Shown: positions 1 through 64,000 of the stretch, one piece after another | Position numbering within the stretch: the stretch's first letter is position 1 | Layout of the letters: each line of letters starts with the position of its first letter | Position numbers and translations under genes: made by a program | Assembly (NCBI RefSeq): GCF_003402975.1 | Contig: NZ_QURB01000001.1 | Span: 372,001 to 436,000 of the forward strand | From: Brumimicrobium aurantiacum | GTDB taxonomy: Bacteria; Bacteroidota; Bacteroidia; Flavobacteriales_D; Crocinitomicaceae | DNA length: 64,000 bases | Direction: 5' to 3' | The notes under the pieces: generated by a model | Told to the model about the DNA's origin: nothing | Databases searched by the model: none | Seen by the model: the letters and a program-made list of their open reading frames with translations, nothing else

Positions 1-51
1 GCAAACCTTGAGCCCTATCGGCGCTATTTTGTTTATTTGTTGTTAGGTGTA
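1..51 (-). repeat. Partial attC-like element at the 3' end of the DUF6119 gene
   Basis: Read on the gene's strand, the six bases after the TAG stop lead into ACACCTAACAACAAATAA, after which the sequence runs off the window. ACCTAAC fits the integron R'' box RYYYAAC. The run TAACAACAAATAA is shared exactly with the complete hairpin at 4863-4941, so this appears to be the first half of the same repeat family. The other half lies outside the window. The assignment as an integron attC site is inference; the shared sequence and the match to the gene's 5' flank (1842-1851) are seen directly. Confidence 0.5.
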
Positions 52-56
52 TTCTA

Positions 57-1814
57 CTAATTTAACCCATTATTAATTTCAATCACTTTTAAAGGGTAAG
101 AATAACTTTGCATTTCCTTCATACACATTATCAAAGAGAATTTTGCAATGTTTGATTCAAATCTTTCAATCTGATCTGCGACGGAGATATTTCTACGACC
201 ATGGCGATAAGCAATTACATATTCTATGTTCTTATCAAATTTTGAGCTGAACGTATCAAAATCTATTTCGTCTGTGTTATTCTCACTATTGTTGAATCTA
301 TCATATACTGCCCTAATGAAAGTGCGATCTGATTGAAGATCATTCCAGAGACGGTATGATGATACTGTAACCTGATTAGTAACATCTCTCATTTTAGCAT
401 CAAATCCTTCTTTTACATGAATAAGATAGACAGTATCTTCAGTTTCATACAAAATATCGCATAGTTCGATGTTTTGACCCAACATTTTATCAAGTACTAA
501 GTAATTTTGTCTACCGCGATATAATAGGTTGTAGTCACCCTCTGTGTGCTCCTCTGTATCCCATGCTTCATCAAGTGGGTTTTCTTCTAAACTATTGGTT
601 AATATAAGTGAAGAACACTGAGAATTAATATCTTCTAGGAAATCGCCTCTTACTGTATACCATTTCCAGTCTAAAAGAAAATATGGTGAGCCATTGATTT
701 TCAACTCACAAGAAACGTGTCTTACAAACGGAGCAACAGTTTTCACGTTGTCTCCTAAGAATCCCCGTACTTTTATTCCAGCCAGAACTCTTCTAAATTC
801 TATGAAGTTAGTACTTTCTACGTTGTTATATAGGTAATGAAGAGTCTCAAAGTATATTCTGGTTCTATCTCTGGTTTCAACAATTGGATTTCTTCCGTTA
901 CGGAGGAATACCCTGTAAATTTCACACTCGTAAAACTCCGCATATTTACCTGGATGAATGAAGTCATAATCTAAGAGGTAGTTTAGGTTCGCATCTGGAG
1001 AATTTAATCTCACCATGTCATCGCGCAAATGTGTATATAGAGAGTTTTGTAGATTATCTTCGATGAATTCTGAGTCACGAACACGTTCGAATCTACTTAA
1101 TGGGTTACCACCATCGCTTGTTAGAACTTCTGCAGATTTAGCGGCTAACTCAAGTGTTTGATTGAATGTTATTGGGAACTTTAATGAGAAAGAAGAACCA
1201 ATTTCGAAATGAACATTTTCGTTTTCTTCAAACTCAATAAAATTAAATATTGAGTCTTTAATAATATCTCTTAATACAAGATTTATTTTGATTGGAATGG
1301 AACCAAGGTTCAGAGCATCCTGAAGTTTTTGATTACTTCTATATGTGCGTTCTTCGGAAGACAGTGCACCTGTTACACCTCTTGTAGTTAAGCTATGAAC
1401 AATATCAAGATCTGGCTCAGCGAACTTTTCAAACAAATCTAATCCGAATGTGTGATTAATGTATCTCTTAATAACTGATATACCCTTTCCTCCGATTATG
1501 ACGAAAACATAATTTTCAATACATATGAAGAGAGCAAATGAGGTGTTAACAACATTGAATCCATGAGCCTCAGTGATATTTGGAGGCAAAAACCTTTTCC
1601 ATTTAGATTCTTGTTCGACTTCATCAAAAACATACAGTACTAATGAATAATCTTCCTCATCGATAACAGTTGTACTGTTATCAATTTCAGTTTCACTCTC
1701 AAAATTTTCAATATGATAGTTGATAATGAAAGTTATTTTATCCCTAATACTACTTAGATGTCTAATCTCATAGAAATTAGTGTCAATTTGATATAGCTTA
1801 ATGTAATTTTGCAT
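57..1814 (-). CDS. DUF6119 / TIGR04141 family sporadically distributed protein
   Basis: A 585-residue soluble protein without signal peptide. It shows the landmarks of the TIGR04141/DUF6119 family: a central 'VFVIIGGKG...FGLDLF' segment near residues 103-128, a 'KWYTVRGDF' block near residue 385, a 'YLVLDK...IELCDILYE' block, and the 'YLIHVKEGF' block near 470 corresponding to the family's FIHVK segment. Family members are patchily distributed, often in defence or restriction-modification islands, and their biochemical activity is unknown to me. The ATG at 1814 is the first in frame and lies about 30 bases after the GTTAGGTGT box. The gene stands alone. Its flanks carry complementary boxes (42-51 and 1842-1851), as expected for a single-gene integron cassette. 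Family assignment is good; a role in phage defence is only an inference from family context. Confidence 0.8.
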   Translation of the reverse strand: MQNYIKLYQIDTNFYEIRHLSSIRDKITFIINYHIENFESETEIDNSTTVIDEEDYSLVLYVFDEVEQESKWKRFLPPNITEAHGFNVVNTSFALFICIENYVFVIIGGKGISVIKRYINHTFGLDLFEKFAEPDLDIVHSLTTRGVTGALSSEERTYRSNQKLQDALNLGSIPIKINLVLRDIIKDSIFNFIEFEENENVHFEIGSSFSLKFPITFNQTLELAAKSAEVLTSDGGNPLSRFERVRDSEFIEDNLQNSLYTHLRDDMVRLNSPDANLNYLLDYDFIHPGKYAEFYECEIYRVFLRNGRNPIVETRDRTRIYFETLHYLYNNVESTNFIEFRRVLAGIKVRGFLGDNVKTVAPFVRHVSCELKINGSPYFLLDWKWYTVRGDFLEDINSQCSSLILTNSLEENPLDEAWDTEEHTEGDYNLLYRGRQNYLVLDKMLGQNIELCDILYETEDTVYLIHVKEGFDAKMRDVTNQVTVSSYRLWNDLQSDRTFIRAVYDRFNNSENNTDEIDFDTFSSKFDKNIEYVIAYRHGRRNISVADQIERFESNIAKFSLIMCMKEMQSYSYPLKVIEINNGLN

Positions 1815-1841
1815 TCAGTGTTAATGGGTTGTTGTGGTTGT

Positions 1842-1851
1842 TACACCTAAC
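1842..1851 (-). repeat. attC R'-like box at the 5' flank of the DUF6119 gene
   Basis: On the gene's strand this reads GTTAGGTGTA, fitting the integron R' core GTTRRRY, and it is the exact reverse complement of the box at 42-51 after the gene. In real cassettes the 5' end (TTRRRY...) matches the R'' box of the cassette's own attC, which is the pattern seen here. No complete attC hairpin is visible further upstream (1852-1960), so the insertion may be at a secondary site or the upstream attC may be lost. Confidence 0.45.
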
Positions 1852-2107
1852 TCATTTATAAAATCAATAAAACTGTACATATACATCCATAGCTAATAAA
1901 TAGTGTACAGTCAACTTCCCTCAAACATACACATTACTTTCCACTTTTCAAAGGGCAAAAGATTTCAAAACACCTATAAAACAAGTAGTTTAGAAAGGCA
2001 AAAGCTACTTTTTTGAACAAACGACATGTTTACACATTCGAAATGTAGGTTTACTTGGGTGAATGGTTTTTTGAGTTTTTTGAAAAAAATTATTATCTGA
2101 AATATGA

Positions 2108-2932
2108 TTATTTCTCTTTTTTCTTGAAAATATTATCTAAATTAAAATGCCTTGAAACACCAAAATACACTCCCATCGCTCTTTTATACTGACCGAATAC
2201 ATACTTATAAGTATCTCCGCTGTTCAAGTAAATCAAACGGAAAGAATTTTTATCTAAGCCTAAATATCTACCTGAATAAGCAAACTGAAAAGAAAGCGTA
2301 ACCCAATACTTGTTGGAAACATAAATATTAGAAGAAAGCCCTAGACCAAGTTGAAGTGCTTTATTAGAATTAGATGTATAGGATGCATTTTCATAATCGA
2401 ATAGAATACTATCTTTTACAATTATTCCAGATGAACCAATAATACCAACATCAGCAACCTCTTTTGGCCCCGCTCTAGTCACTAAACCAAGGCTCCCAAT
2501 TAGGGATAAACTAGTCTTATCCTTTTTATTCAATAAAGAATATTTGTAATTAATAAAATATCTATTTTGTTGAGACCTTCCAAGACTTGTAGCTATGTTT
2601 GGCGTGTAATAACCTAAAGCTTCTTGATAAGTGGTCATTCTAAAATTTGATTTAGTTGTGACTCCATCATAATGAGCTCCAATTTCGATTGAGTGTTTTT
2701 GATTAATATTCCAACCCAATGAAACTCCTAAACGCAATGGATCAGCAATAGTAACGCTTGAATGGTTATATTCAAATAATGGCGATACATTGACATTCTT
2801 AGTATCCCATTCGAATGGATGTGTGCTATTAAAACTCATTTTAGTAAATAAGTCAACGGAAGCATAAAATGTTTTTTGGGATTGTGCAATCCCAAAAAAC
2901 AATATGAATAAACTTGTTAAAAAAATCTTCAT
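2108..2932 (-). CDS. Outer-membrane beta-barrel-like protein, first of three paralogues
   Basis: About 274 residues from the chosen ATG. A signal peptide (MKIFLTSLFILFFGIAQSQ) begins the protein, so the longer in-frame extension up to 2983 is rejected. An ATG two codons earlier (2938) is an equally possible start. The mature part is made of alternating polar/hydrophobic stretches with many Tyr, Gly and Ser residues, typical of an 8-12 strand porin-like barrel, and contains 'LGVSLGWNINQKHSIEIGAHYD' type strand pairs. It resembles the two upstream genes in size, order of motifs and end position, and probably arose by duplication. Function is not recognised; the location in the outer membrane is inferred from composition and signal peptide. 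Confidence 0.6.
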   Translation of the reverse strand: MKIFLTSLFILFFGIAQSQKTFYASVDLFTKMSFNSTHPFEWDTKNVNVSPLFEYNHSSVTIADPLRLGVSLGWNINQKHSIEIGAHYDGVTTKSNFRMTTYQEALGYYTPNIATSLGRSQQNRYFINYKYSLLNKKDKTSLSLIGSLGLVTRAGPKEVADVGIIGSSGIIVKDSILFDYENASYTSNSNKALQLGLGLSSNIYVSNKYWVTLSFQFAYSGRYLGLDKNSFRLIYLNSGDTYKYVFGQYKRAMGVYFGVSRHFNLDNIFKKKEK

Positions 2933-3044
2933 AGTCATTAATAATTTTCGATTAGTGCATACTCTGTGAAAAAAGCCGTCCAATCATGAGTTGGTCTTGG
3001 CATATTGTAATTATTACATCTTAGTCTAACTTTAAACCTGTAAT

Positions 3045-3902
3045 TCAATCACCTAAAAACATCCATCTTAATCCTAGGGCTAACATTTGTCCTTTGGCTG
3101 TGTTACTTGCTTTAACAGTGTCATACAAACCTAAAGTAGGTAAACTATAGCTAATGGTGTGACCTGTCAATTCGCTATTTTCCCCAAATTGATAATGGTA
3201 TCTTGCCGTTAGGTAAAGATTCTTAGTGACGCGTATATCTTTAGAAAGTCCAAGATAAAAGCCCAAGCTGTAACGAGAAGTAATTTGATATTGCAAATTA
3301 TAGCTGAACATACCTGTGTTTCCGTTGTAATCTGTATATTCAAAGGATCTCGAGAAGCTACCACCATTCCCTACCGGATTATCCGTTATTCCTAATGTAA
3401 CCCCAGCATGAACATCAAAAAAACGTAAATTATTTTCTCCAACAAATCGGTAGCCACTCCCTAATGAAAAAGATAGTGTTGAAAAACTACTTATATCGGT
3501 TTCCATGCTTATAGCCCAATCATTGGTTTTAAAATAGGTCCAATGTTTTAGATATTTAAAACCTGCTTCTACAAAAAAGTTTTTCGGTAAAGAGTATTGG
3601 TAGTTAATGTAAAGAGCATCTGCTAACTTTCTGGCTGGATTGCTAAATTCAGTTATAATTTCAGAATCCAATAAAGCTGATGGATCTTTGATTATTAAAG
3701 GATATCTATTATTGGATAAAGCTAGTGTTAATATATGCGTTCCTGGCTCAATATATCTTTTATTAGTTCTTTCTTGAATCTTATCTGTAGAAAAGTAATT
3801 CGTCACTTTTTCAGAAATAGTTGTTTTAATTTGAGCATGTACACCTGATAAATCATACAGTATTGAACAAAGTACAAACAGCAAATACTTGGAATTAATC
3901 AT
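3045..3902 (-). CDS. Outer-membrane beta-barrel-like protein, second paralogue
   Basis: 285 residues with an N-terminal signal peptide ending near 'SGVHAQ' (residue 24). A region 'KRYIEPGTHILTLALSNNRYP' parallels 'KRYIHPQSKYISVSGGW' in the upstream neighbour, and both contain 'AGVTLGI/GGLFFGV' and 'SLGFYLGLSKDIR/SLGAYLGISKEIR' strands. This is clear evidence of paralogy. The start ATG overlaps the end of the upstream paralogue by 8 bases, so the two are very probably co-transcribed and translationally coupled. The substrate or role of the predicted barrel is unknown. Confidence 0.65.
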   Translation of the reverse strand: MINSKYLLFVLCSILYDLSGVHAQIKTTISEKVTNYFSTDKIQERTNKRYIEPGTHILTLALSNNRYPLIIKDPSALLDSEIITEFSNPARKLADALYINYQYSLPKNFFVEAGFKYLKHWTYFKTNDWAISMETDISSFSTLSFSLGSGYRFVGENNLRFFDVHAGVTLGITDNPVGNGGSFSRSFEYTDYNGNTGMFSYNLQYQITSRYSLGFYLGLSKDIRVTKNLYLTARYHYQFGENSELTGHTISYSLPTLGLYDTVKASNTAKGQMLALGLRWMFLGD

Positions 3903-4749
3903 TATAAATTACTTTATTATTGAATAATATAAATTTCAAACCACCTGAAATAAATCCTCCTCCTCCTCTAACAATGAACGATGTGTCATGCTTAAAGGTC
4001 ACATCATCAGATTTCATTACATACGTTCCTTTTGAAGTAGGTAAAAAGCCAAATCGATGAATATATTTTACAAAAAATCGAATTTCTTCAGAAAGTCGAA
4101 TTTCTTTTGAGATACCAAGATAAGCACCTAGAGAAATAGGGGAATAAGAATCTAAGGTGTATTGAATTTGGTAATTCAAATTCGTGTGTTCTTCATATAT
4201 TGTATGTGTTGTTGTGTTACCGACAAATTCGCTCATAAATGAATTACTTTTATTTGATACACCAAAAAAGAGTCCTCCATGAAAATTTACGAAATGAAGA
4301 TTATTTTTACCAATAAGTCGATAACCACCTCCGAAATGTATATTATGACTTTTCTGTTTAGTAAATGGTTTGAGAGGAGAAGCGTATGACCAGGATCTAC
4401 TCCAAGTTTGTTCGTCTCCCATATCCCGACTTAGAGTAATATCTTGTTTTGTATAATCATAACCTATTTCTGCAAAGAAATTATTAGCAATTCCATGTTC
4501 ATATACCATGCTTGGATAAATACCACTGCTATTAAAGGACATCTCCTCAAAGAAGTTGTTAGGGTCATTTGTATGTGTAAGATTAAAGACCCAGCCACCT
4601 GAAACGGAAATGTATTTCGACTGGGGATGAATGTAGCGTTTTTCTATTCTCTCATTTTTCTTGGACAATTTCAAGCTATCACTCTTCTTTGAAAAGGCAC
4701 TAGTATGAACCCAAATGAAAATAATTACTATTAAGAATCTATTAAACAT
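3895..4749 (-). CDS. Outer-membrane beta-barrel-like protein, third paralogue (operon head)
   Basis: 284 residues; a signal peptide (MFNRFLIVIIFIWVHTSAFS) is followed by a short Lys/Ser-rich stretch and then beta-rich sequence. It shares the 'KRYIHP', 'RLIGKNNLHFVNFHGG' and 'YLGISKEIRLSEEI' landmarks with the gene at 3045. It is the first gene of the three-barrel cluster on the minus strand. A 12-bp hairpin (4774-4803) lies about 25 bases upstream of the ATG and probably ends transcription from the preceding unit. No function is recognised. Confidence 0.65.
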   Translation of the reverse strand: MFNRFLIVIIFIWVHTSAFSKKSDSLKLSKKNERIEKRYIHPQSKYISVSGGWVFNLTHTNDPNNFFEEMSFNSSGIYPSMVYEHGIANNFFAEIGYDYTKQDITLSRDMGDEQTWSRSWSYASPLKPFTKQKSHNIHFGGGYRLIGKNNLHFVNFHGGLFFGVSNKSNSFMSEFVGNTTTHTIYEEHTNLNYQIQYTLDSYSPISLGAYLGISKEIRLSEEIRFFVKYIHRFGFLPTSKGTYVMKSDDVTFKHDTSFIVRGGGGFISGGLKFILFNNKVIYND

Positions 4750-4773
4750 ATTTAATATATAATTGATTAAAAT

Positions 4774-4803
4774 ATAGCCAGATGAATATACTCATCTGGC
4801 TAT
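4774..4803 (-). terminator. Stem-loop terminator before the beta-barrel operon
   Basis: A perfect 12-bp stem, ATAGCCAGATGA / TCATCTGGCTAT, has a 6-base loop and is followed on the minus strand by a T-rich stretch (ATTTTAAT). It lies about 10 bases after the stop codon of the truncated frame at 4813-4896, the usual place for the terminator of a gene ending there. Confidence 0.55.
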
Positions 4804-4812
4804 TACAACTTA

Positions 4813-4896
4813 TTAATTACAATTTAAAGTAGCATTACCGTGTTTCTGAGTGTGTTCACGTTGCTCATAACGGTTAACAATAGGCGTAAGGGACCA
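4813..4896 (-). pseudogene. Orphan 3' end of a reading frame running out of the attC-like hairpin
   Basis: A 27-codon open stretch on the minus strand ends in HTQKHGNATLNCN and a TAA at 4813-4815, just before a good terminator hairpin. It has no start codon: reading upstream it enters the attC-like hairpin and meets a stop in its loop. The high-complexity C-terminal sequence next to a terminator suggests the tail of a real gene whose front was removed or displaced by the hairpin element. The evidence is short and could be chance. Confidence 0.25.
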
Positions 4897-4941
4897 TCAC
4901 GAATACGTGTTGGTCCCTTACGCTTATTTGTTGTTATGAGC
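4863..4941 (-). repeat. 79-bp attC-like imperfect palindrome
   Basis: The arms GCTCATAAC / GTTATGAGC and GCGTAAGGGACCA / TGGTCCCTTACGC are perfectly complementary. Between them lies an unpaired, asymmetric segment (9 bases AACAAATAA on one side, 12 bases GGTTAACAATAG on the other), and the apical loop is about 14 bases. Outer R-like boxes, an unpaired spacer with extra bases and inner L-like boxes are the layout of integron attC sites. The outer boxes (CATAAC/GTTATG) deviate from the strict RYYYAAC/GTTRRRY consensus. TAACAACAAATAA is shared with the element after the DUF6119 gene. It also contains the stop codon of the small gene at 4924-5085. Confidence 0.55.
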
Positions 4942-5085
4942 TTTTTTTTGAACTAAAATAAATAACAACACTAAAAGTACTGGAATTGAAAGTTCAAAAA
5001 ATAAAATATACTTTTCAAAAAATAAAATATATTTTATTGCAAGGTAAACAACAAAAGAAATTATAAAAACAACAACCCATCTCAT
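4924..5085 (-). CDS. Small two-helix membrane protein (53 aa)
   Basis: A reading frame too short for most gene lists: ATG at 5085, one base after the stop of the upstream lipoprotein gene (stop 5087-5089), and a TAA at 4924-4926. The product begins MRWVVVFIISFVVYLAI and contains two hydrophobic segments (about residues 3-17 and 33-47) separated by a repeated 'KYILFFE' motif (a 7-residue duplication), ending in the basic tail QKKAHNNK. The stop codon lies inside the attC-like hairpin, as for many cassette genes. Tight coupling to the lipoprotein gene suggests a paired function, for example immunity or membrane anchoring, but nothing in the sequence proves it. The coding call rests on composition, spacing and hydrophobic pattern. 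Confidence 0.5.
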   Translation of the reverse strand: MRWVVVFIISFVVYLAIKYILFFEKYILFFELSIPVLLVLLFILVQKKAHNNK

Positions 5086-5086
5086 A

Positions 5087-5728
5087 TTAAGTACAGTTTT
5101 TAATCAACTGATAAGTTGACCAACCTTTTGATACTAGCCAAATCCCTAGTCCTAATGGCCCTCCTACCCCAATAGCACCGGCAGTAGTTATAACTGTTGA
5201 AATTATAGCATCAGCGCAAGGACCACTCGATGGAGCTGCCAAGCCAGCTGATTCAATAAAGGCATTATTCATTTCAATTGCTTGAAAAAATAGAGTCGCA
5301 TCTTGATTATTAATTTGATACATGTCCAAAAAGTTCTGATATTTCGTAGTTGAACTTTCAAGAGAGTACCAATAATGAATCATATCCAAAAAATCTTCTC
5401 TATACCCATTATCTGTTAAATGATTTTGAGCTCCGATGGATTCAATTTTATCCAAGTTAATATCAGCAAGATGTAAAATTTCCTCTTCTGAGTATTGATC
5501 GAATACTTCTTGATTTTTGTATGTAGGATTTTCTATGATTTCAGAGTGAATTTCTCTTAATTGATCAGCGTCTGATATAGCTTTCTTTTGTGGTATTTGA
5601 CTTTTGTTGTTTTTTAATTGAACTGATGATTGAGCCATTGATTCAGGTTTTAGTGAATCTTTTTTACAACCAACAGCACCAATTCCTACTAAGGCAAGAA
5701 ACAACCCTCCATAAATTAACTTTTTCAT
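5087..5728 (-). CDS. Lipoprotein with glycine-rich hydrophobic C-terminus
   Basis: 213 residues. MKKLIYGGLFLALVGIGAVGC is a type II signal peptide with the lipidated Cys at residue 21, followed by KKDS. The middle (about 45-165) is hydrophilic and helical with many acidic residues. The last 45 residues, bounded by 'GPCAD' and 'KNCT', form a glycine-rich hydrophobic segment (TTAGAIGVGGPLGLGIWLV) that looks like a glycine-zipper or bacteriocin-like helix, with two Cys that could form a disulfide. I do not recognise a named family. The immediate downstream partner is a 53-residue membrane protein, a toxin/immunity-like arrangement; this function is speculation. Confidence 0.7.
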   Translation of the reverse strand: MKKLIYGGLFLALVGIGAVGCKKDSLKPESMAQSSVQLKNNKSQIPQKKAISDADQLREIHSEIIENPTYKNQEVFDQYSEEEILHLADINLDKIESIGAQNHLTDNGYREDFLDMIHYWYSLESSTTKYQNFLDMYQINNQDATLFFQAIEMNNAFIESAGLAAPSSGPCADAIISTVITTAGAIGVGGPLGLGIWLVSKGWSTYQLIKNCT

Positions 5729-6018
5729 TATTTTAAATTTTTGACATTATTCGACTTTGATAAATTAAGGAGTACCAATACTAGCAATATTACTATTTTT
5801 CTCCCACTAAATGAAACCTGCCTATTTTATTATTTTGGACTATTCATTTTGTACCAAAAGCTGGCTATACCTTCCAAAAAATGATATAAGTTCTTTTCAT
5901 CATTAGTATCTAAGTCAGTAAAACTATTTATCACGTTTAAAAAACTACTATTAGACAGACGTATTTAGGACGTATTTTGCATCTACGTCATTACGTATGC
6001 CAAACAACCACGACAATA

Positions 6019-6936
6019 TCAACTACTTAAGAACTTTCTAATGAATTCTTCGCGATTACAACATTCTGTTTTTTTAAAAATATTAGAAGCATGTTTGGAG
6101 ATTGTTTTACTCGCAATATTCATTTTATCAGCTAAATCTTTATAGCTTTCTCCTTTCAAGATAAAACCAGCTATCTCAAGTTCTCTTGGAGTTAAACCAA
6201 ATTCTGTTATTCCGAGGAGAATATCTTTTCTCATATATTTGTAATTCATATCCTTCTTATTTTTTGCTTGAAGAAATATCAGGATGTAAAATGCTAAAGT
6301 AATTAGTAAAAAGCTAACATTGACCAATCCATTGTTAATCATTTGATAGTCACCAATTGCCACCACCACAGGCATAGAAGCCATAAAAACGATTCCTAAT
6401 TTTCCAGCAAGGTTCAAATTTCTATAAGAATTACGAACTGAATCGTTTGATGATATTAATCGAATTCCCATTACAGTATTGAAACCAAAATATAAGGCTA
6501 CAATTACGGGTGGGATAATAAAGAGTGATTTTGAAGTTCGTAAATCACCATACAATAGATAAGTTATTATATAAAGCAATAGGAAAGCAAAAATAAGCGA
6601 TGTAACAAGGAACTTAACGTTGAAAAACTTTCTTTGCGTGATTTCAATTTCCTTGACCAAGAAAAAGAAATAGTAACTTGCTAAGGCTATCCCACTTCCA
6701 AAGGCTAAGATATTCTGGGTAAAAACGCTCATCCACGAAATGTTAACATCAGGAAACAAGCCACTACAAATGTTATAAATAATAAAAAGGGCAATTAAAA
6801 GAAGAAATCTCCAGTTCGGCCTATGATAAGGTTTCGTTATGATCACACCAAAATGAACAAAAAGCGTAATTATTTGAATAATTATGGCGATAAATGTGAG
6901 CAAAACCATTTCGGTTCCAAATACTGTCTGATTCAT
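6019..6936 (-). CDS. Membrane-bound LuxR-type transcriptional regulator
   Basis: 305 residues. About seven hydrophobic helices fill residues 8-222, then a cytoplasmic linker leads to a C-terminal GerE/LuxR winged helix: 'LTPRELEIAGFILKGESYKD' near 243-262 followed by 'MNIASKTISKHASNIFKK'. The protein thus puts a 7-TM sensor and a DNA-binding domain in one chain, without kinase or receiver domain. Its ATG overlaps the stop of the GNAT gene upstream by 4 bases (ATGA), so both are made from one transcript. Membrane-tethered LuxR proteins are common in Flavobacteriia; the signal sensed is unknown. Confidence 0.75.
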   Translation of the reverse strand: MNQTVFGTEMVLLTFIAIIIQIITLFVHFGVIITKPYHRPNWRFLLLIALFIIYNICSGLFPDVNISWMSVFTQNILAFGSGIALASYYFFFLVKEIEITQRKFFNVKFLVTSLIFAFLLLYIITYLLYGDLRTSKSLFIIPPVIVALYFGFNTVMGIRLISSNDSVRNSYRNLNLAGKLGIVFMASMPVVVAIGDYQMINNGLVNVSFLLITLAFYILIFLQAKNKKDMNYKYMRKDILLGITEFGLTPRELEIAGFILKGESYKDLADKMNIASKTISKHASNIFKKTECCNREEFIRKFLSS

Positions 6937-7496
6937 GGTAGAGCATACATTTTTAGTGCATAACCTAATTGTTGAATCGTATTTTCTTCTTTAAAACCCA
7001 AAGAGGTATAGAAACCGAAATTTCGTTCAACTGACGTTTCCAAGCATACTTTTTTATTTGCCATTTTACTTTTTTCAATTATAGATTTCATCATTAAACT
7101 TCCTTTCCCTTTTCCTTGTTCAGAGGGAAGAACACCTATATACCATAAGTGCATAAAACCATCTTTAGGATGGTTAGCCTTGATTAAGGCTTCTCTTTTT
7201 AATACTTTACTTACGTTAGAAAGTCCAACACACTGAAAGATCAGTCGCAAATCCCAAAATATGCTTTTCAAAGTTGTTTTCTTTTTGGTTGAATCAAGTG
7301 TGATGTAGCATGCTGTTTTATCGTTTGATAAAAATACCTCTCCGAAATGCTCACCGTAAAAAATGGAATATTTAATGAGAGTTCTAAATCTCTTTGTTTT
7401 TTTCTTGTCTTGTTTAATCACAAAATTCGTTGATTTATTATCGTGGAATGTTTGCGTTAAAATAGCTATTATGTGGTTTTCATCGGTCTGGTTCAT
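6933..7496 (-). CDS. GNAT family N-acetyltransferase
   Basis: 187 residues with the GNAT acetyl-CoA binding signature 'LPSEQGKGKGSLMMKSIIEK' near residues 122-141 (the R/QxxGxG/A turn) and the typical C-terminal 'ETSVERNFGFYTSLGF' motif. Small-molecule or protein acetylation is expected; the substrate cannot be told. It is the first gene of a two-gene unit with the membrane LuxR regulator, which it overlaps by 4 bases. Confidence 0.75.
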   Translation of the reverse strand: MNQTDENHIIAILTQTFHDNKSTNFVIKQDKKKTKRFRTLIKYSIFYGEHFGEVFLSNDKTACYITLDSTKKKTTLKSIFWDLRLIFQCVGLSNVSKVLKREALIKANHPKDGFMHLWYIGVLPSEQGKGKGSLMMKSIIEKSKMANKKVCLETSVERNFGFYTSLGFKEENTIQQLGYALKMYALP

Positions 7497-8083
7497 TTCT
7501 ATAATTCATTAATAATTAGCATGTTATTACTTTCAAAACATGTTTAACGTCATTACTAAATGCCCACCTCGTTTTCATCACGAACTACAAGAAAAATATT
7601 CAATGCCAGTCGCGAACCGATTTATAGGAGTATGCTTTTAGTCAGTTTGATTCACTTTTATTGAGTATGTAGGGAGTTTCCTTTATTTCCAAAAATATCT
7701 AATTGTTTTAGATTAACTGAAATGGAAACGGTTAAAAACACATAATATTAGACCAGTTGTGGGAATTTCCCTTTAGAACAACAAATTAGTTAGTTAAACT
7801 CTTGACCCACTAAATAGTCATAAGGAACTTAAACCAAGACAGTTTTCCATTTTTCAGACTCAGCAAATTCTTTAATACTTTGGTTTCGTTTTTGAAGGAG
7901 TTTTATTAAAACATTTAGTCAATGCTTTAAATAACAAGTGTCTATAAATAAAATACTGTTTCTCGTAAACTTAGGTATGGCTTTCTGCTATTTTAAAACC
8001 TCATTACCTATTTTTAAAGACTTAATAAATCCAAATTGATTACTGAATCGGTTAGGATGACATAAAGAAGAGGAACCGCTATT
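7497..8083. other. 587-bp stretch without recognisable gene
   Basis: No open frame of useful length on either strand and no clear hairpin or repeat. On the minus strand around 7830-7935 there are short coding-like fragments rich in Lys/Asn broken by stops, which could be a decayed gene, but they match nothing I can name. AT content is high throughout. Confidence 0.4.
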
Positions 8084-9055
8084 TTAACCTTTTCTAAAAT
8101 TGCTTTTCAGCTTTAAAAATTGTTTTTCATACAAATGATAAGATAAAATTGAGATTGGGATTAAAATTGAAAGTTCAATAATCATTCTTAAATAAATATT
8201 ATAGGTTGGAAATAATATTAAACAAAAAGTAATTACAAAACCACTGTATAGGTAAAGCCCATATGTATAAACGCCTAATTTCTCCGTTAGTTTAAAAATT
8301 GAATTACCCTCAATATGTTTAGACAAATGGATAAAAACCAAGATTAAACTTATATACATTATAGACAGAATAAAGTGAAACAATATTGGATTGTCTATAA
8401 AAAATAAAGCTCCAAAACTTAAAGTTAAAACGATTACTCCGAATTTAATGTGGTTTATTTCCTTAAAGTAAAGATAAGCTCCCACCATGCCAGAAGCAAA
8501 ACTCGAGAAATGTGCAAGCGTGTGTGAGTAAATTGAGATATTATTGTTTAATGCGTAATTCATAAAAATGAAATAGCATCCAAAAAGTAATAAAATGAAT
8601 ATCCATATATACTTTTTAAATAAAAAACTAAAAAGTATAAAAATCAAATAAAACTGTTCTTCAACGGCTATTGACCATAAAAATTTTAATGCAAACAGAC
8701 TGTCCGTGGTTTCATAGTTAGATAAGAAGAAAACATAGAGAAGAGGTTCATCTGGTAAAGAAATATCAACATCAAGAATCTTTGCAAAGAAAGGCAGGAA
8801 TAAAAATGAAAAAATTAATATTAAAAAATATAAAGGGAATATCCGTAATGCCCTTCTCATGAAAAAATTAAATTTCTCAAAAACACCATTGTCCTTTATT
8901 TCCTTCAACGCCAATAAAGTCAAAAGGAAACTTGATAAAACAAAAAACAAATCAATAGCTAGGTGAGCAAATTCAGTCTTTGGCAATGTATGATGAAAAA
9001 ATATCATTAAAAAAGCAAAGAACCTTAAACTGTCTAATCCAAGTATTTTCTTCAT
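8084..9055 (-). CDS. Acyltransferase 3 family membrane protein (OafA/YrhL-like)
   Basis: 323 residues with about ten transmembrane helices. The N-terminus 'GLDSLRFFAFLMIFFHHTLP' carries the conserved His pair of the Acyl_transf_3 family in helix 1, and 'RRALRIFPLYFL' near residues 67-78 is the conserved arginine loop. 'FLWSIAVEEQFYL' near 125 is the usual WSLxVExQFY motif. Such enzymes move acetyl or other acyl groups across the inner membrane onto surface polysaccharides. The length is slightly short but complete (family usually 330-380). It stands alone, with its stop facing an empty stretch. Confidence 0.85.
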   Translation of the reverse strand: MKKILGLDSLRFFAFLMIFFHHTLPKTEFAHLAIDLFFVLSSFLLTLLALKEIKDNGVFEKFNFFMRRALRIFPLYFLILIFSFLFLPFFAKILDVDISLPDEPLLYVFFLSNYETTDSLFALKFLWSIAVEEQFYLIFILFSFLFKKYIWIFILLLFGCYFIFMNYALNNNISIYSHTLAHFSSFASGMVGAYLYFKEINHIKFGVIVLTLSFGALFFIDNPILFHFILSIMYISLILVFIHLSKHIEGNSIFKLTEKLGVYTYGLYLYSGFVITFCLILFPTYNIYLRMIIELSILIPISILSYHLYEKQFLKLKSNFRKG

Positions 9056-9203
9056 TAGGGAAGTGAGTTGAAATTTCAGATGACTAAATTAGCACCATTT
9101 TTAAAACAAGTTCTTCTTTATCTAAATAGAAATTCTTTACATATAAAAACACTTCAAAGACATCATCAGTTCTACAGTTAAGTTATCTCCTCCAATCAGT
9201 TCA

Positions 9204-10244
9204 TCACCCTAAATCAGATGAAAAATACTTCTTCTTCATCCATAAAGAAACTTTCACCAATAAAATCAAAACAGGAACTTCCACTAAAGGTCCAATTACA
9301 CCAGCAAAGGCCTGACCAGAATTGAGTCCGAACACGGCAATAGAAACGGCAATGGCCAATTCAAAATTGTTTCCTGCTGCGGTAAATGCAACTGAAGCAG
9401 TTTTGTCGTAGGATGAACCGAAAGCTTTGGCAAAAAAGAAACTAATGAAGAACATCAATGTAAAGTAAATCAATAATGGAATGGCGATGGTAACAACGTC
9501 CATTGGAATTTCAACGATGAGCTCTCCTTTTAAAGAAAACATGATGATAATTGTGAACAATAGTGCGAGCAAAGTCATTGGAGAAATTGCTGGTATAAAC
9601 TTTTCATTGTACCACTTCTCCCCTTTTTGCTTAATTAAAATTACTCGTGTAAGAATTCCCATCAGAAATGGAATTCCTAAATAAATGGCCACACTTTCTG
9701 CAATTGTACCAATAGAAATATCGATAATCGCTCCTTCAAATCCGAAGTAAGGAGGAAGAATTGTGATAAATAACCAAGCGTAAAAACTGTAAGCGAACAC
9801 TTGAAAAATACTGTTTAGTGCTACCAAACCGGCTCCATATTCGCTGCTTCCTTCTGCCAAATCGTTCCACACCATCACCATTGCAATACATCTTGCCAGA
9901 CCAATTAGAATTAATCCGACCATATATTCCGGGTAATCTTGCAAGAAAATAATGGCCAAGGCGAACATTAATACTGGTCCAACAATCCAATTAAGCACTA
10001 GAGGAATCGAGAGGATTTTCGTGTTCTTGAATACCTTAGGTAAAAGGCGGTAATTCACTTTTGCAAGTGGAGGATACATCATTAAAATTAACCCGATTGC
10101 AATTGGAATATTGGTTGAACCACTACTCAAAGAATTTACAAAGTCGGGAAAAGAAGGTATGAAATAACCAATTCCTACTCCGATTGCCATGGCAACAAAA
10201 ATCCAAAGGGTCAGATTTCTGTCTAAAAAACTCATATTTTTCAT
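9204..10244 (-). CDS. arsB: ACR3 family arsenite efflux transporter
   Basis: About 346 residues from the chosen start. Ten hydrophobic helices and the ACR3 signatures '[17 protein letters not shown]' (the conserved Cys/Ala-Met helix) and '[19 protein letters not shown]' identify an arsenite/H+ antiporter of the BART superfamily. The ATG at 10244 is chosen over the longer frame to 10277 because it lies two bases past the preceding stop (10246-10248) and begins [10 protein letters not shown], the usual family start. It is the last gene of the arsR - DUF6428 - phosphatase-type reductase - ACR3 operon, exporting the arsenite formed by the reductase. Confidence 0.92.
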
Positions 10245-10245
10245 C

Positions 10246-10869
10246 TTACTTCGATTGTTTGATTTGACCGAAAACATATTTCATTTCGGTTGCAATTTGT
10301 ACACTTGTTTTATTGTATTCCTCCATTTTTTCTGGAGCGTTATCGTATACTTTTGGATCGATATAATGCACAGGAACACGTTTTTCGGCTCCAAAAACCA
10401 CTGGACAATCGCCATCTGCTTGTGAACAAGTCATGATGGCACAGAATCCACTTTTTGGATTAAATGCATTGTCCCATCTTTTTGAAAAAGCGATGATTGG
10501 CAAACTATTTTCTGCATTTTTTAAGGCATAAATAGGATTTTCTTGTTCCACTAGTTTTTGAATTTCAAAACCATTATTCGCAAGTGTTTCTATCACTGCT
10601 GGGTAACACGCTGTAGCTTCTGTTCCACCAGAGAATGTTCGAACATTATTGAGAGCATAGAAATTCGCCATGGTCTGTGCCCAAATTTGGGTTAGGTGAC
10701 TTCTTCTCGAATTATGTGTACAGATAAAGTTGAGGTTAATCACTTCGTTTTTATCTTGCTTCGATTGTATGAAGTCAATAAGTGGTTGAAGAATTTGTTT
10801 TCTTTCTTCATTTACGGAGGTGACGTCTAATTGTGATACGAAGTCCGTTATTTTTTCAAATAGTTTCAT
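10246..10869 (-). CDS. arsC: Low-molecular-weight PTP-type arsenate reductase
   Basis: 207 residues with the phosphatase P-loop '[16 protein letters not shown]' near residues 48-63 (CX5R), the hallmark of LMW protein-tyrosine phosphatases and thioredoxin-coupled ArsC enzymes. Later Cys residues ('[15 protein letters not shown]') could serve the disulfide relay of ArsC, and '[10 protein letters not shown]' supplies the general-acid Asp loop. The operon context (ArsR, ACR3) argues for arsenate reduction rather than protein dephosphorylation. The gene ends just before the ACR3 start. Confidence 0.85.
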
Positions 10870-10958
10870 TTGTTATTTTTTTTCTATTCCTGTATGCTCT
10901 TGCTCTATGCTCTTAACTGTTTACCTGTTGTGTTTCTTATATTTTTACCGCAAAGTCC

Positions 10959-11015
10959 CGCATGCTGCCGCGAGATTTCATCTCGTGGTCATGCGAAATC
11001 TCGCGGCAGCATGCG
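10959..11015. repeat. GC-rich perfect 21-bp inverted repeat
   Basis: The left arm 10959-10979 begins CGCATGCTGCCGCGAG and the right arm 10995-11015 is its exact reverse complement, with a 15-base loop. The arms are far richer in GC than the surrounding DNA. It lies between DUF6428 and the arsenate reductase gene, inside the ars operon, preceded by ACCGCAAAGTCCC. It would form a strong hairpin in the mRNA and may affect transcript stability; it may also be a small mobile palindrome. Confidence 0.7.
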
Positions 11016-11222
11016 AAAGTAGAATCCTTAATTGATCTCGCCTCAGTACTCTCTACTCTCTACTCAAAACTCAATTCTCTTATTTTTATCCCTTTAGATT
11101 TTGATTAGAAAATGATAAAGACAAGACATGCGCAGAATAGAATTACAGGAGTTTATCTTTATAAATGACTGTAACTCTATACCAGCATAACGCAGTATTT
11201 GACTTTTTCTAACAAAATCTAA

Positions 11223-11711
11223 TTAGCAGCATCCACCACCTGGAGAACAAGTGCCACCATCATTATTACCCAAATCTACTAACTGTACTTTTGGTTTTTC
11301 TTCAGAGTCCCGATGGCTATCGGGACCACATTTATCTGGCGCTAAACAATCCGTTTGTTTTGTTGTCAACAAGAAGTTTTTACCATCAAAATCTAACGCA
11401 AATTTCTCGATCGTTTGTCCTTGGTATTCTACTTCGATTTCTTGGTCTTGTAAACCTAACGTCTTTTCAGACAATTCAATGATGTTTAACAATTTATCTG
11501 GGTACAATCTGTGATCGTAATCATTGGCGTTCCACAATTGGAAATTAATAACCTCTTCTTTTCTTACTGTTCCTCCACAGTCGATGAAGTTTTTGGTGAT
11601 TCCTCCAACTTCTGTAACGTGAAAATGATTAGGAACTAATTCTCCATTTGGCAATTGAAATGCAATGACTTTTAGCTCTTTCAATACTCTTTTTACTTCT
11701 GATAATTTCAT
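11223..11711 (-). CDS. DUF6428 family protein of the ars operon
   Basis: 162 residues. 'FQLPNGELVPNHFHVTEVG' and 'WNANDYDHRLYPDKLL' are features of the small DUF6428 proteins found next to arsR and ACR3 in Bacteroidota. The function is not known to me; HFH and the Cys-rich ends (CLAPDKCG, CSPGGGCC) could bind metal or arsenite. The C-terminal part holds an in-frame 20-bp palindrome (11307-11326) encoding the residues PDSHRDS, apparently an insertion. It follows arsR in the operon with about 120 bases between. Confidence 0.75.
   Translation of the reverse strand: MKLSEVKRVLKELKVIAFQLPNGELVPNHFHVTEVGGITKNFIDCGGTVRKEEVINFQLWNANDYDHRLYPDKLLNIIELSEKTLGLQDQEIEVEYQGQTIEKFALDFDGKNFLLTTKQTDCLAPDKCGPDSHRDSEEKPKVQLVDLGNNDGGTCSPGGGCC
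11307..11326. repeat. 20-bp palindrome inserted inside the DUF6428 coding region
   Basis: GTCCCGATGGCTATCGGGAC is a near-perfect palindrome lying in frame within the gene's hydrophilic tail. Relatives with the same GTCCCG...CGGGAC ends occur in non-coding DNA at 11770-11790 and, as TCCCGAAA/TTTTCGGGA, at 26165-26182. This supports a small mobile palindrome family that has entered a coding sequence without breaking the frame. Confidence 0.6.
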
Positions 11712-11769
11712 AATTCTATTTTTTTAATTTTTATTCTTTTAACCTCAAAGTCCGCTAAGTATTCGCAGA

Positions 11770-11790
11770 GTCCCGTACAATTGTCGGGAC
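11770..11790. repeat. GTCCCG...CGGGAC mini-palindrome in the arsR-DUF6428 gap
   Basis: GTCCCGTACAA / TTGTCGGGAC pairs with a single-base bulge. It is embedded in 'CGCAGAG-palindrome-GCAGAG', a short direct repeat of GCAGAG flanking the palindrome (11765-11770 and 11791-11796). This resembles a target duplication, though that is only suggestive. Confidence 0.5.
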
Positions 11791-11833
11791 GCAGAGTTTT
11801 TTATTTCGCTAAACTTTTTACCTGCGGTAAAAA

Positions 11834-12163
11834 CTAACAACACTCTGTTTTTGTTATATCTTGATTAAAAAATTCATTCATCATGTTCTTCATTTTTATC
11901 CAATTTTCAGTGTCGATACAATAACAAACGCTTGTTCCTTCAACAGTTCCTTGAATCAATCCAATTTTCTTCAACTCTTTTAGGTGTTGTGAAATGGTAG
12001 ATTGTGCCAATCCGATTTCTTCAACGATATCGCCACAGACACAAGTTTTGGATTCAAATAGATACTGTAATATTTTTACTCTTGCAGGATGACCAAGTGC
12101 TTTTGCAAATAAAGCGATCTGACTTTGTTCCTCGGTGAACTTTTTGGTTGTTGTAATTTCCAT
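11834..12163 (-). CDS. arsR: ArsR family metalloregulator
   Basis: 109 residues from ATG 12163. A winged helix-turn-helix holds 'AKALGHPARVKILQYLFESK' then 'TCVCGDIVEEIGLAQSTISQ'. CVCGD is the classical As(III)-binding Cys motif in the recognition region, and a Cys pair ends the protein. The frame stays open upstream to 12331, but those residues come from the repeat at 12271-12426 and the promoter, so the shorter start is chosen. It represses its own operon; a fitting operator overlaps the promoter (12177-12194). Confidence 0.92.
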   Translation of the reverse strand: MEITTTKKFTEEQSQIALFAKALGHPARVKILQYLFESKTCVCGDIVEEIGLAQSTISQHLKELKKIGLIQGTVEGTSVCYCIDTENWIKMKNMMNEFFNQDITKTECC

Positions 12164-12176
12164 AATTATTTTACTT

Positions 12177-12211
12177 AATCGCAAAATTACGATTAAAGAA
12201 TAGATGAGCAA
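12177..12211 (-). promoter_or_regulatory. ars operon promoter with overlapping ArsR-like operator
   Basis: On the minus strand TTG (12209-12211), 19 bases, then TAATTTTG (12182-12189) match the Bacteroidota sigma-A promoter (TTG-N19-TAnnTTTG) exactly. The imperfect palindrome AATCG-N8-CGATT (12177-12194) covers the -7 box, the position expected for an ArsR repressor site. Confidence 0.7.
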
Positions 12212-12270
12212 TAATTTTGAGAAAATATTTTTTTGGATTTTTGTTGTTTGATAGGGTCCTCCGCCTTGTA

Positions 12271-12426
12271 TCCCTCCGTCAGCTGACGAAGGAAGAAAAC
12301 ACTCTCCGGGCAATAAATAAAATTTAATCAAGAATTAAAGTTCAATCTTTCCTTTTAGTGTTTAACGACGAACAATCAAACTCCCCCTTTGGAGGGGGGG
12401 AGGGGGGAGGGGGGAGGATTAAAAAA
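12271..12426 (+). repeat. ~150-bp direct repeat, left copy flanking the DUF559 gene
   Basis: It matches 12937-13086 over its whole length with few differences, including a completely identical core of about 60 bases from CTCCGGGCAATAAATAAAAT through CCTTTTAGTG. The copy starts with a CCGTCAGCTGACG palindrome and ends with CTCCCCCTTTGGAGGGGG plus G-rich tracts and GGATTAAAAAA. It lies upstream of the DUF559 gene in direct orientation with the other copy. Confidence 0.85.
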
Positions 12427-12484
12427 TTCTTTTCTCACTCCAATCATTTTCTTATCTTAATTAAGAATACCTAAACAACACCTT

Positions 12485-12853
12485 ATGAATCATCATTATA
12501 ATAAAAACCTTAAACAATACGCCGATGAATTAAGAAACACATCAGTTTCAAGAGCAGAGAAATATCTTTGGAAGGCGGGGCTCAGTAGAAAAAAGTTAGG
12601 CGTTGGTTTTAAACGTCAAAGGCCTATCGATCGTTTTATTGTTGACTTTTTCTGTGCTGAAGTAAATTTAATCATTGAAGTTGATGGAAACTCTCATAAT
12701 TTTAAGGGCGCTTATGATCGCTATCGACAAGATAGATTAGAATCTCTTGGTTATTTAGTGATACGATTTCAGGAAGGAGAAGTCATTAATTGCTATCCTG
12801 AGGTTGAAAATAAAATTTTACGAGTGATTGAGGTGTTGAAGAGTAGACAATGA
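12485..12853 (+). CDS. DUF559 / Vsr-like endonuclease domain protein
   Basis: 122 residues. The sequence shows the DUF559 fold: 'SRAEKYLWKAGLSRKKLGVG' at the start, then 'PIDRFIVDFFCAEVNLIIEV', 'DGNSH' and 'RLESLGYLVIRFQEGEV'. The D...ExD/H pattern belongs to the PD-(D/E)XK/Vsr nuclease superfamily. Many Bacteroidota carry this as a single gene among intergenic palindromes. It points opposite to the genes on both sides and lies between ~150-bp direct repeats, with TCCCCCTCCTAAGGGGGA just after the stop. This suggests it is a mobile or self-spreading unit. Catalytic activity is inferred from the family. Confidence 0.8.
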   Translation: MNHHYNKNLKQYADELRNTSVSRAEKYLWKAGLSRKKLGVGFKRQRPIDRFIVDFFCAEVNLIIEVDGNSHNFKGAYDRYRQDRLESLGYLVIRFQEGEVINCYPEVENKILRVIEVLKSRQ

Positions 12854-12936
12854 GTTGTAGAGTCCTGTCCTCCCCCTTTTTCCCCCTCCTAAGGGGGAAA
12901 CGCTCCGATAAATGGCTATAAATAATAAAAAATTTC

Positions 12937-13086
12937 TCCATCCGTCAGTTGACGAAGGAAGAAGAACGCTCTCCGGGCAATAAATAAAATTTAATCAAGA
13001 ATTAAAGTTCAATCTTTCCTTTTAGTGTTTTACGAAGAGCAATCAAACTCCCCCTTTGGAGGGGGGAAGGGGGGAGGATTAAAAAA
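12937..13086 (+). repeat. ~150-bp direct repeat, right copy flanking the DUF559 gene
   Basis: The second copy of the repeat at 12271-12426; it differs mainly in GTCAGTTGAC versus GTCAGCTGAC and in the length of the G-tracts (GGAGGGGGGAAGGGGGGAGG). It separates the DUF559 gene from the YceI gene at 13139. Confidence 0.85.
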
Positions 13087-13138
13087 GTGGATCCGTCCAA
13101 TGACAAATCCACTCGTATTATATCGGTTGAGATATATT

Positions 13139-13651
13139 CTATTGTTTCACAAACTGAACGTTGGCGATCAACTTTACTTTATCGCTCACAACGATGCTTC
13201 CTGCCTCTGTTACAGCACTCCAAGTTAAATCGAAATCTTTACGATTTATCGATGTTTCCATATCAAATCCTGCTTTCGTTTGTCCGTATGGGTCTTCCGC
13301 AACACCATTGAAATCAACATCCAATTCTACTTCTTTAGTAACATCTTTAATGGTTAATTCTCCTTTTAATTTTTCGCCATCAAAAGCAGTAGATTTAAAC
13401 GAAAGTTTCGGGAATTTCTCCGCATTAAAAAAGTCTTCGGATTTAAGATGTGTATCTCTGTCTTTATTTCGTGTGTTTACAGATTCAATATCAGCATTGA
13501 ATTGAAATTTTGCATCCTTAAATGAATCATCAGATGATTCAACTTTTGCATCAAATGATTCGAAATTACCTGTTACAGTAGAAATCATCATGTGTTTTAC
13601 TTTAAAGTTGATTTCTGAATGTGTTTCGTCAATTTTCCAATTATTTTCCAT
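13139..13651 (-). CDS. YceI family protein (no signal peptide)
   Basis: 170 residues covering one YceI domain: 'KIDETHSEINFKVKHMMIST' at the N-terminus and 'RDTHLKSEDFFNAEKFPKLS' near 70 are the family's conserved blocks, and the barrel ends in 'VKLIANVQFVK'. YceI proteins are lipocalin-like and bind polyprenoid or amphiphilic lipids. This copy lacks an export signal, so it is probably cytoplasmic, unlike the second YceI gene at 16162. It stands alone. Confidence 0.88.
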   Translation of the reverse strand: MENNWKIDETHSEINFKVKHMMISTVTGNFESFDAKVESSDDSFKDAKFQFNADIESVNTRNKDRDTHLKSEDFFNAEKFPKLSFKSTAFDGEKLKGELTIKDVTKEVELDVDFNGVAEDPYGQTKAGFDMETSINRKDFDLTWSAVTEAGSIVVSDKVKLIANVQFVKQ

Positions 13652-13856
13652 TTTTCTATTTTTTTTTGTTCAATACAAAGGTGAGGATGTTTAAACAACT
13701 GTGCATTGATGTATGATAAGAAAGTCTTAATAGACATGTATCTCAAATACTTAAACTTTACATAGGTATTTTGTACTGCTGCTTTTCTAAAATGGAATTA
13801 AACAATACCTGATGAAATCATTCGTATTAAACAGTGAGAAATTAAAAAAAACAGAG

Positions 13857-13864
13857 TACTTTTG
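13857..13864 (+). promoter_or_regulatory. TAnnTTTG promoter box before the SGNH esterase
   Basis: TACTTTTG lies 28 bases before the chosen ATG at 13893. Its place just inside the longer open frame supports the shorter start. No clear TTG at the usual -33 spacing. Confidence 0.4.
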
Positions 13865-13892
13865 CCTCCGATTTTATAAACACCATTTTTTA

Positions 13893-16076
13893 ATGAAACA
13901 AAAATTAAAATGGGGTCAGAAATTTTTTCGAATCCTCCTAATTACTATCTACATCTGTGTTCAATCTTTATCATTTGCACAAAAAGATGTTTATCTTGTA
14001 ATTGGTCAATCTAATACTTCTGGTCGTGGAGCTATAGAAGCCCAAGACATGGTTAGTTTACCTGGTGTAGACCTCTTCAATGGAATAACTTGGGAAACTG
14101 CAACGAACATTGACCCTACAAGCAATAGTGGAGACGGAGGAATGAATCGTTACTCTCCTATACGTAAAACCAACAAAATACAGGGTTTAAGTTTCGCGTA
14201 TACTTTTGGTAAAATGACCTATAAGCTCACCGGAACACAGATTGGTTTAGTTGTTCAAGCTCGTGGAGGAACAAGTATAAATGATTGGGGAGAAAATGCT
14301 ACAGCTGGATATTATGCTCAAGCTTTAACTCGATTAGATGCTGCTTTGGCACTAGGAGGAAGTACCTTAAAAGGTATCCTGTGGCACCAAGGAGAAAGTG
14401 ATAAAAACGATGCGAATTATATACATAAATTAAAAGAATTGATTTCTGCATTTAGAACAGATCTATCGATGCCTAATCTACCATTTTTTGTTGGAGAGTT
14501 AAGTAAACATAGATTGGACTACGAAAACTTCAATACCAATTTACGTCAAACTACAGTTGTAGGTGGTCCTTTACACATCGCTAATACAACTTATGTTTCA
14601 ACAGTAGGATTGCAAACAACAGATAGGATACATTTTAACTCTAATGCACAACGTATTCTGGGAAATCGTTACGCAGCAAAAGTGCTTGAGAAGGTTTATG
14701 GATTAACATATGTACAGAATCAAGTGATTTATGTTACGCAAGATGCTTATGTCCGTGGAGGCTCTTACGCAAGCACACCACAACAAGCAGGAGAGCCGGA
14801 ATTTATGCGGATCAAAGAAGATTCTTCTAATGCAAACAATATATACCGTGGTCTACTAGAGTTCGATATGAGTTCTATTTCTTCAATTCCAAATGTAAAA
14901 ATCGTTGATGCTAGTTTACTTATGTCAGGAAATGTTGAAGTAACTAATGGTCCAATTGACATTGGTTTCTACGATATCGACCCAACATGGTCCGAATCAA
15001 CCGTGAATTTTAATACGGCTCCTAACTTTACAAACCAAATATCTGAAAGTACGACAACTTTTAATACCGACGATAATGATGAAGATAACGATGGTGACAC
15101 CGTCGAAGTTGTTCATACAGCTGCGGATATAACAGCATTTATCAGAGATAAATATGCAGCGGCATCTTCTATAATTTCATTAGGATTAAAATCTGAGTCT
15201 GATGGGAATACACAATTTAAATTCAGCACAAAAGAAGACAATGCAAACTATGCTGATAGAGCTCAAATTGTAATCAGTTATTTTGTTAGCAATATCTGTT
15301 TACCTATTTCAGGTACGGATGTTCAGATAGCTTGTGAAACTTTTGATTGGATTGATGGAAATACTTATTCTGCTTCGAACAATACTGCAACTTTCACGCT
15401 AACAAATGCTACAGGTTGTGATTCTGTTGTGACTTTAGATTTAACAATCAACACCCCAACAACAGGAACTGATGTTCAAGTAGCTTGTGAAACTTTTGAT
15501 TGGATTGATGGAAATACTTATTCTGCTTCGAACAATACTGCAACTTTCACGCTAACAAATGCTGCAGGTTGTGATTCTGTTGTGACTTTAGATTTAACAA
15601 TCAACACAGTGAACGTTATGACAACAGTTGATGAATTAACAATAACTGCTGACCAAGCTGGAGCAACTTACCAGTGGATTGACTGTGCAACAAACATGGA
15701 GATTCCAGGTGAAACGAACCAATCATTTACAGCGACATCGAATGGAGATTATGCTGTAGTTGTAACAGAAAACAATTGTTCAGATACATCTGCATGTACT
15801 TCAATCACAACTGTTGGGTTGGAAAACAATATGGCTCAAATAGCAATCAAAGCATATCCAAATCCTTCAAGAAATACATTCACTATTGAGAGTGATATGT
15901 TATTATCTGCTGTTGGAATTTACGTTGTTTCTGTTGATGGAAAAGAAATCTTCAAAACAAACGACATTCAATCATCGAGTTATATTATCAACTGTAGTCA
16001 ATGGACTCCAGGTGTATATTTCTTAACTGTGGCAACGGAAAACGGAAATAAGATGTTGAAATTGGTAAAAGAATAA
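13893..16076 (+). CDS. Secreted SGNH (sialate O-acetylesterase-like) protein with T9SS sorting domain
   Basis: About 727 residues from the ATG at 13893, whose first 30 residues form a signal peptide ending 'LSFAQ'; the frame upstream to 13812 is discarded. Order of parts: an SGNH/SASA esterase domain with block I 'VIGQSNTSGRG' (near 36-46), 'ARGGTSINDWG' and 'LWHQGESD' (near 165); a DNRLRE-type beta domain starting 'DAYVRGGSYAS'; two almost identical 51-residue repeats starting GTDVQ (15312-15606); and a C-terminal type IX sorting domain ('AYPNPSRNTFTIES' to 'KMLKLVKE'). It should be a surface or secreted enzyme removing acetyl groups from polysaccharides. It has its own terminator at 16106. 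Confidence 0.85.
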   Translation: MKQKLKWGQKFFRILLITIYICVQSLSFAQKDVYLVIGQSNTSGRGAIEAQDMVSLPGVDLFNGITWETATNIDPTSNSGDGGMNRYSPIRKTNKIQGLSFAYTFGKMTYKLTGTQIGLVVQARGGTSINDWGENATAGYYAQALTRLDAALALGGSTLKGILWHQGESDKNDANYIHKLKELISAFRTDLSMPNLPFFVGELSKHRLDYENFNTNLRQTTVVGGPLHIANTTYVSTVGLQTTDRIHFNSNAQRILGNRYAAKVLEKVYGLTYVQNQVIYVTQDAYVRGGSYASTPQQAGEPEFMRIKEDSSNANNIYRGLLEFDMSSISSIPNVKIVDASLLMSGNVEVTNGPIDIGFYDIDPTWSESTVNFNTAPNFTNQISESTTTFNTDDNDEDNDGDTVEVVHTAADITAFIRDKYAAASSIISLGLKSESDGNTQFKFSTKEDNANYADRAQIVISYFVSNICLPISGTDVQIACETFDWIDGNTYSASNNTATFTLTNATGCDSVVTLDLTINTPTTGTDVQVACETFDWIDGNTYSASNNTATFTLTNAAGCDSVVTLDLTINTVNVMTTVDELTITADQAGATYQWIDCATNMEIPGETNQSFTATSNGDYAVVVTENNCSDTSACTSITTVGLENNMAQIAIKAYPNPSRNTFTIESDMLLSAVGIYVVSVDGKEIFKTNDIQSSSYIINCSQWTPGVYFLTVATENGNKMLKLVKE
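15312..15606 (+). repeat. Tandem 153-bp coding repeat in the esterase gene
   Basis: Two consecutive units (15312-15464 and 15465-15606) differ at only a few positions at DNA level. Each encodes a module running from GTDVQ through 'ACETFDWIDGNTYSASNN' to 'GCDSVVTLDLTINT'. Near-identity including silent positions indicates recent duplication or ongoing gene conversion. Confidence 0.85.
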
Positions 16077-16105
16077 TTCAACTTAAAACACTGATAAAAA
16101 GAAAA

Positions 16106-16135
16106 CGAGCTGATATTGATTCAGCTCGCTTTTTT
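16106..16135 (+). terminator. Rho-independent terminator after the esterase gene
   Basis: CGAGCTGA / TCAGCTCG stem with a 7-base loop, followed by CTTTTTT, 30 bases after the stop codon. Confidence 0.8.
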
Positions 16136-16161
16136 AATGAAATAATATTCTTTATATGGAA

Positions 16162-16686
16162 CTAGTTCACTACGCAATAAACATCAATATCGATAGTGTG
16201 CCCCACCATGAAACTACCTTCAGAACCAACATCAAATGCAGTTCGGTCAACTGATAAAGTTCCATTAAATGTATTATTAGTAAAAGTAAACGCGATGTTT
16301 TTGGCTTTTGAAACACCATGCATATTCAACGTTCCTTTCGCTATATATCCATCCTCAGTTTTCACAATATTATTAGAATGAAAACATATTTCAGGATAAA
16401 CTTCAACATTAAAAAAATCAGCTGTTCTTAAATGATCGTCTCTTTTTTCATTCCCTGTATTCACGGTTTTTGCATCAATACAAATATCAAATTCAGCATT
16501 TTCTATATCATTTGGCGAAAAATTGAATTTTCCTTTCATTCCACCAAAGGTTCCTTCAACAGTATTAAAAGCCATATTGGATACTTCAAAGGAAACTTTA
16601 GCTACATTAGAATTGATGGTCTGCTGCGCCATTGAAATGGCAATATTACACATTAAAAAAAGAGAAACTAAGAATTGCTTTATCAT
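16162..16686 (-). CDS. Exported YceI family protein
   Basis: 174 residues with a signal peptide (MIKQFLVSLFLMCNIAISMAQ) and one YceI domain: 'KVSFEVSNMAFNTVEGTFGG' and 'RDDHLRTADFFNVEVYPEIC' correspond to the conserved blocks of the family. Expected in the periplasm, binding an amphiphilic lipid. It is convergent with the esterase gene and has its own promoter (16711-16741). Clearly a distant paralogue of the cytoplasmic YceI at 13139. Confidence 0.88.
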   Translation of the reverse strand: MIKQFLVSLFLMCNIAISMAQQTINSNVAKVSFEVSNMAFNTVEGTFGGMKGKFNFSPNDIENAEFDICIDAKTVNTGNEKRDDHLRTADFFNVEVYPEICFHSNNIVKTEDGYIAKGTLNMHGVSKAKNIAFTFTNNTFNGTLSVDRTAFDVGSEGSFMVGHTIDIDVYCVVN

Positions 16687-16710
16687 AATAAAATTGATTT
16701 TGTTACTTTA

Positions 16711-16741
16711 CAAATATATGGTAAACCAAATTACCTAGCAA
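16711..16741 (-). promoter_or_regulatory. Promoter of the exported YceI gene
   Basis: On the minus strand TTG (16739-16741), 20 bases, then TATATTTG (16711-16718): a full match to the Bacteroidota promoter, 24 bases before the ATG. Confidence 0.6.
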
Positions 16742-16801
16742 CTGTGATTACTAGAAGAAAAGATGATTAAATAGTGAATAAAAGGCTAATAATAAACCAC
16801 T

Positions 16802-17704
16802 TTATTCATTGACAATTTTGTCTTTCTTCCACATTCCATCATATTGAATGTTTCCATCTTTATCATACAAAATGCCTTTTCCATTTCGTTTACCATTACT
16901 CCATTCTCCTTCGTATTTTTCGCCACTTGGCCAATAATAAGTTCCGTTTCCTTCACGCTTGTCGTTGACAAAATCGCCAACATACTGATGTCCATCCGAC
17001 CAAGTAAACTCGCCTTTTCCGTGGCGTTTATTGTCTTTCCAATCTCCCTTATATAAACTTCCTGTATTCCAAATACCTATTCCTCCACCATTGGCCTTTT
17101 CATCATCTACTTTTCCTAAATAATGAATGACATCGCCATTTTCACTTTTAAAAGAAATGGTTTGAACACCTTCTTTTTTCCTTAATTCCCTATTCTTCTC
17201 TTTAAGTTCTTGTTGCAATTCCGCAACACGACTTTTTTGAGCATTTAATGTATTGTAGTTATCTAATTCCAAATGATCTACAACTAAATGTAAACTGTCA
17301 ATCAACTTTTTTTGATGGTTCAATTTAAATTGAAAAGCCCTTAATTCCTTATCCATCGTTGCCGAAGAGTCTTCTACTTTTTCAAGATCTTCAAGTTTTT
17401 GTTTAATTTGGGTTCTCTGAGATGACGTCAATTTATATTTCTCAAGAATAGTAAGGTAACGCTCTTTTGCTTTTACATTATTTCCATTCAGAAAGTAACG
17501 GTCTCCAAGTTGGATCGCCTCCAACGCTTTATTTTCTTGAACTACAACAGCGAGTTTCCTTTCATTTTGAGAAAGCAAATCATTCAGTCGACTTTGTTCC
17601 TTATTTGCCCAACTAATCCCACCAATCAATACAGCAAGAGAAGCAATAACATAAATAATTATGATTGCATTTTTTACTTTTCTTTTATGATTGATATTGC
17701 GCAT
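16802..17704 (-). CDS. Membrane-anchored coiled-coil protein with MORN repeats
   Basis: 300 residues. One transmembrane helix near residues 12-30 (IIIIYVIASLAVLIGGI) is followed by a long charged helical/coiled-coil region (about 35-180), then four to five MORN repeats of the type 'YKGDWKDNKRHGKGEFTW' and 'YEGEWSNGKRNGKGILYD' up to the end. MORN repeats fold as beta-hairpin ladders and bind proteins or lipids. It follows the DUF2490 gene by about 30 bases and probably belongs to that operon; the operon head also shows MORN-like hairpins. Exact role unknown. Confidence 0.75.
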   Translation of the reverse strand: MRNINHKRKVKNAIIIIYVIASLAVLIGGISWANKEQSRLNDLLSQNERKLAVVVQENKALEAIQLGDRYFLNGNNVKAKERYLTILEKYKLTSSQRTQIKQKLEDLEKVEDSSATMDKELRAFQFKLNHQKKLIDSLHLVVDHLELDNYNTLNAQKSRVAELQQELKEKNRELRKKEGVQTISFKSENGDVIHYLGKVDDEKANGGGIGIWNTGSLYKGDWKDNKRHGKGEFTWSDGHQYVGDFVNDKREGNGTYYWPSGEKYEGEWSNGKRNGKGILYDKDGNIQYDGMWKKDKIVNE

Positions 17705-17734
17705 ATAGCTAAAATAGTTTGTTCAAATTTGAAT

Positions 17735-18556
17735 TTAATCTCTAATATTAATTTCAGGAATTTTCAACTCATCCTTCCTCCAATCAAGTGAGATATACAT
17801 ATTTACACGAGGAACCCATCTTTGGCGATAACTATAACCTTCAACAGAGCTTTGTCCTGTAGTATATAAAAGTCCAGCAGAAAAGGACAATTGTGGAGAG
17901 TATATATACCCAAAATACGGGAAAATCCTCAAATCTTCCATCGGGTTTCCAACCACTGATTTACCACTTTGCATGATCAACTCAACGAAAGGTGAAAAAT
18001 ATACAGTTCCTGGTTTCAATTTTTTGTTATTCAAAGGAATTTTGGCTTGAAACATATATCGGTAACGGTTCCTGTAGATGTATTCGGCACCATCAATATT
18101 TGGTTTACTCCATCGGTGTTCAATACGAATTCGGTGATAAATCATAAATCGTTTAAACGGTGTTGCAAAAACATATTCATGCCAAATTCTCGGTTCTAAA
18201 ACCAAGGCTTTATTGATTCCTTCGTTTCCGTATTTTGAAAAGTTTAAACGCAAAACTCCTCCTGCAGTAGCACTAAACTTCTTTGAATGCACATATTTGA
18301 TTCCGTGACGATTGTAAATTTTACTGATGTAACCCGCCAATGGAATATCGTCTTTTTGAGCAGTTCTCAAATGAAATTCTCCTGCCCAATACAATTTATC
18401 TGTTAAACGGAAATTCCCGTAGGTTCCCATCCACAACTCATTGGTAAAATCCTCAAACTCCGATTCACTAGGATATTCTTGCGCCCAACTTTTTGAGATA
18501 ACAAATGTTAAAGCGAGCGTTAAAAAACTATATTTTAAACAGTTCAATTTACTCAC
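17735..18556 (-). CDS. DUF2490 domain outer-membrane protein
   Basis: 273 residues with a signal peptide ending 'ISKSWAQ'. 'ELWMGTYGNFRLTDKLYWAG' and 'PRIWHEYVFATPF...RIRIEHRW' are typical of the DUF2490 family, a predicted 10-12 strand outer-membrane barrel. Its start overlaps the end of the 664-residue gene upstream by 8 bases, so they are co-translated. No substrate is known. Confidence 0.8.
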   Translation of the reverse strand: MSKLNCLKYSFLTLALTFVISKSWAQEYPSESEFEDFTNELWMGTYGNFRLTDKLYWAGEFHLRTAQKDDIPLAGYISKIYNRHGIKYVHSKKFSATAGGVLRLNFSKYGNEGINKALVLEPRIWHEYVFATPFKRFMIYHRIRIEHRWSKPNIDGAEYIYRNRYRYMFQAKIPLNNKKLKPGTVYFSPFVELIMQSGKSVVGNPMEDLRIFPYFGYIYSPQLSFSAGLLYTTGQSSVEGYSYRQRWVPRVNMYISLDWRKDELKIPEINIRD

Positions 18557-20543
18557 TTTTAATTTTATTTAATTCAAACGCCTCTATTAAAGTCTCAGGA
18601 TCTGACTCTCTTTTCACTTTCTTTTCTAGCTTTTGAGTGTCTTGTTCTCTCAGTGTAATCATCTTATTGAATAATTCATCGAAATTATCCATTGCACTTT
18701 CCAGACCTAGGCAATTAATCCTACTTTCCAAAATCGTGAGGTAATGGTCTAATAGAATTTCTCGATACGCTTGGTAAACATCCTCCTTTACAATTTCATC
18801 CATATCGGTCATCGTAAATGGATTCCAAACTGTGCGGGTGTACAAAACTTTAATTTCATTCAGTTTTTCTGGCATATCATCAAGCATGGCATGAAGCGAA
18901 ATCATTTGATCAAAGCAAATTAATGTACTGCGTAATGATTCTACCTTTTCTTCTATGCTTTGTTGAGCATACAACTTAAATTGTTCTTCAACATAATTCA
19001 CCACTTCTTTAGCCACTAGCAATTGATAATCGTTGAGATCATTGTTATCAGTATCAAACAACAATAGAATAGAATCTCTTTTTTCGACCAACCGGGCTTC
19101 ATCTTCTGCCAAATGTTCACGTTGTTTTTCTTGACTCAAAATCGGTTGAACCACTTTACTAAATTTCTTGAGGTCTTGATTAATTTCCTTTAATTGATCA
19201 TAAAAAACAGCAATATTGGATTGATCTGATTCTACATCTGAAGGGAAATCGAAATTCAATGATTGTGCTGTGTTTCGTGTTTCAAATTGAATCGTTTCAG
19301 GATAATCAATACCGTTAAAAATTTGCGGAATAACAACACTACGATTAACATACTCGAAGGCTGGTTGATCTAAAGCATCAAAAACAGACTTGAGGTTTGA
19401 AAAGGCCGTTTTGTAATGTGCATAAACAACATGATATTTTGCTATCGAATCGTTCGCATTCAAACTAATCTTTACTTGTGCATCATTCAAGAAATCCAAC
19501 AACATTTGATTGGTTTCTGTCACCAACGGCGCCGACTGTTTAATGATTTCAAGCTCCTCTTTTGTATAAGGATATTTTTTAACCTTCACTTTTGGAAGTT
19601 TGATTGCTGTATCCTTTCCCCAAATATGAAGTTCATTATATTTTCGAAAGACATTAAAAACTTCTAAAAACCGTTGATTTGATTGGGTTTGTACACTTAA
19701 AAACTCCGTTGAAATATCTTTATTCCCTTCTGTCTTTTTTCCTAAGGTCGATTGTTCAAGAATTGCGATGTACTTCTTGTCAAATGAAATAGTTATAAAA
19801 TTTTTACTTACTAAATCCTGTTCTTTTGCGCTAAAATTATTCAAGAAGTGACGTTTTCCTTCAAGTTCGAGACTATTTGCAGTAAGCATTCCCGCATTAT
19901 AATTACGGTAATCAATTATTGCTTTGGAGTCTTTTTGCTGAAACAAAATCCATTCTCCGTTCAGAAAGGAATTGTCGTCTATTTCACCTGCCAACTGATA
20001 AACTTTATTTTTTGCCTGAACTTTTCCAATAAAATTACCATTATCGAATTCAGCGCGAACAAAATTCAAAGTATCTACAACAACACTTTTTTCAATTTTC
20101 AAGGTTAAAGAGGACCATTTTCCGTGCGGTTTTCCTGCTTTAAAGTCTCCTTCAACATAGTGTACTTTTCCAGAAGAAGTTTTCTGAATTGAATAGTCAA
20201 CGATAAACTCATCTGCATCAGCTTTTAATAGATAATGACTGAATTTCCATTTGCCAGACTTCTTATTTTGGTGATAGCTACCTTCTAGCAAGTATTTTTC
20301 TTTAAATTCTTGCTGGTCACCTAGACTTGAGAATTCGAATGGTCCATCTTTAATTTGTAAACCATTTTCAATTTTATATTGATAAGTAGCTTCTCCTTCT
20401 AATTCATTAGAAAGCAAATAATCGCCTTCATAAACACGTGTTTGTTGACCAAAAACGAAAGCCGCAGAAAACAAACAAATCAAATGACTCAACACATAAA
20501 TTTGCGTAATTGATTTCAAAATACCAGATGCATTTGCTTTCAT
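18549..20543 (-). CDS. Exported protein of unknown function with N-terminal MORN-like hairpins
   Basis: 664 residues with a signal peptide (hydrophobic stretch near 12-32, ending 'AFVFGQ'). Residues 35-230 contain MORN-like beta hairpins such as 'LEGSYHQNKKSGKWKFSHY' and 'VEGDFKAGKPHGKWSSLT'. The rest (about 280-664) is long, charged and mainly helical without recognisable domain. It heads an operon with DUF2490 and the MORN protein, and the whole set looks like an envelope-associated module. A TAnnTTTG box (TAGATTTG, 20551-20558) lies 7 bases before the ATG. I do not recognise the family. Confidence 0.65.
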   Translation of the reverse strand: MKANASGILKSITQIYVLSHLICLFSAAFVFGQQTRVYEGDYLLSNELEGEATYQYKIENGLQIKDGPFEFSSLGDQQEFKEKYLLEGSYHQNKKSGKWKFSHYLLKADADEFIVDYSIQKTSSGKVHYVEGDFKAGKPHGKWSSLTLKIEKSVVVDTLNFVRAEFDNGNFIGKVQAKNKVYQLAGEIDDNSFLNGEWILFQQKDSKAIIDYRNYNAGMLTANSLELEGKRHFLNNFSAKEQDLVSKNFITISFDKKYIAILEQSTLGKKTEGNKDISTEFLSVQTQSNQRFLEVFNVFRKYNELHIWGKDTAIKLPKVKVKKYPYTKEELEIIKQSAPLVTETNQMLLDFLNDAQVKISLNANDSIAKYHVVYAHYKTAFSNLKSVFDALDQPAFEYVNRSVVIPQIFNGIDYPETIQFETRNTAQSLNFDFPSDVESDQSNIAVFYDQLKEINQDLKKFSKVVQPILSQEKQREHLAEDEARLVEKRDSILLLFDTDNNDLNDYQLLVAKEVVNYVEEQFKLYAQQSIEEKVESLRSTLICFDQMISLHAMLDDMPEKLNEIKVLYTRTVWNPFTMTDMDEIVKEDVYQAYREILLDHYLTILESRINCLGLESAMDNFDELFNKMITLREQDTQKLEKKVKRESDPETLIEAFELNKIKSE

Positions 20544-20699
20544 AGGTGTGCAAATCTAACACTATACATCAAGTATAATAGAAGTTATAGATTAAATCTA
20601 ATTAATCTTTGTTAAAACAAAATCAATTAAATACCCCAGATATTTTGGAATGTAAATTCAGCGTTTGAAAGAAAAAATTGATTCCTAAATGTAAAACAA

Positions 20700-23081
20700 C
20701 TACCTTCTTCTTCCAGAATAATTCATCGCTTCACCTTTTCCGAATCCGTAACTAATCCCAAAAGCAATTTGACGCGAACGCACGCCGTAACTGTAGTTTT
20801 CAAAAGTTTCTTGACTCACAAAGTTTTCTCGAATACGGGATTGGAAAACATCTCTTACAGACAAGTTTAGCATTACTTTCCCTTTTAAAATCTTTTTTCT
20901 TACTCCAATATCAAGTGTTGCATACGCTGATGTTTCCCCTTGAACAGTCTCGTAACCCGACTGATATCTTCCTGTTAATTCTAAATCAATATCATATTTC
21001 AATTTGAATTTTGGCGTCATTCGCAATGACCACTGACTTCCAGTAAAATTGAAATTTTGGTTTTCAAATGTTCCTTTTCTATCAAAATAGTTAAAATTGA
21101 AATCTGCATTTATAGTTAACCATTTTGATGGAATATATTTTCCATTCGTTTCAAAACCAATTTTCGAATTTGTACCAACATTATATGGACGAGAATAAAC
21201 GGTGTTTCCTTCAATTGTAGAAACTCGCTCAATTACATCGGTTGTGTATTGGTGGTAAAGACTCGAACTAAATGAAGCTTTTCCAATTCTGTAAATACTT
21301 GTTATTTCATACGAATCTGTGTATTCAGAAAGTAAATTTGGGTTTCCTGCTCGAATGTTGTAGTTGTTTGAAATATTAAAGAACGGATTCAAATCCCACA
21401 ATCTCGGACGGTAAATTCTTTTGGAGTAACCTGCCTGGAAAGACAATTTATCTGAAACCTTATACGAAGTATGTAGCGTTGGGAAGAAATCCGTAAAATT
21501 TTGATTGTTCTCTTCTTCCGTATTTACAAGGAAAGTGTTTAATTCTGTGTTTTCAACTCTCAAACCTCCTTTTACACCCCATTTTTCTCTTTCATAAGCA
21601 AGTGTAGAATAGATCCCTAATACATTTTGTTCGTATTCAAAATCGTTGGTTTGATTTTGGTCAACAACATACTCATCCACCACATAGTCTTCTACCATAA
21701 AATCGTTTCCAACATTGTTAATTACATACTGTGAACCTAATTCAAGGGTAAATGCATCCGTAATAGGATTCATGTAATCGGCTTTAAAAGTGTAGTCAAC
21801 TTTGTTGAAATTAGTTGCTGTTCGTTGGTCTCTGTTTTCTTCGAGACCAGCATTAGTTCTGGAAGTAAATTGTGAAGATTGATCTTTTCCAAAAAAGCTT
21901 CCAAGCGCTGACAATTGAAGTGTATGCTCTTTGTTATTTCTAAATTGCTTTTTATAATTCAAGTCATATTGCCATTTAGGATTAATAGCATCCGTAACTT
22001 CAGTTCTGGTCCAACTCGAAACTAAGTCTCCGTTACTGTCCAAATATGAAAAATCTGTTTCTGAAGGTTGGTCTTCCATTTCCAAAGCATAATTACCTGA
22101 AAGCGTTATCACATTATAGTCATTTATATGGTAGTCTGTTCCCAAAGTAATATTGAAGAACTTCTCATTTCTATAGTTTTCTCCTTCACTTAAAATGGTT
22201 TCCTCTGTGATTTTATTGAAGTTTCTAGATTCAGAAAATCTAGGTTGCTTACGATACCCTCCGCCTAATTGAGTAAACAAATTAAACTTCTCCGTTCTTC
22301 TGTTTAAACTTAAACCAATACTGTGATTGTCGGGATATCCTGTGTTTGCAGTTACTGATCCATTCCAGCCTTTCTTTTCTTCTTTTTTCAAAATAATATT
22401 CAAAATTCCGGCAGTTCCAGAAGCTTCATATTTTGCAGAAGCATTGGTAATTACCTCAACACTTTCAATCATGTCGGCGGTGATTGTACCTAAAGCATTT
22501 CCAGATTCATCTGCTAAGACAGAAGGTTTTCCATTGATTAAAATTTGAACTCCAGCTCCTCCTCTCAAGGTAATATCACCATCGATTCCCACATTTACAG
22601 AAGGAACATTGTCTAAGACCTCCAAACCACTCATTCCTGTGCTGCTCAAGTCTTTTCCAACATTAAACACACGTTTGTCAAGTTTGAAAACAGTTTTTGA
22701 AACTTCACCACGCACTTCAACTTCATCAATGGCTTGGCTTTCAGATTCGAGATTAATTTCTCCAAGATCTACTGTTCCATCAGTAATTGTATAATCTGAG
22801 ATATACTTAGTAGTATAGCCCATAAAACTAATTTCAATTAAAAACTCTTGTGATTTTGTCGACAATTGAAATTTCCCATCTTCATCTGTTGTTGTACCAG
22901 AAAGCACTTCACTGGTATCCATACTTCTCAACACAACAGTTGCGTATGGGAGCACTTGTTTTGTTTGTTTTTCTTTCAACAAACCTGTTACATTGGTTGG
23001 TTTAGCTTGCGCTAGAGCATTATTTGAAATACTCAACATTCCAAAAAGCAACAGTGTAAACATTATAAAACTTCTCATCAC
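20700..23081 (-). CDS. TonB-dependent receptor-like outer membrane beta-barrel protein
   Basis: 793 residues. The signal peptide (to 'NNALAQ') is followed by a CarboxypepD_reg-like domain ('KQTKQVLPYATVVLRS' to 'ISFMGYTTKYI'), a plug domain ('VLDNVPSVNVGIDGDITLRG' and 'IESVEVITNASAKYEASG') and a large beta-barrel of the OMP_b-brl_3 type ending in an aromatic-rich strand and GRRR. Such proteins take up or bind ligands at the outer membrane. The gene starts 4 bases after the DoxX gene, so they share a transcript, and they diverge from a LytS/LytTR two-component system that may regulate them. Ligand unknown. Confidence 0.88.
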   Translation of the reverse strand: MMRSFIMFTLLLFGMLSISNNALAQAKPTNVTGLLKEKQTKQVLPYATVVLRSMDTSEVLSGTTTDEDGKFQLSTKSQEFLIEISFMGYTTKYISDYTITDGTVDLGEINLESESQAIDEVEVRGEVSKTVFKLDKRVFNVGKDLSSTGMSGLEVLDNVPSVNVGIDGDITLRGGAGVQILINGKPSVLADESGNALGTITADMIESVEVITNASAKYEASGTAGILNIILKKEEKKGWNGSVTANTGYPDNHSIGLSLNRRTEKFNLFTQLGGGYRKQPRFSESRNFNKITEETILSEGENYRNEKFFNITLGTDYHINDYNVITLSGNYALEMEDQPSETDFSYLDSNGDLVSSWTRTEVTDAINPKWQYDLNYKKQFRNNKEHTLQLSALGSFFGKDQSSQFTSRTNAGLEENRDQRTATNFNKVDYTFKADYMNPITDAFTLELGSQYVINNVGNDFMVEDYVVDEYVVDQNQTNDFEYEQNVLGIYSTLAYEREKWGVKGGLRVENTELNTFLVNTEEENNQNFTDFFPTLHTSYKVSDKLSFQAGYSKRIYRPRLWDLNPFFNISNNYNIRAGNPNLLSEYTDSYEITSIYRIGKASFSSSLYHQYTTDVIERVSTIEGNTVYSRPYNVGTNSKIGFETNGKYIPSKWLTINADFNFNYFDRKGTFENQNFNFTGSQWSLRMTPKFKLKYDIDLELTGRYQSGYETVQGETSAYATLDIGVRKKILKGKVMLNLSVRDVFQSRIRENFVSQETFENYSYGVRSRQIAFGISYGFGKGEAMNYSGRRR

Positions 23082-23085
23082 AATT

Positions 23086-23496
23086 TTATTTATTAGATTT
23101 AATTAAAGCGTCAATTGAAAATTTTCCAGGTCCAGTAAAAAACAAAGCAACAAACCCTACGAAATAAAGAAATGCTTTTTCCATTCCTCCAAAGCCATCA
23201 GCAAAATGAACATAAAAAGTTGCAACAGCCATAGTTATCAATAATGGAATCAAGGCCCATCTGGTTAAGAGTCCAAAAATCAATAAGGAACTACAAAACA
23301 CTTCCGCAAAAACAGCCATGATCATTGACGTCATTGGTCCAAAACCAAAAGGATCTGCAAATTGTATTTCACCACCTTCAATAAGATTAGACCATTTACC
23401 TAATCCATGCCCTAGCAACATTGCTAAACCAATTGAAATCCTCAACAACAACAAACCAATTCCGTTAAGGTTTTCCTTATTTATCACCTTATTCAT
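23086..23496 (-). CDS. DoxX family membrane protein
   Basis: 136 residues from the ATG at 23496; the open frame to 23673 contains basic, non-membrane sequence and would overlap the divergent promoter, so the shorter start is preferred. Four transmembrane helices with the DoxX features 'LLLRISIGLAMLLGHGLGKW' and 'FAEVFCSSLLIFGLLTRWA'. DoxX proteins are linked with redox stress and quinone-related functions, but the role is uncertain. It is immediately upstream of the TonB-type receptor gene. Confidence 0.85.
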   Translation of the reverse strand: MNKVINKENLNGIGLLLLRISIGLAMLLGHGLGKWSNLIEGGEIQFADPFGFGPMTSMIMAVFAEVFCSSLLIFGLLTRWALIPLLITMAVATFYVHFADGFGGMEKAFLYFVGFVALFFTGPGKFSIDALIKSNK

Positions 23497-23702
23497 TCTT
23501 TCACTTTTCACAATCGCAAAAAAAGGAAGTTTAAATGGGTTTAAAAAATTCAATCCGTTCAACGACATATTTGACCCCGTCAATAACATTGAATCAAAAA
23601 AATATCGCTTTTTTTTCCTTATTTCACCGATTACAGGATTGAAATGGTCGTTTGGCAGATTGCATTTCAACACAACTTTCTATTTGTTATCTTTACCCAT
23701 TG

Positions 23703-24719
23703 ATGAATAAAATACAACTCAATAAAAGAACAATTTCTGAAATCATCTTCCAGATTATTTTAAACGGAATTGTTTTTATCTTTTTTGCTTTTGAGAAGCG
23801 AAATCCTGTAATAGAAACGCATAAGCTATTCTTTTATCTCAACTTTGCTGTCGCTGCTTTGGTCATCAATTATGCTTTACTTCCCAAGTTTTTATACAAA
23901 GGGCGATATCTTCCATTTATTATTTATGCCTTAGTAATTGTCGGGCTGGTCATCTTTATTGAAGAGGCTATTTTGGAGAAGATTTATTATCCCGATACAC
24001 GCGGAAGAAAATTCCTCGGTGTTATGTTTAATTTAATGGGAACTCTGCCCACTTTAACTGTTTTGGTTGGATTTAAATTTGGTTGGGATGCCTTGTCCAA
24101 CAAACGTAAGGTTGAAGAGTTGAAAAGCTCTGTAAAAGAAAGCGAATTGAACTATTTAAAGTCACAAATCAATCCGCATTTCTTGTTCAACAACTTAAAT
24201 AATTTATATGCACATGCTGTTGAAGAATCACCAAAAACCCCAGATATTATTCTAGAATTATCGGATGTTTTGCGTTACATGTTGTATGAATGTAAAGCCG
24301 ATTATGTTCCACTCGATAAGGAGATTAAGCAATTAAAAAGTTATGTCAATTTAAGTGAACTTCAAATCGAAGGGCGAGCAAAAGTGAATTTTAAAACCCA
24401 AAACATTACTGGTTCTAATCGAATTGCGCCATTAATTTTAATTGTCTTTATTGAAAATGCATTTAAACACAGCGCTTCGAGTTTAAGTGACAACATTGTG
24501 ATTGATATCAATATTGAAAAAACAGAAGAAGACCAACTTCGTTTCCATTGTCAAAATACATACAGTTCAACCTCAAACACCTCAAGTTTAGAAGGTGGAA
24601 TTGGGCTTTCGAATGTCAAAAAACGACTTCAATTACTCTATCCACAAGCACATGAATTAACAATCTCTGAAGGAAACGGTGAAGTTTATACTGTTGATTT
24701 AACAATTGATTTAAATTAA
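23703..24719 (+). CDS. LytS-family sensor histidine kinase
   Basis: 338 residues from the ATG at 23703 (an extension to 23652 lacks coding character). Four N-terminal hydrophobic helices (about 12-135) are followed by the His_kinase (PF06580) domain with the phospho-acceptor 'LKSQINPHFLFNNLNNLYAH' and a C-terminal HATPase part ('LIVFIENAFKHSASS', 'GGIGLSNVKKRLQLLYP'). The next gene, 6 bases on, encodes its LytTR response regulator. The pair is divergent from DoxX and the TonB-type receptor, which are plausible targets. Confidence 0.92.
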   Translation: MNKIQLNKRTISEIIFQIILNGIVFIFFAFEKRNPVIETHKLFFYLNFAVAALVINYALLPKFLYKGRYLPFIIYALVIVGLVIFIEEAILEKIYYPDTRGRKFLGVMFNLMGTLPTLTVLVGFKFGWDALSNKRKVEELKSSVKESELNYLKSQINPHFLFNNLNNLYAHAVEESPKTPDIILELSDVLRYMLYECKADYVPLDKEIKQLKSYVNLSELQIEGRAKVNFKTQNITGSNRIAPLILIVFIENAFKHSASSLSDNIVIDINIEKTEEDQLRFHCQNTYSSTSNTSSLEGGIGLSNVKKRLQLLYPQAHELTISEGNGEVYTVDLTIDLN

Positions 24720-24725
24720 TAAAAC

Positions 24726-25412
24726 ATGAAATGTATAATCATTGAAGATCAATTACCAGCCCAACGGATTTTAAAGAAATTCATTTCGGATTATGAAAGC
24801 TTAAATTTGATAGGCGTTTTCAATAATGGAATTGAAGCCATGGAATTTGTCAACAAAAACGAAGTCGATTTGATGTTTTTAGATATTCACCTTCCCAAGC
24901 TATCTGGAATAGATTTTTTAAAGGCATTAAACAATCCTCCGCAAGTGATTTTTACCACGGCTTTTTCTGAATTTGCACTGGAAGGTTATGAATTAAATGT
25001 GGTCGATTATTTACTCAAACCCTTTTCTTTTCAACGCTTTGTTCAAGCGGTTTCTAAGGTTAGAACAACAAAAGAAGAAAACGGAAATCATGAACAAGCA
25101 AAAAAAGATGTATTCATTAAAAGTGGCTTTGAGCACATCAGAATCAAAATTAATGAAATCAACTATATCATGTCCGATGCCGATTATACCGAAGTTCATT
25201 TAGAAAATGCCAAACACCTTTCTACTGAAACTTTGCGTTATTGGGAGCAAACGCTTCCCGAACAACAGTTTAAAAGAGTTCATAAATCCTACATCGTGAA
25301 TACAGAGAAAGTGCTGAAAGTCTCAGGAAATCAAATTTATCTCGAAAACAAGAAGATCATTCCACTTGGGAGGGCTTTTAAAAATGGCTTTTTGGAAAGA
25401 TTCATTGGGTGA
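24726..25412 (+). CDS. LytTR family response regulator
   Basis: 228 residues: a receiver domain (acidic pair 'IIEDQ' near residue 7, phosphorylated Asp in 'LMFLDIHLPKLSGIDF', Lys in 'YLLKPF') and a C-terminal LytTR DNA-binding domain ('YIMSDADYTEVHLEN', 'FKRVHKSYIVN', 'IIPLGRAFKNGFLERF'). Partner of the kinase just upstream; co-transcribed with a 6-base gap. Convergent with the GNAT gene, only 3 bases apart. Confidence 0.93.
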   Translation: MKCIIIEDQLPAQRILKKFISDYESLNLIGVFNNGIEAMEFVNKNEVDLMFLDIHLPKLSGIDFLKALNNPPQVIFTTAFSEFALEGYELNVVDYLLKPFSFQRFVQAVSKVRTTKEENGNHEQAKKDVFIKSGFEHIRIKINEINYIMSDADYTEVHLENAKHLSTETLRYWEQTLPEQQFKRVHKSYIVNTEKVLKVSGNQIYLENKKIIPLGRAFKNGFLERFIG

Positions 25413-25415
25413 TTT

Positions 25416-25913
25416 TTACTTCAACAAAAGCTGCATAAACAACAAGTCCAGCCATTTTTCGAACTTAAATCCAACTTCTTTAAAAGTACCTACTTCTGTA
25501 AATCCAAACTTTTTGTGAAATTCAATACTGCGTTCATTTGAAGCATCCACACCAGCAATCATTGTATGAAAACCACCTTTCTTTGCTAAGGTAATAAGTC
25601 CTTGCAAAAGTTGTTTACCGATTCCGTGGGTTCTAAAATCTTTGTCCACATATATTGAATGTTCAACACTGAATTGATAACCGTCAAAAGGTCTGAAAAT
25701 CCCGAAAGTTCCATAGCCAATCACACCATTTTCACCCTCTGCAACAATCACAGGCATTCCATCTTTCTTTTTTTGCTTTAACCAATTAAGCTGAAAATCA
25801 TATGTCCTTTCTTTGTAATCATAAACAACCGTTGAATTGAGAATTTCATAATTGATGATTTCAAGAATTCTTTCCACATCCCTTTCTTCGGCTTCCCTAA
25901 TTACTATTTCCAT
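25416..25913 (-). CDS. GNAT N-acetyltransferase (phosphinothricin acetyltransferase-like)
   Basis: 165 residues. 'IREAEERDVERILEIINYEI' and 'NSTVVYDYKERTYD' fit the Pat/YncA subgroup of GNAT enzymes, with the acetyl-CoA motif 'DFRTHGIGKQLLQGLI' near 92-107 and 'GVDASNERSIEFHKKFGF' near 120. Members acetylate amino-group xenobiotics such as methionine sulfoximine or phosphinothricin, or amino acids; the substrate here is not shown. Single gene, convergent with the LytTR regulator. Confidence 0.82.
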   Translation of the reverse strand: MEIVIREAEERDVERILEIINYEILNSTVVYDYKERTYDFQLNWLKQKKKDGMPVIVAEGENGVIGYGTFGIFRPFDGYQFSVEHSIYVDKDFRTHGIGKQLLQGLITLAKKGGFHTMIAGVDASNERSIEFHKKFGFTEVGTFKEVGFKFEKWLDLLFMQLLLK

Positions 25914-26286
25914 GGCTTAATAAAATTGGATATCTCTAACTCTCATTGAACTCGCATTTTTCATTTAAGTGAGTATATGATACTTTACAGTAAAAGTAGA
26001 GTTAAACTTCAATTCTCCATAAAAAACATGGATTTATTAAATATGATATATAATTATATCTCAAGATGTGAGAACAGATAGGATTCATGAAGCAAGAAGT
26101 CCGTGACCATCCTAATTCACCAAAGATGAAAATCCGTGGGCATCCGCGTTGCTTGCATCCGTGTTCCCGAAAGTTTTCGGGACCGCGTTCCATTACAGCG
26201 CAAACCATTTGCTAGGAAATAGAGCATAAATAATTTCATTGCTGATTAAAGTCTTGATAGGCACCTTTCACCCGATTCCAACAGTA
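25914..26286. repeat. Intergenic stretch with palindrome and 'GCATCCG' phrase repeats
   Basis: No convincing gene. Positions 26130-26190 contain repeated phrases (CCGTGGGCATCCGCGTT, GCATCCGTGTTCC) and the palindrome TCCCGAAAGTTTTCGGGA (26165-26182), related to the GTCCCG...CGGGAC elements in the ars operon. The rest is AT-rich and featureless. A 68-codon open frame across it is not considered coding. Confidence 0.5.
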
Positions 26287-27240
26287 TCATGATTTTTTCT
26301 TCAACCTCTCCCTCTCCTTTTGATCCCTCCTCAAATTATAACTCGATCTCGAAATCATAAACACACCAGCGAATATCATCAGCATGTAAAGGATTTTTTC
26401 TAGACTAATGGCACCGATAAAGTTTTCTGTCCAACCAATATAGGCAAACAAAAAAGTAAAGAACATTACCAAAACAGGTTGCGAATAGATATAGCTACCA
26501 CTAACACTTGGCGAGACATGCTTTAATGAAAAAGTATTCAATAGATAGGTGAAAAAGGTCGCTCCGATTACGATAAATGCAATTTTCAACCAAATAACTT
26601 TAGGAAACAATTGAAAATCTGCCGCAAAAACATCTGTCCACACCTGAGGATACATCATGATAAACACCAAGCCGAACATAAAATTGAAAGTAATCACAGT
26701 CATTGGTTTGTACTTGTTCATCAATGGTTTTACCAACACCAAATAGATTCCGAAAGAAAGTGCATTGATAAAAATATAAAGATCCCCAAGCGAAGAGTCA
26801 AACTGTGGTTGCTTCCCTATGGTTGTTAAGGCTATTGCTCCAATTGCACCCAGAACAACTCCAATTCCTTTGAGTTTGGTGATTTTTTCTTTAAGAATGA
26901 AATAGGATAAGATAACCACTAAAATTGGAGTGGATGTCATGATAATCCCCACATTCATTGGAGAAGTCAACGCTAGTCCATTAAAGAAAAACAATTGATT
27001 CAAACATACACCAAACAAACCTGTTACCGCTAAAAGTGGGATATCTTTTTTATCAACTTTTTCACGAATAAATAAAAAATAAATCGCCACAAAAAGTAGG
27101 GTTGTAATTGCACCGCGTACTAAAATTAATCCACTTGGACCTAAATAATCTGGCGTTACTCCTTTGGCTAAAAGGTGATTTGCACCATAAATGGCGTTGA
27201 GGGTGAAGAGCGCGATATGCGCGAGGATTACTTTATTCAT
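26287..27240 (-). CDS. DMT/EamA family transporter
   Basis: 317 residues with ten hydrophobic helices forming two EamA repeats: 'YGANHLLAKGVTPDYLGPSG' opens the first and 'FGIYLVLVKPLMNKYKP' the second, with 'FNGLALTSPMNVGIIMTSTP' as the usual conserved helix. The drug/metabolite transporter family exports or imports small metabolites; substrate unknown. The C-terminus is very basic (RRDQKERERLKKKS). Stands alone. Confidence 0.85.
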   Translation of the reverse strand: MNKVILAHIALFTLNAIYGANHLLAKGVTPDYLGPSGLILVRGAITTLLFVAIYFLFIREKVDKKDIPLLAVTGLFGVCLNQLFFFNGLALTSPMNVGIIMTSTPILVVILSYFILKEKITKLKGIGVVLGAIGAIALTTIGKQPQFDSSLGDLYIFINALSFGIYLVLVKPLMNKYKPMTVITFNFMFGLVFIMMYPQVWTDVFAADFQLFPKVIWLKIAFIVIGATFFTYLLNTFSLKHVSPSVSGSYIYSQPVLVMFFTFLFAYIGWTENFIGAISLEKILYMLMIFAGVFMISRSSYNLRRDQKERERLKKKS

Positions 27241-27515
27241 TTAATATTCTAACAGATGTATTTTCAATATCATTCCACTTTTTTTTCATTGCCAAAAAAA
27301 AGTTCGCAAAAAAAGTCTAGCGCTGTATGTTTCTCCTATCTTAAATTCTTGTAAACTGATAATGTCGGTGATTTCCTTCGACAAGCTCCGGAACTTCCTC
27401 CATTATTAGCAGTTCCCAATTCATTTAAGTTTCGTCTAAACATAATGCGCAGTCCTAAAAACTAAGATTAGATTTCTAACTTTAATCTTTCCTACATTTA
27501 ATGCAACAATTTTAA

Positions 27516-27872
27516 CTAACTCCCGTGATAAGCTTTTTTTGCTGCTTCAACAGTTTTTTTCGCATTTCCAACAAAAACCTCATCTTCTAGAATGATAAAA
27601 GGTCTTTTCAAGAAAGTGTATTCCTCTAAAATGTATTTTTTGAAGTCGTCTTCTGAAAGGTCCATTTCATTCAATCCCATTGAACGATATTTCATTGCTC
27701 TTTTAGAAAATAAAGCTTCATAAGAGCCTACTTTTTCTTTGATAAAGTCCAATGTTTGCTCGTCAATATTTTCTTTTTTGATGTCATGTAATTCAACATC
27801 GTCACCTAACTCCAATTCTTTTAAAATGCGTTGATTGGTGTTACAAGAAGATAAATGATATATTTTTTTCAT
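27516..27872 (-). CDS. ArsC/Spx-like thioredoxin-fold protein
   Basis: 118 residues from ATG 27872 (an extension to 27899 adds 9 unsupported residues). 'KKIYHLSSCNTNQRILKELE' is the ArsC/Spx active-site helix with a single Cys; the family's second half follows with 'EALFSKRAMKYRSMGLNE' and 'FLKRPFIILEDEVFVGN' (the RP motif). It may be an arsenate-reductase-like enzyme or a Spx-type regulator; a free-standing gene far from the ars operon argues against a dedicated arsenic role. Confidence 0.8.
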   Translation of the reverse strand: MKKIYHLSSCNTNQRILKELELGDDVELHDIKKENIDEQTLDFIKEKVGSYEALFSKRAMKYRSMGLNEMDLSEDDFKKYILEEYTFLKRPFIILEDEVFVGNAKKTVEAAKKAYHGS

Positions 27873-27921
27873 GATAGAATGATTGTTTTTGAATTGCAAA
27901 AAATGATTTTAAAGACAAAAT

Positions 27922-27975
27922 CCTCTTCCTCGTTCCCTTCAGTCAATCGACGGAGAGAGATAAAGGAGGAGGATT
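27922..27975. repeat. Diverged copy of the CCTTC-GTCAGCTGACG-GGAG repeat
   Basis: The stretch CCCTTCAGTCAATCGACGGAG...AAGGAGGAGGATT resembles the reverse complement of the left end of the DUF559-flanking repeat (12251-12294), and its outer AATCCTC/GAGGATT ends are complementary. It fills the gap between the Spx-like gene and fbp. Confidence 0.45.
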
Positions 27976-27994
27976 ACTTGTTTTAGTATTCTGA

Positions 27995-29017
27995 CTAAAC
28001 GGTAATTTTCGCTTCTTTATGTTTCAACAAGCTCATTGCTTTTTCAACCATTTGTGTCGAACCTACATAATAACCACATCTTTCGTGTAATTCTTTTGGC
28101 TCGATATCCATAATTCTTTGGTGACCATCTGTTGCAATTCCTCCTGCTTGTTCAGCAATAAATGCCAATGGATTACATTCGTAAAGCAATCTCAATCGAC
28201 CTTCTGGACAATTGTTTGTTGTTGGGTACACATAAATCCCACCTTTCAATAAATTACGGTGAAAATCAGCGACCAAAGAACCAATATATCTTCCTGAATA
28301 CGGTCTTCCTGTTGAAGAATCATCTTCACGACAGTATTGCGCATATTCTTTTAATCCTGGATCACAACGGTCAAGGTTTCCTTCGTTGATTGAATAAATT
28401 CTTCCTGTTTCAGGAGATTTAATGTCTTTATGCGATAAACAAAATTCACCGATAGAAGGATCTAATGTAAATCCATTTACACCTTTTCCTGTAGTATAAA
28501 CAAGCATAGTTGAGGAACCAAACAATACATATCCTGCAGCGATTTGGTCAGCTCCTTTTTGTAAGAAATCTTCTTTTACAGCTTTTGTTCCTGGTTCAGA
28601 AACTCTTCTATAAATTGAGAAAATTGTTCCAATAGAAACATTCACATCGATATTTGAAGATCCATCTAAAGGATCAAAAAGTACAACGTATTTTCCATTT
28701 TTTGAAGCTTCATCATCGAAAGCAACAAAATCGTCATTTTCTTCAGAAGCAATACCACAAACCTCTTCTCCAGATTTAAACGCAGCGATAAAAGCATCAT
28801 CTGCAATTACATCCAACTTCTGTTGTTCCTCACCTTGAACGTTTGTTTCACCTTTCGCTCCCAAAATATCAACCAATCCAGCTCGATTTACATCGCGGTT
28901 CACAATTTTAGAAGCGACAGCAATATCATTCAATAAATTCGTTAATTCTCCAGTTGCAAATGGAAAGTCTTTTTGACGTTCTAAGATAAATTCGTTCAGT
29001 GTGGTAATTTTCGACAT
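27995..29017 (-). CDS. fbp: Class I fructose-1,6-bisphosphatase
   Basis: 340 residues, normal length. The metal/substrate motif '[20 protein letters not shown]' (near 112-131) and the active-site '[17 protein letters not shown]' near 280 are unmistakable for type I FBPase. '[20 protein letters not shown]' is the usual dimer/substrate region. Hydrolyses fructose-1,6-bisphosphate in gluconeogenesis. Followed by no obvious partner; diverges from the Crp-family gene. Confidence 0.95.
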
Positions 29018-29379
29018 AATACTTTATTTATTTTGCAAATATCGTGATTAGTAATGACATCTTACTAATTATTGATTATTAATTGTCGATTGAAAATTTG
29101 TATAACCTTAAAAAACGTTGACTGTTTTACCTAAAAATATTAACTATTCTACCATTACTTTGAAATTGAAAACGATATCATCTTTAAAGACTTTTAGTCA
29201 CCTCAATAAATGAAGATTTTATACTAAAGAAGTCTTATTTTTTTTACAGGTTTGACCAAACCAAATCATACATTAACAATCTGCACTTTTCAATTGAAAA
29301 GTTATTCAACTTTTTAACTTATATTAAACAGAGCAAACTAAATCTATTGAAATGTCCAAAATTCGATTATTTTTGAAAT
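29018..29379. other. Divergent intergenic region fbp / Crp-family gene
   Basis: 362 AT-rich bases between two divergent genes. I see only a promoter box for the Crp-family gene (next entry) and a weak one for fbp (GATATTTG on the minus strand near 29035). No hairpin or small gene recognised. Confidence 0.5.
29347..29375 (+). promoter_or_regulatory. Promoter of the Crp-family gene, possibly leaderless
   Basis: TTG (29347-29349), 18 bases, then TATTTTTG (29368-29375). Only four bases separate the box from the ATG at 29380, which would put the transcription start at or beside the start codon. Confidence 0.5.
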
Positions 29380-30018
29380 ATGGACATCATTAATCAATTT
29401 AGAAACACGTTCGAACCTCAACTTTTAGAAAAAATGAAAGAAGTGGGTTCAGAATTGGAAATCAAAGCAGGTGACGTAATATTAGATTACGGCGAAATTG
29501 TGCGCAATATGCCTATAATTGCAAAAGGAACGATAAAGGTTTCAAGACTTGACGAGGACGGAAAGGAAATCTTATTGTATTATGTAAATTCCAAAGAAAG
29601 TTGTGCCATGACTTTCACTTGCTGCATGGAACAATTTCCTAGTGAAATTAAAGCCGTAGCCGAAGAGGATGTGGAAATGCTAACTATCCCAATCAAATTT
29701 ATGGACGAATGGTTGATGACATATTCTACATGGAAAAGCTTTGTAATGGGTACTATACGAGGGCGTTTTAACGAGATGTTGAACACCATAGATCAAATTG
29801 CTTTTCAAAAATTAGACGAACGATTAAAGCATTATTTGCAACAAAAAGCGAAACTCTCAAACTCTAAATTATTGAATCTCTCACATGAAGAAATAGCACG
29901 TGATTTGGCGACTTCAAGAGTTGTAATTTCTAGATTATTAAAGAAATTAGAAAATGAAGATCTTCTCTTGTTGTACCGCAATCAAATCAAATTGTTATCC
30001 TCTTTTGAAATCGAATAA
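29380..30018 (+). CDS. Crp/Fnr family transcriptional regulator
   Basis: 212 residues. A cyclic-nucleotide-binding-type beta roll covers residues 10-120 ('VILDYGEIVRNMPIIAKGTI', 'EDGKEILLYYV') and a Crp winged helix the C-terminus ('LNLSHEEIARDLATSRVVIS', 'RLLKKLENEDLL'). 'KESCAMTFTCCMEQFPSEIK' contains a Cys cluster (three Cys within eight residues) in place of the usual phosphate-binding cassette; this may sense redox or a metal rather than cAMP. Stands upstream of the ABC exporter genes, which might be its targets. Confidence 0.88.
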   Translation: MDIINQFRNTFEPQLLEKMKEVGSELEIKAGDVILDYGEIVRNMPIIAKGTIKVSRLDEDGKEILLYYVNSKESCAMTFTCCMEQFPSEIKAVAEEDVEMLTIPIKFMDEWLMTYSTWKSFVMGTIRGRFNEMLNTIDQIAFQKLDERLKHYLQQKAKLSNSKLLNLSHEEIARDLATSRVVISRLLKKLENEDLLLLYRNQIKLLSSFEIE

Positions 30019-30120
30019 TCATTTGATTCGAAACACTTCTCAATTAAACCGATTTAAGGTCAAAATTCATCTACGAATGTTGATTATTGCTTGTGAATGA
30101 TTATTTTCACCCTACAAATT

Positions 30121-31050
30121 ATGATTAACGTAGAGAACATTTCGAAATATATTCATCACCAAACCATCTTGGATGATGTAAGTTTCACTTTAGAAAAAGG
30201 TGAGATTCTCGGTCTACTTGGGCCAAATGGTGCAGGGAAAACAACTTTAATGCGCATTATCAATAAAATTACAAATCCCAGCAAAGGTTTTGTATCTTTT
30301 GATGGTGATTTAATGAAAGAACAACACCTCATCAATATTGGCTATTTGCCAGAAGAACGTGGTTTATATCAATCCATGACGGTTGAAAAACAAATGTTAT
30401 TCTTGGGTAAATTAAGAGGTTTGTCAGCTACTGACACCAAAACTCAAATGGATTTTTGGCTAGAAAAATTTGATATTTCTGCATGGAGAAAGAAACGGAT
30501 CGAAGAACTTTCCAAAGGAATGGCGCAAAAAGTACAGTTCATTTGTACGATTCTACACGAACCAGATGTACTTATTTTAGATGAGCCTTTTAGCGGATTT
30601 GACCCTATCAACATCGAGTTAATTCGTAAAGAACTTCTCGAATTCAAAAAGAAAGGAAAGTCGATTATTATTTCTACACACAATATGAATAATGTTGAAG
30701 AAATTTGTGATCGTGCCATTCTCATCAATAAAGGTCAGGTTGTTTTACAAGGTACCATTGATGAATTGCGTCAACAACATAAAGAAGATATTTACAAGAT
30801 TTCATTCAAAGGAAATATGATTGCTTTTGCCAATGCACTTTGGGCTGGATACGAAATTATTGACAAGGAGGTTCACAGTGATGATACTTTCACGATTTAC
30901 CTAAAAATGAGACAAGGAAACAAGATCAATGACCTGCTAAATGCTGTAATTGGACAAGTCGAAATCTCTAGTGTTGAAGAAGTTTTACCAAGTATGGAAA
31001 ACGTTTTTGTAAAATCTATTAACGCTCAAAACGAAATAGAAAGTGAATAA
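30121..31050 (+). CDS. ABC transporter ATP-binding protein (NatA-like)
   Basis: 309 residues from the ATG at 30121 (the upstream in-frame ATG at 30097 is unlikely). Walker A 'GLLGPNGAGKTTLMRI', signature 'LSKGMAQKVQF', Walker B 'VLILDEPFSGFDP' and a C-terminal DUF4162 region. This combination is typical of NatA-type ATPases paired with ABC-2 type permeases. The next gene, the permease, starts at GTG 31043, overlapping by 8 bases. Probably exports sodium, a drug or a peptide; substrate not shown. Confidence 0.9.
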   Translation: MINVENISKYIHHQTILDDVSFTLEKGEILGLLGPNGAGKTTLMRIINKITNPSKGFVSFDGDLMKEQHLINIGYLPEERGLYQSMTVEKQMLFLGKLRGLSATDTKTQMDFWLEKFDISAWRKKRIEELSKGMAQKVQFICTILHEPDVLILDEPFSGFDPINIELIRKELLEFKKKGKSIIISTHNMNNVEEICDRAILINKGQVVLQGTIDELRQQHKEDIYKISFKGNMIAFANALWAGYEIIDKEVHSDDTFTIYLKMRQGNKINDLLNAVIGQVEISSVEEVLPSMENVFVKSINAQNEIESE

Positions 31051-32353
31051 GATTCTCCTCATAGCTAAACGTGAAATTGCAGAGCGATTCAACAATAGGT
31101 CATTCCGATGGCTGATGTTCTTAGGACCACTTTTCGTCTTGGGAATGGTTTATATTTTTTTAGCCACCACCACAACGAACAAGAAAGAATGGAATGTAAT
31201 TCTATTTGATAAAAAAGAAATATTTGATACGAAAATCACTCCAAATCCACCGGAGAATCTTTCTTTCTTCTTCATTAATGCATTTATCGATTATGATGAA
31301 TTTGCACATCAAGAAAAATATCAGAAATATGATATTTCGGTATGGATTAACGAGAAAATTGTCAGTAACAAAAAAGTCATGGTGACCTACCGGGAAAAGC
31401 TTCCTGAACACGTAAAACGCCAAATTATCTTTTTGGTAGAAAGACGTATGGAAGAAATCATGGTGGACCAATTTACCGATTTATCCGTAGAGAAGTTTAG
31501 GGAAATAAAACAATCTTTAAACTTTGATTTCCGTGATGCCTACGATCCAAAAAATGAAAAATCAAACACCGCAAGTTGGGTTGGATTTAGCTTTGGAGCA
31601 TTAATTATTTTGTTTGTCTTCATGTTTGGAATGACCATCTTACGTAGTGTTTCAAGAGAAAAATCCAATCGAATAGTCGAAGTCTTACTATCCAGTGTGA
31701 ACGCTAAACAACTCCTCACAGGTAAAGTATTAGGAATTGGATTTTCTGCAATTGTACAGTTTGCTGTTTGGACATTAATTGTTGGCGCTGGATTGGCCAT
31801 TTTCCGTTCTACTGTATTCCCTGACATGTTTAGTGCTGAACTTGTTGCCGATGCTGTAAACAATGTCAACTATAGCGCTGAATTGGCTACACAAAGTCCA
31901 TTCGTTGATTTAATTTTCAATCAAATTCAATACACCAACATGTTATTGTTCTTTGCCTTATTCTTCATCGGGGCTTACCTTTTCTACGGTGCATTTTTCG
32001 CAATGATTGGAGCTTCAATGGGTTCTGAATCGGATGGACAGCAATTCATTATTCCATTAAGTTTACTCTTATTGGCTTCTATTTTATCAGGATATTTTGT
32101 GGTTTATTCTCCTTCCACTACACTTGCGATGTGGTTGAGCTATATTCCTTTCACTTCTCCAATGGTGATGATGATTGAACTTTCTAATGGATTTGAAGAC
32201 GGGAATGCATGGCAACTGTTTTTGTCCCTTGCTATTCTGTTCATCTCTGCTTTTTTAATGTTGATTTTGGCAGGAAGAATTTATAAAAATGGACTATTGC
32301 GATTCAACCACAGATTAAAGTTGAAGATGCTCATTAAATGGATGAAAAAATAA
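31043..32353 (+). CDS. ABC-2 type permease (NatB-like)
   Basis: 436 residues, start codon GTG overlapping the ATPase gene. One N-terminal transmembrane helix (near 23-41) is followed by a soluble domain (about 45-165) and then six helices ('SWVGFSFGALIILFVFMFGM' onward), the layout of NatB/ABC-2 exporters; 'SREKSNRIVEVLLSSV' is the conserved coupling segment. Works with the preceding ATPase. The stop codon abuts the ATG of the Ppx gene. Confidence 0.9.
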   Translation: MNKILLIAKREIAERFNNRSFRWLMFLGPLFVLGMVYIFLATTTTNKKEWNVILFDKKEIFDTKITPNPPENLSFFFINAFIDYDEFAHQEKYQKYDISVWINEKIVSNKKVMVTYREKLPEHVKRQIIFLVERRMEEIMVDQFTDLSVEKFREIKQSLNFDFRDAYDPKNEKSNTASWVGFSFGALIILFVFMFGMTILRSVSREKSNRIVEVLLSSVNAKQLLTGKVLGIGFSAIVQFAVWTLIVGAGLAIFRSTVFPDMFSAELVADAVNNVNYSAELATQSPFVDLIFNQIQYTNMLLFFALFFIGAYLFYGAFFAMIGASMGSESDGQQFIIPLSLLLLASILSGYFVVYSPSTTLAMWLSYIPFTSPMVMMIELSNGFEDGNAWQLFLSLAILFISAFLMLILAGRIYKNGLLRFNHRLKLKMLIKWMKK

Positions 32354-33268
32354 ATGATGAAAGGCGCTGTTATAGATTTGGGAACCAACACTTTTGGATT
32401 GATCGTTTTTCAAAAAAACAATGGTCAGATTGAAGTTTTACATACTGACAAATCTTTTGTGAATTTGGGAGAAGGCGGAATTAATGCTAATAAAATAACC
32501 CAACAAGCAATGGACAGGGCTTATCGTTCAATTAGTCATTTCGTAGATGCTTGTCGTTCTTTTGGCGTTTATCCTGAACAAATTAGAGCCTTTGGAACAT
32601 CTGCCCTACGTGATGCCAATAATGCACAAGAATTTCTAGATGAAATTAAAGCTCAACACGATTTAGAAATCCAATTAATTGACGGAAATCAAGAAGCGAA
32701 AATGGTTTACGAAGGCGTGAAAAATATTCATTATTTTAAGGAAAATACTTCATGTATTATGGATATTGGCGGTGGAAGCACAGAATTCACTGTAACGAAC
32801 AAAAGCCAAATTCAAGACCAAAAAAGTTTCAATATTGGAATTTCTCGCATTACCCAATTATTTGAATTATCAGATCCATTATCCGCTGAAGATTTACAAC
32901 GCATTGAATTGTTTTTAGCCTATCAAAGCAAGGACTATTTTCAAAACCTTAATGTAGATAGTCTCATTGGTGCAGCAGGAAGTTTTGAAACTTTTTTCTC
33001 AATGATGAATGAGACTTCAACTTATGCAAAAAACACGAGTCATATGCTACCGATGCAAGAATTAATGCAATGTTTAGAGCATCTAACGCATTCTGCCCGC
33101 AAGGAAAGAGACGAAAACTTTTGGATTGTAGATTACCGAAAAGAGATGATTAACGTGGCGGCTTTTAAGACCAAATGGGTACTTGAACAACTTGGAGCTA
33201 CATCTTGTTATTTCTCTCCTTCAGGATTAAAGGAAGGAATTATTGCATACGCTTTTAAAGAATCATAA
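32354..33268 (+). CDS. Ppx/GppA family phosphatase (exopolyphosphatase-like)
   Basis: 304 residues, the short Bacteroidota form. 'GAVIDLGTNTFGLIVF' is the first phosphate-binding loop of the ASKHA fold and 'IMDIGGGSTEFTV' the second. Such enzymes hydrolyse polyphosphate or pppGpp. It begins directly after the permease stop and its end overlaps the OpuC-type ATPase by 26 bases, so it sits inside a continuous five-gene chain. Confidence 0.9.
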   Translation: MMKGAVIDLGTNTFGLIVFQKNNGQIEVLHTDKSFVNLGEGGINANKITQQAMDRAYRSISHFVDACRSFGVYPEQIRAFGTSALRDANNAQEFLDEIKAQHDLEIQLIDGNQEAKMVYEGVKNIHYFKENTSCIMDIGGGSTEFTVTNKSQIQDQKSFNIGISRITQLFELSDPLSAEDLQRIELFLAYQSKDYFQNLNVDSLIGAAGSFETFFSMMNETSTYAKNTSHMLPMQELMQCLEHLTHSARKERDENFWIVDYRKEMINVAAFKTKWVLEQLGATSCYFSPSGLKEGIIAYAFKES

Positions 33269-34007
33269 ATCTTTACAACATATTTTAGAAGGCAAAAACA
33301 TATCGAAACACTTTAACCAGACTATTGCACTAGATGACGTCTCTTTTGAGGTTAAAAAAGGAGAAACCTTGTCTATCATTGGAACGAGTGGAAGTGGAAA
33401 AAGTACTTTATTACGCACCTTAAATAGGTTAATTCCCATTTCTGGAGGTGAAATAAAATTTCGTGGTCAGAACATTCAAGAGATTCCAGAAATTGAATTG
33501 CGCCGACAAATAGGTTATGTTTTACAAGAACCCGCCTTATTTCCACATTGGACCGTAGAGAAAAATATTGCATTAGTACTTCAACTTTGTAATTGGCCAA
33601 AGGATAAAATAAGCGAGCGTGTAGAGGCCTTACTCAACTTAATGCAAATGCCACATGCAAAATATCGCAAACGATACCCTTCCGAACTAAGCGGTGGAGA
33701 AAAGCAACGTATTGGAATCGCACGTGCATTGGCCGCTTTTCCAGATTTAGTATTATTCGATGAACCCTTTTCAGCATTAGATCCCATAACCAAAGGAGAA
33801 TTACAGCAAGAGGTCATACGTTTAAAAGATAAATTAAATACCACAAGCATTTTTGTTACCCATGATGTTAAAGAAGCTTATCTATTGGGCGATCGTGTTC
33901 TCATACTAAATCAAGGGAAAGCAATTCAAATCGGAACTCCAGAAGAAATTAGAAATCATCCTGCCAACGATTTTGTTAAGCAATTTATATCGACAGATTA
34001 TGATTAA
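33243..34007 (+). CDS. Glycine betaine/choline ABC transporter ATPase (OpuCA-like)
   Basis: 254 residues. Walker A 'SIIGTSGSGKSTLLRT', signature 'LSGGEKQRIGIAR' and Walker B 'LVLFDEPFSALDP' place it with the OpuA/OpuC and ProV branch; no CBS tail is present. There is no ATG before the conserved domain: the frame opens at a TTG (33243) or possibly at ATT (33282), where homologues usually begin (M/I-LEGKNISK). The gene overlaps Ppx and its end overlaps the next gene, so translation may depend on coupling. It powers the fused binding protein/permease that follows. Confidence 0.85.
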   Translation: MHTLLKNHKSLQHILEGKNISKHFNQTIALDDVSFEVKKGETLSIIGTSGSGKSTLLRTLNRLIPISGGEIKFRGQNIQEIPEIELRRQIGYVLQEPALFPHWTVEKNIALVLQLCNWPKDKISERVEALLNLMQMPHAKYRKRYPSELSGGEKQRIGIARALAAFPDLVLFDEPFSALDPITKGELQQEVIRLKDKLNTTSIFVTHDVKEAYLLGDRVLILNQGKAIQIGTPEEIRNHPANDFVKQFISTDYD

Positions 34008-35493
34008 TCCGCTGAAACTTATTTCGCTTTTTATGCTACTCCTTTTTGCAAAACAAAGTTGGACTCAAAGCATTACAATAGGATCAAAAAATCATCCAGA
34101 ATCACGTTTATTAGGAGAAATTTTCGCTCAAACCATAGAACAGAATACCGATTTAAAGGTCAATCGACAATTTGGTCTCGGAGGAACTTTAATTTGTTTT
34201 GAGGCTTTAAGCAATGGTGAAATAGACCTCTACCCGGAATATACAGGTACGGTTCTCACCGCAATTTTAAAAGAGAAATATGAAGGACAATCTCCTCTTG
34301 AAATTTATAACTATATCGCCAAAGAAGTTGACCAACATCATGCATTTACCGCAGGTCCAACACTCGGTTTCAGTAATAGCTATGTTATCATCAGTCAGAA
34401 AAATCTCCAACTAAATAAAATTTCAGATTTAAAGAACAGAGATGATCTAAAATTAGGTTTCAGTAATGAATTTATTAAACGCGAAGATGGCTTCTTAGGA
34501 CTCAATCGGTTTTATCAACTTCATTTATCCGCTCCTCGTGGAATTGATCACGGTCTCGCTTATAAGGCCCTTGAGGAAAACCAAATTGACATTACAGATG
34601 CCTACAGCACAGACGGAAGATTGGCTGCTTACAATTTTCAAGCATTAAAAGATGACAAAAGTTTCTTTCCTGATTATAGTGCATTTCCTTTAATCAAGAA
34701 AAGTACATTGGCGACTTATCCAAAATTAAAAGTAGCAATTGACCAATTAGAGAATCTACTCGATGCAGAGCAAATGCAAGCGCTGAATTATCAATATGAA
34801 ATTGAGAAAAAATCCATTTCCGACATCGCTTTTCATTTTTTGTCTGGCCAAGGAATTGTGAATAAGAAATCAGAAAGTAAAAGTTTACATCCTATCATTT
34901 CACAAACCATCGAGCATATTCAATTGACTTTTCTCGCAACCTTCTTGGCTATCATATTGGCTATTCCACTCGCTGTGTTGATTACTGGACGTAAAAGAAT
35001 AGCCGCTTTTATATTATCGATAACTGGAATTATACAAACCATTCCTTCTTTGGCACTGCTTGGATTTATGATTCCTTTATTTGGTATCGGCTTTACACCA
35101 GCAATCATAGCGCTATTGTTATATGCATTATTGCCTATTGTAAGAAATACCTACACAGGCTTAAATACAACGGATCCCATCCTCATAGAAGCAGGAAAAG
35201 CGATGGGAATGACCAATCGACAAATACTTTTAAAAGTAAGACTACCCCTAGCCATGGAAATGATTATGGCTGGTATCAGAACCGCTTTAACCATCAATAT
35301 AGGAACTGCGACTTTAGCAGCATTTATTGGTGCTGGAGGTCTTGGAGATTCCATTATTACGGGAATCACCCTAAACGACAACGATTTAATTTTACGAGGT
35401 GCTATTCCAGCCGCAATACTAGCACTTGTTGCCGATCAAGGAATGGCTCTTGTAGAAAAAGCTGTTCGTCCAAAAGGGATAAAAAATGATTAA
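34000..35493 (+). CDS. Fused substrate-binding protein and permease for glycine betaine/choline (OpuC-type)
   Basis: 497 residues from the ATG at 34000, whose signal peptide MINPLKLISLFMLLLFAKQS is sensible; the frame to 33973 is discarded. Residues 22-285 form the OpuAC/OsmF binding protein ('ITIGSKNHPESRLLGEI', 'IDLYPEYTGTVL', 'AYSTDGRLAAYNF'); residues 300-490 are the permease ('GIIQTIPSLALLGFMIPLF', 'EAGKAMGMTNRQILLKVRLP'). Binding domain first and permease second is opposite to the order I know from other fused betaine transporters. It needs the ATPase just upstream (8-base overlap). Probably imports compatible solutes. Confidence 0.88.
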   Translation: MINPLKLISLFMLLLFAKQSWTQSITIGSKNHPESRLLGEIFAQTIEQNTDLKVNRQFGLGGTLICFEALSNGEIDLYPEYTGTVLTAILKEKYEGQSPLEIYNYIAKEVDQHHAFTAGPTLGFSNSYVIISQKNLQLNKISDLKNRDDLKLGFSNEFIKREDGFLGLNRFYQLHLSAPRGIDHGLAYKALEENQIDITDAYSTDGRLAAYNFQALKDDKSFFPDYSAFPLIKKSTLATYPKLKVAIDQLENLLDAEQMQALNYQYEIEKKSISDIAFHFLSGQGIVNKKSESKSLHPIISQTIEHIQLTFLATFLAIILAIPLAVLITGRKRIAAFILSITGIIQTIPSLALLGFMIPLFGIGFTPAIIALLLYALLPIVRNTYTGLNTTDPILIEAGKAMGMTNRQILLKVRLPLAMEMIMAGIRTALTINIGTATLAAFIGAGGLGDSIITGITLNDNDLILRGAIPAAILALVADQGMALVEKAVRPKGIKND

Positions 35494-35552
35494 ACTACTC
35501 TTGTCGATAATCAATTGCCCTAAACAATTATGAGCTAACCATATTTTTGAAT

Positions 35553-35595
35553 TAGAATTTCCAAAACATTTGCAATGCAGCTAATGGAAATTCTA
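35553..35595. terminator. Inverted repeat between convergent opu and metG genes
   Basis: TAGAATTTCC (ends 35562) and GGAAATTCTA (35586-35595) form a 10-bp stem around a 23-base loop, just before the end of metG and after the permease stop. It may end transcription from either side, but it lacks a clean T-run. Confidence 0.35.
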
Positions 35596-35603
35596 GGCAA
35601 AAA

Positions 35604-37694
35604 CTATCTTATTTCCGCACCAACTTCCATGTCTTCTCCTGGCGCAATAAAGTTTAAGTTTCCTTTATCGTCTTCAGCCATTAAGATCATTCCGTTTGAA
35701 GTTACGCCACGTAATTTTCTTGGCGGTAAATTCATTAATACAGAAACCTTCTTACCGATGATTTCTTCTGCATCAAATTGTTTTGCAATTCCAGAAACAA
35801 TTGTTCTTTGATCTAAGCCTGTATCAACTAACAATTCTAAAAGTTTATCCGCTTTCTTTACTTTCTTCGCTGAAAGAATTTTTCCAACACGGATATCCAT
35901 CTTCAAGAATTCATCAAATTGAATATCCTCTTTTTGAGGTGCTACAACTTTTTCATCTTCGGCTTCAACTTCTTCTATTGACTCATTTTCTTTTTGAGAT
36001 GCAGCCAATATTTCTTTCTCCTTTTCTATAAATTCATCATCGATTTTCGGGAAAAGAATTGAAGGTTTATTCGTTTTTGTTCCGGCAGGAAGTAGTTCAA
36101 TTGAACCTGTTTGCTCCCATTTGAATGCTTCCATATTCAAAAAGCCTCTTAACTTCGCTGATGTCCCAGGAATAAAAGGATCGAAGAGAATAGAAAGGTT
36201 AGCAACAATCTGCAATGAAAGGTTTAAAATCGTTTCAACACGCTTTGGATCCGTTTTAATCACTTTCCAAGGCTCTGTTTCTGCCAAGTATCTATTACCA
36301 ATTCTTGCCAAGGCCATCACCTCACTTTGTGCTTCTCTAATTTTATAATTGTAAAGTAATTCTTCCACCTTTGAAGGAACTTCTTTCATTGCATCAATCA
36401 CTTTTTGATCTTCTGCTGTTAGTTCTCCCAATGCTGGAACAACACCATCATAATATTTGTTGGTCAATACCAAAGCTCGGTTTACAAAGTTCCCCAATAC
36501 ATCGGCCAATTCATTATTTACACGCGATTGGAAATCAACCCAAGTAAATTCACTGTCTTTACTTTCTGGCGCAATTGAAGTTAAAGTATATTTCAATTCA
36601 TCCACTTTTTCGGGATGTCTTTCTAAATATTCGTGTAACCAAACCGCCCAATTTCTTGAAGTTGAGAATTTATCTCCTTCCAAGTTCAAGAATTCTGAGG
36701 CTGGAACATTGTCTGGTAAGATAAACTCACCGTGCTCTTTCAATAAAATCGGGAAAATGATCGCATGGAAAACAATGTTGTCTTTTCCTATAAAGTGAAC
36801 CAATTTACGGTCACCCGTCCAATAGTCTTTCCAATCTTTATTGTTTGCTTTTGCCCAGTCTTTCGTTGCAGAAATATATCCAATTGGAGCATCCAACCAA
36901 ACATAAAGTACTTTTCCATCGGCACCTTCAACAGGAACAGGAATTCCCCAATCCAAATCTCTGGTCATAGCACGTGGATGTAAACCACCATCAATCCAAC
37001 TTAAACATTGTCCAAGGACTTGATTTCTCCATTTTTTTGGATCATGTTGAACTATTCCTTCAAGTTTACCTTCTTTAACCCATTCTCTCAACCAGTCTTC
37101 ATGGCGTTCCATTGGCAAGAACCAGTGCGAAGTTTCTTTTAAAACTGGAGTTTTTCCACTTAAAGTTGAAACAGGATTTACTAAATCTGTTGGACTTAAT
37201 GCGCTACCACATTTTTCACATTGATCTCCGTAAGCACCAGGGTTACCACATTTAGGGCATTCTCCAGAAATATATCTATCCGCTAAAAACTGTTGATGTT
37301 CTTCATCAAAATACTGCTCTGTTGTTTTTTGAGTAAACGCACCTTTATCATTTAAAACTTTAAAGAAATCTTGTGCAGTTTCTTTATGTGTAGCAGTAGT
37401 TGTTCTATCGAAAATATCAAATTGAATATCAAATTTCTCGAATGAATCAGAAATAATTTTATTGTATTTATCTACAATTGCTTGTGGCGTAATACCTTCT
37501 TTTTTCGCTCTTAATGTAATTGCAGCACCATGCTCATCACTTCCACTAATAAAAGCAACATCATGTTGTTTATGCTTTAGAAATCGCACGAAGATATCAG
37601 CAGGTAAGTAAACACCAGCCACGTGGCCTAAGTGAATTGGTCCATTTGCATAAGGCAAAGCAGCTGTTACAGTATATTTCTGTTTATTATTCAT
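35604..37694 (-). CDS. metG: Methionyl-tRNA synthetase
   Basis: 696 residues from ATG 37694 (13 upstream residues rejected). HIGH motif in '[16 protein letters not shown]', a zinc knuckle '[18 protein letters not shown]' near 140-160, and the KMSKS equivalent '[13 protein letters not shown]' (KFSTS is a common form in this phylum). The C-terminus carries a tRNA-binding OB domain ('[17 protein letters not shown]', '[17 protein letters not shown]'). A TATCTTTG box on the minus strand (37717-37724) precedes it. Charges tRNA-Met. Confidence 0.96.
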
Positions 37695-37731
37695 TGAATT
37701 CAATTTTTCTAGGCTACAAAGATAGGGAATC

Positions 37732-37817
37732 AATTACGAAAATAGATAATTACGAATTACGAATGTTTTAATTACGAATTGCACTCCCCCAATTCGTAAT
37801 TATCTATTTTCGTAATT
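37732..37817. repeat. 27-bp perfect inverted repeat overlapping the S9 peptidase 3' end
   Basis: The left arm 37732-37758 and the right arm 37791-37817 are exact reverse complements, starting AATTACGAAAATAGATAATT. The right arm contains the last codons and stop of the peptidase gene (stop at 37800-37802). The loop carries TACGAATGTTTTAATTACGAA, most of which recurs near 52050-52070. Strong hairpin, probably a dispersed repeat that also serves as gene end. Confidence 0.8.
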
Positions 37818-40613
37818 CTCTAGTCCGTAATTTTTTCCTTTATCTACAGCAGGTACACCATCAATTAACCATTTTGGAGCAGGCTTTCCTTGTAAAAAAT
37901 AATCAAAGAATTGACGCATACGAATACTTAAATCCATACGGTTGGCATTATCCATTAAATTGTGCTGGTCTCCGTTATAATTTAACATCCAAACAGGTTT
38001 GTTTAAACGCTTCATTCCTGTAAACATTTCAATTCCTTGATACCACGGAACAGCACCGTCATTGTCATTATGCATAATTAAAAGTGGTGTTTCGATATTT
38101 GGAATTCCAAATAAAGGTGAGTTCTCGATATACAATTCAGGAGCTTCCCAAATGGTTTTACCAATTCTACTTTGTGTATGTTCATATTGAAATGCTCTGT
38201 TATATCCACTTCCCCAACGAATTCCACCATAAGCAGAAAACATATTACTTACTGGAGCACCAGCCATTGCTGCAGCGTAACGATCTGTCATCGTAATTAA
38301 TTGAGCAGTTTGGTAACCACCCCAAGACTGACCTTGTAATCCCATGCGTGTACTGTCTACATTAGGATACAATTCCAAAATCTTATCTGTTCCACTCATG
38401 ATACTATTGTATGCACTTTTCGCTGGATGACCTTCTTCATAACGAATATCCGGAATAAATACCAAATACCCAGCAGATGCATATTCCGTTGCAAAAATAA
38501 TTGACGCTGTTGGCTTTGGAATGTAGTGATAGTTCTTTTTATCACTGTACATTTCATAGAAATACACAAGCAAAGGATAAGACTTTGTTGAATCGAAATC
38601 TTCTGGCTTATAAAGTAGTCCATCCAATTTTTCTCCATTGTAAGATTCCCACTCTACTTGCTCCACTGTTGCCCAATTGTATTCAGATTGCTGTGGATTT
38701 GTTTCAGAGATTTTTAATGGATTTTCGAACTTTGTGTTTGTCAAATAAATTTCCGGATAATCAATTGTTGACATTTGTCTGAAAGTTAAAACATCACTTT
38801 CTTCAGCCTTTATAATTGAAGTAATTTTATGATCTGTTTCAAACCACTTCACCAAATGAGGACTCAATCTATCATCAACATAAGAATACACAAATTCATC
38901 TTTCGAATCTTGATCAACACCGATAATATATGACTCATCAAAAGAAATGAAAGTACTATCGTAGTTCATTTTACGAAGTCTGTACACCATATTAGAAAGA
39001 TTCTCTTCCTTTTTCGTAATTGGTTTTAATGTTGAAGTCACATAATCGTAAGTCCAAATATGATATTCTGAATACAAAATAATTTCATTATCACTTAAAT
39101 ATCCTGGTGAGCCTTCTGGCCCAGCATTAAAAGGCATTCCATTGATATCGCTTTTCCAATTGATTGTAGAATCTTGAAGATTACACGTCATACAAGTTTC
39201 TACTTTTGTTTCTAAGTTAAAGGAATAGAAATTTCCTTCTTCGCTATTGAAGTAAGTAAATATTGACCCTTCAGGGTTTAAGCCAATAGAATAAGGAATT
39301 TTAGATTTAATCAATTCCTTTTCACCATTTTCAATATTCACACGATAATAATCGTTTGGCCAAGGAAATCTCCAATTATTAGCGTAGGCATATTGTTCAT
39401 TAGAATACCCCAAAGCATAATTACTATTTCCTTGATCTAGCAAACGTATATTCAAGGTATCAGAATCAAGTTGTGCAAATGAATTTTTATTCAAGTCATA
39501 AACAGAACGGAAACTTCTATTTTGGTCTCTTCTTAACTCCTTTAATTGCTGTGGTTGTAAACGATTATTTTTATAATGCCATACATCAAGTACTGCTTTT
39601 TCACTTTTCAACAGTGTATCTTCTGCTTCTTCTTCCGGCATTTCTCTCAAACCAAAGAACAGTTTTGACTCATCTAAAGAAAAATAAATACTTCCTTTAG
39701 GAGCTGGAGTTAATCCTTCTGGCAAGTAACTACTATCCTTAGGAACAACAATATTAGGCACATCTTTATTCACATTCCATTGATAGATATCAAAAAGACG
39801 TATTTCCTTAGAAGAATCAGTTGAAGCCATAAAAGCAAATTCATTTCCTTTATCACTAAAGGTATAATCTGCAATCTCCGTAAAGTTTGTGACTAGCTTT
39901 TTCCCTTTCTCTGATTTTAGGTCATATAAACTTATTGTTGAGACAAGCTCTCCATTTTCTTTTTTCCCTTTAACTATAAATAAATGTGTCCCATTTTTAT
40001 TAAAGTGAAAATCCGTCACGTTATTAAAGTATTCCTTTTTCCCTGACACGAGGTCAATAACATAAAGTGTATTACCTTCATTATTTACCTCGACCTCTTT
40101 CTTGAACAGTCCAAAAAATCCTGATTTCTCTTCCTTTTCAACGTCCTCTTCTTCTATAAGAAAAGCAAGATAGTTTCCTTTTTCAGGAATCGCGTAATCA
40201 ATAAGTTCAGGAACAAACACTAAACTATCTTTTTGAATAAAGTAAATACCAAGCGTGTCTTTAGTTCTATTCTCTTTTTTAACGTCGTTCAACTTCATAT
40301 AACGCGTTGTATCAAACCCTGGGTCGACAACATACGTGAGGACTTCTTCATTGAAAGAAAACTGTGCTTTACTACCTTTATTAAACTCCTTGTAATTATT
40401 GTTTTTAACATCAAAAAGGACTAATTTTCCGTCTCCTCGGTGAGGATTTATTTCATATGAAACAAAATTACCTTTTGCAGAAACTTCTTGATTTCTTAGA
40501 GATTTCCATTCGTTATAAACGGTATGGTCAATAATTTTCTTTTGAGCGAAAACTTCTTTAGAACTGACAAAAAAAAGCAATCCTAAAAGAAATAGTTTTT
40601 GATATAAATACAT
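37800..40613 (-). CDS. S9 family prolyl oligopeptidase-type serine peptidase
   Basis: 937 residues with signal peptide (to 'SKEVFAQ'). A beta-propeller fills the first two thirds; the C-terminal alpha/beta-hydrolase has the catalytic Ser in 'MGLQGQSWGGYQTAQLI', the Asp in 'PLLIMHNDNDGAVPWYQG' and the His in 'LNYNGDQHNLM'. It resembles large periplasmic dipeptidyl/acylaminoacyl peptidases of Bacteroidota. Its last residues (ENYENR) are coded by a repeat arm, so the C-terminus was probably altered when the repeat inserted. Confidence 0.9.
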   Translation of the reverse strand: MYLYQKLFLLGLLFFVSSKEVFAQKKIIDHTVYNEWKSLRNQEVSAKGNFVSYEINPHRGDGKLVLFDVKNNNYKEFNKGSKAQFSFNEEVLTYVVDPGFDTTRYMKLNDVKKENRTKDTLGIYFIQKDSLVFVPELIDYAIPEKGNYLAFLIEEEDVEKEEKSGFFGLFKKEVEVNNEGNTLYVIDLVSGKKEYFNNVTDFHFNKNGTHLFIVKGKKENGELVSTISLYDLKSEKGKKLVTNFTEIADYTFSDKGNEFAFMASTDSSKEIRLFDIYQWNVNKDVPNIVVPKDSSYLPEGLTPAPKGSIYFSLDESKLFFGLREMPEEEAEDTLLKSEKAVLDVWHYKNNRLQPQQLKELRRDQNRSFRSVYDLNKNSFAQLDSDTLNIRLLDQGNSNYALGYSNEQYAYANNWRFPWPNDYYRVNIENGEKELIKSKIPYSIGLNPEGSIFTYFNSEEGNFYSFNLETKVETCMTCNLQDSTINWKSDINGMPFNAGPEGSPGYLSDNEIILYSEYHIWTYDYVTSTLKPITKKEENLSNMVYRLRKMNYDSTFISFDESYIIGVDQDSKDEFVYSYVDDRLSPHLVKWFETDHKITSIIKAEESDVLTFRQMSTIDYPEIYLTNTKFENPLKISETNPQQSEYNWATVEQVEWESYNGEKLDGLLYKPEDFDSTKSYPLLVYFYEMYSDKKNYHYIPKPTASIIFATEYASAGYLVFIPDIRYEEGHPAKSAYNSIMSGTDKILELYPNVDSTRMGLQGQSWGGYQTAQLITMTDRYAAAMAGAPVSNMFSAYGGIRWGSGYNRAFQYEHTQSRIGKTIWEAPELYIENSPLFGIPNIETPLLIMHNDNDGAVPWYQGIEMFTGMKRLNKPVWMLNYNGDQHNLMDNANRMDLSIRMRQFFDYFLQGKPAPKWLIDGVPAVDKGKNYGLENYENR

Positions 40614-40723
40614 GTAATCTAGTTATTGTTAAAAACTTTACGAAAGTACAATTTCCTATTGAATTATAGTTTTTTTAACGATTTAAAACAAGGGTAAAAT
40701 TATTTTAATAGCAATTAATTTTA

Positions 40724-40731
40724 TATATTTG
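40724..40731 (+). promoter_or_regulatory. TAnnTTTG box of the T9SS protein gene
   Basis: TATATTTG, 22 bases before the ATG. AT-rich DNA precedes it; no exact TTG at -33. The gene's codon choice (AAC, GGT, CCA preferred) suggests strong expression. Confidence 0.5.
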
Positions 40732-40753
40732 TTAAAAATTAAAAGATAATATT

Positions 40754-42556
40754 ATGAAAAAGATTTACGTAATGGCAGCTTTTTTAGGAGCATCTTCATT
40801 TGCTTTTAATCAAGTTGTACAGGAAGCGCCTTCTCACTTTACCAAAAGTACTAAGAAAGCAATTTCTAATAATAATGGTGTAACTAAAGCTCCAGGTGTA
40901 AGTTTATGGTCAGACGACTTTTCTGATGAAACTACATGGACAATTGGTAACTCTGGTCAACAAGGTACATTTGACATTGGTGTTGAGGCTGACCTTCCAA
41001 ACCCAAACTACTATTCAGTAATTACTTCTCCAACTGCAACAAATGGTTTTGCATTTTTCGAAGGAGTTCAGTTCTTGTTAGCAGGTTCTGTTGATGTACA
41101 AAATTCATGGGTTGAGTCTAACACAAGTGTTGACTGTTCAGCTCATTCACAAATTACAGTTAACTTTCACCAAGAATACCGTGCATTTAACGATGATGTA
41201 ACATACGTTGAAATCAGTTTAGATGGTGGTTTAACTTGGGAACAAACAGTTGATGTTAACGCAGGAATCGTAGTAAATACATATGCTACTGAAACTGAAA
41301 AATTCGTTAACTTTAACGTAAACAACTCTTCAGATGTAAGAGTAAGATTTAGATGGGAGAACACAAGTACTGACAACCAATATGGTTCAGGTTACGCTTG
41401 GATGGTTGATGATGTACAAATCTCAAGTTTAGCTGATCACGATATCGCTACGAGTGGTCTTAACTATGGTACTGCTGGATTATTTTACACTCAAATCCCA
41501 GTTACTCAAATTGCACCAATCGGATCTGCAGTAGTATTGAACAACCAAGGTTCGTCTGATCAAACTAACGTTGTTTTAAACGCAGAGGAGGTTATTGCTG
41601 GTAACTATTCTTCAACTTCTACACCAGTAGCTATCGTTGCAGGTGGTGATGATTCAGTTGCGGTAAATTCAGACTTTACTCCATCAGGAGCTGGAAACTA
41701 CCAAATTGATTACTCAATTACTTATGACAACACAGATGATGTACCTTCTAACAACATGTTAGAATCTTACACTTTCACAGTTGGGACTAACATCTATGCT
41801 AGAGATACTTCAACTCAAGCTGAAATGGGAACAGTTTACGGTCGTATGACAGGATCTAATGCAACTCCATCTCCAAGAGAATTACAACCAGGTACTTTGT
41901 ATGACATCTATACAGACCAATCATTAACAGGAATTGACTTCCAATTTGGTGATGTTATTTCTGAAGGTTCAGAAGTTTATGGTGAGATTTTTGACTCAAA
42001 CTTAGACCCAATTGCTAATGGTGAGACAATGCCATATACAGTTGTTTCTGGTGATGAAGGAACATACCACACATTAGTATTTGACACTCCAGTTGATTTA
42101 GTAGCTGGTGAGACTTACTTAGTTTCGGTTAAATGTTTTGATACTGACTTCTCAGTAGCTACTGCTGGAGCTAGTGCTGCACAAACTTCATTTGTTTATT
42201 ACCCAGATGAAACTACTTGGTACTATACTTTATCTACTCCAGTTATCCGTATGAACTTTGATCCAACATTGAATGTAGAGAACAATGAGTTATCTAACTT
42301 AAATGTAACTCAAAACTTCCCTAACCCATTCTCAACTGAGACTACAGTTCAGTTCAACTTGAAAGAAGCAGCTGATGTTTCTTACTCAGTAGTTGACATG
42401 ACTGGTAAAGTTATGTTGAATGTAAACGAAGGAAACACAATTGCTGGTGATCACCAAATCACTATCGATGGTTCTTCTTTCGCTAACGGAGTTTATTACT
42501 TAAACATTACAGCTGGTGAATCAAACGTTACACGTAAAATGATCGTGAACAAATAA
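40754..42556 (+). CDS. Secreted protein with type IX sorting domain
   Basis: 600 residues. Signal peptide MKKIYVMAAFLGASSFAF; then a jelly-roll-like region 'SLWSDDFSDETTWTIGNSGQ' with an 'EISLDGGLTWEQTVDVNAG' segment typical of secreted Bacteroidota proteins, Ig-like beta domains, and the C-terminal T9SS sorting domain ('NFPNPFSTETTVQFNL' to 'TRKMIVNK'). No catalytic motif is seen, so it may be an adhesin or surface protein. Codon use is biased compared with its neighbours, a sign of high expression. It has its own promoter and terminator and is followed by three small-RNA-like repeats. Confidence 0.85.
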   Translation: MKKIYVMAAFLGASSFAFNQVVQEAPSHFTKSTKKAISNNNGVTKAPGVSLWSDDFSDETTWTIGNSGQQGTFDIGVEADLPNPNYYSVITSPTATNGFAFFEGVQFLLAGSVDVQNSWVESNTSVDCSAHSQITVNFHQEYRAFNDDVTYVEISLDGGLTWEQTVDVNAGIVVNTYATETEKFVNFNVNNSSDVRVRFRWENTSTDNQYGSGYAWMVDDVQISSLADHDIATSGLNYGTAGLFYTQIPVTQIAPIGSAVVLNNQGSSDQTNVVLNAEEVIAGNYSSTSTPVAIVAGGDDSVAVNSDFTPSGAGNYQIDYSITYDNTDDVPSNNMLESYTFTVGTNIYARDTSTQAEMGTVYGRMTGSNATPSPRELQPGTLYDIYTDQSLTGIDFQFGDVISEGSEVYGEIFDSNLDPIANGETMPYTVVSGDEGTYHTLVFDTPVDLVAGETYLVSVKCFDTDFSVATAGASAAQTSFVYYPDETTWYYTLSTPVIRMNFDPTLNVENNELSNLNVTQNFPNPFSTETTVQFNLKEAADVSYSVVDMTGKVMLNVNEGNTIAGDHQITIDGSSFANGVYYLNITAGESNVTRKMIVNK

Positions 42557-42579
42557 TCATCATCTGAAAAGATATAAGA

Positions 42580-42608
42580 AGAGGAGCTTTAATAGCTCCT
42601 CTTTTTTT
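42580..42608 (+). terminator. Rho-independent terminator of the T9SS protein gene
   Basis: GAGGAGCT / AGCTCCTC stem with a short loop and TTTTTTT tail, 25 bases after the stop. Confidence 0.85.
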
Positions 42609-42737
42609 ATGCCTAATATTTCCATTTACCTACATTCAAAAACAACTTAATCATAATAAAAGTAAATTCAATAAACAGAATATACAATTCAAATTATATA
42701 CGAAATTGGAGCAATAGAAAAACGTATCTTTACACCA

Positions 42738-42835
42738 TAAGATACAAACATGTCTAAGGCATGTAAAATTGTACAGTTTTCATAAGTAGTAGTGTTTAAC
42801 AAGAGAGGAAGCAATTGCTTCCTCTCTTGTTTATT
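42738..42835 (+). ncRNA. Tandem small-RNA-like unit 1
   Basis: Contains the core TTTCATAAGTAGTAGTGT (42778-42795) followed three bases later by a perfect 15-bp stem (AACAAGAGAGGAAGC 42798-42812; complement 42817-42831) with AATT loop and a T-rich end. A likely promoter lies upstream: TTG at 42706-42708 and TATCTTTA at 42725-42732. Strand + is inferred from the order core-hairpin-T-rich tail. The body between promoter and core differs from units 2 and 3. I know no named RNA with this core; comparison with Rfam is needed. Confidence 0.55.
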
Positions 42836-42942
42836 TAATGATATTAAATTTCATTAAACATTCAAATAAAAAAGCAATTACGAGTCTAAATAAGATCAAA
42901 AAGAGATAAAAATTCTTTAACATATATTTTATATATGAGTAC

Positions 42943-43037
42943 AACAAATGATTTAAATCAGTGTTATTACAATGTTAGGTTTCATAAGTAGTAGTGTAAA
43001 CAGGAGAGAAGGCGCCCGCTTTCTCTCCTGTTGTTTT
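42943..43037 (+). ncRNA. Tandem small-RNA-like unit 2
   Basis: The same core TTTCATAAGTAGTAGTGT at 42980-42997, preceded by GTTAGG and followed by a stem (AACAGGAGAGAA / TTCTCTCCTGTT around GGCGCCCGCT) and TTTTTT. Upstream, TTCTTTAACAT (42913-42923) and TATATAT (42930-42936) sit at the same distances as in unit 3 (67 bases from first element to core), which marks a shared promoter. The estimated RNA is about 95 nt. Stem bases differ between units while pairing is kept. Confidence 0.6.
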
Positions 43038-43121
43038 TTACAATAAATATGAATAAATGATTGTCTAAAATATAATGCTTAAAAAAAACATTTCTTTAAC
43101 ATTTATTTTACATATCAACAC

Positions 43122-43216
43122 AACAAAAGAAAAAATCAGAGGTTTATATAGTGTTAGGTTTCATAAGTAGTAGTGTTATACAAGAGAGAAAGCGCCCGCT
43201 TTCTCTCTTGTTGTTT
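43122..43216 (+). ncRNA. Tandem small-RNA-like unit 3
   Basis: Core at 43159-43176, again preceded by GTTAGG; stem ACAAGAGAGAAAGCG / complement at 43197-43211. Upstream TTCTTTAACAT (43092-43102) and TACATAT (43109-43115) repeat the unit 2 spacing exactly. It ends a few bases before the stop of the convergent small membrane protein gene. Confidence 0.6.
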
Positions 43217-43223
43217 ATAGAAA

Positions 43224-43565
43224 TTAATTATTATTAATTTTGTTTGGAATAATCAACCATACCCCAATTACAACTACTCCAGTTAACAATAAGTAGCTAC
43301 TACCCTCAATTGCTAAACGGTTCAAAGAAACCCCATAAATAATTAGAGTTATACTTAACAACAACATAACGCCTGATAAATTGATTGATTTGTTCTTCAT
43401 CATACTTGAAAAAAGAAGAATGACTCCTGCACTCCCAAAAACAATAGAAAAGTATGGTAAAAAATCAATAATTGTAGAACCTTCAAATCCAAGTGCATTA
43501 AATATAGTAGGTAATAACATTGATATCAAAGCTATTACAAAAGAATATGTCGCCCATTTTGTCAT
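43224..43565 (-). CDS. Small integral membrane protein of unknown function
   Basis: 113 residues with four hydrophobic helices (about 6-24, 32-51, 60-77, 88-104) and short basic links such as 'MKNKSINL'. No signal peptide, no recognisable domain. Single gene, convergent with the small-RNA units and divergent from the SAM-riboswitch-controlled metH genes. Confidence 0.6.
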   Translation of the reverse strand: MTKWATYSFVIALISMLLPTIFNALGFEGSTIIDFLPYFSIVFGSAGVILLFSSMMKNKSINLSGVMLLLSITLIIYGVSLNRLAIEGSSYLLLTGVVVIGVWLIIPNKINNN

Positions 43566-43652
43566 AGATCAAAAGTACATTTAAAATCGGGAAGTGAAAA
43601 TCAAGGAATAAAAAAATAAGTATAACTATTTTTATTCCTTACGATTAGTTCT

Positions 43653-43660
43653 TACATTTG
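43653..43660 (+). promoter_or_regulatory. TAnnTTTG box for the metH leader
   Basis: TACATTTG, 28 bases before the riboswitch P1 helix, the right place to start the leader RNA. No exact -33 TTG. Confidence 0.5.
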
Positions 43661-43687
43661 AGAAGTTCTTTAAAAGAATAAAATAAT

Positions 43688-43802
43688 ACTTATAAAGAAA
43701 GGTGGAGGGACAGGCCCTAAGAAACCTTGGCAACCTTTTAAACTTTTAATTTCGGTGCCAAATCCTTTTTCAATTTCGATTAAGATTTGAAAATAGATAA
43801 GT
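43688..43802 (+). ncRNA. SAM riboswitch (S-box type) upstream of metH
   Basis: The conserved SAM-I core is present: AGGTGGAGGGACAGGCCCTA, then GAAACC, TTGGCAACC, and further down GGTGCCAAATCC. P1 is formed by ACTTAT (43688-43693) with ATAAGT (43797-43802). It controls the two methionine synthase genes, fitting the end product. No clear terminator stem follows, so control may act on translation or by an arrangement I cannot see. Confidence 0.9.
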
Positions 43803-43890
43803 TGAACTAAAGTGACTACGGCTTTTTCTTCCTTTTTCTTTTATTAAAAATATTATTTTTAATTACGGTATAGCAATTACCGATTATAAA

Positions 43891-44904
43891 ATGACTATGA
43901 CTAAAAGAAACATACGCGACATAATAAAAGAGAAAACCTTAGTACTAGACGGTGCTATGGGTACAATGATTCAACAATATGATTTAGAGGAAAGTGATTT
44001 TCGTAGAAACTGGTTTGAAGATGCCAAAAAACCATTGAAAGGAAATAATGATTTACTTTCACTAACTAGACCAGAAATCATCAAGGAGATTCATGCAAGC
44101 TATTTTGAAGCAGGAGCAGATATTTGTGAAACGAACACATTCTCTGGAACAACAATTGCCCAAGCAGACTACGATTTAGAAGAAGCCGTTTACGATATTA
44201 ATTTTCATTCGGCTAAATTGGCAAAAGAAGTTGCTGATGAATTCACACAAAAAGAACCTAATAAACCTCGCTATGTTGCAGGTGCAATTGGGCCAACAAA
44301 CCGAACTTGTTCTATTTCTCCAGATGTAAACAACCCCGCTTTTCGAGCAATCACATTTGATGAACTCGTAGAAGCATATAGTTTACAAGTTAAAGCACTT
44401 ATTGAAGGAGGTGTTGATATATTATTAGTAGAAACTATATTTGACACTTTAAATGCAAAAGCTGCTTTATATGCCATTGATGTTATTCAAGAAGAATTAA
44501 ACACAGATTTACCTATAATGGTTTCTGGTACAATCACAGATGCATCAGGTAGAACATTAACAGGACAAACCACTGAAGCATTTCTTATTTCTATATCACA
44601 TTTACCCGTTTTAAGTGTTGGGTTAAATTGTGCTCTAGGAGCAAGAGAATTAAGACAATATTTGAAAATAATGGATGAAAAAGCGCCATTTTATGTTTCT
44701 GCACATCCAAATGCCGGTTTACCTAACGAATTTGGTGAGTATGATGAAACTCCTGAAATTATGGGAGAACAAATCGAAGAGTTCTTGAAAGAAGGATTGG
44801 TTAATATCATCGGAGGATGCTGTGGAACCACTCCTGAGCACATTAAAGTAATTGCTGATCTAGCAGAAAAACATAAGGTTAGAAAACTAAATCAAAGCAT
44901 CTAA
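43891..44904 (+). CDS. metH: Methionine synthase, homocysteine-binding module (split MetH)
   Basis: 337 residues forming the homocysteine S-methyltransferase TIM barrel: '[20 protein letters not shown]' at the N-terminus and the zinc ligands Cys in '[10 protein letters not shown]' and the Cys pair in '[12 protein letters not shown]'. The other modules are in the next gene, 23 bases downstream. Splitting MetH into two genes is the usual state in Flavobacteriia, so this is not a frameshift. Expression is governed by the SAM riboswitch at 43688. Confidence 0.93.
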
Positions 44905-44927
44905 AAAATTTTCAAAAGTCTTTATCT

Positions 44928-47612
44928 ATGAACAATAATAATATTCCACCCTTACAGCTTTCCGGACTTGAACCTTTAATTGTTAGCACTGAATCCAATT
45001 TTATTAACGTTGGTGAACGTACAAATGTTACGGGATCTAAAAAGTTTTTACGCTTGATCAAAGAAGAAAAATTTGAAGAAGCCTTGGAGGTTGCTTTAGA
45101 ACAAGTTCAAGGTGGAGCACAAATCATTGATGTGAACATGGATGAAGGAATGATCGATGGTAAAGAAGCCATGATTAACTTTCTTAATTTAATAGCATCA
45201 GAACCAGATATTGCACGTGTACCAATTATGGTAGATTCTTCAAAATGGGAAATTATCGAAGCAGGATTAAAATGCGTTCAAGGGAAAGGAGTTGTAAATT
45301 CAATCTCGCTGAAAGACGGTGAAGAATTATTTATCGAACGTGCTAAAATTGTAAGAAGATTAGGAGCTGCTGTAATCGTGATGGCTTTCGACGAAGATGG
45401 ACAAGCAGACAATTACGAGAGAAGAATTGAAATTTGTAAAAGGTCTTATAATATATTAGTTGATAAAGTAAATTTCCCTCCTCAAGATATCATTTTCGAC
45501 CCTAATATTTTTCCTGTTGCAACAGGAATGGAAGAACACCGAAACAATGCCTTAGATTTCTTTAACGCCACCGAATGGATTCGTAAAAATTTACCAGGAG
45601 CTAGTGTTTCGGGAGGAGTTTCTAATGTCTCATTTTCTTTCAGAGGGAACAATGCTGTTCGTGAAGCAATGCATTCTGCCTTTCTGTATCACGCTATACA
45701 ACGAGGTATGAACATGGGAATCGTTAATCCTTCCCTTCTCGGTGTTTATGATGACATTGACAAAGAGTTACTTGAAAAAGTGGAAGATGTTCTTTTAAAC
45801 AGAAGAGCTGATGCAACAGAACGTTTACTCGATTTTGCTGAAAACTTCGTAGGTGAAAAGAAGTTGAAAGTCGTTGATTTATCGTGGAGAGAACAACCAG
45901 TAAATGCAAGACTTTCGCACGCTTTAGTAAAAGGAATAACAGAATATATCATTGAAGACACCGAAGAATGTCGTCAAAATTTCAAACGACCAATTGAAGT
46001 CATTGAAGGTCCATTAATGGATGGAATGAATATCGTAGGAGATCTTTTTGGAAGTGGGAAAATGTTTTTACCTCAAGTAGTAAAATCTGCAAGAGTTATG
46101 AAAAAAGCTGTTGCCTACCTACTACCGTTTATTGAAGAAGACAAACAAGAAGGAGATAAACCAAATGGAAGAATTGTAATGGCAACCGTAAAAGGTGATG
46201 TACATGACATTGGAAAAAATATTGTAGGCGTTGTTTTGGGCTGCAACAACTACGATGTCATTGATCTTGGAGTTATGGTACCAGCAGAAAAAATCATCCA
46301 AACCGCAATTGATGAAAAAGCTGACGCCATCGGACTCAGTGGACTAATTACACCTTCATTAGATGAAATGGTAACAGTAGCCAAAGAAATGGAACGAGCA
46401 GATATTGACATTCCACTTTTAATTGGAGGAGCCACAACTTCTCGTGTACATACTGCCGTAAAAATTGAACAATTTTATACGAAAAATCAAACTGTGCATA
46501 TTTTAGATGCCTCAAGATCAGTTACCGCTGTTGAAAGCTTACTTGGAAATAAACGCGACATTTTTGTATCCAACATTAAAGAGGAATACAAGAAATTAAG
46601 AGAACATCATCAAAATAAAAGTGCAAAAAAGGTCTATTTACCATTAGTCGAAGCAAGAAAAAACAAATTCCCAATTGAATGGAAGCAAGAAGATATTCAA
46701 ACTCCAAACAAATTAGGCGTTCAGCATTTTGAAGATTATAGCTTAGAAGAAATAAGTAAATACATTGATTGGACCCCTTTCTTCCAAGCATGGGAACTAG
46801 CCGGAAGATTTCCGAAAATTCTAGAAGACGAAGTTGTTGGTGAATCAGCAACGAAACTATATAAAGAAGCTCAGGAATTATTACGAAAAATCATTGATGA
46901 AAAATGGTTAACAGCCAAAGGAGTTTATGGTTTATTTCCTGCTAATTCAATCAACGATGATGACATTGAAATCTACACAGACGAATCGAGAACAGAAGTA
47001 TTGTATGTTCAACGTTCTATAAGATCCCAACTGAAAAAATCTAAAAAAGCGCACAACATTGCCTTAGCAGACTTTATCGCACCAAAAGAAAGTGGCATCA
47101 AAGATTATATTGGAGGATTTGTAGTAACATCAGGAATAGGAATAGATGAACACATCAAACGATTTAAAGACGATCACGACGATTACAATGCAATCATGAT
47201 TCAAGCATTAGCCGATAGATTAGCAGAGGCCTTTGCAGAATTACTACACGCCAAAGTTCGAAAAGAATTTTGGGGCTATTCCCCAGAAGAAGAATTCGAC
47301 AACGAAGACCTGATCAAAGAAAAATACAAAGGAATTCGTCCAGCTCCTGGTTATCCCGCTTGTCCAGATCACACAGAAAAACCAGGACTTTTTGAAATAC
47401 TAGACGCCACAAAACATACCACAGTTAAACTGACAGAACATATGGCAATGTACCCAACAGCAGCAGTTGCCGGTTGGTATTTTGGACATCCAGAAGCAAA
47501 ATATTTTGGAGTCGGAAAAATTGCCAAGGACCAAGTAGAAAGTTTAGCAGAACGCAAAGGAAAAAGATTTGAAGAAATGGAAAGATGGCTGAGTTCTAAC
47601 TTAGGGTACTAA
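44928..47612 (+). CDS. metH: Methionine synthase, folate-, cobalamin- and activation modules (split MetH)
   Basis: 894 residues. Order of modules: pterin-binding domain ('[16 protein letters not shown]' near 23-38), cobalamin cap and Rossmann domain with the axial His in '[17 protein letters not shown]' (near 425), and the C-terminal SAM-dependent reactivation domain ('[14 protein letters not shown]' near 812). With the upstream module it forms the complete vitamin-B12-dependent methionine synthase, moving methyl groups from methyltetrahydrofolate to homocysteine. A cobalamin supply is implied. Confidence 0.95.
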
Positions 47613-47716
47613 GTTTTTCACTTTAAAAATAACAGTTTAAAGCTACCGTCATAATAATGTAAATGGTAATTCTTCATCGCCAAAGTGTAAAATTTTGATT
47701 CTAAGGTGTAAAACAC

Positions 47717-47811
47717 CCCTTACTTTAGTTCGTTTTTTGTAAATATCAACCCTTACTTTAGTTTAATATTATTTAAAACTAACCCTTACTTAAAAATATT
47801 TACTATATTTG
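47717..47811 (+). promoter_or_regulatory. Three 33-bp-spaced operator-like repeats and promoter of the AAA+/DUF4143 gene
   Basis: CCCTTACTTTAGTT at 47717 and 47750 and CCCTTACTTA at 47783 are spaced exactly 33 bases apart. The third is followed by the -7 box TATATTTG (47804-47811), 39 bases before the ATG. Equal spacing close to three helical turns suggests cooperative binding by one regulator. An additional palindrome AAGGTGT/ACACCCCTT (47703-47721) overlaps the first copy. Confidence 0.6.
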
Positions 47812-47850
47812 TGTGAGTGAATCTACTAAAATCCAAAGACATACAAGAAG

Positions 47851-49539
47851 ATGTTTTACCGAAGAATGATAAAAGAATTAGAAAACTGGAGAACCAACAG
47901 TTTTCGTAAACCTTTGGTTATTCGTGGAGCTAGACAAGTAGGAAAAACAACATTGGTACATGAATTTGGAAAACAATTCAAACAATACATATATCTCAAC
48001 CTCGAATCAGCACAAGACCGTTTATACTTCAAAAATTTCAGAGATATACATCAACTATTTGCACAGATACTTTTGCAACATCGTATGAAAAAAGAATTAG
48101 TGAATGAAACATTACTATTCATCGATGAGATACAAGAAATGCCAGAAGCCGTAAACATCTTGCGTTATTTTAAAGAAGACTTACCAGAATTAGCCGTAAT
48201 ATCTGCCGGAAGTATGTTAGAAACCCTACTCGGAAAAAACGTAACATTCCCAGTAGGAAGAGTTGAATATAAGGTGTTGCGACCTGTTTCATTCGAGGAA
48301 TATTTAACCGCATTAGAAGAAGATCAATTGCTAGAAGAGTATGCAAAATTACCCATAGAAAACTATGCCCATTCTAGCCTACTTGAATCATTCCACACCT
48401 ATGCATTAATCGGCGGAATGCCCGAGATAATTCAGCATTATCGGGAACACAAAGACATTACAGCATTAGGGCCATTGTATGATAGTTTAATTCAATCCTA
48501 CATACAAGATGCAGAAAAATACGCCAAATCAGAACATCAATTACAATTGATTAGATTTTGTATACACCAAACAATCAAAAAAGCAGGGAGTAGAACATCC
48601 CTTGTTGGTTTTGGAAATTCCAATTACAGTTCCAAAGAAATAGGAGAAGTATTACGTGCATTAGAAAAAACATATTTATTACACATTTTATATCCCGTAA
48701 CAGGAACAACATTACCACTAGAACCAGATCAAAAAAAGACACCGAGAATTCAATTTTTAGATAGCGGTTTAATTAATTATAATCTAGGACTCCAAAAAGA
48801 CATTATCGGCACACAAGACCTACATAGTGTTTATAAAGGAACATTAATAGAACATTTAACAGGACAAGAATTACTTGCTCAAAAAAACCTAAGTTTAGAT
48901 AAATTACATTTTTGGATACGTCAAAAAAAGCAATCTGATGCTGAAATTGATTTTCTACATGTCTATAATGGAAAAATCATACCCATCGAAGTAAAGCCTG
49001 GAGCAAAAGGAACCTTAAAATCACTTCAGGTTTTTATGGACAGATCTCCATTACATTTTGCAATACGACTATACGCAGGTGAAATAAAATTAGATGAATT
49101 AAAGACAAAGAATGGAAAGCCATTCCATTTATTAAGTTTACCCTATTTTCTAGCTAGTCAATTAGACCAATACATAGAATGGTTACTTGATCAAATAGGA
49201 GAGCATCCAGATACTCAATTTATAGTTAAGGAAAGTAAAGAAGAATACAATGTACAGAAAAAAGTGACCAAGACATGGAGGATTGAAGAACTTAATAAAA
49301 AACATCTTAAAATTTTAATATCCTGTAAAGATTCACCACAAAAAGGAAGAGAACTTATTGAGAATGAATTAGGAATGAGCTACCAATCCATAAATAAAAG
49401 AAAATACCTTAATTCTTTACGGGAATTAAAACTTTTGGAATTTACAGATAAAGAAAACGAAAAAAGTAAAGAACAACGCTATCGATTGACCGCAAAAGGA
49501 AGAAAATTTATAGCATCGAAGGAAATAGCCACTCATTAA
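47851..49539 (+). CDS. AAA+ ATPase with DUF4143 domain and extra C-terminal winged helix
   Basis: 562 residues. Walker A 'VIRGARQVGKTTLVHEF' (near 22-38), Walker B 'LLFIDEIQEMP' (near 89-99), then the DUF4143 part with a nuclease-like 'DAEIDFLHVYNGKIIPIEVK' (ExD...ExK arrangement near 369-388). The usual family ends near 400-430; here about 130 extra residues follow, including 'YQSINKRKYLNSLREL' and 'RYRLTAKGRKFI', which look like a winged helix-turn-helix. The extension may bind DNA, perhaps the repeats in front of the gene. These ATPases are widespread, mobile and of unclear function. Confidence 0.8.
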   Translation: MFYRRMIKELENWRTNSFRKPLVIRGARQVGKTTLVHEFGKQFKQYIYLNLESAQDRLYFKNFRDIHQLFAQILLQHRMKKELVNETLLFIDEIQEMPEAVNILRYFKEDLPELAVISAGSMLETLLGKNVTFPVGRVEYKVLRPVSFEEYLTALEEDQLLEEYAKLPIENYAHSSLLESFHTYALIGGMPEIIQHYREHKDITALGPLYDSLIQSYIQDAEKYAKSEHQLQLIRFCIHQTIKKAGSRTSLVGFGNSNYSSKEIGEVLRALEKTYLLHILYPVTGTTLPLEPDQKKTPRIQFLDSGLINYNLGLQKDIIGTQDLHSVYKGTLIEHLTGQELLAQKNLSLDKLHFWIRQKKQSDAEIDFLHVYNGKIIPIEVKPGAKGTLKSLQVFMDRSPLHFAIRLYAGEIKLDELKTKNGKPFHLLSLPYFLASQLDQYIEWLLDQIGEHPDTQFIVKESKEEYNVQKKVTKTWRIEELNKKHLKILISCKDSPQKGRELIENELGMSYQSINKRKYLNSLRELKLLEFTDKENEKSKEQRYRLTAKGRKFIASKEIATH

Positions 49540-49552
49540 ACTATAAGACACA

Positions 49553-49900
49553 ATGTTTTCAGATAAAACAAGAAAATATAGATTAGCAGATTCTCGTGAA
49601 GCATTTTTGAATAATTTTAATGCACATGGAGAATACATTCAGAACTTTCCATTTGGTGAAGTATTATTCGTCAAGAAAGAAGATGAAATCTATGCTTTTA
49701 TAAATGATTGCCCACATCAAGGTCAAAAGATGCAAGGATGCAGCATAGAAAATGGAAAAGTAATCTGTCCTGTTCATCAATATAAATTCGATATCGAAAC
49801 AGGTCGTGGACATGGATTATTTCTTGATTTTTATCCTTTGGAAGAAAATGAAAACGGCTTCTTTTTATTGCGCACTTATTTTAGTTGGTTTGGAGAATAG
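49553..49900 (+). CDS. Rieske (2Fe-2S) domain protein
   Basis: 115 residues. The cluster ligands are in 'NDCPHQGQKMQGC' (CxH) and 'VICPVHQYKFD' (CxxH). No membrane segment, so a soluble Rieske ferredoxin. It follows the AAA+/DUF4143 gene by 13 bases and may be co-transcribed; its partner enzyme is not in view. Confidence 0.88.
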   Translation: MFSDKTRKYRLADSREAFLNNFNAHGEYIQNFPFGEVLFVKKEDEIYAFINDCPHQGQKMQGCSIENGKVICPVHQYKFDIETGRGHGLFLDFYPLEENENGFFLLRTYFSWFGE

Positions 49901-49921
49901 AAATGATTTAATCAAATTTTC

Positions 49922-51286
49922 TTAACCAAACAACTCCCTTAAAACCTCTTCAATTCTGGTGCATCCAACAATTTCTATTTTAAAATCCTTTTGTTTGATT
50001 CCTTTATTCTCTTTAGAAATAATTATTTTATCAAAGCCTAACTTTTCAGCTTCTGAAACCCTTTGATCTACACGATTTACAGGACGTATTTCACCTGAAA
50101 GTCCAACTTCGGCAGATAAACAAATGTTCTTCTTTATGGCAATATCTGCGTTTGAAGATAAAATAGAAGCCATTACTGCTAAATCAATAGCTGGGTCATT
50201 CACTTTAATTCCTCCCGCGATATTTAAGAAAACATCTTTAGCACCAAGCTTAAATCCACAGCGTTTTTCCATTACGGCAAGTAACATATTGAGTCGGCGC
50301 AAATCAAAACCTGTTGCACTACGCTGAGGCGTTCCATAAGCTGCTGTACTCACCAAAGCTTGTACTTCGATCAACATGGGACGCAAACCTTCCAAAGTTG
50401 CTGCAATTGCCGTTCCTGAAAGCTGATCTTGATTGTTAGAAATTAAAATTTCAGAAGGATTATCCACTTGACGCAATCCTGACCCTAACATTTCATAAAT
50501 TCCTAACTCATTTGTAGAACCAAAACGGTTTTTAATGCTTCGCAACAAACGATAAACATGATTTCGGTCTCCTTCAAATTGCAATACCGTATCCACCATG
50601 TGTTCCAACACTTTCGGTCCGGCGAGTGAACCTTCTTTGGTGATATGCCCAATTAAGAAAACAGGTGTTTCTGTTTGTTTTGCAAAACGCAATAATTGTG
50701 CAGTACTTTCACGTATTTGTGAAATACTTCCAGGCGAACTTTCAATCGTTTCGCTATGTATAGTTTGAATTGAATCGACCACTAACATTGTAGGCTGTAA
50801 TTCTTCGGCATGTTTAAAAATACTTTCCAGTTGCGTTTCTGTGAGCAAAAAGCAAGATTCATTTAAAGCCCCTATTCTACTGGCGCGCATTTTAATTTGC
50901 TGTTCACTCTCCTCACCTGACACATACAATATTTTATGTTTGTTTTCTTGCATGGCCATTTGAAGCATCAAAGTCGATTTCCCAATACCAGGTTCACCAC
51001 CAAAAAGAATTAAAGATCCAGGAACCAAACCACCTCCAAGTACACGATTCAATTCCTTATCTACCATTTGAATACGTTGATGAGGCACTTCCTTTATTTC
51101 GTGAATTGCGCGTGGCTTAGATGTTTTCTTTGAAGTTTTAGCAAACGCAGTGACCTCATTCTTGCCTTTACTGATCACCTCTTCAACAAATGTATTCCAT
51201 TCGCTACAAGAAGGACAACGTCCTAACCATTTTGCGGATTCGTGTCCACAATTTTGACAGAAATGAGCTGTTTTAACTTTTGCCAT
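49922..51286 (-). CDS. radA: DNA repair protein RadA
   Basis: 454 residues, normal size. N-terminal zinc finger 'FCQNCGHESAKWLGRCPSC', Walker A 'LFGGEPGIGKSTLMLQ', the RadA-specific 'KNRFGSTNELGIYEM' motif, and a C-terminal Lon-protease-like domain ('NIAGGIKVNDPAIDLAV', 'GEIRPVNRVDQRV'). A RecA-related helicase that helps branch migration in recombination. Convergent with the Rieske gene. Confidence 0.96.
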   Translation of the reverse strand: MAKVKTAHFCQNCGHESAKWLGRCPSCSEWNTFVEEVISKGKNEVTAFAKTSKKTSKPRAIHEIKEVPHQRIQMVDKELNRVLGGGLVPGSLILFGGEPGIGKSTLMLQMAMQENKHKILYVSGEESEQQIKMRASRIGALNESCFLLTETQLESIFKHAEELQPTMLVVDSIQTIHSETIESSPGSISQIRESTAQLLRFAKQTETPVFLIGHITKEGSLAGPKVLEHMVDTVLQFEGDRNHVYRLLRSIKNRFGSTNELGIYEMLGSGLRQVDNPSEILISNNQDQLSGTAIAATLEGLRPMLIEVQALVSTAAYGTPQRSATGFDLRRLNMLLAVMEKRCGFKLGAKDVFLNIAGGIKVNDPAIDLAVMASILSSNADIAIKKNICLSAEVGLSGEIRPVNRVDQRVSEAEKLGFDKIIISKENKGIKQKDFKIEIVGCTRIEEVLRELFG

Positions 51287-51387
51287 AATTCAAATAATTT
51301 TGAAAATCGATTCTGAAAATTCAGAAGATATTAAACTTAAAAATACTGTTTTTTTACCCGTAATACAGATAAGAAATGTCTTGCTTA

Positions 51388-51972
51388 CTATTTAAAAAAG
51401 TCAACTAAAGCGGCAATTGCTCTACTCCTATGACTTCTCTCATTTTTCTCTTCCAATGACATTTCCGCGAAGGTTTTTCCAAAGTTTTCAGGCTCAAAAA
51501 TTGGATCATATCCAAAACCTTTTGCTCCACTTTTTTCCTTTCGAATTTCTCCAGTTACCTTGCCTTCGAAAACATTTTCTTTTCCATCCAAAATTAATGC
51601 AACCACAGTTCTGAACTGAGCTTTTCGATTGGATTCTCCTTCAAGCTTTTCAAGGACCAAATCCATATTTTTGTTACTGTCTTTTTCTGGTCCAGCATAG
51701 CGCGCACTATACACACCTGGCTCACCATTTAAAGCATCAATTTCAAGTCCTGTATCATCAGCAAAGCAATTTACATTAAACTTTTCATAAACATAACGCG
51801 CTTTTTGCAATGCGTTCCCTTTCAAATCAGGTTGTTCTTCTGGAATATCATCATCACAACCGATATCTTGTAGAGTTTTCACGATAATATGATCTGGCAA
51901 AAGCCCCTGTATTTCGAAGGCCTTATTCTTGTTTTGCGTTGCAAATATGAGTGCTGTTTTCTCTTCTGACAT
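51388..51972 (-). CDS. rdgB: XTP/dITP diphosphatase (RdgB/HAM1)
   Basis: 194 residues starting with the family motif 'LIFATQNKNKAFEIQGLL'; 'CFADDTGLEIDALNGEPGVY' (near 65-84) and 'GFGYDPIFEPENFGKTFAEM' (near 150) are the active-site blocks. Removes non-canonical purine nucleotides such as ITP and XTP. A TATCTTTG promoter box lies on the minus strand at 51993-52000, 20 bases before the ATG. Confidence 0.95.
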   Translation of the reverse strand: MSEEKTALIFATQNKNKAFEIQGLLPDHIIVKTLQDIGCDDDIPEEQPDLKGNALQKARYVYEKFNVNCFADDTGLEIDALNGEPGVYSARYAGPEKDSNKNMDLVLEKLEGESNRKAQFRTVVALILDGKENVFEGKVTGEIRKEKSGAKGFGYDPIFEPENFGKTFAEMSLEEKNERSHRSRAIAALVDFFK

Positions 51973-52010
51973 GATGAAATTTTAATGTTAAACAAAGATA
52001 GTTATTGAAT

Positions 52011-52071
52011 TAAGAATATAGATAATTAGGATCCGATAGTTACCGGATTACGAATGTTTCAATTAGGAATG
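52011..52071. repeat. Relative of the 37.7-kb repeat with a nested palindrome
   Basis: ATAGATAATTA and ATTACGAATGTTT...AATTA.GAAT recur in the same order as at 37743-37780. Here ATCCGATAGTTACCGGAT (52031-52048), a small palindrome, sits between them. This looks like one repeat containing another. Confidence 0.55.
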
Positions 52072-52125
52072 AAAAGGTTTAATCTTCATCAATTTACTTT
52101 CTAAAAAGGCCAAATAGCGCATTCT

Positions 52126-53076
52126 TCAATTAAAGTTAGCGACTTTTTGGATGAAATCATTTAATGCTTTATTAAATTGCTTTGGTTTTTCGATTGGCAA
52201 GGAATGTCCCGCATCTTTAATCACTACCAATTTTGCATTCAGTTGCTTTTGTAGAGCCTTAGCATTTTCCACATCAAAGACTTCATCATCTTCTCCCCAT
52301 AATATAAGGGAAGGAACAGTAAAATTCAATTCTTTAAATCGGGCCCTATTATTGGGTAAATTCTTGAGCATTTCCTTTTGTTTTTCAGGATACTTGCTAA
52401 GATAAAATCCTAGAATTTGCTGCCTAATTCCTTTAGTAAAGGTCACTGATTTCTTTGATGTAAAGTTAAGCATTCTCTTTACCTCTTCACTATTCTCAGG
52501 AACGAAAGCTTCTTCAATATGACCTACACCTATTTTATTACAAAACGCTTCTTGTTCAGCTGGAGAATAATGAACACCAGGTGAATCAACAATGGTTAAG
52601 GAAGCCAATTTATCTTCAAATTTTTGAGCGACTCCTAAACTGATAAATCCACCATAAGAAATCCCTACAATATTTACATTTTCTAACGCAAGATGATTGA
52701 TCAACTGTCCTACGGCTTCTATCTGTGTATCCAATTGCGGCTCTGAAGAACTTAGACTTTTTCCAAACCATAAGATATCGAGAATAATTACGCGATACTC
52801 ATCATTAAAAGCAAAAGCCTGTTCTTTCCACGACAGTTTTCCATCTCCACCAAAACCGTGTACAAACAATAAAACAGGAGCTTCCTCCTGTTTATTATCA
52901 TAATAAAATATGTTGTGATTATTTATATTAGCAGTCTCGGACACAAAACCATTACGTTTGAATTTATTGGTCAGAAATTGATCATAATTTTTGACCACAT
53001 TTCCACAACTTGTAAACAGGAAGCCCAAAATTAAAGCTAATGTAAATCGTTTTAAGTTTAAATAATTATCGTCCAC
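52126..53076 (-). CDS. Lipoprotein alpha/beta hydrolase
   Basis: 316 residues. The N-terminus carries a hydrophobic stretch and the lipobox 'FLFTSCG' (Cys near 24). The hydrolase fold has the oxyanion 'FVHGFGGDG', the nucleophile elbow 'VGISYGGFIS' (GxSxG), and late Asp ('WGEDDEVFD') and His ('KDAGHSLPIE'). Probably a membrane-anchored esterase or lipase. Its start overlaps the preceding DUF4412-like gene by 11 bases, so they are coupled. Confidence 0.85.
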   Translation of the reverse strand: MDDNYLNLKRFTLALILGFLFTSCGNVVKNYDQFLTNKFKRNGFVSETANINNHNIFYYDNKQEEAPVLLFVHGFGGDGKLSWKEQAFAFNDEYRVIILDILWFGKSLSSSEPQLDTQIEAVGQLINHLALENVNIVGISYGGFISLGVAQKFEDKLASLTIVDSPGVHYSPAEQEAFCNKIGVGHIEEAFVPENSEEVKRMLNFTSKKSVTFTKGIRQQILGFYLSKYPEKQKEMLKNLPNNRARFKELNFTVPSLILWGEDDEVFDVENAKALQKQLNAKLVVIKDAGHSLPIEKPKQFNKALNDFIQKVANFN

Positions 53077-53749
53077 CCATTCCCATTTTTTTCAATTCTT
53101 CAGGAGTGTAAATCTTAAATCCTTCTGGTACTTCTAAACTAAAGATTTCTTTTTCATTCTTTATTTTTGATTTAAATTTATAGGCAACCATTCTCATATT
53201 CATTTTTCCATTTTTGGCTTCCATTTCTAGAGGTAGTCCAGGGATTTCTTCTGAAAGGAATTGACCTTTACGGTATACAGGTAAAATTTCTTCAGTGTAC
53301 CAAACAACAGATTCATTTTCATCCTCAGTTGTCACATATGCTTTTTTACAAGTATAGCCCATGATTTCTTTTGTTTCATCAACTAATTCCACGTCAACAT
53401 TTTCAAAAGCAGCCCTTTGGTCATCACTCATATCTTCATCAGTGACCTTCATGGCAATCTTCCCCATCATTCCATCCATAAGGACTAAAGATGTATCGTA
53501 ATCTATTTCAGAAATAGTTGAATTCGTCATAAAAGATCCCATAATCAAATCAGTTCGAATATTGAATTCTGTAAAATGAATGTCTAAAGTACTTTCCCCC
53601 ATTTGATCAACATAAGCCGAAACATTCGGATCGTCAGACGACATATATACATCGTAAGAAACTGTACCTTTTTTTATCTGCGCCATGGTAGTCAGTGAGA
53701 CCATCATTAATGCTGTTGCAAGTATTGATTTAATTTTCATTGTTTTCAT
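53066..53749 (-). CDS. Exported DUF4412/GLPGF-like protein, second of a pair
   Basis: 227 residues with a signal peptide ending 'LTTMAQ'. The pattern 'VSYDVYMSS', 'NSTISEIDYDTSLVLMDGMM', 'EIMGYTCKKAYVTTED', 'VVWYTEEI' and 'IPGLPLEMEA' is that of DUF4412/GLPGF-type periplasmic proteins. The G-Y-T-C-K motif is conserved. Paralogous to the gene at 53765, with which it is adjacent. Function unknown; the ATG at 53749 is followed by another two codons later. Confidence 0.75.
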   Translation of the reverse strand: MKTMKIKSILATALMMVSLTTMAQIKKGTVSYDVYMSSDDPNVSAYVDQMGESTLDIHFTEFNIRTDLIMGSFMTNSTISEIDYDTSLVLMDGMMGKIAMKVTDEDMSDDQRAAFENVDVELVDETKEIMGYTCKKAYVTTEDENESVVWYTEEILPVYRKGQFLSEEIPGLPLEMEAKNGKMNMRMVAYKFKSKIKNEKEIFSLEVPEGFKIYTPEELKKMGMGGR

Positions 53750-53764
53750 TTTTATTAATTTATA

Positions 53765-54430
53765 TTATTGTCCAGACATATTGGTTAACTCTAAAAAGGA
53801 TTTCTCTATATAACCCTCAGGAATTGCTGTATCGAAAAGCTCTTCATTTTCTATTTTATCTTCAAAACTTATCGCTTTAAAAGAAACATTAACATCAGGT
53901 TGTTCTATTACATACTCAAGAACTAATCCAGGTAATTTATAATTGGTATTGTTTAGCATATATAATTTAGATCCATCTATATTTTTATTGTACCAAAACT
54001 CAACTTCAAGATCTTCACCTTCTATAGTTGCAATTGCAAGAGAACAAGTTTGCCCTAAAATAGTCTTTACAGAATCCAAATGAGTTATTGTTATCTCATC
54101 TTCAGCTTTCTCTGTTTTGTAGTTTTCAAAATCTTCACCTTCAAAATTTGCGGCTTGTTTTCCCAAAACACCATCCATAAATATAAGTCCTTTTCCTTCT
54201 TCCGAATCGAGGATAGTTGTGGTTTTCATTAATTGCCCCATATTTATTTCGACGCGAGATTTATTGTCTTTTGTAAAAACGTGTAATGTAGAGCCTTGCG
54301 ACATTTGCAATTGCTCTTGCATTTTCACATCAGAGGACTCCATTGAAATTTGATATTTCACAGAGAATTCTTGAGCATTTAAGCTTGTAAAAATTACGCT
54401 TAAGCTCAAAAATAAAAATAGGGTTTTCAT
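53765..54430 (-). CDS. Exported DUF4412/GLPGF-like protein, first of a pair
   Basis: 221 residues starting at ATG 54430 (the upstream TTG at 54439 is not needed). Signal peptide to 'SLNAQ'; then the same layout as its neighbour: 'VKYQISMESSDVKMQEQLQM', 'KGLIFMDGVLGKQAA', 'TILGQTCSLAIATIEG', 'EFWYNKNI' and 'LPGLVLEYV'. A TATTTTTG box (54450-54457) lies 19 bases upstream on the minus strand. Together with the next two genes it forms a three-gene envelope operon of unknown role. Confidence 0.75.
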   Translation of the reverse strand: MKTLFLFLSLSVIFTSLNAQEFSVKYQISMESSDVKMQEQLQMSQGSTLHVFTKDNKSRVEINMGQLMKTTTILDSEEGKGLIFMDGVLGKQAANFEGEDFENYKTEKAEDEITITHLDSVKTILGQTCSLAIATIEGEDLEVEFWYNKNIDGSKLYMLNNTNYKLPGLVLEYVIEQPDVNVSFKAISFEDKIENEELFDTAIPEGYIEKSFLELTNMSGQ

Positions 54431-54617
54431 AGCATTCAATCTTTACTCTCAAAAATACGATTATTAAGTCAATTGTCTGAATGAAATCAAACAATATTGA
54501 CAACCGGTAGAATATTAGCTATAAAATACAATATGTCTATTTGAAGGAAGTTAAAACCTAGTCAAGACAATCAAAACCAACAAATCATAAACATTACACA
54601 ACCTAATTGAAAGGAGA

Positions 54618-55949
54618 TTATTCTACCAAAGCCTTATAGACATCGTTTCCGTTGGCGTACACAAACAAGGTCAATACAATGATAAATCCAACCAATTGTG
54701 CATATTCAAGCACTTTTTGAGGCGCCTCTTTACCTGTAATCATTTCATATAGTAAAAACACAATATGACCACCATCCAATGCAGGAATAGGTAAGATATT
54801 CATTATGGCCAAGACCAAGGAAAGAAATGCAGTATTAATCCAGAAAACTTGCCAATCCCAAGCTGGAGGAAATAAACTACCAATCGCTCCAAAACCACCA
54901 ACATTTTTAGCTCCTTTTGAAGTAAAGATCAATGGTAATTGTGCGGCATAATCATACATTGTCCAACCAGCCTTACTAATTCCTCTAGAAATTGATTCTC
55001 CAAAAGTAAAATCAGTATGTGTTGCTTTTAGCCATTCAGGGTTTTTCGCCAAGAAACCAATTGTTTTATTGACATCGGTATAAATCTCTAATTCTTTATA
55101 TTCTCCGTTTCTATAAAGTCCAACACTAGCAAGCGCAGTATCTTCCTCTATTTTTGCGAGTTCATATTGTAATTCGTGGAAATAAGGTGTTGAAACTCCG
55201 TTAATACTCACAATACTATCGCCTTTGGTTAAACCTTTCACGAATGCATCTCTATCTAGCAAAACAGAATCTACAATCGTAGTTTTTCGTGGATTAAAGG
55301 CTAAAACAGCATCATTTTTCCACATCCAATCATTGATCTCCTCATCTAGTTTAACGTTGATTTTTTCGCCATTTGGTTTTTGCACTTCTAAATTTCTATA
55401 ACCACGCAAGAAAATTTGGATATTAACCAAGCTTGAGTTCTCAACTTTTTCTCCATCAACAGCAGTGATGATATCACCATCTTCGATTTCAGGATACAAT
55501 GCTTGAAACTCAGGATTCACTGCAAGGCCATATTTTAAGGTTTCATTTTTAACCACGCTTTCACCCCATGCAGAGACAACCATAGTATAAATAAAGAAAC
55601 CAACGATAACATTTACGACTACACCTGCTACCATTACAATCAGACGTTGCCAAGCAGGTTTTGAGCGAAACTCATCGTCTTTTGGGGGTTGCGCCATTTG
55701 ATCTTTGTCCATCGACTCATCAATCATACCTGCAATTTTAACATATCCACCCAGAGGCAACCAACCGATTCCCCATTCTGTATCTCCAATTTTCTTTTTC
55801 AACAAGGAAAAATAAGGGTCAAAGAAAAGGTAAAATTTCTCTACACGAATTTTAAATGCACGGGCAGCTAAATAGTGACCAAACTCATGAAGAGTAACAA
55901 GAATAGCGAGAGATAATAATAGTTGAGCGGCTTTAATCCAGAAATCCAT
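54618..55949 (-). CDS. rseP: RIP metalloprotease RseP (site-2 protease)
   Basis: 443 residues. Zinc motif 'TLHEFGHYLAARAF' near residues 19-32 (HExxH) and the third ligand in 'LPIPALDGGHIVFLLYE' near 388-404; two PDZ-type regions between ('IEDGDIITAVDGEKV', 'TKGDSIVSINGVS'), and at least four membrane helices. Cuts membrane-embedded anti-sigma factors and signal peptides in envelope-stress control. Confidence 0.94.
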   Translation of the reverse strand: MDFWIKAAQLLLSLAILVTLHEFGHYLAARAFKIRVEKFYLFFDPYFSLLKKKIGDTEWGIGWLPLGGYVKIAGMIDESMDKDQMAQPPKDDEFRSKPAWQRLIVMVAGVVVNVIVGFFIYTMVVSAWGESVVKNETLKYGLAVNPEFQALYPEIEDGDIITAVDGEKVENSSLVNIQIFLRGYRNLEVQKPNGEKINVKLDEEINDWMWKNDAVLAFNPRKTTIVDSVLLDRDAFVKGLTKGDSIVSINGVSTPYFHELQYELAKIEEDTALASVGLYRNGEYKELEIYTDVNKTIGFLAKNPEWLKATHTDFTFGESISRGISKAGWTMYDYAAQLPLIFTSKGAKNVGGFGAIGSLFPPAWDWQVFWINTAFLSLVLAIMNILPIPALDGGHIVFLLYEMITGKEAPQKVLEYAQLVGFIIVLTLFVYANGNDVYKALVE

Positions 55950-56050
55950 AATTTATTCAATTGAATTTACAAATATGGGAATAAAACCATCAAGATTTAC
56001 TTAAAAAATTGATTTTAGTCCATGGAAATCATTAAAAAAAGTGAAAGAGC

Positions 56051-57865
56051 CTATTGAACTACCAGTTTCAAGGTTGAGTTATATTTTCCTTCAACGAAAG
56101 TTTTAACGAAGTAAACACCAGATTCAGCATTAAGCAAAATTGATCTTACATTTAATTCATCTGGTAAAAGTGTTAAACACTTCATCAATTTTCCGTTAAC
56201 ATTATAAATTTCAAGTTCTGTAGTATGATTTGTTGATATTGTATTTTTCAACCTAAAAGAACCTGATGTAGGATTAGGAACCAATATAAAAGATTGAGAT
56301 TGTACTCTATCTATAGCTATTGGACCATAAGTTGTCTCTTTACCATCATAATCTACTTGAATTAATCGATAGTAAGAAACACCTGAATATGGACGGTGAT
56401 CTTCGTGTAAGTAGTACGAAACATTAGAAGTTGTTCCATTGGCTTTCACCTCTGATACTTGACTGTAGATTTTTCCATCAGTACTTTTTTGAATGATATA
56501 ATAATCAGCATTAAGTTCTGAAGCTGTTTCCCAAATTACATCTACATGATTTTCGTTTGAATGAACATTAAATTCTGTCAACTCTACAGGTAAAGGAGTT
56601 TGAACTGAATTAATAGAACCTAATGTAAATTCATCTGAGTCCTCAAAATCAACATTTGAAAAATTAATCGTACTTCCATTTACAACCCCAACTAATGGAG
56701 TAATATCATTGTCTGCAAAACCATCTCCATCTCGATCAATAATAAGTCTTACATCACTATATTCAATAGGTGAAAAACCGCTTAAATCAAAGCTTACATC
56801 AGTAGCTCCAACATCACCTATTTCAGAAGTTTTCCATGTTCTTGACATTCGAGATTTTATTACTAATCCATCAACATCAACAGTATTATTAGTTGAAAAT
56901 GGAGCTTCATTGTGTCCCCAAAGCAAAAAATCTCCATCATACATATTTTGAGGTGATTTTATGCGTACTATAGCAGATCCTTGTGAATCATTGTGTTTAT
57001 TTTGGCTATCATCTTGTCCTATCCCTGCCACTTCTCCTGCATGCGTATTCCTGTGTTGATAAATGGTTTTTGCATTAGGTAAATCAAAGTCATATTTACT
57101 TGCCAAGTAATTCTCTACGATTTTCATTTCTGCAGTATTTAAAACTCGGTTATAGTGTAAAATTTCAGACATATCACCTTTAAACCTAAGATGATAATTT
57201 TTGTTCAAGCCACCCAATACAAGATCTTGATTACTATTTCCTATGGCTGTGGCATCATCTCTATGTGTTTCAATTACATCCCCTGATTCAAAAATCCTAG
57301 ATCGCTTATCAACATTTCTTGACCCATCAAAATCAAAACCAACCATAGTTTTAGATCCATTTGTAAAACTTTGAGTTGTATTGAAACGGTTATCCCTTTT
57401 TTCGGTATCTAAAGTCAAAGTATTTCCAGACCAAAAAAAGAACGAATAAGAATAATCAGTACTGGTTGAATAGTTTACTCTTTTTCCAAGTATACCTCTT
57501 GCCTGCCCATCCAAATTGGCACACCTCACTATAGTATAAAAAGTAATTTGTCGACTATCATCCAAAATATCTGCATCCCCAATAAACATTTGATCATCAC
57601 TACCATCGAATACTATACTCGGTCGACCATTAATAGCACTATTTGAGGAGTAAATTGGTCTTTCTACAGTGGATGGATTTGAAGCATCATTATTATTCCC
57701 AGACTGGTCTTCCCAAGTTATAACAGGATCTCCATCAGAAAGTCCAAGAATATTATCAGCTTTTAACCATAAACCATTATCAGAAGAGCTTCCAACCCCA
57801 CCTGGTCCGAATTGAGAAAAAACACTTAAGGGGATTAAAGTCAAAAAAAACAATACAACTTTCAT
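56051..57865 (-). CDS. Secreted LamG-like protein with type IX sorting domain, paralogue 1
   Basis: 604 residues from ATG 57865, which begins the signal peptide MKVVLFFLTLIPLSVFSQ. 'NGLWLKADNI' and 'PSIVFDGSDDQMF' mark a LamG/concanavalin-like domain; then a conserved region with 'EVAGIGQDDSQN' and 'YDGDFLLWGHNEAPF', a beta domain with 'PVELTEFNVHSNENHVDVIW', and the C-terminal sorting domain ('LVPNPTSGSFRLKN' to the end). Very like the next gene (about half the positions by eye), so a tandem duplication. The box TACTTTTG (57870-57877) lies 4 bases before the ATG. Confidence 0.85.
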   Translation of the reverse strand: MKVVLFFLTLIPLSVFSQFGPGGVGSSSDNGLWLKADNILGLSDGDPVITWEDQSGNNNDASNPSTVERPIYSSNSAINGRPSIVFDGSDDQMFIGDADILDDSRQITFYTIVRCANLDGQARGILGKRVNYSTSTDYSYSFFFWSGNTLTLDTEKRDNRFNTTQSFTNGSKTMVGFDFDGSRNVDKRSRIFESGDVIETHRDDATAIGNSNQDLVLGGLNKNYHLRFKGDMSEILHYNRVLNTAEMKIVENYLASKYDFDLPNAKTIYQHRNTHAGEVAGIGQDDSQNKHNDSQGSAIVRIKSPQNMYDGDFLLWGHNEAPFSTNNTVDVDGLVIKSRMSRTWKTSEIGDVGATDVSFDLSGFSPIEYSDVRLIIDRDGDGFADNDITPLVGVVNGSTINFSNVDFEDSDEFTLGSINSVQTPLPVELTEFNVHSNENHVDVIWETASELNADYYIIQKSTDGKIYSQVSEVKANGTTSNVSYYLHEDHRPYSGVSYYRLIQVDYDGKETTYGPIAIDRVQSQSFILVPNPTSGSFRLKNTISTNHTTELEIYNVNGKLMKCLTLLPDELNVRSILLNAESGVYFVKTFVEGKYNSTLKLVVQ

Positions 57866-57929
57866 ATTACAAAAGTAACATATCATCTTTAGAAATGTTC
57901 GAACCAACTATCTAAGGATTGTTAAACAA

Positions 57930-59741
57930 TTACTTCACAAACAATTTCAAGACAGCGCTAGCTCCATTGGATTGAGAGACCCTAACCATGTATAATCCTG
58001 AATTTAGGTTTAAATTAATATGCTTATAATTTAATTCATTAGGTTGAAGCGTCAAATCATAAACCTTTTGTCCCGTGGCATTTAGTATTGATACATTTGT
58101 ATTTTCCATTGTTGCAATTGCACTTTTAACCCTAAACCTACCATTAGAAGGATTAGGCACAATAGAAAAAGCTTGATCTTGTACACGATCTACGGAAACT
58201 GTTCCATATTTTGTTTCTTCTCCATTAATATCGACTTGAATCAATCGATAATATGAAATACCAGAAAATGGTGAATCGTCAATAATTGAATATTCACTTC
58301 TATTGGTAGTAGTACCAACAGCTTTTATTCGTGCGATGTTATTAAAATCCACCCCATATTTACTTTTCTGCACCAAATAATAATCAGCATCTAACTCTGA
58401 AGCTGTACTCCAATTAATTTCAACGTTCTTTTCATTCGAAATAGCATTAAAATCTGTCAACTCTACAGGTAAAGGAGTTTGTTCAACATTAATTGAACCA
58501 AGTGTAAAACTGTCTCCATCAAAAAGTTCTACACCTTCAAATACAATCTTATCTCCATTAATAATTGTAGCATAATCAATCACATTTGCATTTGCAAAAG
58601 TACTTTGTGTAACCAACAAGCGGATATCTGACGCTGTAACAGGAGAAAAATCTGAAATATCAAAGGTCATGTCAACTTTTCCTAAATCACCCGTTTTACT
58701 CACCTTCCAAGTTCTTGACATACGTGACTGAATCGTAGCTTGATCTACATCTATAATGTTGTTATACTCGAGTGAAGCTCCATTGTGTCCCCACATCAAA
58801 TAATCCCTACCTGTAAGATTTGATGGATTATTGATTCTGACGATTGAACGACCTTGTGCATCATCATGAAAGTTACTGTTATCTTCTTTACCTATTCCAG
58901 CAACATCATGATCATGTGAGGACTCATGATGGTACATTTTATTTGCTACTGTAATACCATACTTCGCTCCTAAATAATTTTCAACAATAATTCTTTGGGC
59001 AGTATTTAATCTATAGTTGAAATGAATAATTTCTGAGTATAAACCGCCTAGTCTATAAAAGCCTCCATTAGTATAATCATAATTCAAGCCACCTAATGTT
59101 AGGCCCCTATCACTATTTTGCACTAAAGTTGAGGACTCGATAGATTCAGCCAAGAGGTTACCACCGTTAAATATACGGGATCTTTTCTCTACAGGTTGAG
59201 TACCATCAAAATCAAAGGCAAGTAAATAGTCTTTTCCATTATTAAAACCAACAGGAGTGGCAAATCTATTGTTTTGGGTGGTGACATCTAAATTCAATTT
59301 ATAACCATGGTAAAAGAAGAAAGTATAGGCATAATTGGTACTCGTGTTTTGATCAACTCTTTTACCAAAAATTCCACGTGGTTTTCCATCTAGATTTGTA
59401 GGCCTTACAACAGCAAACATCGTAATTCCTGAAGTACCGTCTAATATTGTGTGATTATTATTCACCTCCATTTGGTCATCACTTCCATCAAATCGAAGAG
59501 AGGGTTTCCCATTAATACCATTAGAAACATATACTGGCTGTTCAGCTGATGTTTGATTTCTCGCAGGATTACCATTACCGGAGTCATCATTCCATATTTC
59601 TACGGTGTTTGCATTTGGAGTAATTGAACTAGCATCTAACCATAAGCCATTGGTAGATGGAGAACCTACACCACCTGGACCAAATTGGCCATGCGCGCAA
59701 ACACAATGAAAAACCGCTAAAGCTATAATAATCAATCTCAT
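57930..59741 (-). CDS. Secreted LamG-like protein with type IX sorting domain, paralogue 2
   Basis: 603 residues with signal peptide (to 'CVCAHGQ'). The same order of motifs as its neighbour: 'GPGGVGSPSTNGLWLDASSI', 'PSLRFDGSDDQMEV', 'DVAGIGKEDNSNFHDDAQG', 'DYLMWGHNGAS', 'PLPVELTDFNAIS' and a C-terminal sorting domain ('SIVPNPSNGRFRVKS', 'GASAVLKLFVK'). Probably a surface adhesin; no enzyme motif. It has a good promoter at 59770-59800. Confidence 0.85.
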   Translation of the reverse strand: MRLIIIALAVFHCVCAHGQFGPGGVGSPSTNGLWLDASSITPNANTVEIWNDDSGNGNPARNQTSAEQPVYVSNGINGKPSLRFDGSDDQMEVNNNHTILDGTSGITMFAVVRPTNLDGKPRGIFGKRVDQNTSTNYAYTFFFYHGYKLNLDVTTQNNRFATPVGFNNGKDYLLAFDFDGTQPVEKRSRIFNGGNLLAESIESSTLVQNSDRGLTLGGLNYDYTNGGFYRLGGLYSEIIHFNYRLNTAQRIIVENYLGAKYGITVANKMYHHESSHDHDVAGIGKEDNSNFHDDAQGRSIVRINNPSNLTGRDYLMWGHNGASLEYNNIIDVDQATIQSRMSRTWKVSKTGDLGKVDMTFDISDFSPVTASDIRLLVTQSTFANANVIDYATIINGDKIVFEGVELFDGDSFTLGSINVEQTPLPVELTDFNAISNEKNVEINWSTASELDADYYLVQKSKYGVDFNNIARIKAVGTTTNRSEYSIIDDSPFSGISYYRLIQVDINGEETKYGTVSVDRVQDQAFSIVPNPSNGRFRVKSAIATMENTNVSILNATGQKVYDLTLQPNELNYKHINLNLNSGLYMVRVSQSNGASAVLKLFVK

Positions 59742-59769
59742 ACAAGTGGAGTTAGTTAATGATTCTCCC

Positions 59770-59800
59770 CAAAAGTAATAAATTAACTTAGAGCCACAAA
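59770..59800 (-). promoter_or_regulatory. Promoter of the second LamG-like T9SS gene
   Basis: On the minus strand TTTG (59797-59800), 19 bases, then TACTTTTG (59770-59777), a full match to the Bacteroidota consensus, 28 bases before the ATG. Confidence 0.65.
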
Positions 59801-59834
59801 ATTATAATTGAAAGTTAACCAAAAATGGTTAGTC

Positions 59835-60515
59835 TTAAGAATTATCGAATCCAGAGAAGTAAACCTTAGTTTCGTCGACATTTAAGCGTAAGAGGCGCAT
59901 AAACTCTTCCTGCTGGTCATTTGGTATCATATTTAGTTGAAAATCGAGCACCAAATCGTTGTTATTGTATTCGAAAAAAAGTTGTCCTTTTGAAATAGAA
60001 ATTCGCTTTAACCCTTTAAAATAAATTGCCACTACTTCACGATCTACAGCAACAATTGCTTTACTTGTCATCCCAACTCTATATTTATGACCAACCACAC
60101 CTCTTAAGGTATTGGCAATTGCATCTGCAATAAAGATGAAAAAAATAAGGGTAATAAATAAAGCATCTTTAGAAAAGACAAAAAACACGATTCCAATCAA
60201 GAAAAAGCCAACAACTTCAAGACTATTGTACAACAATACACGTTGAAGTCTCTCTGAGTTAATTTTAGAATTAAATTGAAACTTTTCTTTTTGATTTACA
60301 ATCTTTATTCCCGACCACTTTCTTGAAGAACGTGATGCACCTAGAAGAAAGAGTAAACCGGCGGCAATTCCAAAGACCAATTCAGTATATTCGAACTGGT
60401 CTCCGTGAATTTTAAGGCCAAAAATACCAAACACCTCATTAAGTCCAACTGCAAACGCAAAAGGCAGTGTTAGCACTGAGATAATGAAAATCCAGGTATT
60501 GTATATTTTATTCAT
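59835..60515 (-). CDS. Membrane protein of unknown function in the DUF349 operon
   Basis: 226 residues with two pairs of hydrophobic helices (about 8-27 and 45-62; 97-112 and 115-133) and a C-terminal soluble half of PH-like beta character ('GMTSKAIVAVDREVVAIYFK', 'KGQLFFEYNNNDLVLDF'). Its start overlaps the end of the DUF349 gene by 8 bases, so it belongs to that operon. No family recognised. Confidence 0.65.
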   Translation of the reverse strand: MNKIYNTWIFIISVLTLPFAFAVGLNEVFGIFGLKIHGDQFEYTELVFGIAAGLLFLLGASRSSRKWSGIKIVNQKEKFQFNSKINSERLQRVLLYNSLEVVGFFLIGIVFFVFSKDALFITLIFFIFIADAIANTLRGVVGHKYRVGMTSKAIVAVDREVVAIYFKGLKRISISKGQLFFEYNNNDLVLDFQLNMIPNDQQEEFMRLLRLNVDETKVYFSGFDNS

Positions 60516-62211
60516 TAGGTATCATTTTAAGCTTTGCTTTAAGACTATTTAATTTTTCTTGCTCCGCTTTGATATTATTTTCAACTTGTTCTTTTAGGGC
60601 ATTTGCTCCTTTAGAATTTGCAAAGAATCCAAGATTATTCTCAAATTGAATAATTTCTTGCTTCACATTGCTCATCTCATTGCGGATGGCTTGTTTTTCC
60701 TTTTCGAACATTTCAGCAGCATTTCCACTCCCTTGAATTGTTTTAATGCGCGCTTCAAACATTACCTTTTCTTTTTCTTCTCCTTCAAGGTTTAGAGAAG
60801 CATAAAGTTTATCTATCGCAGCTTTGTAACTTTTAAAAACATTGTCCTTTTGTTTTGAAGGCACAAAACCAATTGCGTTAAAACGTTCAGTAAAATCATT
60901 GATTTTGGCAATCGCTTCTTCTTTGTTTTCGGGTAAATTACAATTTGAAATCTCTTCGATTAATTCTTCCTTCGCTTTTAGGTTACCTTCGAAAGCTTTA
61001 TCTTTTTCTTCGAAATGTGCTTGTTTACCATCAAAAAAGGCATCACAAGCCCCACGAAATTCCTTCCACAGTTTTTGTTCATTTTTCTGACCAGCACTTC
61101 CTGCTCTTTTCCATTGCTTTTGAAGGTCGATAATTGCTTTTGTTGTTGCACCCCAATCAGTGCTTTCTTTAAGCTCATTCACTTTAGCAATCAAAGCTTT
61201 TTTAACCTCAGCAACTTTATCATATTCCTTTTGAATATCTTTGTAGAAATCACTTTTCTCATCAAAAAACTGATCGCATAACCCTCTAAAAGTAGACCAA
61301 ACCTCATCGTTTTCTTTCTTCGGACCAAATCCAATTCCTTTCCAATCTTTTTGTAAAGCAAGTACATCTTTAGTTTGTGCAGACCATGCTTTTACGTCTG
61401 TACGCGCTTGAGCCAGGATTGTTTCCATTTTCTGAATCAACTCTTTCTTTTGAGCGATATTGGCTTGCATTTTCTCTCTTCGATCATCATAGAAAGAACG
61501 AATACGGTCATAAATCTTATTTACAGTTGAATAGTACTCATCCTTCAATTCTTCCCATTGCTCTTGTTTGGTTGGACCTACGTCTTCCCATTCATTTTGC
61601 AATTGTTTAATTGAAGCCTCAACTTCCTTGATTTTCTCTACCTTGAGTAGCGCTTTGATTTGCTCAATTAAAGCTTTCTTTGTTTCGTAATTCTTTTTGA
61701 AATCATAGTCTTTGATTTCTTTGTAGATGTTCATATTGTAGAAAAACTGTTCCAACAAACGACTGTATTCTTGTTGAACATCATTTCTCTTATCACGTGG
61801 AATGTCACCTACTTCTTTCCACTTTTCATTGATTTCTTTATGCGCAGAAAAAGCAGCTCCGATATTTTCTTCATCTGAAATAACAGACTGAAGTTGATTG
61901 ATCAAAGCTCTTTTCTTTCTTAAGTTCTCTTCCTCTTCAGAACGCTTAGCGTCAATCACCGCCTTACGTTTTTCTTTGTATGGAGAAAAGATTTCATAAA
62001 ACTCTTCTTTGAGTGGTGTCATCCAATCTTGTTCAGTGAATTCTTCACCTTTATCTTTGGCTTCTAGTTCAGCAATCTGAAACTGACGAGTCGCTTCAAT
62101 TAAATAATCTTCAAATTGCGTTCGCAATTCATTCACTTCTCTTCCAGTACTTAGAACATTTTCCTTCTCGGTTAGTTCTTTAAGTGCCTCAATAAACTCT
62201 CTTTTCTCCAT
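60508..62211 (-). CDS. DUF349 repeat protein
   Basis: 567 residues, almost wholly helical and charged. Repeats of the DUF349 type ('WKEVGDIPRDKRNDVQQEY', 'WEDVGPTKQEQWEELKDEY', 'WKGIGFGPKKENDEVWSTF', 'WKRAGSAGQKNEQKLWKEF') occur at least four times, followed by a coiled coil. DUF349 proteins are cytoplasmic and of unclear function, although often essential-looking in Bacteroidota. It is the middle gene of the kinase - DUF349 - membrane protein operon. Confidence 0.88.
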   Translation of the reverse strand: MEKREFIEALKELTEKENVLSTGREVNELRTQFEDYLIEATRQFQIAELEAKDKGEEFTEQDWMTPLKEEFYEIFSPYKEKRKAVIDAKRSEEEENLRKKRALINQLQSVISDEENIGAAFSAHKEINEKWKEVGDIPRDKRNDVQQEYSRLLEQFFYNMNIYKEIKDYDFKKNYETKKALIEQIKALLKVEKIKEVEASIKQLQNEWEDVGPTKQEQWEELKDEYYSTVNKIYDRIRSFYDDRREKMQANIAQKKELIQKMETILAQARTDVKAWSAQTKDVLALQKDWKGIGFGPKKENDEVWSTFRGLCDQFFDEKSDFYKDIQKEYDKVAEVKKALIAKVNELKESTDWGATTKAIIDLQKQWKRAGSAGQKNEQKLWKEFRGACDAFFDGKQAHFEEKDKAFEGNLKAKEELIEEISNCNLPENKEEAIAKINDFTERFNAIGFVPSKQKDNVFKSYKAAIDKLYASLNLEGEEKEKVMFEARIKTIQGSGNAAEMFEKEKQAIRNEMSNVKQEIIQFENNLGFFANSKGANALKEQVENNIKAEQEKLNSLKAKLKMIPNE

Positions 62212-62231
62212 TGTAATAGATATTAAATAGA

Positions 62232-63149
62232 TTAATCCATTTTAAAATTCGTCAAATCGACAAACTTTTGAATACGACCTTCTATTTCACTTTTTGTTAA
62301 ATTCTCTAATCTTTCAGTACCAAATTTCTCCACACAGAATGAAGCCATTGCAGACCCCGCAATAACACCTCTTTTCATATTCTCAAAAGAAATATCATCT
62401 GACGAAGCTAAATAACCAACAAATCCTCCAGCAAATACATCTCCAGCTCCTGTTGGGTCAAACACATCCTCCAAAGGTAATGCTGGTGCAAAGAAGGTGT
62501 TTTCACCGTGGAACAATAATGCACCGTGCTCACCTTTCTTAATCACCAAATATTTTGGTCCCATATCACGAATCACCTTCGCTGCTTTCACTAAAGAATA
62601 CTCACCAGAAAGTTGACGCGCTTCCTCATCGTTGATGATTAAGATATCTACTTTTTTTAAGGTTTTCTTCAAGTCATCCATTGCGATATCCATCCAAAAG
62701 TTCATGGTATCCATTGCAATCAACTTAGGACGCTTCTCCATTCTTTCAATTACCTTCAACTGAACGTCTGGACTTAAGTTTCCTAGCATTAAGTATTCAC
62801 AACCTTGGTAAGAATCTGGGATAATTGGATCAAAATGCTCCAATACATTTAATTCAGTAACAAGTGTGTCTCTTGAATTCATATCATTTCGGTACTTTCC
62901 TGACCAAAAGAAAGTTTTTTCACCTTCCTTGATTTGAAGACCTTCTAGATTAACACCTTTATCTGTTAATTTGTCTAACATTTCTTGTGGAAAATCCTCT
63001 CCAACAACAGAAACAATATTCTGTTTTTTCATGAAATATGAAGAAGAAAAAGCGATGTATGTACCTGCTCCTCCGATAATTTTATCTGTTTTTCCAAACG
63101 GTGTTTCAATAGCATCAAACGCGACACTTCCAACTGTTACTAAACTCAT
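62232..63149 (-). CDS. PfkB family carbohydrate/nucleoside kinase
   Basis: 305 residues. The PfkB signature 'VFDPTGAGDVFAGGFVGYL' is near 224-242 (GAGD with catalytic Asp), and the N-terminal 'FGKTDKIIGGAGTYIAFSSS' is the sugar-binding glycine motif. The fold is closest to the small ribokinase/adenosine-kinase-like enzymes; substrate not shown. First gene of its operon, 20 bases before DUF349. A TATATTTG box (63167-63174) precedes it. Confidence 0.88.
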   Translation of the reverse strand: MSLVTVGSVAFDAIETPFGKTDKIIGGAGTYIAFSSSYFMKKQNIVSVVGEDFPQEMLDKLTDKGVNLEGLQIKEGEKTFFWSGKYRNDMNSRDTLVTELNVLEHFDPIIPDSYQGCEYLMLGNLSPDVQLKVIERMEKRPKLIAMDTMNFWMDIAMDDLKKTLKKVDILIINDEEARQLSGEYSLVKAAKVIRDMGPKYLVIKKGEHGALLFHGENTFFAPALPLEDVFDPTGAGDVFAGGFVGYLASSDDISFENMKRGVIAGSAMASFCVEKFGTERLENLTKSEIEGRIQKFVDLTNFKMD

Positions 63150-63166
63150 AATCTTTAATTTTAGTG

Positions 63167-63174
63167 CAAATATA
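63167..63174 (-). promoter_or_regulatory. TAnnTTTG box of the PfkB-type kinase operon
   Basis: TATATTTG on the minus strand, 17 bases before the ATG; no clear -33 TTG at standard distance. Confidence 0.45.
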
Positions 63175-63306
63175 TTGTTTAATATAAAGATACGCCATTA
63201 AGAGACCTACAATATTCTTCTATTTCCCAAAAAGCCATGTACCTTTTTAAAACATTCTACGTTAATAAGTATAACCAGCTTGGTCAATTTGTAATAGATT
63301 CCCTAT

Positions 63307-63314
63307 TAATTTTG
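63307..63314 (+). promoter_or_regulatory. TAnnTTTG box of the AsmA-like gene, possibly leaderless
   Basis: TAATTTTG four bases before the ATG at 63319; weak -33 candidates TTTG (63288-63291) or TTG (63280-63282). Confidence 0.35.
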
Positions 63315-63318
63315 TTTT

Positions 63319-64000
63319 ATGAACTGGAAAAAGGCATTTAATATTTTCAAATGGGTCGCTGGAATTACCATCGGACTCATGCTTGCCATTAGTGCCTTAA
63401 TTCTCGTTTTCAAAGACGACATCAAATCATACGCTCTAAAGGAAGCCAACAAATACCTCAACAAGCGTGTACATATTGGTTACATAGATGTTGGGATTTG
63501 GAAAAGCTTTCCAGACATGAGGCTATCCTTTGATGATGTTTTGGTGCACAGTAAATTTGACACCACAATAACGGCCGATACCGCAATTTATGCTAAAAAG
63601 ATCGACCTTAGGTTTAATCCACTCGATTTTTTCAACAACGACTTCAGCGTTCACCGGATTGATATTGATCAAGCAAAACTCAATTTAAAAATTCTTGAAA
63701 ACGGCCAAGTGAATTATGATTTCCTCAAACCGAGTGAAGACACTACAAATTCGCCATTTGAATTTAATTTGGAACGTATCAATTTACGTGCTACAGATTT
63801 CACTTATCACAACGAGTCGACGCAACAGTTTTATGAAGGGTATTTCAAAAATCTAGATTTTAACGGTTCCTTTAATGAAAAGCAATTTGTTTTAAATGCC
63901 CTCACCGAATTTGACGTTAAAACTATTCAATCGAAGTCACTTACTTTAATAGAAAACAAAAGTGCAAAATGTGATATTTCCATTCAAATGGATCAAATCA
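63319..64000 (+). CDS. AsmA-like family protein (5' part, cut by the window end)
   Basis: The frame starts at ATG 63319 and remains open to the last base (227 codons visible), so it is not closed by a stop. The product begins MNWKKAFNIFKWVAG and has one membrane helix near 15-32, then 'EANKYLNKRVHIGYIDVGIW', 'DMRLSFDDVLVHSK' and 'AKLNLKILENGQVNYDFL', typical of the AsmA/TamB-like beta-taco proteins that carry lipids between membranes. The rest lies beyond the window. Confidence 0.75.
   Translation, partial: MNWKKAFNIFKWVAGITIGLMLAISALILVFKDDIKSYALKEANKYLNKRVHIGYIDVGIWKSFPDMRLSFDDVLVHSKFDTTITADTAIYAKKIDLRFNPLDFFNNDFSVHRIDIDQAKLNLKILENGQVNYDFLKPSEDTTNSPFEFNLERINLRATDFTYHNESTQQFYEGYFKNLDFNGSFNEKQFVLNALTEFDVKTIQSKSLTLIENKSAKCDISIQMDQI

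Follow-up and report, generated by a model that had tools for sequence, protein, structure and literature searches.

Sibling small RNAs with a candidate decoy RNA in the Crocinitomicaceae, predicted from a tandem cluster in Brumimicrobium aurantiacum

Between the genes for a secreted protein and a small hydrophobic protein, the Brumimicrobium aurantiacum genome carries three tandem copies of a short core, each followed by a hairpin. What would such units produce, and on what would the product act? An earlier note on the window (i.e., the whole 64-kb stretch of DNA analyzed here) had read them as sibling small RNAs (sRNAs). We consider it probable that the three units are trans-acting seed sRNAs, siblings within a family outside Rfam, and that a complementary RNA is their decoy or antisense partner. 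The family, its stem, its core, its promoter motifs, and the complementary unit are all present in the genome sequences.

Three core-hairpin units in the window

The exact 18-nt core TTTCATAAGTAGTAGTG starts at 42778, 42980, and 43159, as first claimed, and the 667 bases given for the gap between the flanking open reading frames (42556 to 43224) were found as well. With up to three mismatches allowed, the core matched three times in 64 kb against 0.14 matches expected, a number reached in none of 100 shuffles. Each copy, written TTTCATAAGTAGTAGTG(T), is followed after 1 to 3 bases by a hairpin of 14 to 15 bp and then by a T-rich tract, and coordinates and predicted folds agree with the earlier note that the stems vary in sequence yet pair in all three units. 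Units 2 and 3 have in common GTTAGG directly 5' of the core, the loop CGCCCG, and the upstream box TTCTTTAACAT, which stands at 42913 and 43092, each 67 bases 5' of its own core, as had been described; unit 1 has neither GTTAGG nor this loop. The family model scored unit 1 at 51.7 bits, unit 2 at 69.8 bits, and unit 3 at 69.3 bits (Table 1).

Each unit would give a short transcript in which a single-stranded 5' region, GUUAGG-UUUCAUAAGUAGUAGUG, is followed by an intrinsic terminator hairpin. Because the likely start lies about 6 bases 5' of the core, the predicted length for units 2 and 3 is ~64 nt instead of the ~95 nt proposed earlier, and the unit 1 transcript may reach 100 nt. Elsewhere, the genome (3.42 Mb, 22 contigs) holds a fourth core copy (C1:719160), a model match that would be a fifth but is weak (C12:372005, E = 6.8e-4), and a near-match (C12:356169) that is the complement of the core within another short unit.

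Table 1. Features of the tandem cluster and its neighbors (window positions)
Feature	Position	Strand	Remarks
Upstream neighbor, secreted protein that has a sorting tail for type IX secretion	40754..42556	+	Por_Secre_tail, 6.1e-13
Unit 1 -7-like box TATCTTTA	42725..42732	+	putative start, TSS ~42738; weak, predicted; consensus TAnnTTTG as in the available text of PMC9723704
Unit 1 RNA, predicted	42735..42836	+	~100 nt if begun at TATCTTTA; core 42778-42795
Unit 1 terminator stem	42798-42812/42817-42831	+	loop AATT instead of GCCC
Unit 2 upstream box TTCTTTAACAT	42913..42923	+	67 before core
Unit 2 ECF-like promoter, putative	42942..42966	+	CAAC-N16-TGTTA; 7 bases from it to GTTAGG
Unit 2 RNA, predicted	42974..43037	+	~64 nt; GTTAGG, core 42980-42997
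Unit 2 terminator stem	42999-43013/43018-43032	+	loop GCCC
Unit 3 upstream box TTCTTTAACAT	43092..43102	+	
Unit 3 ECF-like element, weaker	43122..43146	+	AAC-N16-GGTTTA; predicted, poor match
Unit 3 RNA, predicted	43153..43217	+	~65 nt; GTTAGG, core 43159-43176
Unit 3 terminator stem	43180-43193/43198-43211	+	loop GCCC
Downstream neighbor, 113-aa hydrophobic protein	43224..43565	-	no Pfam family

Genomic neighbors

Similar secreted proteins precede the tandem cluster on the same strand at loci L001, L007, L011, L012, L014, and others (a neighbor cluster of 33 members). Neighbor clusters were formed by single linkage, and the placements rest on up to 14 listed members per cluster (14 of the 33 here). 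The protein of a downstream-neighbor cluster of 31 members looks, by its sequence, like LepA, and the upstream neighbor on the opposite strand in a Fluviicola-rich cluster of 10 members looks like MetF. The placements of the sRNA copies do not point to a single common function.

Among the Brumimicrobium loci listed, the cluster lies behind a secreted-protein gene on the same strand, as it would if the units were mere repeated terminators or processing sites without independent transcription. However, the secreted-protein gene already has its own terminator-like hairpin (~42579-42603), other copies are located elsewhere (e.g., C1:719160), and the promoter motifs and the conserved core would be left unexplained, which makes this reading barely plausible to us.

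Farther along the window, a SAM riboswitch (43687-43803, 80.7 bits) stands 5' of a homocysteine methyltransferase gene (43891-44904), after which comes a second long open reading frame (44928-47612). The sRNA clusters of B. oceani (L141) and B. glaciale (L127) likewise have a SAM riboswitch within a few kilobases.

A predicted sRNA family of the Crocinitomicaceae

The covariance model search that the earlier note had suggested recovered the predicted RNA across the Crocinitomicaceae and gave only weak matches elsewhere in the class. Model R1 (E ≤ 0.001) found the RNA in 99 of 150 Crocinitomicaceae genomes, representing 16 of 24 genera, and in 74 of the 114 genomes of good quality. All 10 Brumimicrobium genomes had 3 to 7 matches each, as expected of paralogous short RNAs with one conserved 5' part. 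When R1 was run on 295 genomes of the class, seven matched (three Crocinitomicaceae and four others, the latter weakly); model R3, run on 395 class genomes at E ≤ 0.02, matched 6 Crocinitomicaceae and 34 others, 40 in all, with a best value of 3e-5 among the others. Since matches in the class outside the Crocinitomicaceae were few or weak, we would count the family, at the sensitivity used, as a Crocinitomicaceae RNA with possible distant kin.

Several of the 25 outside-family loci listed were rejected, as they look like terminators beside a start codon, read backwards. Three loci in other families of the class (L371 and L378, from one genus, and L377) may be distant kin; they share UAG/UUAGG repeats, and in them TTAGTTAGG or GTAGTAGTAG precedes a hairpin with the loop GCCC. 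A first pattern search (125 of 150 genomes, up to two mismatches) was discarded as evidence because the reversed control pattern often matched too. A link to phages was also dropped; no viral contig had the core and hairpin pattern, and one had a bare core without a hairpin (L035).

The searches agree with the suspicion that this RNA had not been described. In an Rfam scan of the window and 17 relative loci, the SAM riboswitch alone reached its gathering score, and no Rfam family did so on the units or on their relatives at those loci. Among open PMC papers, we found no description of this RNA and no paper with both "Crocinitomicaceae" and "small RNA."

The 3' hairpin is kept through compensatory change in both of our alignments. 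In the alignment of 27 copies, the 14-pair stem has 99.2% standard pairs, 12 of the 14 pairs change on both sides, and the covariation score is 0.93 (0.40 shuffled); in the alignment of 54 copies, which covers more genera, 98.9% of pairs are standard, 11 of 12 pairs change on both sides, and the score is 0.80 (0.35 shuffled). The 27-copy alignment leaves out L006 (another hairpin), L005, L030, L032, and L035 (no hairpin), and the near-copies L009, L019, and L020, and the larger one comprises 54 of 60 distinct copies from a set that required the loop pattern. Both alignments were gathered with the core as bait, and the invariance of the core within them is therefore partly by construction. Among 20 mostly low-scoring copies from the model's match list, 15 have the exact 16-mer TTTCATAAGTAGTAGT, and the remaining five (L347, L348, L351, L356, and L358) depart from it by an inserted or deleted stretch or at one to a few bases. 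Predicted folds leave the core mostly unpaired (mean, 0.80; 54 members). The loop (C/T)GC(C/T)NG is present in 26 of the 27 rows of the smaller alignment, whose rows were not chosen by loop, and in just a few of the 20 low-scoring copies.

There are two sequence types, GTTAGG-core-GTGTT or similar in Brumimicrobium, Lishizhenia, and near genera and GTTAGT-core-(AGT)n-TTAGG(TTAGG)n in Fluviicola and others. Fluviicola-type copies (L063, L080, L083, L085, L113, L142, and L151) differ in how many AGT and TTAGG units follow the core, as slippage would produce, and yet at least one TTAGG is kept. In the inner tandem units of L011, L012, L014, and L039, AGTAGTAG is repeated just 5' of GTTAGG, as a doubled partial core. 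The core-plus-loop pattern is also matched by MAGs titled Chryseobacterium gleum (L086, L132, and L135) and by CP034120.1 (L140), titled Glaciecola amylolytica, whose match and neighbors shared with Fluviicola loci suggest that the organism name is wrong.

The UAG-rich single-stranded part (GUUAGG, AAGUAGUAGU, UUUAGG) might serve instead to bind an RRM protein, with the number of sister RNAs setting its free level, in the manner of the protein-titrating RNA CsrB. The keeping of UAG/UUAGG units while their number varies would suit protein binding, RRM_1 proteins occur in 39 of 50 Crocinitomicaceae genomes (that of B. aurantiacum included) and in 31 of the 32 sRNA-bearing genomes among these 50, and the RRM protein RbpB binds FopS RNAs in Bacteroides according to the available text of PMC11697453. 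However, a single clade of the RpoN tree holds nearly all genomes that lack RRM proteins, and the match between sRNA and RRM protein thus amounts to about one event and is no independent evidence; the co-occurrence counts (31 both, 1 sRNA only, 8 RRM only, and 10 neither in 50 genomes) were set aside on this ground. Moreover, 8 of the 18 sRNA-lacking genomes still have an RRM protein, and titration leaves unexplained both the strict order of the 16-base core and the separate complementary RNA described below. We regard titration as unlikely.

Predicted promoters of the sRNA copies

Motif distances place the start site at or just 5' of GTTAGG. Motifs were counted on 78 distinct upstream stretches, the same set in which they had first been spotted by eye and which includes the chance matches L124 and L149. 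A sigma-54 -24/-12 motif stands at start-site distance in family upstreams; TGGYAY-N5-TTK was found in 27 of 78 (mean of 0.2 and maximum of 2 in 100 shuffles), and it was not seen 5' of the three units in the window. Of 60 Crocinitomicaceae genomes, 58 encode the sigma-54 DNA-binding domain. TAnnTTTG occurs in 19 of 78 upstreams (8.1 shuffled), seven times exactly at -18, and the ECF-like AAC-N15..17-YGTT occurs in 16 (5.2 shuffled), seven of them at a fixed -37. In the window, unit 2 has an ECF-like element, unit 3 a weaker one, and unit 1 merely TATCTTTA further upstream. Boxes like TTTAACAT were found in 24 of 78 upstreams (1.5 shuffled), and the -67 boxes of the window thus recur in relatives; the earlier note had taken them for a repeated promoter, but they are probably an accessory element and not the core promoter.

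These upstream motifs are similar to promoters of three classes that were mapped in Flavobacterium psychrophilum, given in the available text of PMC9723704 as a primary class with TAnnTTTG, a sigma-54 class with -24/-12 elements, and an ECF class that has a CGT box, the last of which is linked there to type IX secretion genes. The copies carry differing types of promoter motif, sigma-54 among them. The earlier reading as sibling sRNAs is supported by these motifs, far above shuffles as they are, and by the tandem and dispersed copies in 16 of 24 genera with their covarying hairpin and kept 5' core.

A palindrome, TACCATGGTA or TACCTAGGTA, lies ~45 to 50 bases 5' of the predicted start at L004, L008, L010, L015, and L134; it stands upstream of the single copy in Brumimicrobium and is a possible regulator site.

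A predicted complementary RNA

New to this analysis is a second predicted RNA that matches the shared core in reverse, and the two could bind and silence each other. In this short unit, the core's complement, CACTACTACT-R-ATG, stands behind an ECF-type promoter and is followed by a terminator of its own. The copy on contig C12 reads CACTACTACTAATGAAA and then a terminator-like hairpin, with the reverse complement of the core inside. In total, the unit is present at 14 loci in 13 genomes of three genera (10 Brumimicrobium genomes, G036 with two copies, G012, and G032). A sequence-only model made from seven aligned sequences recovered the unit at 13 loci of 12 genomes (E ≤ 1e-9), its seven training rows included, and the locus in G086 was added by pattern search. 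A partial match in G002 (5.7e-6) was left out of the count, and weak matches in 80 of 150 genomes (E ≤ 0.05) were taken as noise or reversed sRNA copies. In the five genomes examined first, the unit runs convergently toward a methyltransferase gene and divergently from uspA, and coordinates give the same divergent arrangement with the uspA orthologue in all 10 Brumimicrobium genomes.

The sequence CA(C/T)T(A/G/T)CTACT(A/G)ATG stays in loci several of which have diverged in terminators and flanks, and 5 of the 14 keep the AAA that follows ATG. Across species, all 14 loci (13 genomes) retain complementarity to the sRNA seed, with one base, position 11 of the site (A or G), always mismatched to the sRNA. 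At the pairing positions of the 14-base site there are seven substituted cells (three C-to-T, three A-to-G, and one A-to-T), of which six keep a G-U pair. Predicted duplexes with the four sRNA copies of the B. aurantiacum genome have energies of -23.2 to -28.7 kcal/mol, compared with means of -10.0 to -10.9 kcal/mol for shuffles and -21.8 for the lowest of 500 shuffles, and predicted folds leave the site only about half unpaired (0.42 to 0.72). Reading frames from the ATG vary in length and sequence between loci, and hence the unit looks non-coding.

Alternatively, a regulator could bind the core as a DNA operator just 3' of the start sites, and the transcripts would then be functionless. The core does keep a constant position relative to the predicted start sites, on their 3' side, and the complementary copy would be nearly the same site in the opposite orientation. 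Against this, a covarying terminator stem follows the core, the promoters before the core differ in type, and G-U pairs are kept at six of seven changes while the central base is always mismatched. An operator is, in our judgment, very unlikely.

A search of Fluviicola-type genera gave no complementary RNA, which therefore cannot be a general partner of the family. In the RpoN tree, the genera that have it (g1, g12, and g16) fall in one supported clade together with g3, in which it was not found, and the sRNAs of g1, g12, and g16 end in GTG, matched by the leading CAC of the complementary RNA. The promoter form of the complementary unit, GCAACC-N15/16-CGTYTW, also precedes secreted proteins and an ECF sigma gene in Brumimicrobium (Sigma70_r2; seven orthologues among 30 loci read), with an overall count not above that of the reversed control (41 versus 44). 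At L315 to L344, this form looks like an ECF promoter class of Brumimicrobium.

Proposed targets and mechanism

The 5' region would act as a seed that pairs with RNAs holding a ACUACUACUUAUG-like sequence and, where this lies around AUG, covers translation starts. Start-codon targets are plausible because UUAUGAAA, often seen at start codons, lies within the complement of the core. Target prediction with the core, suggested earlier, did not show them: over 668 start regions (a quarter of the genome) and with 60 shuffled seeds, there was no general excess at -12 kcal/mol (14 versus 15.3), and only a slight excess appeared in the far tail (4 versus 1.4 at -15 kcal/mol, reached by 3 of 60 shuffled seeds, and 3 versus 0.7 at -16 kcal/mol, reached by 1 of 60). 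Neither the words preceding ATG (965 genes) nor a wobble pattern in 10 genomes (80 versus 66 for the reversed control, with 40 sRNA copies set aside) gave a clear excess. Single genes with ACTACTTATG-like starts, often encoding secreted proteins, are leads only, as they come from pattern-selected searches. The start of uspA (ATTATTACTTATGAG in the B. aurantiacum genome) pairs well with the seed but was rejected as a target, the pairing being poorly kept in orthologues. Given that the target tests gave no clear excess, the complementary RNA is the best-supported partner.

Transcription, pairing in the cell, the direction of control, and mRNA targets are proposed here on the basis of sequence. 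Different sigma factors would switch on different copies, so that several signals may feed one seed. The complementary RNA, made from its ECF-type promoter in Brumimicrobium and two related genera, would probably act as a decoy or antisense partner of the whole set. We favor a decoy over the converse, in which the sRNAs would silence the complementary RNA, because one RNA faces 3 to 7 sisters and sits behind an ECF-type promoter. As a more tentative possibility, the parts may form a conserved two-RNA switch of the Bacteroidota, in which several sigma factors feed the sibling sRNAs and a single dedicated RNA, made from an ECF-type promoter, imitates a start-codon target by its CACUACUACU-R-AUG while keeping a central mismatch, such that envelope or type IX secretion signaling would release all targets at once.

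Comparison with known systems

The Qrr sRNAs of Vibrio, which are Hfq-dependent and act in quorum sensing, are also siblings with sigma-54 promoters; they are longer, whereas here sigma-54 motifs precede some copies only. Among enterobacterial sRNA sponges and decoys, the chbBC spacer is an RNA complementary to the seed of ChiX. The predicted partner described here instead stands alone, has an ECF-type promoter and a terminator of its own, and would face the entire set of siblings. To our knowledge, few sRNA circuits of Bacteroides are understood.

As far as the available text of PMC11697453 goes, Bacteroides has no homologues of the classical RNA chaperones, and the FopS family of Bacteroides thetaiotaomicron has 14 members with a canonical sigma promoter, is conserved within the Bacteroidaceae, and has targets that were shown; FopS RNAs bind and block start-codon regions and are bound by an RRM protein. 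The RNAs predicted here are like FopS and GibS in being paralogous, multicopy RNAs (~65 to 70 nt) with a conserved 5' seed from the same phylum, and the order of single-stranded 5' core and then terminator resembles FopS, a likeness by description and not by sequence (PMC11697453, available text). They differ from FopS, as described there, in their 3 to 7 copies per Brumimicrobium genome, their mixed promoter types, and their occurrence in the Crocinitomicaceae.

A 16-base core in 16 genera with varied sigma factors and a cognate complementary RNA would make a ready test of RNA control without Hfq-type tools, and the family may connect sigma-54 and an ECF factor with type IX secretion. The Rfp RNAs of F. 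psychrophilum are a further likeness by description, as conserved sRNAs of the Flavobacteriia, and the available text of PMC9723704 lists Rfp36 and Rfp11 under sigma-54 and ECF-type promoters. In that text, Rfp18 pairs via its third stem-loop and hence has at least three, in contrast to the single hairpin and single-stranded 5' core here. Set beside these systems, and as far as our searches reach, the units would appear to represent an undescribed family of sibling sRNAs with a cognate decoy.
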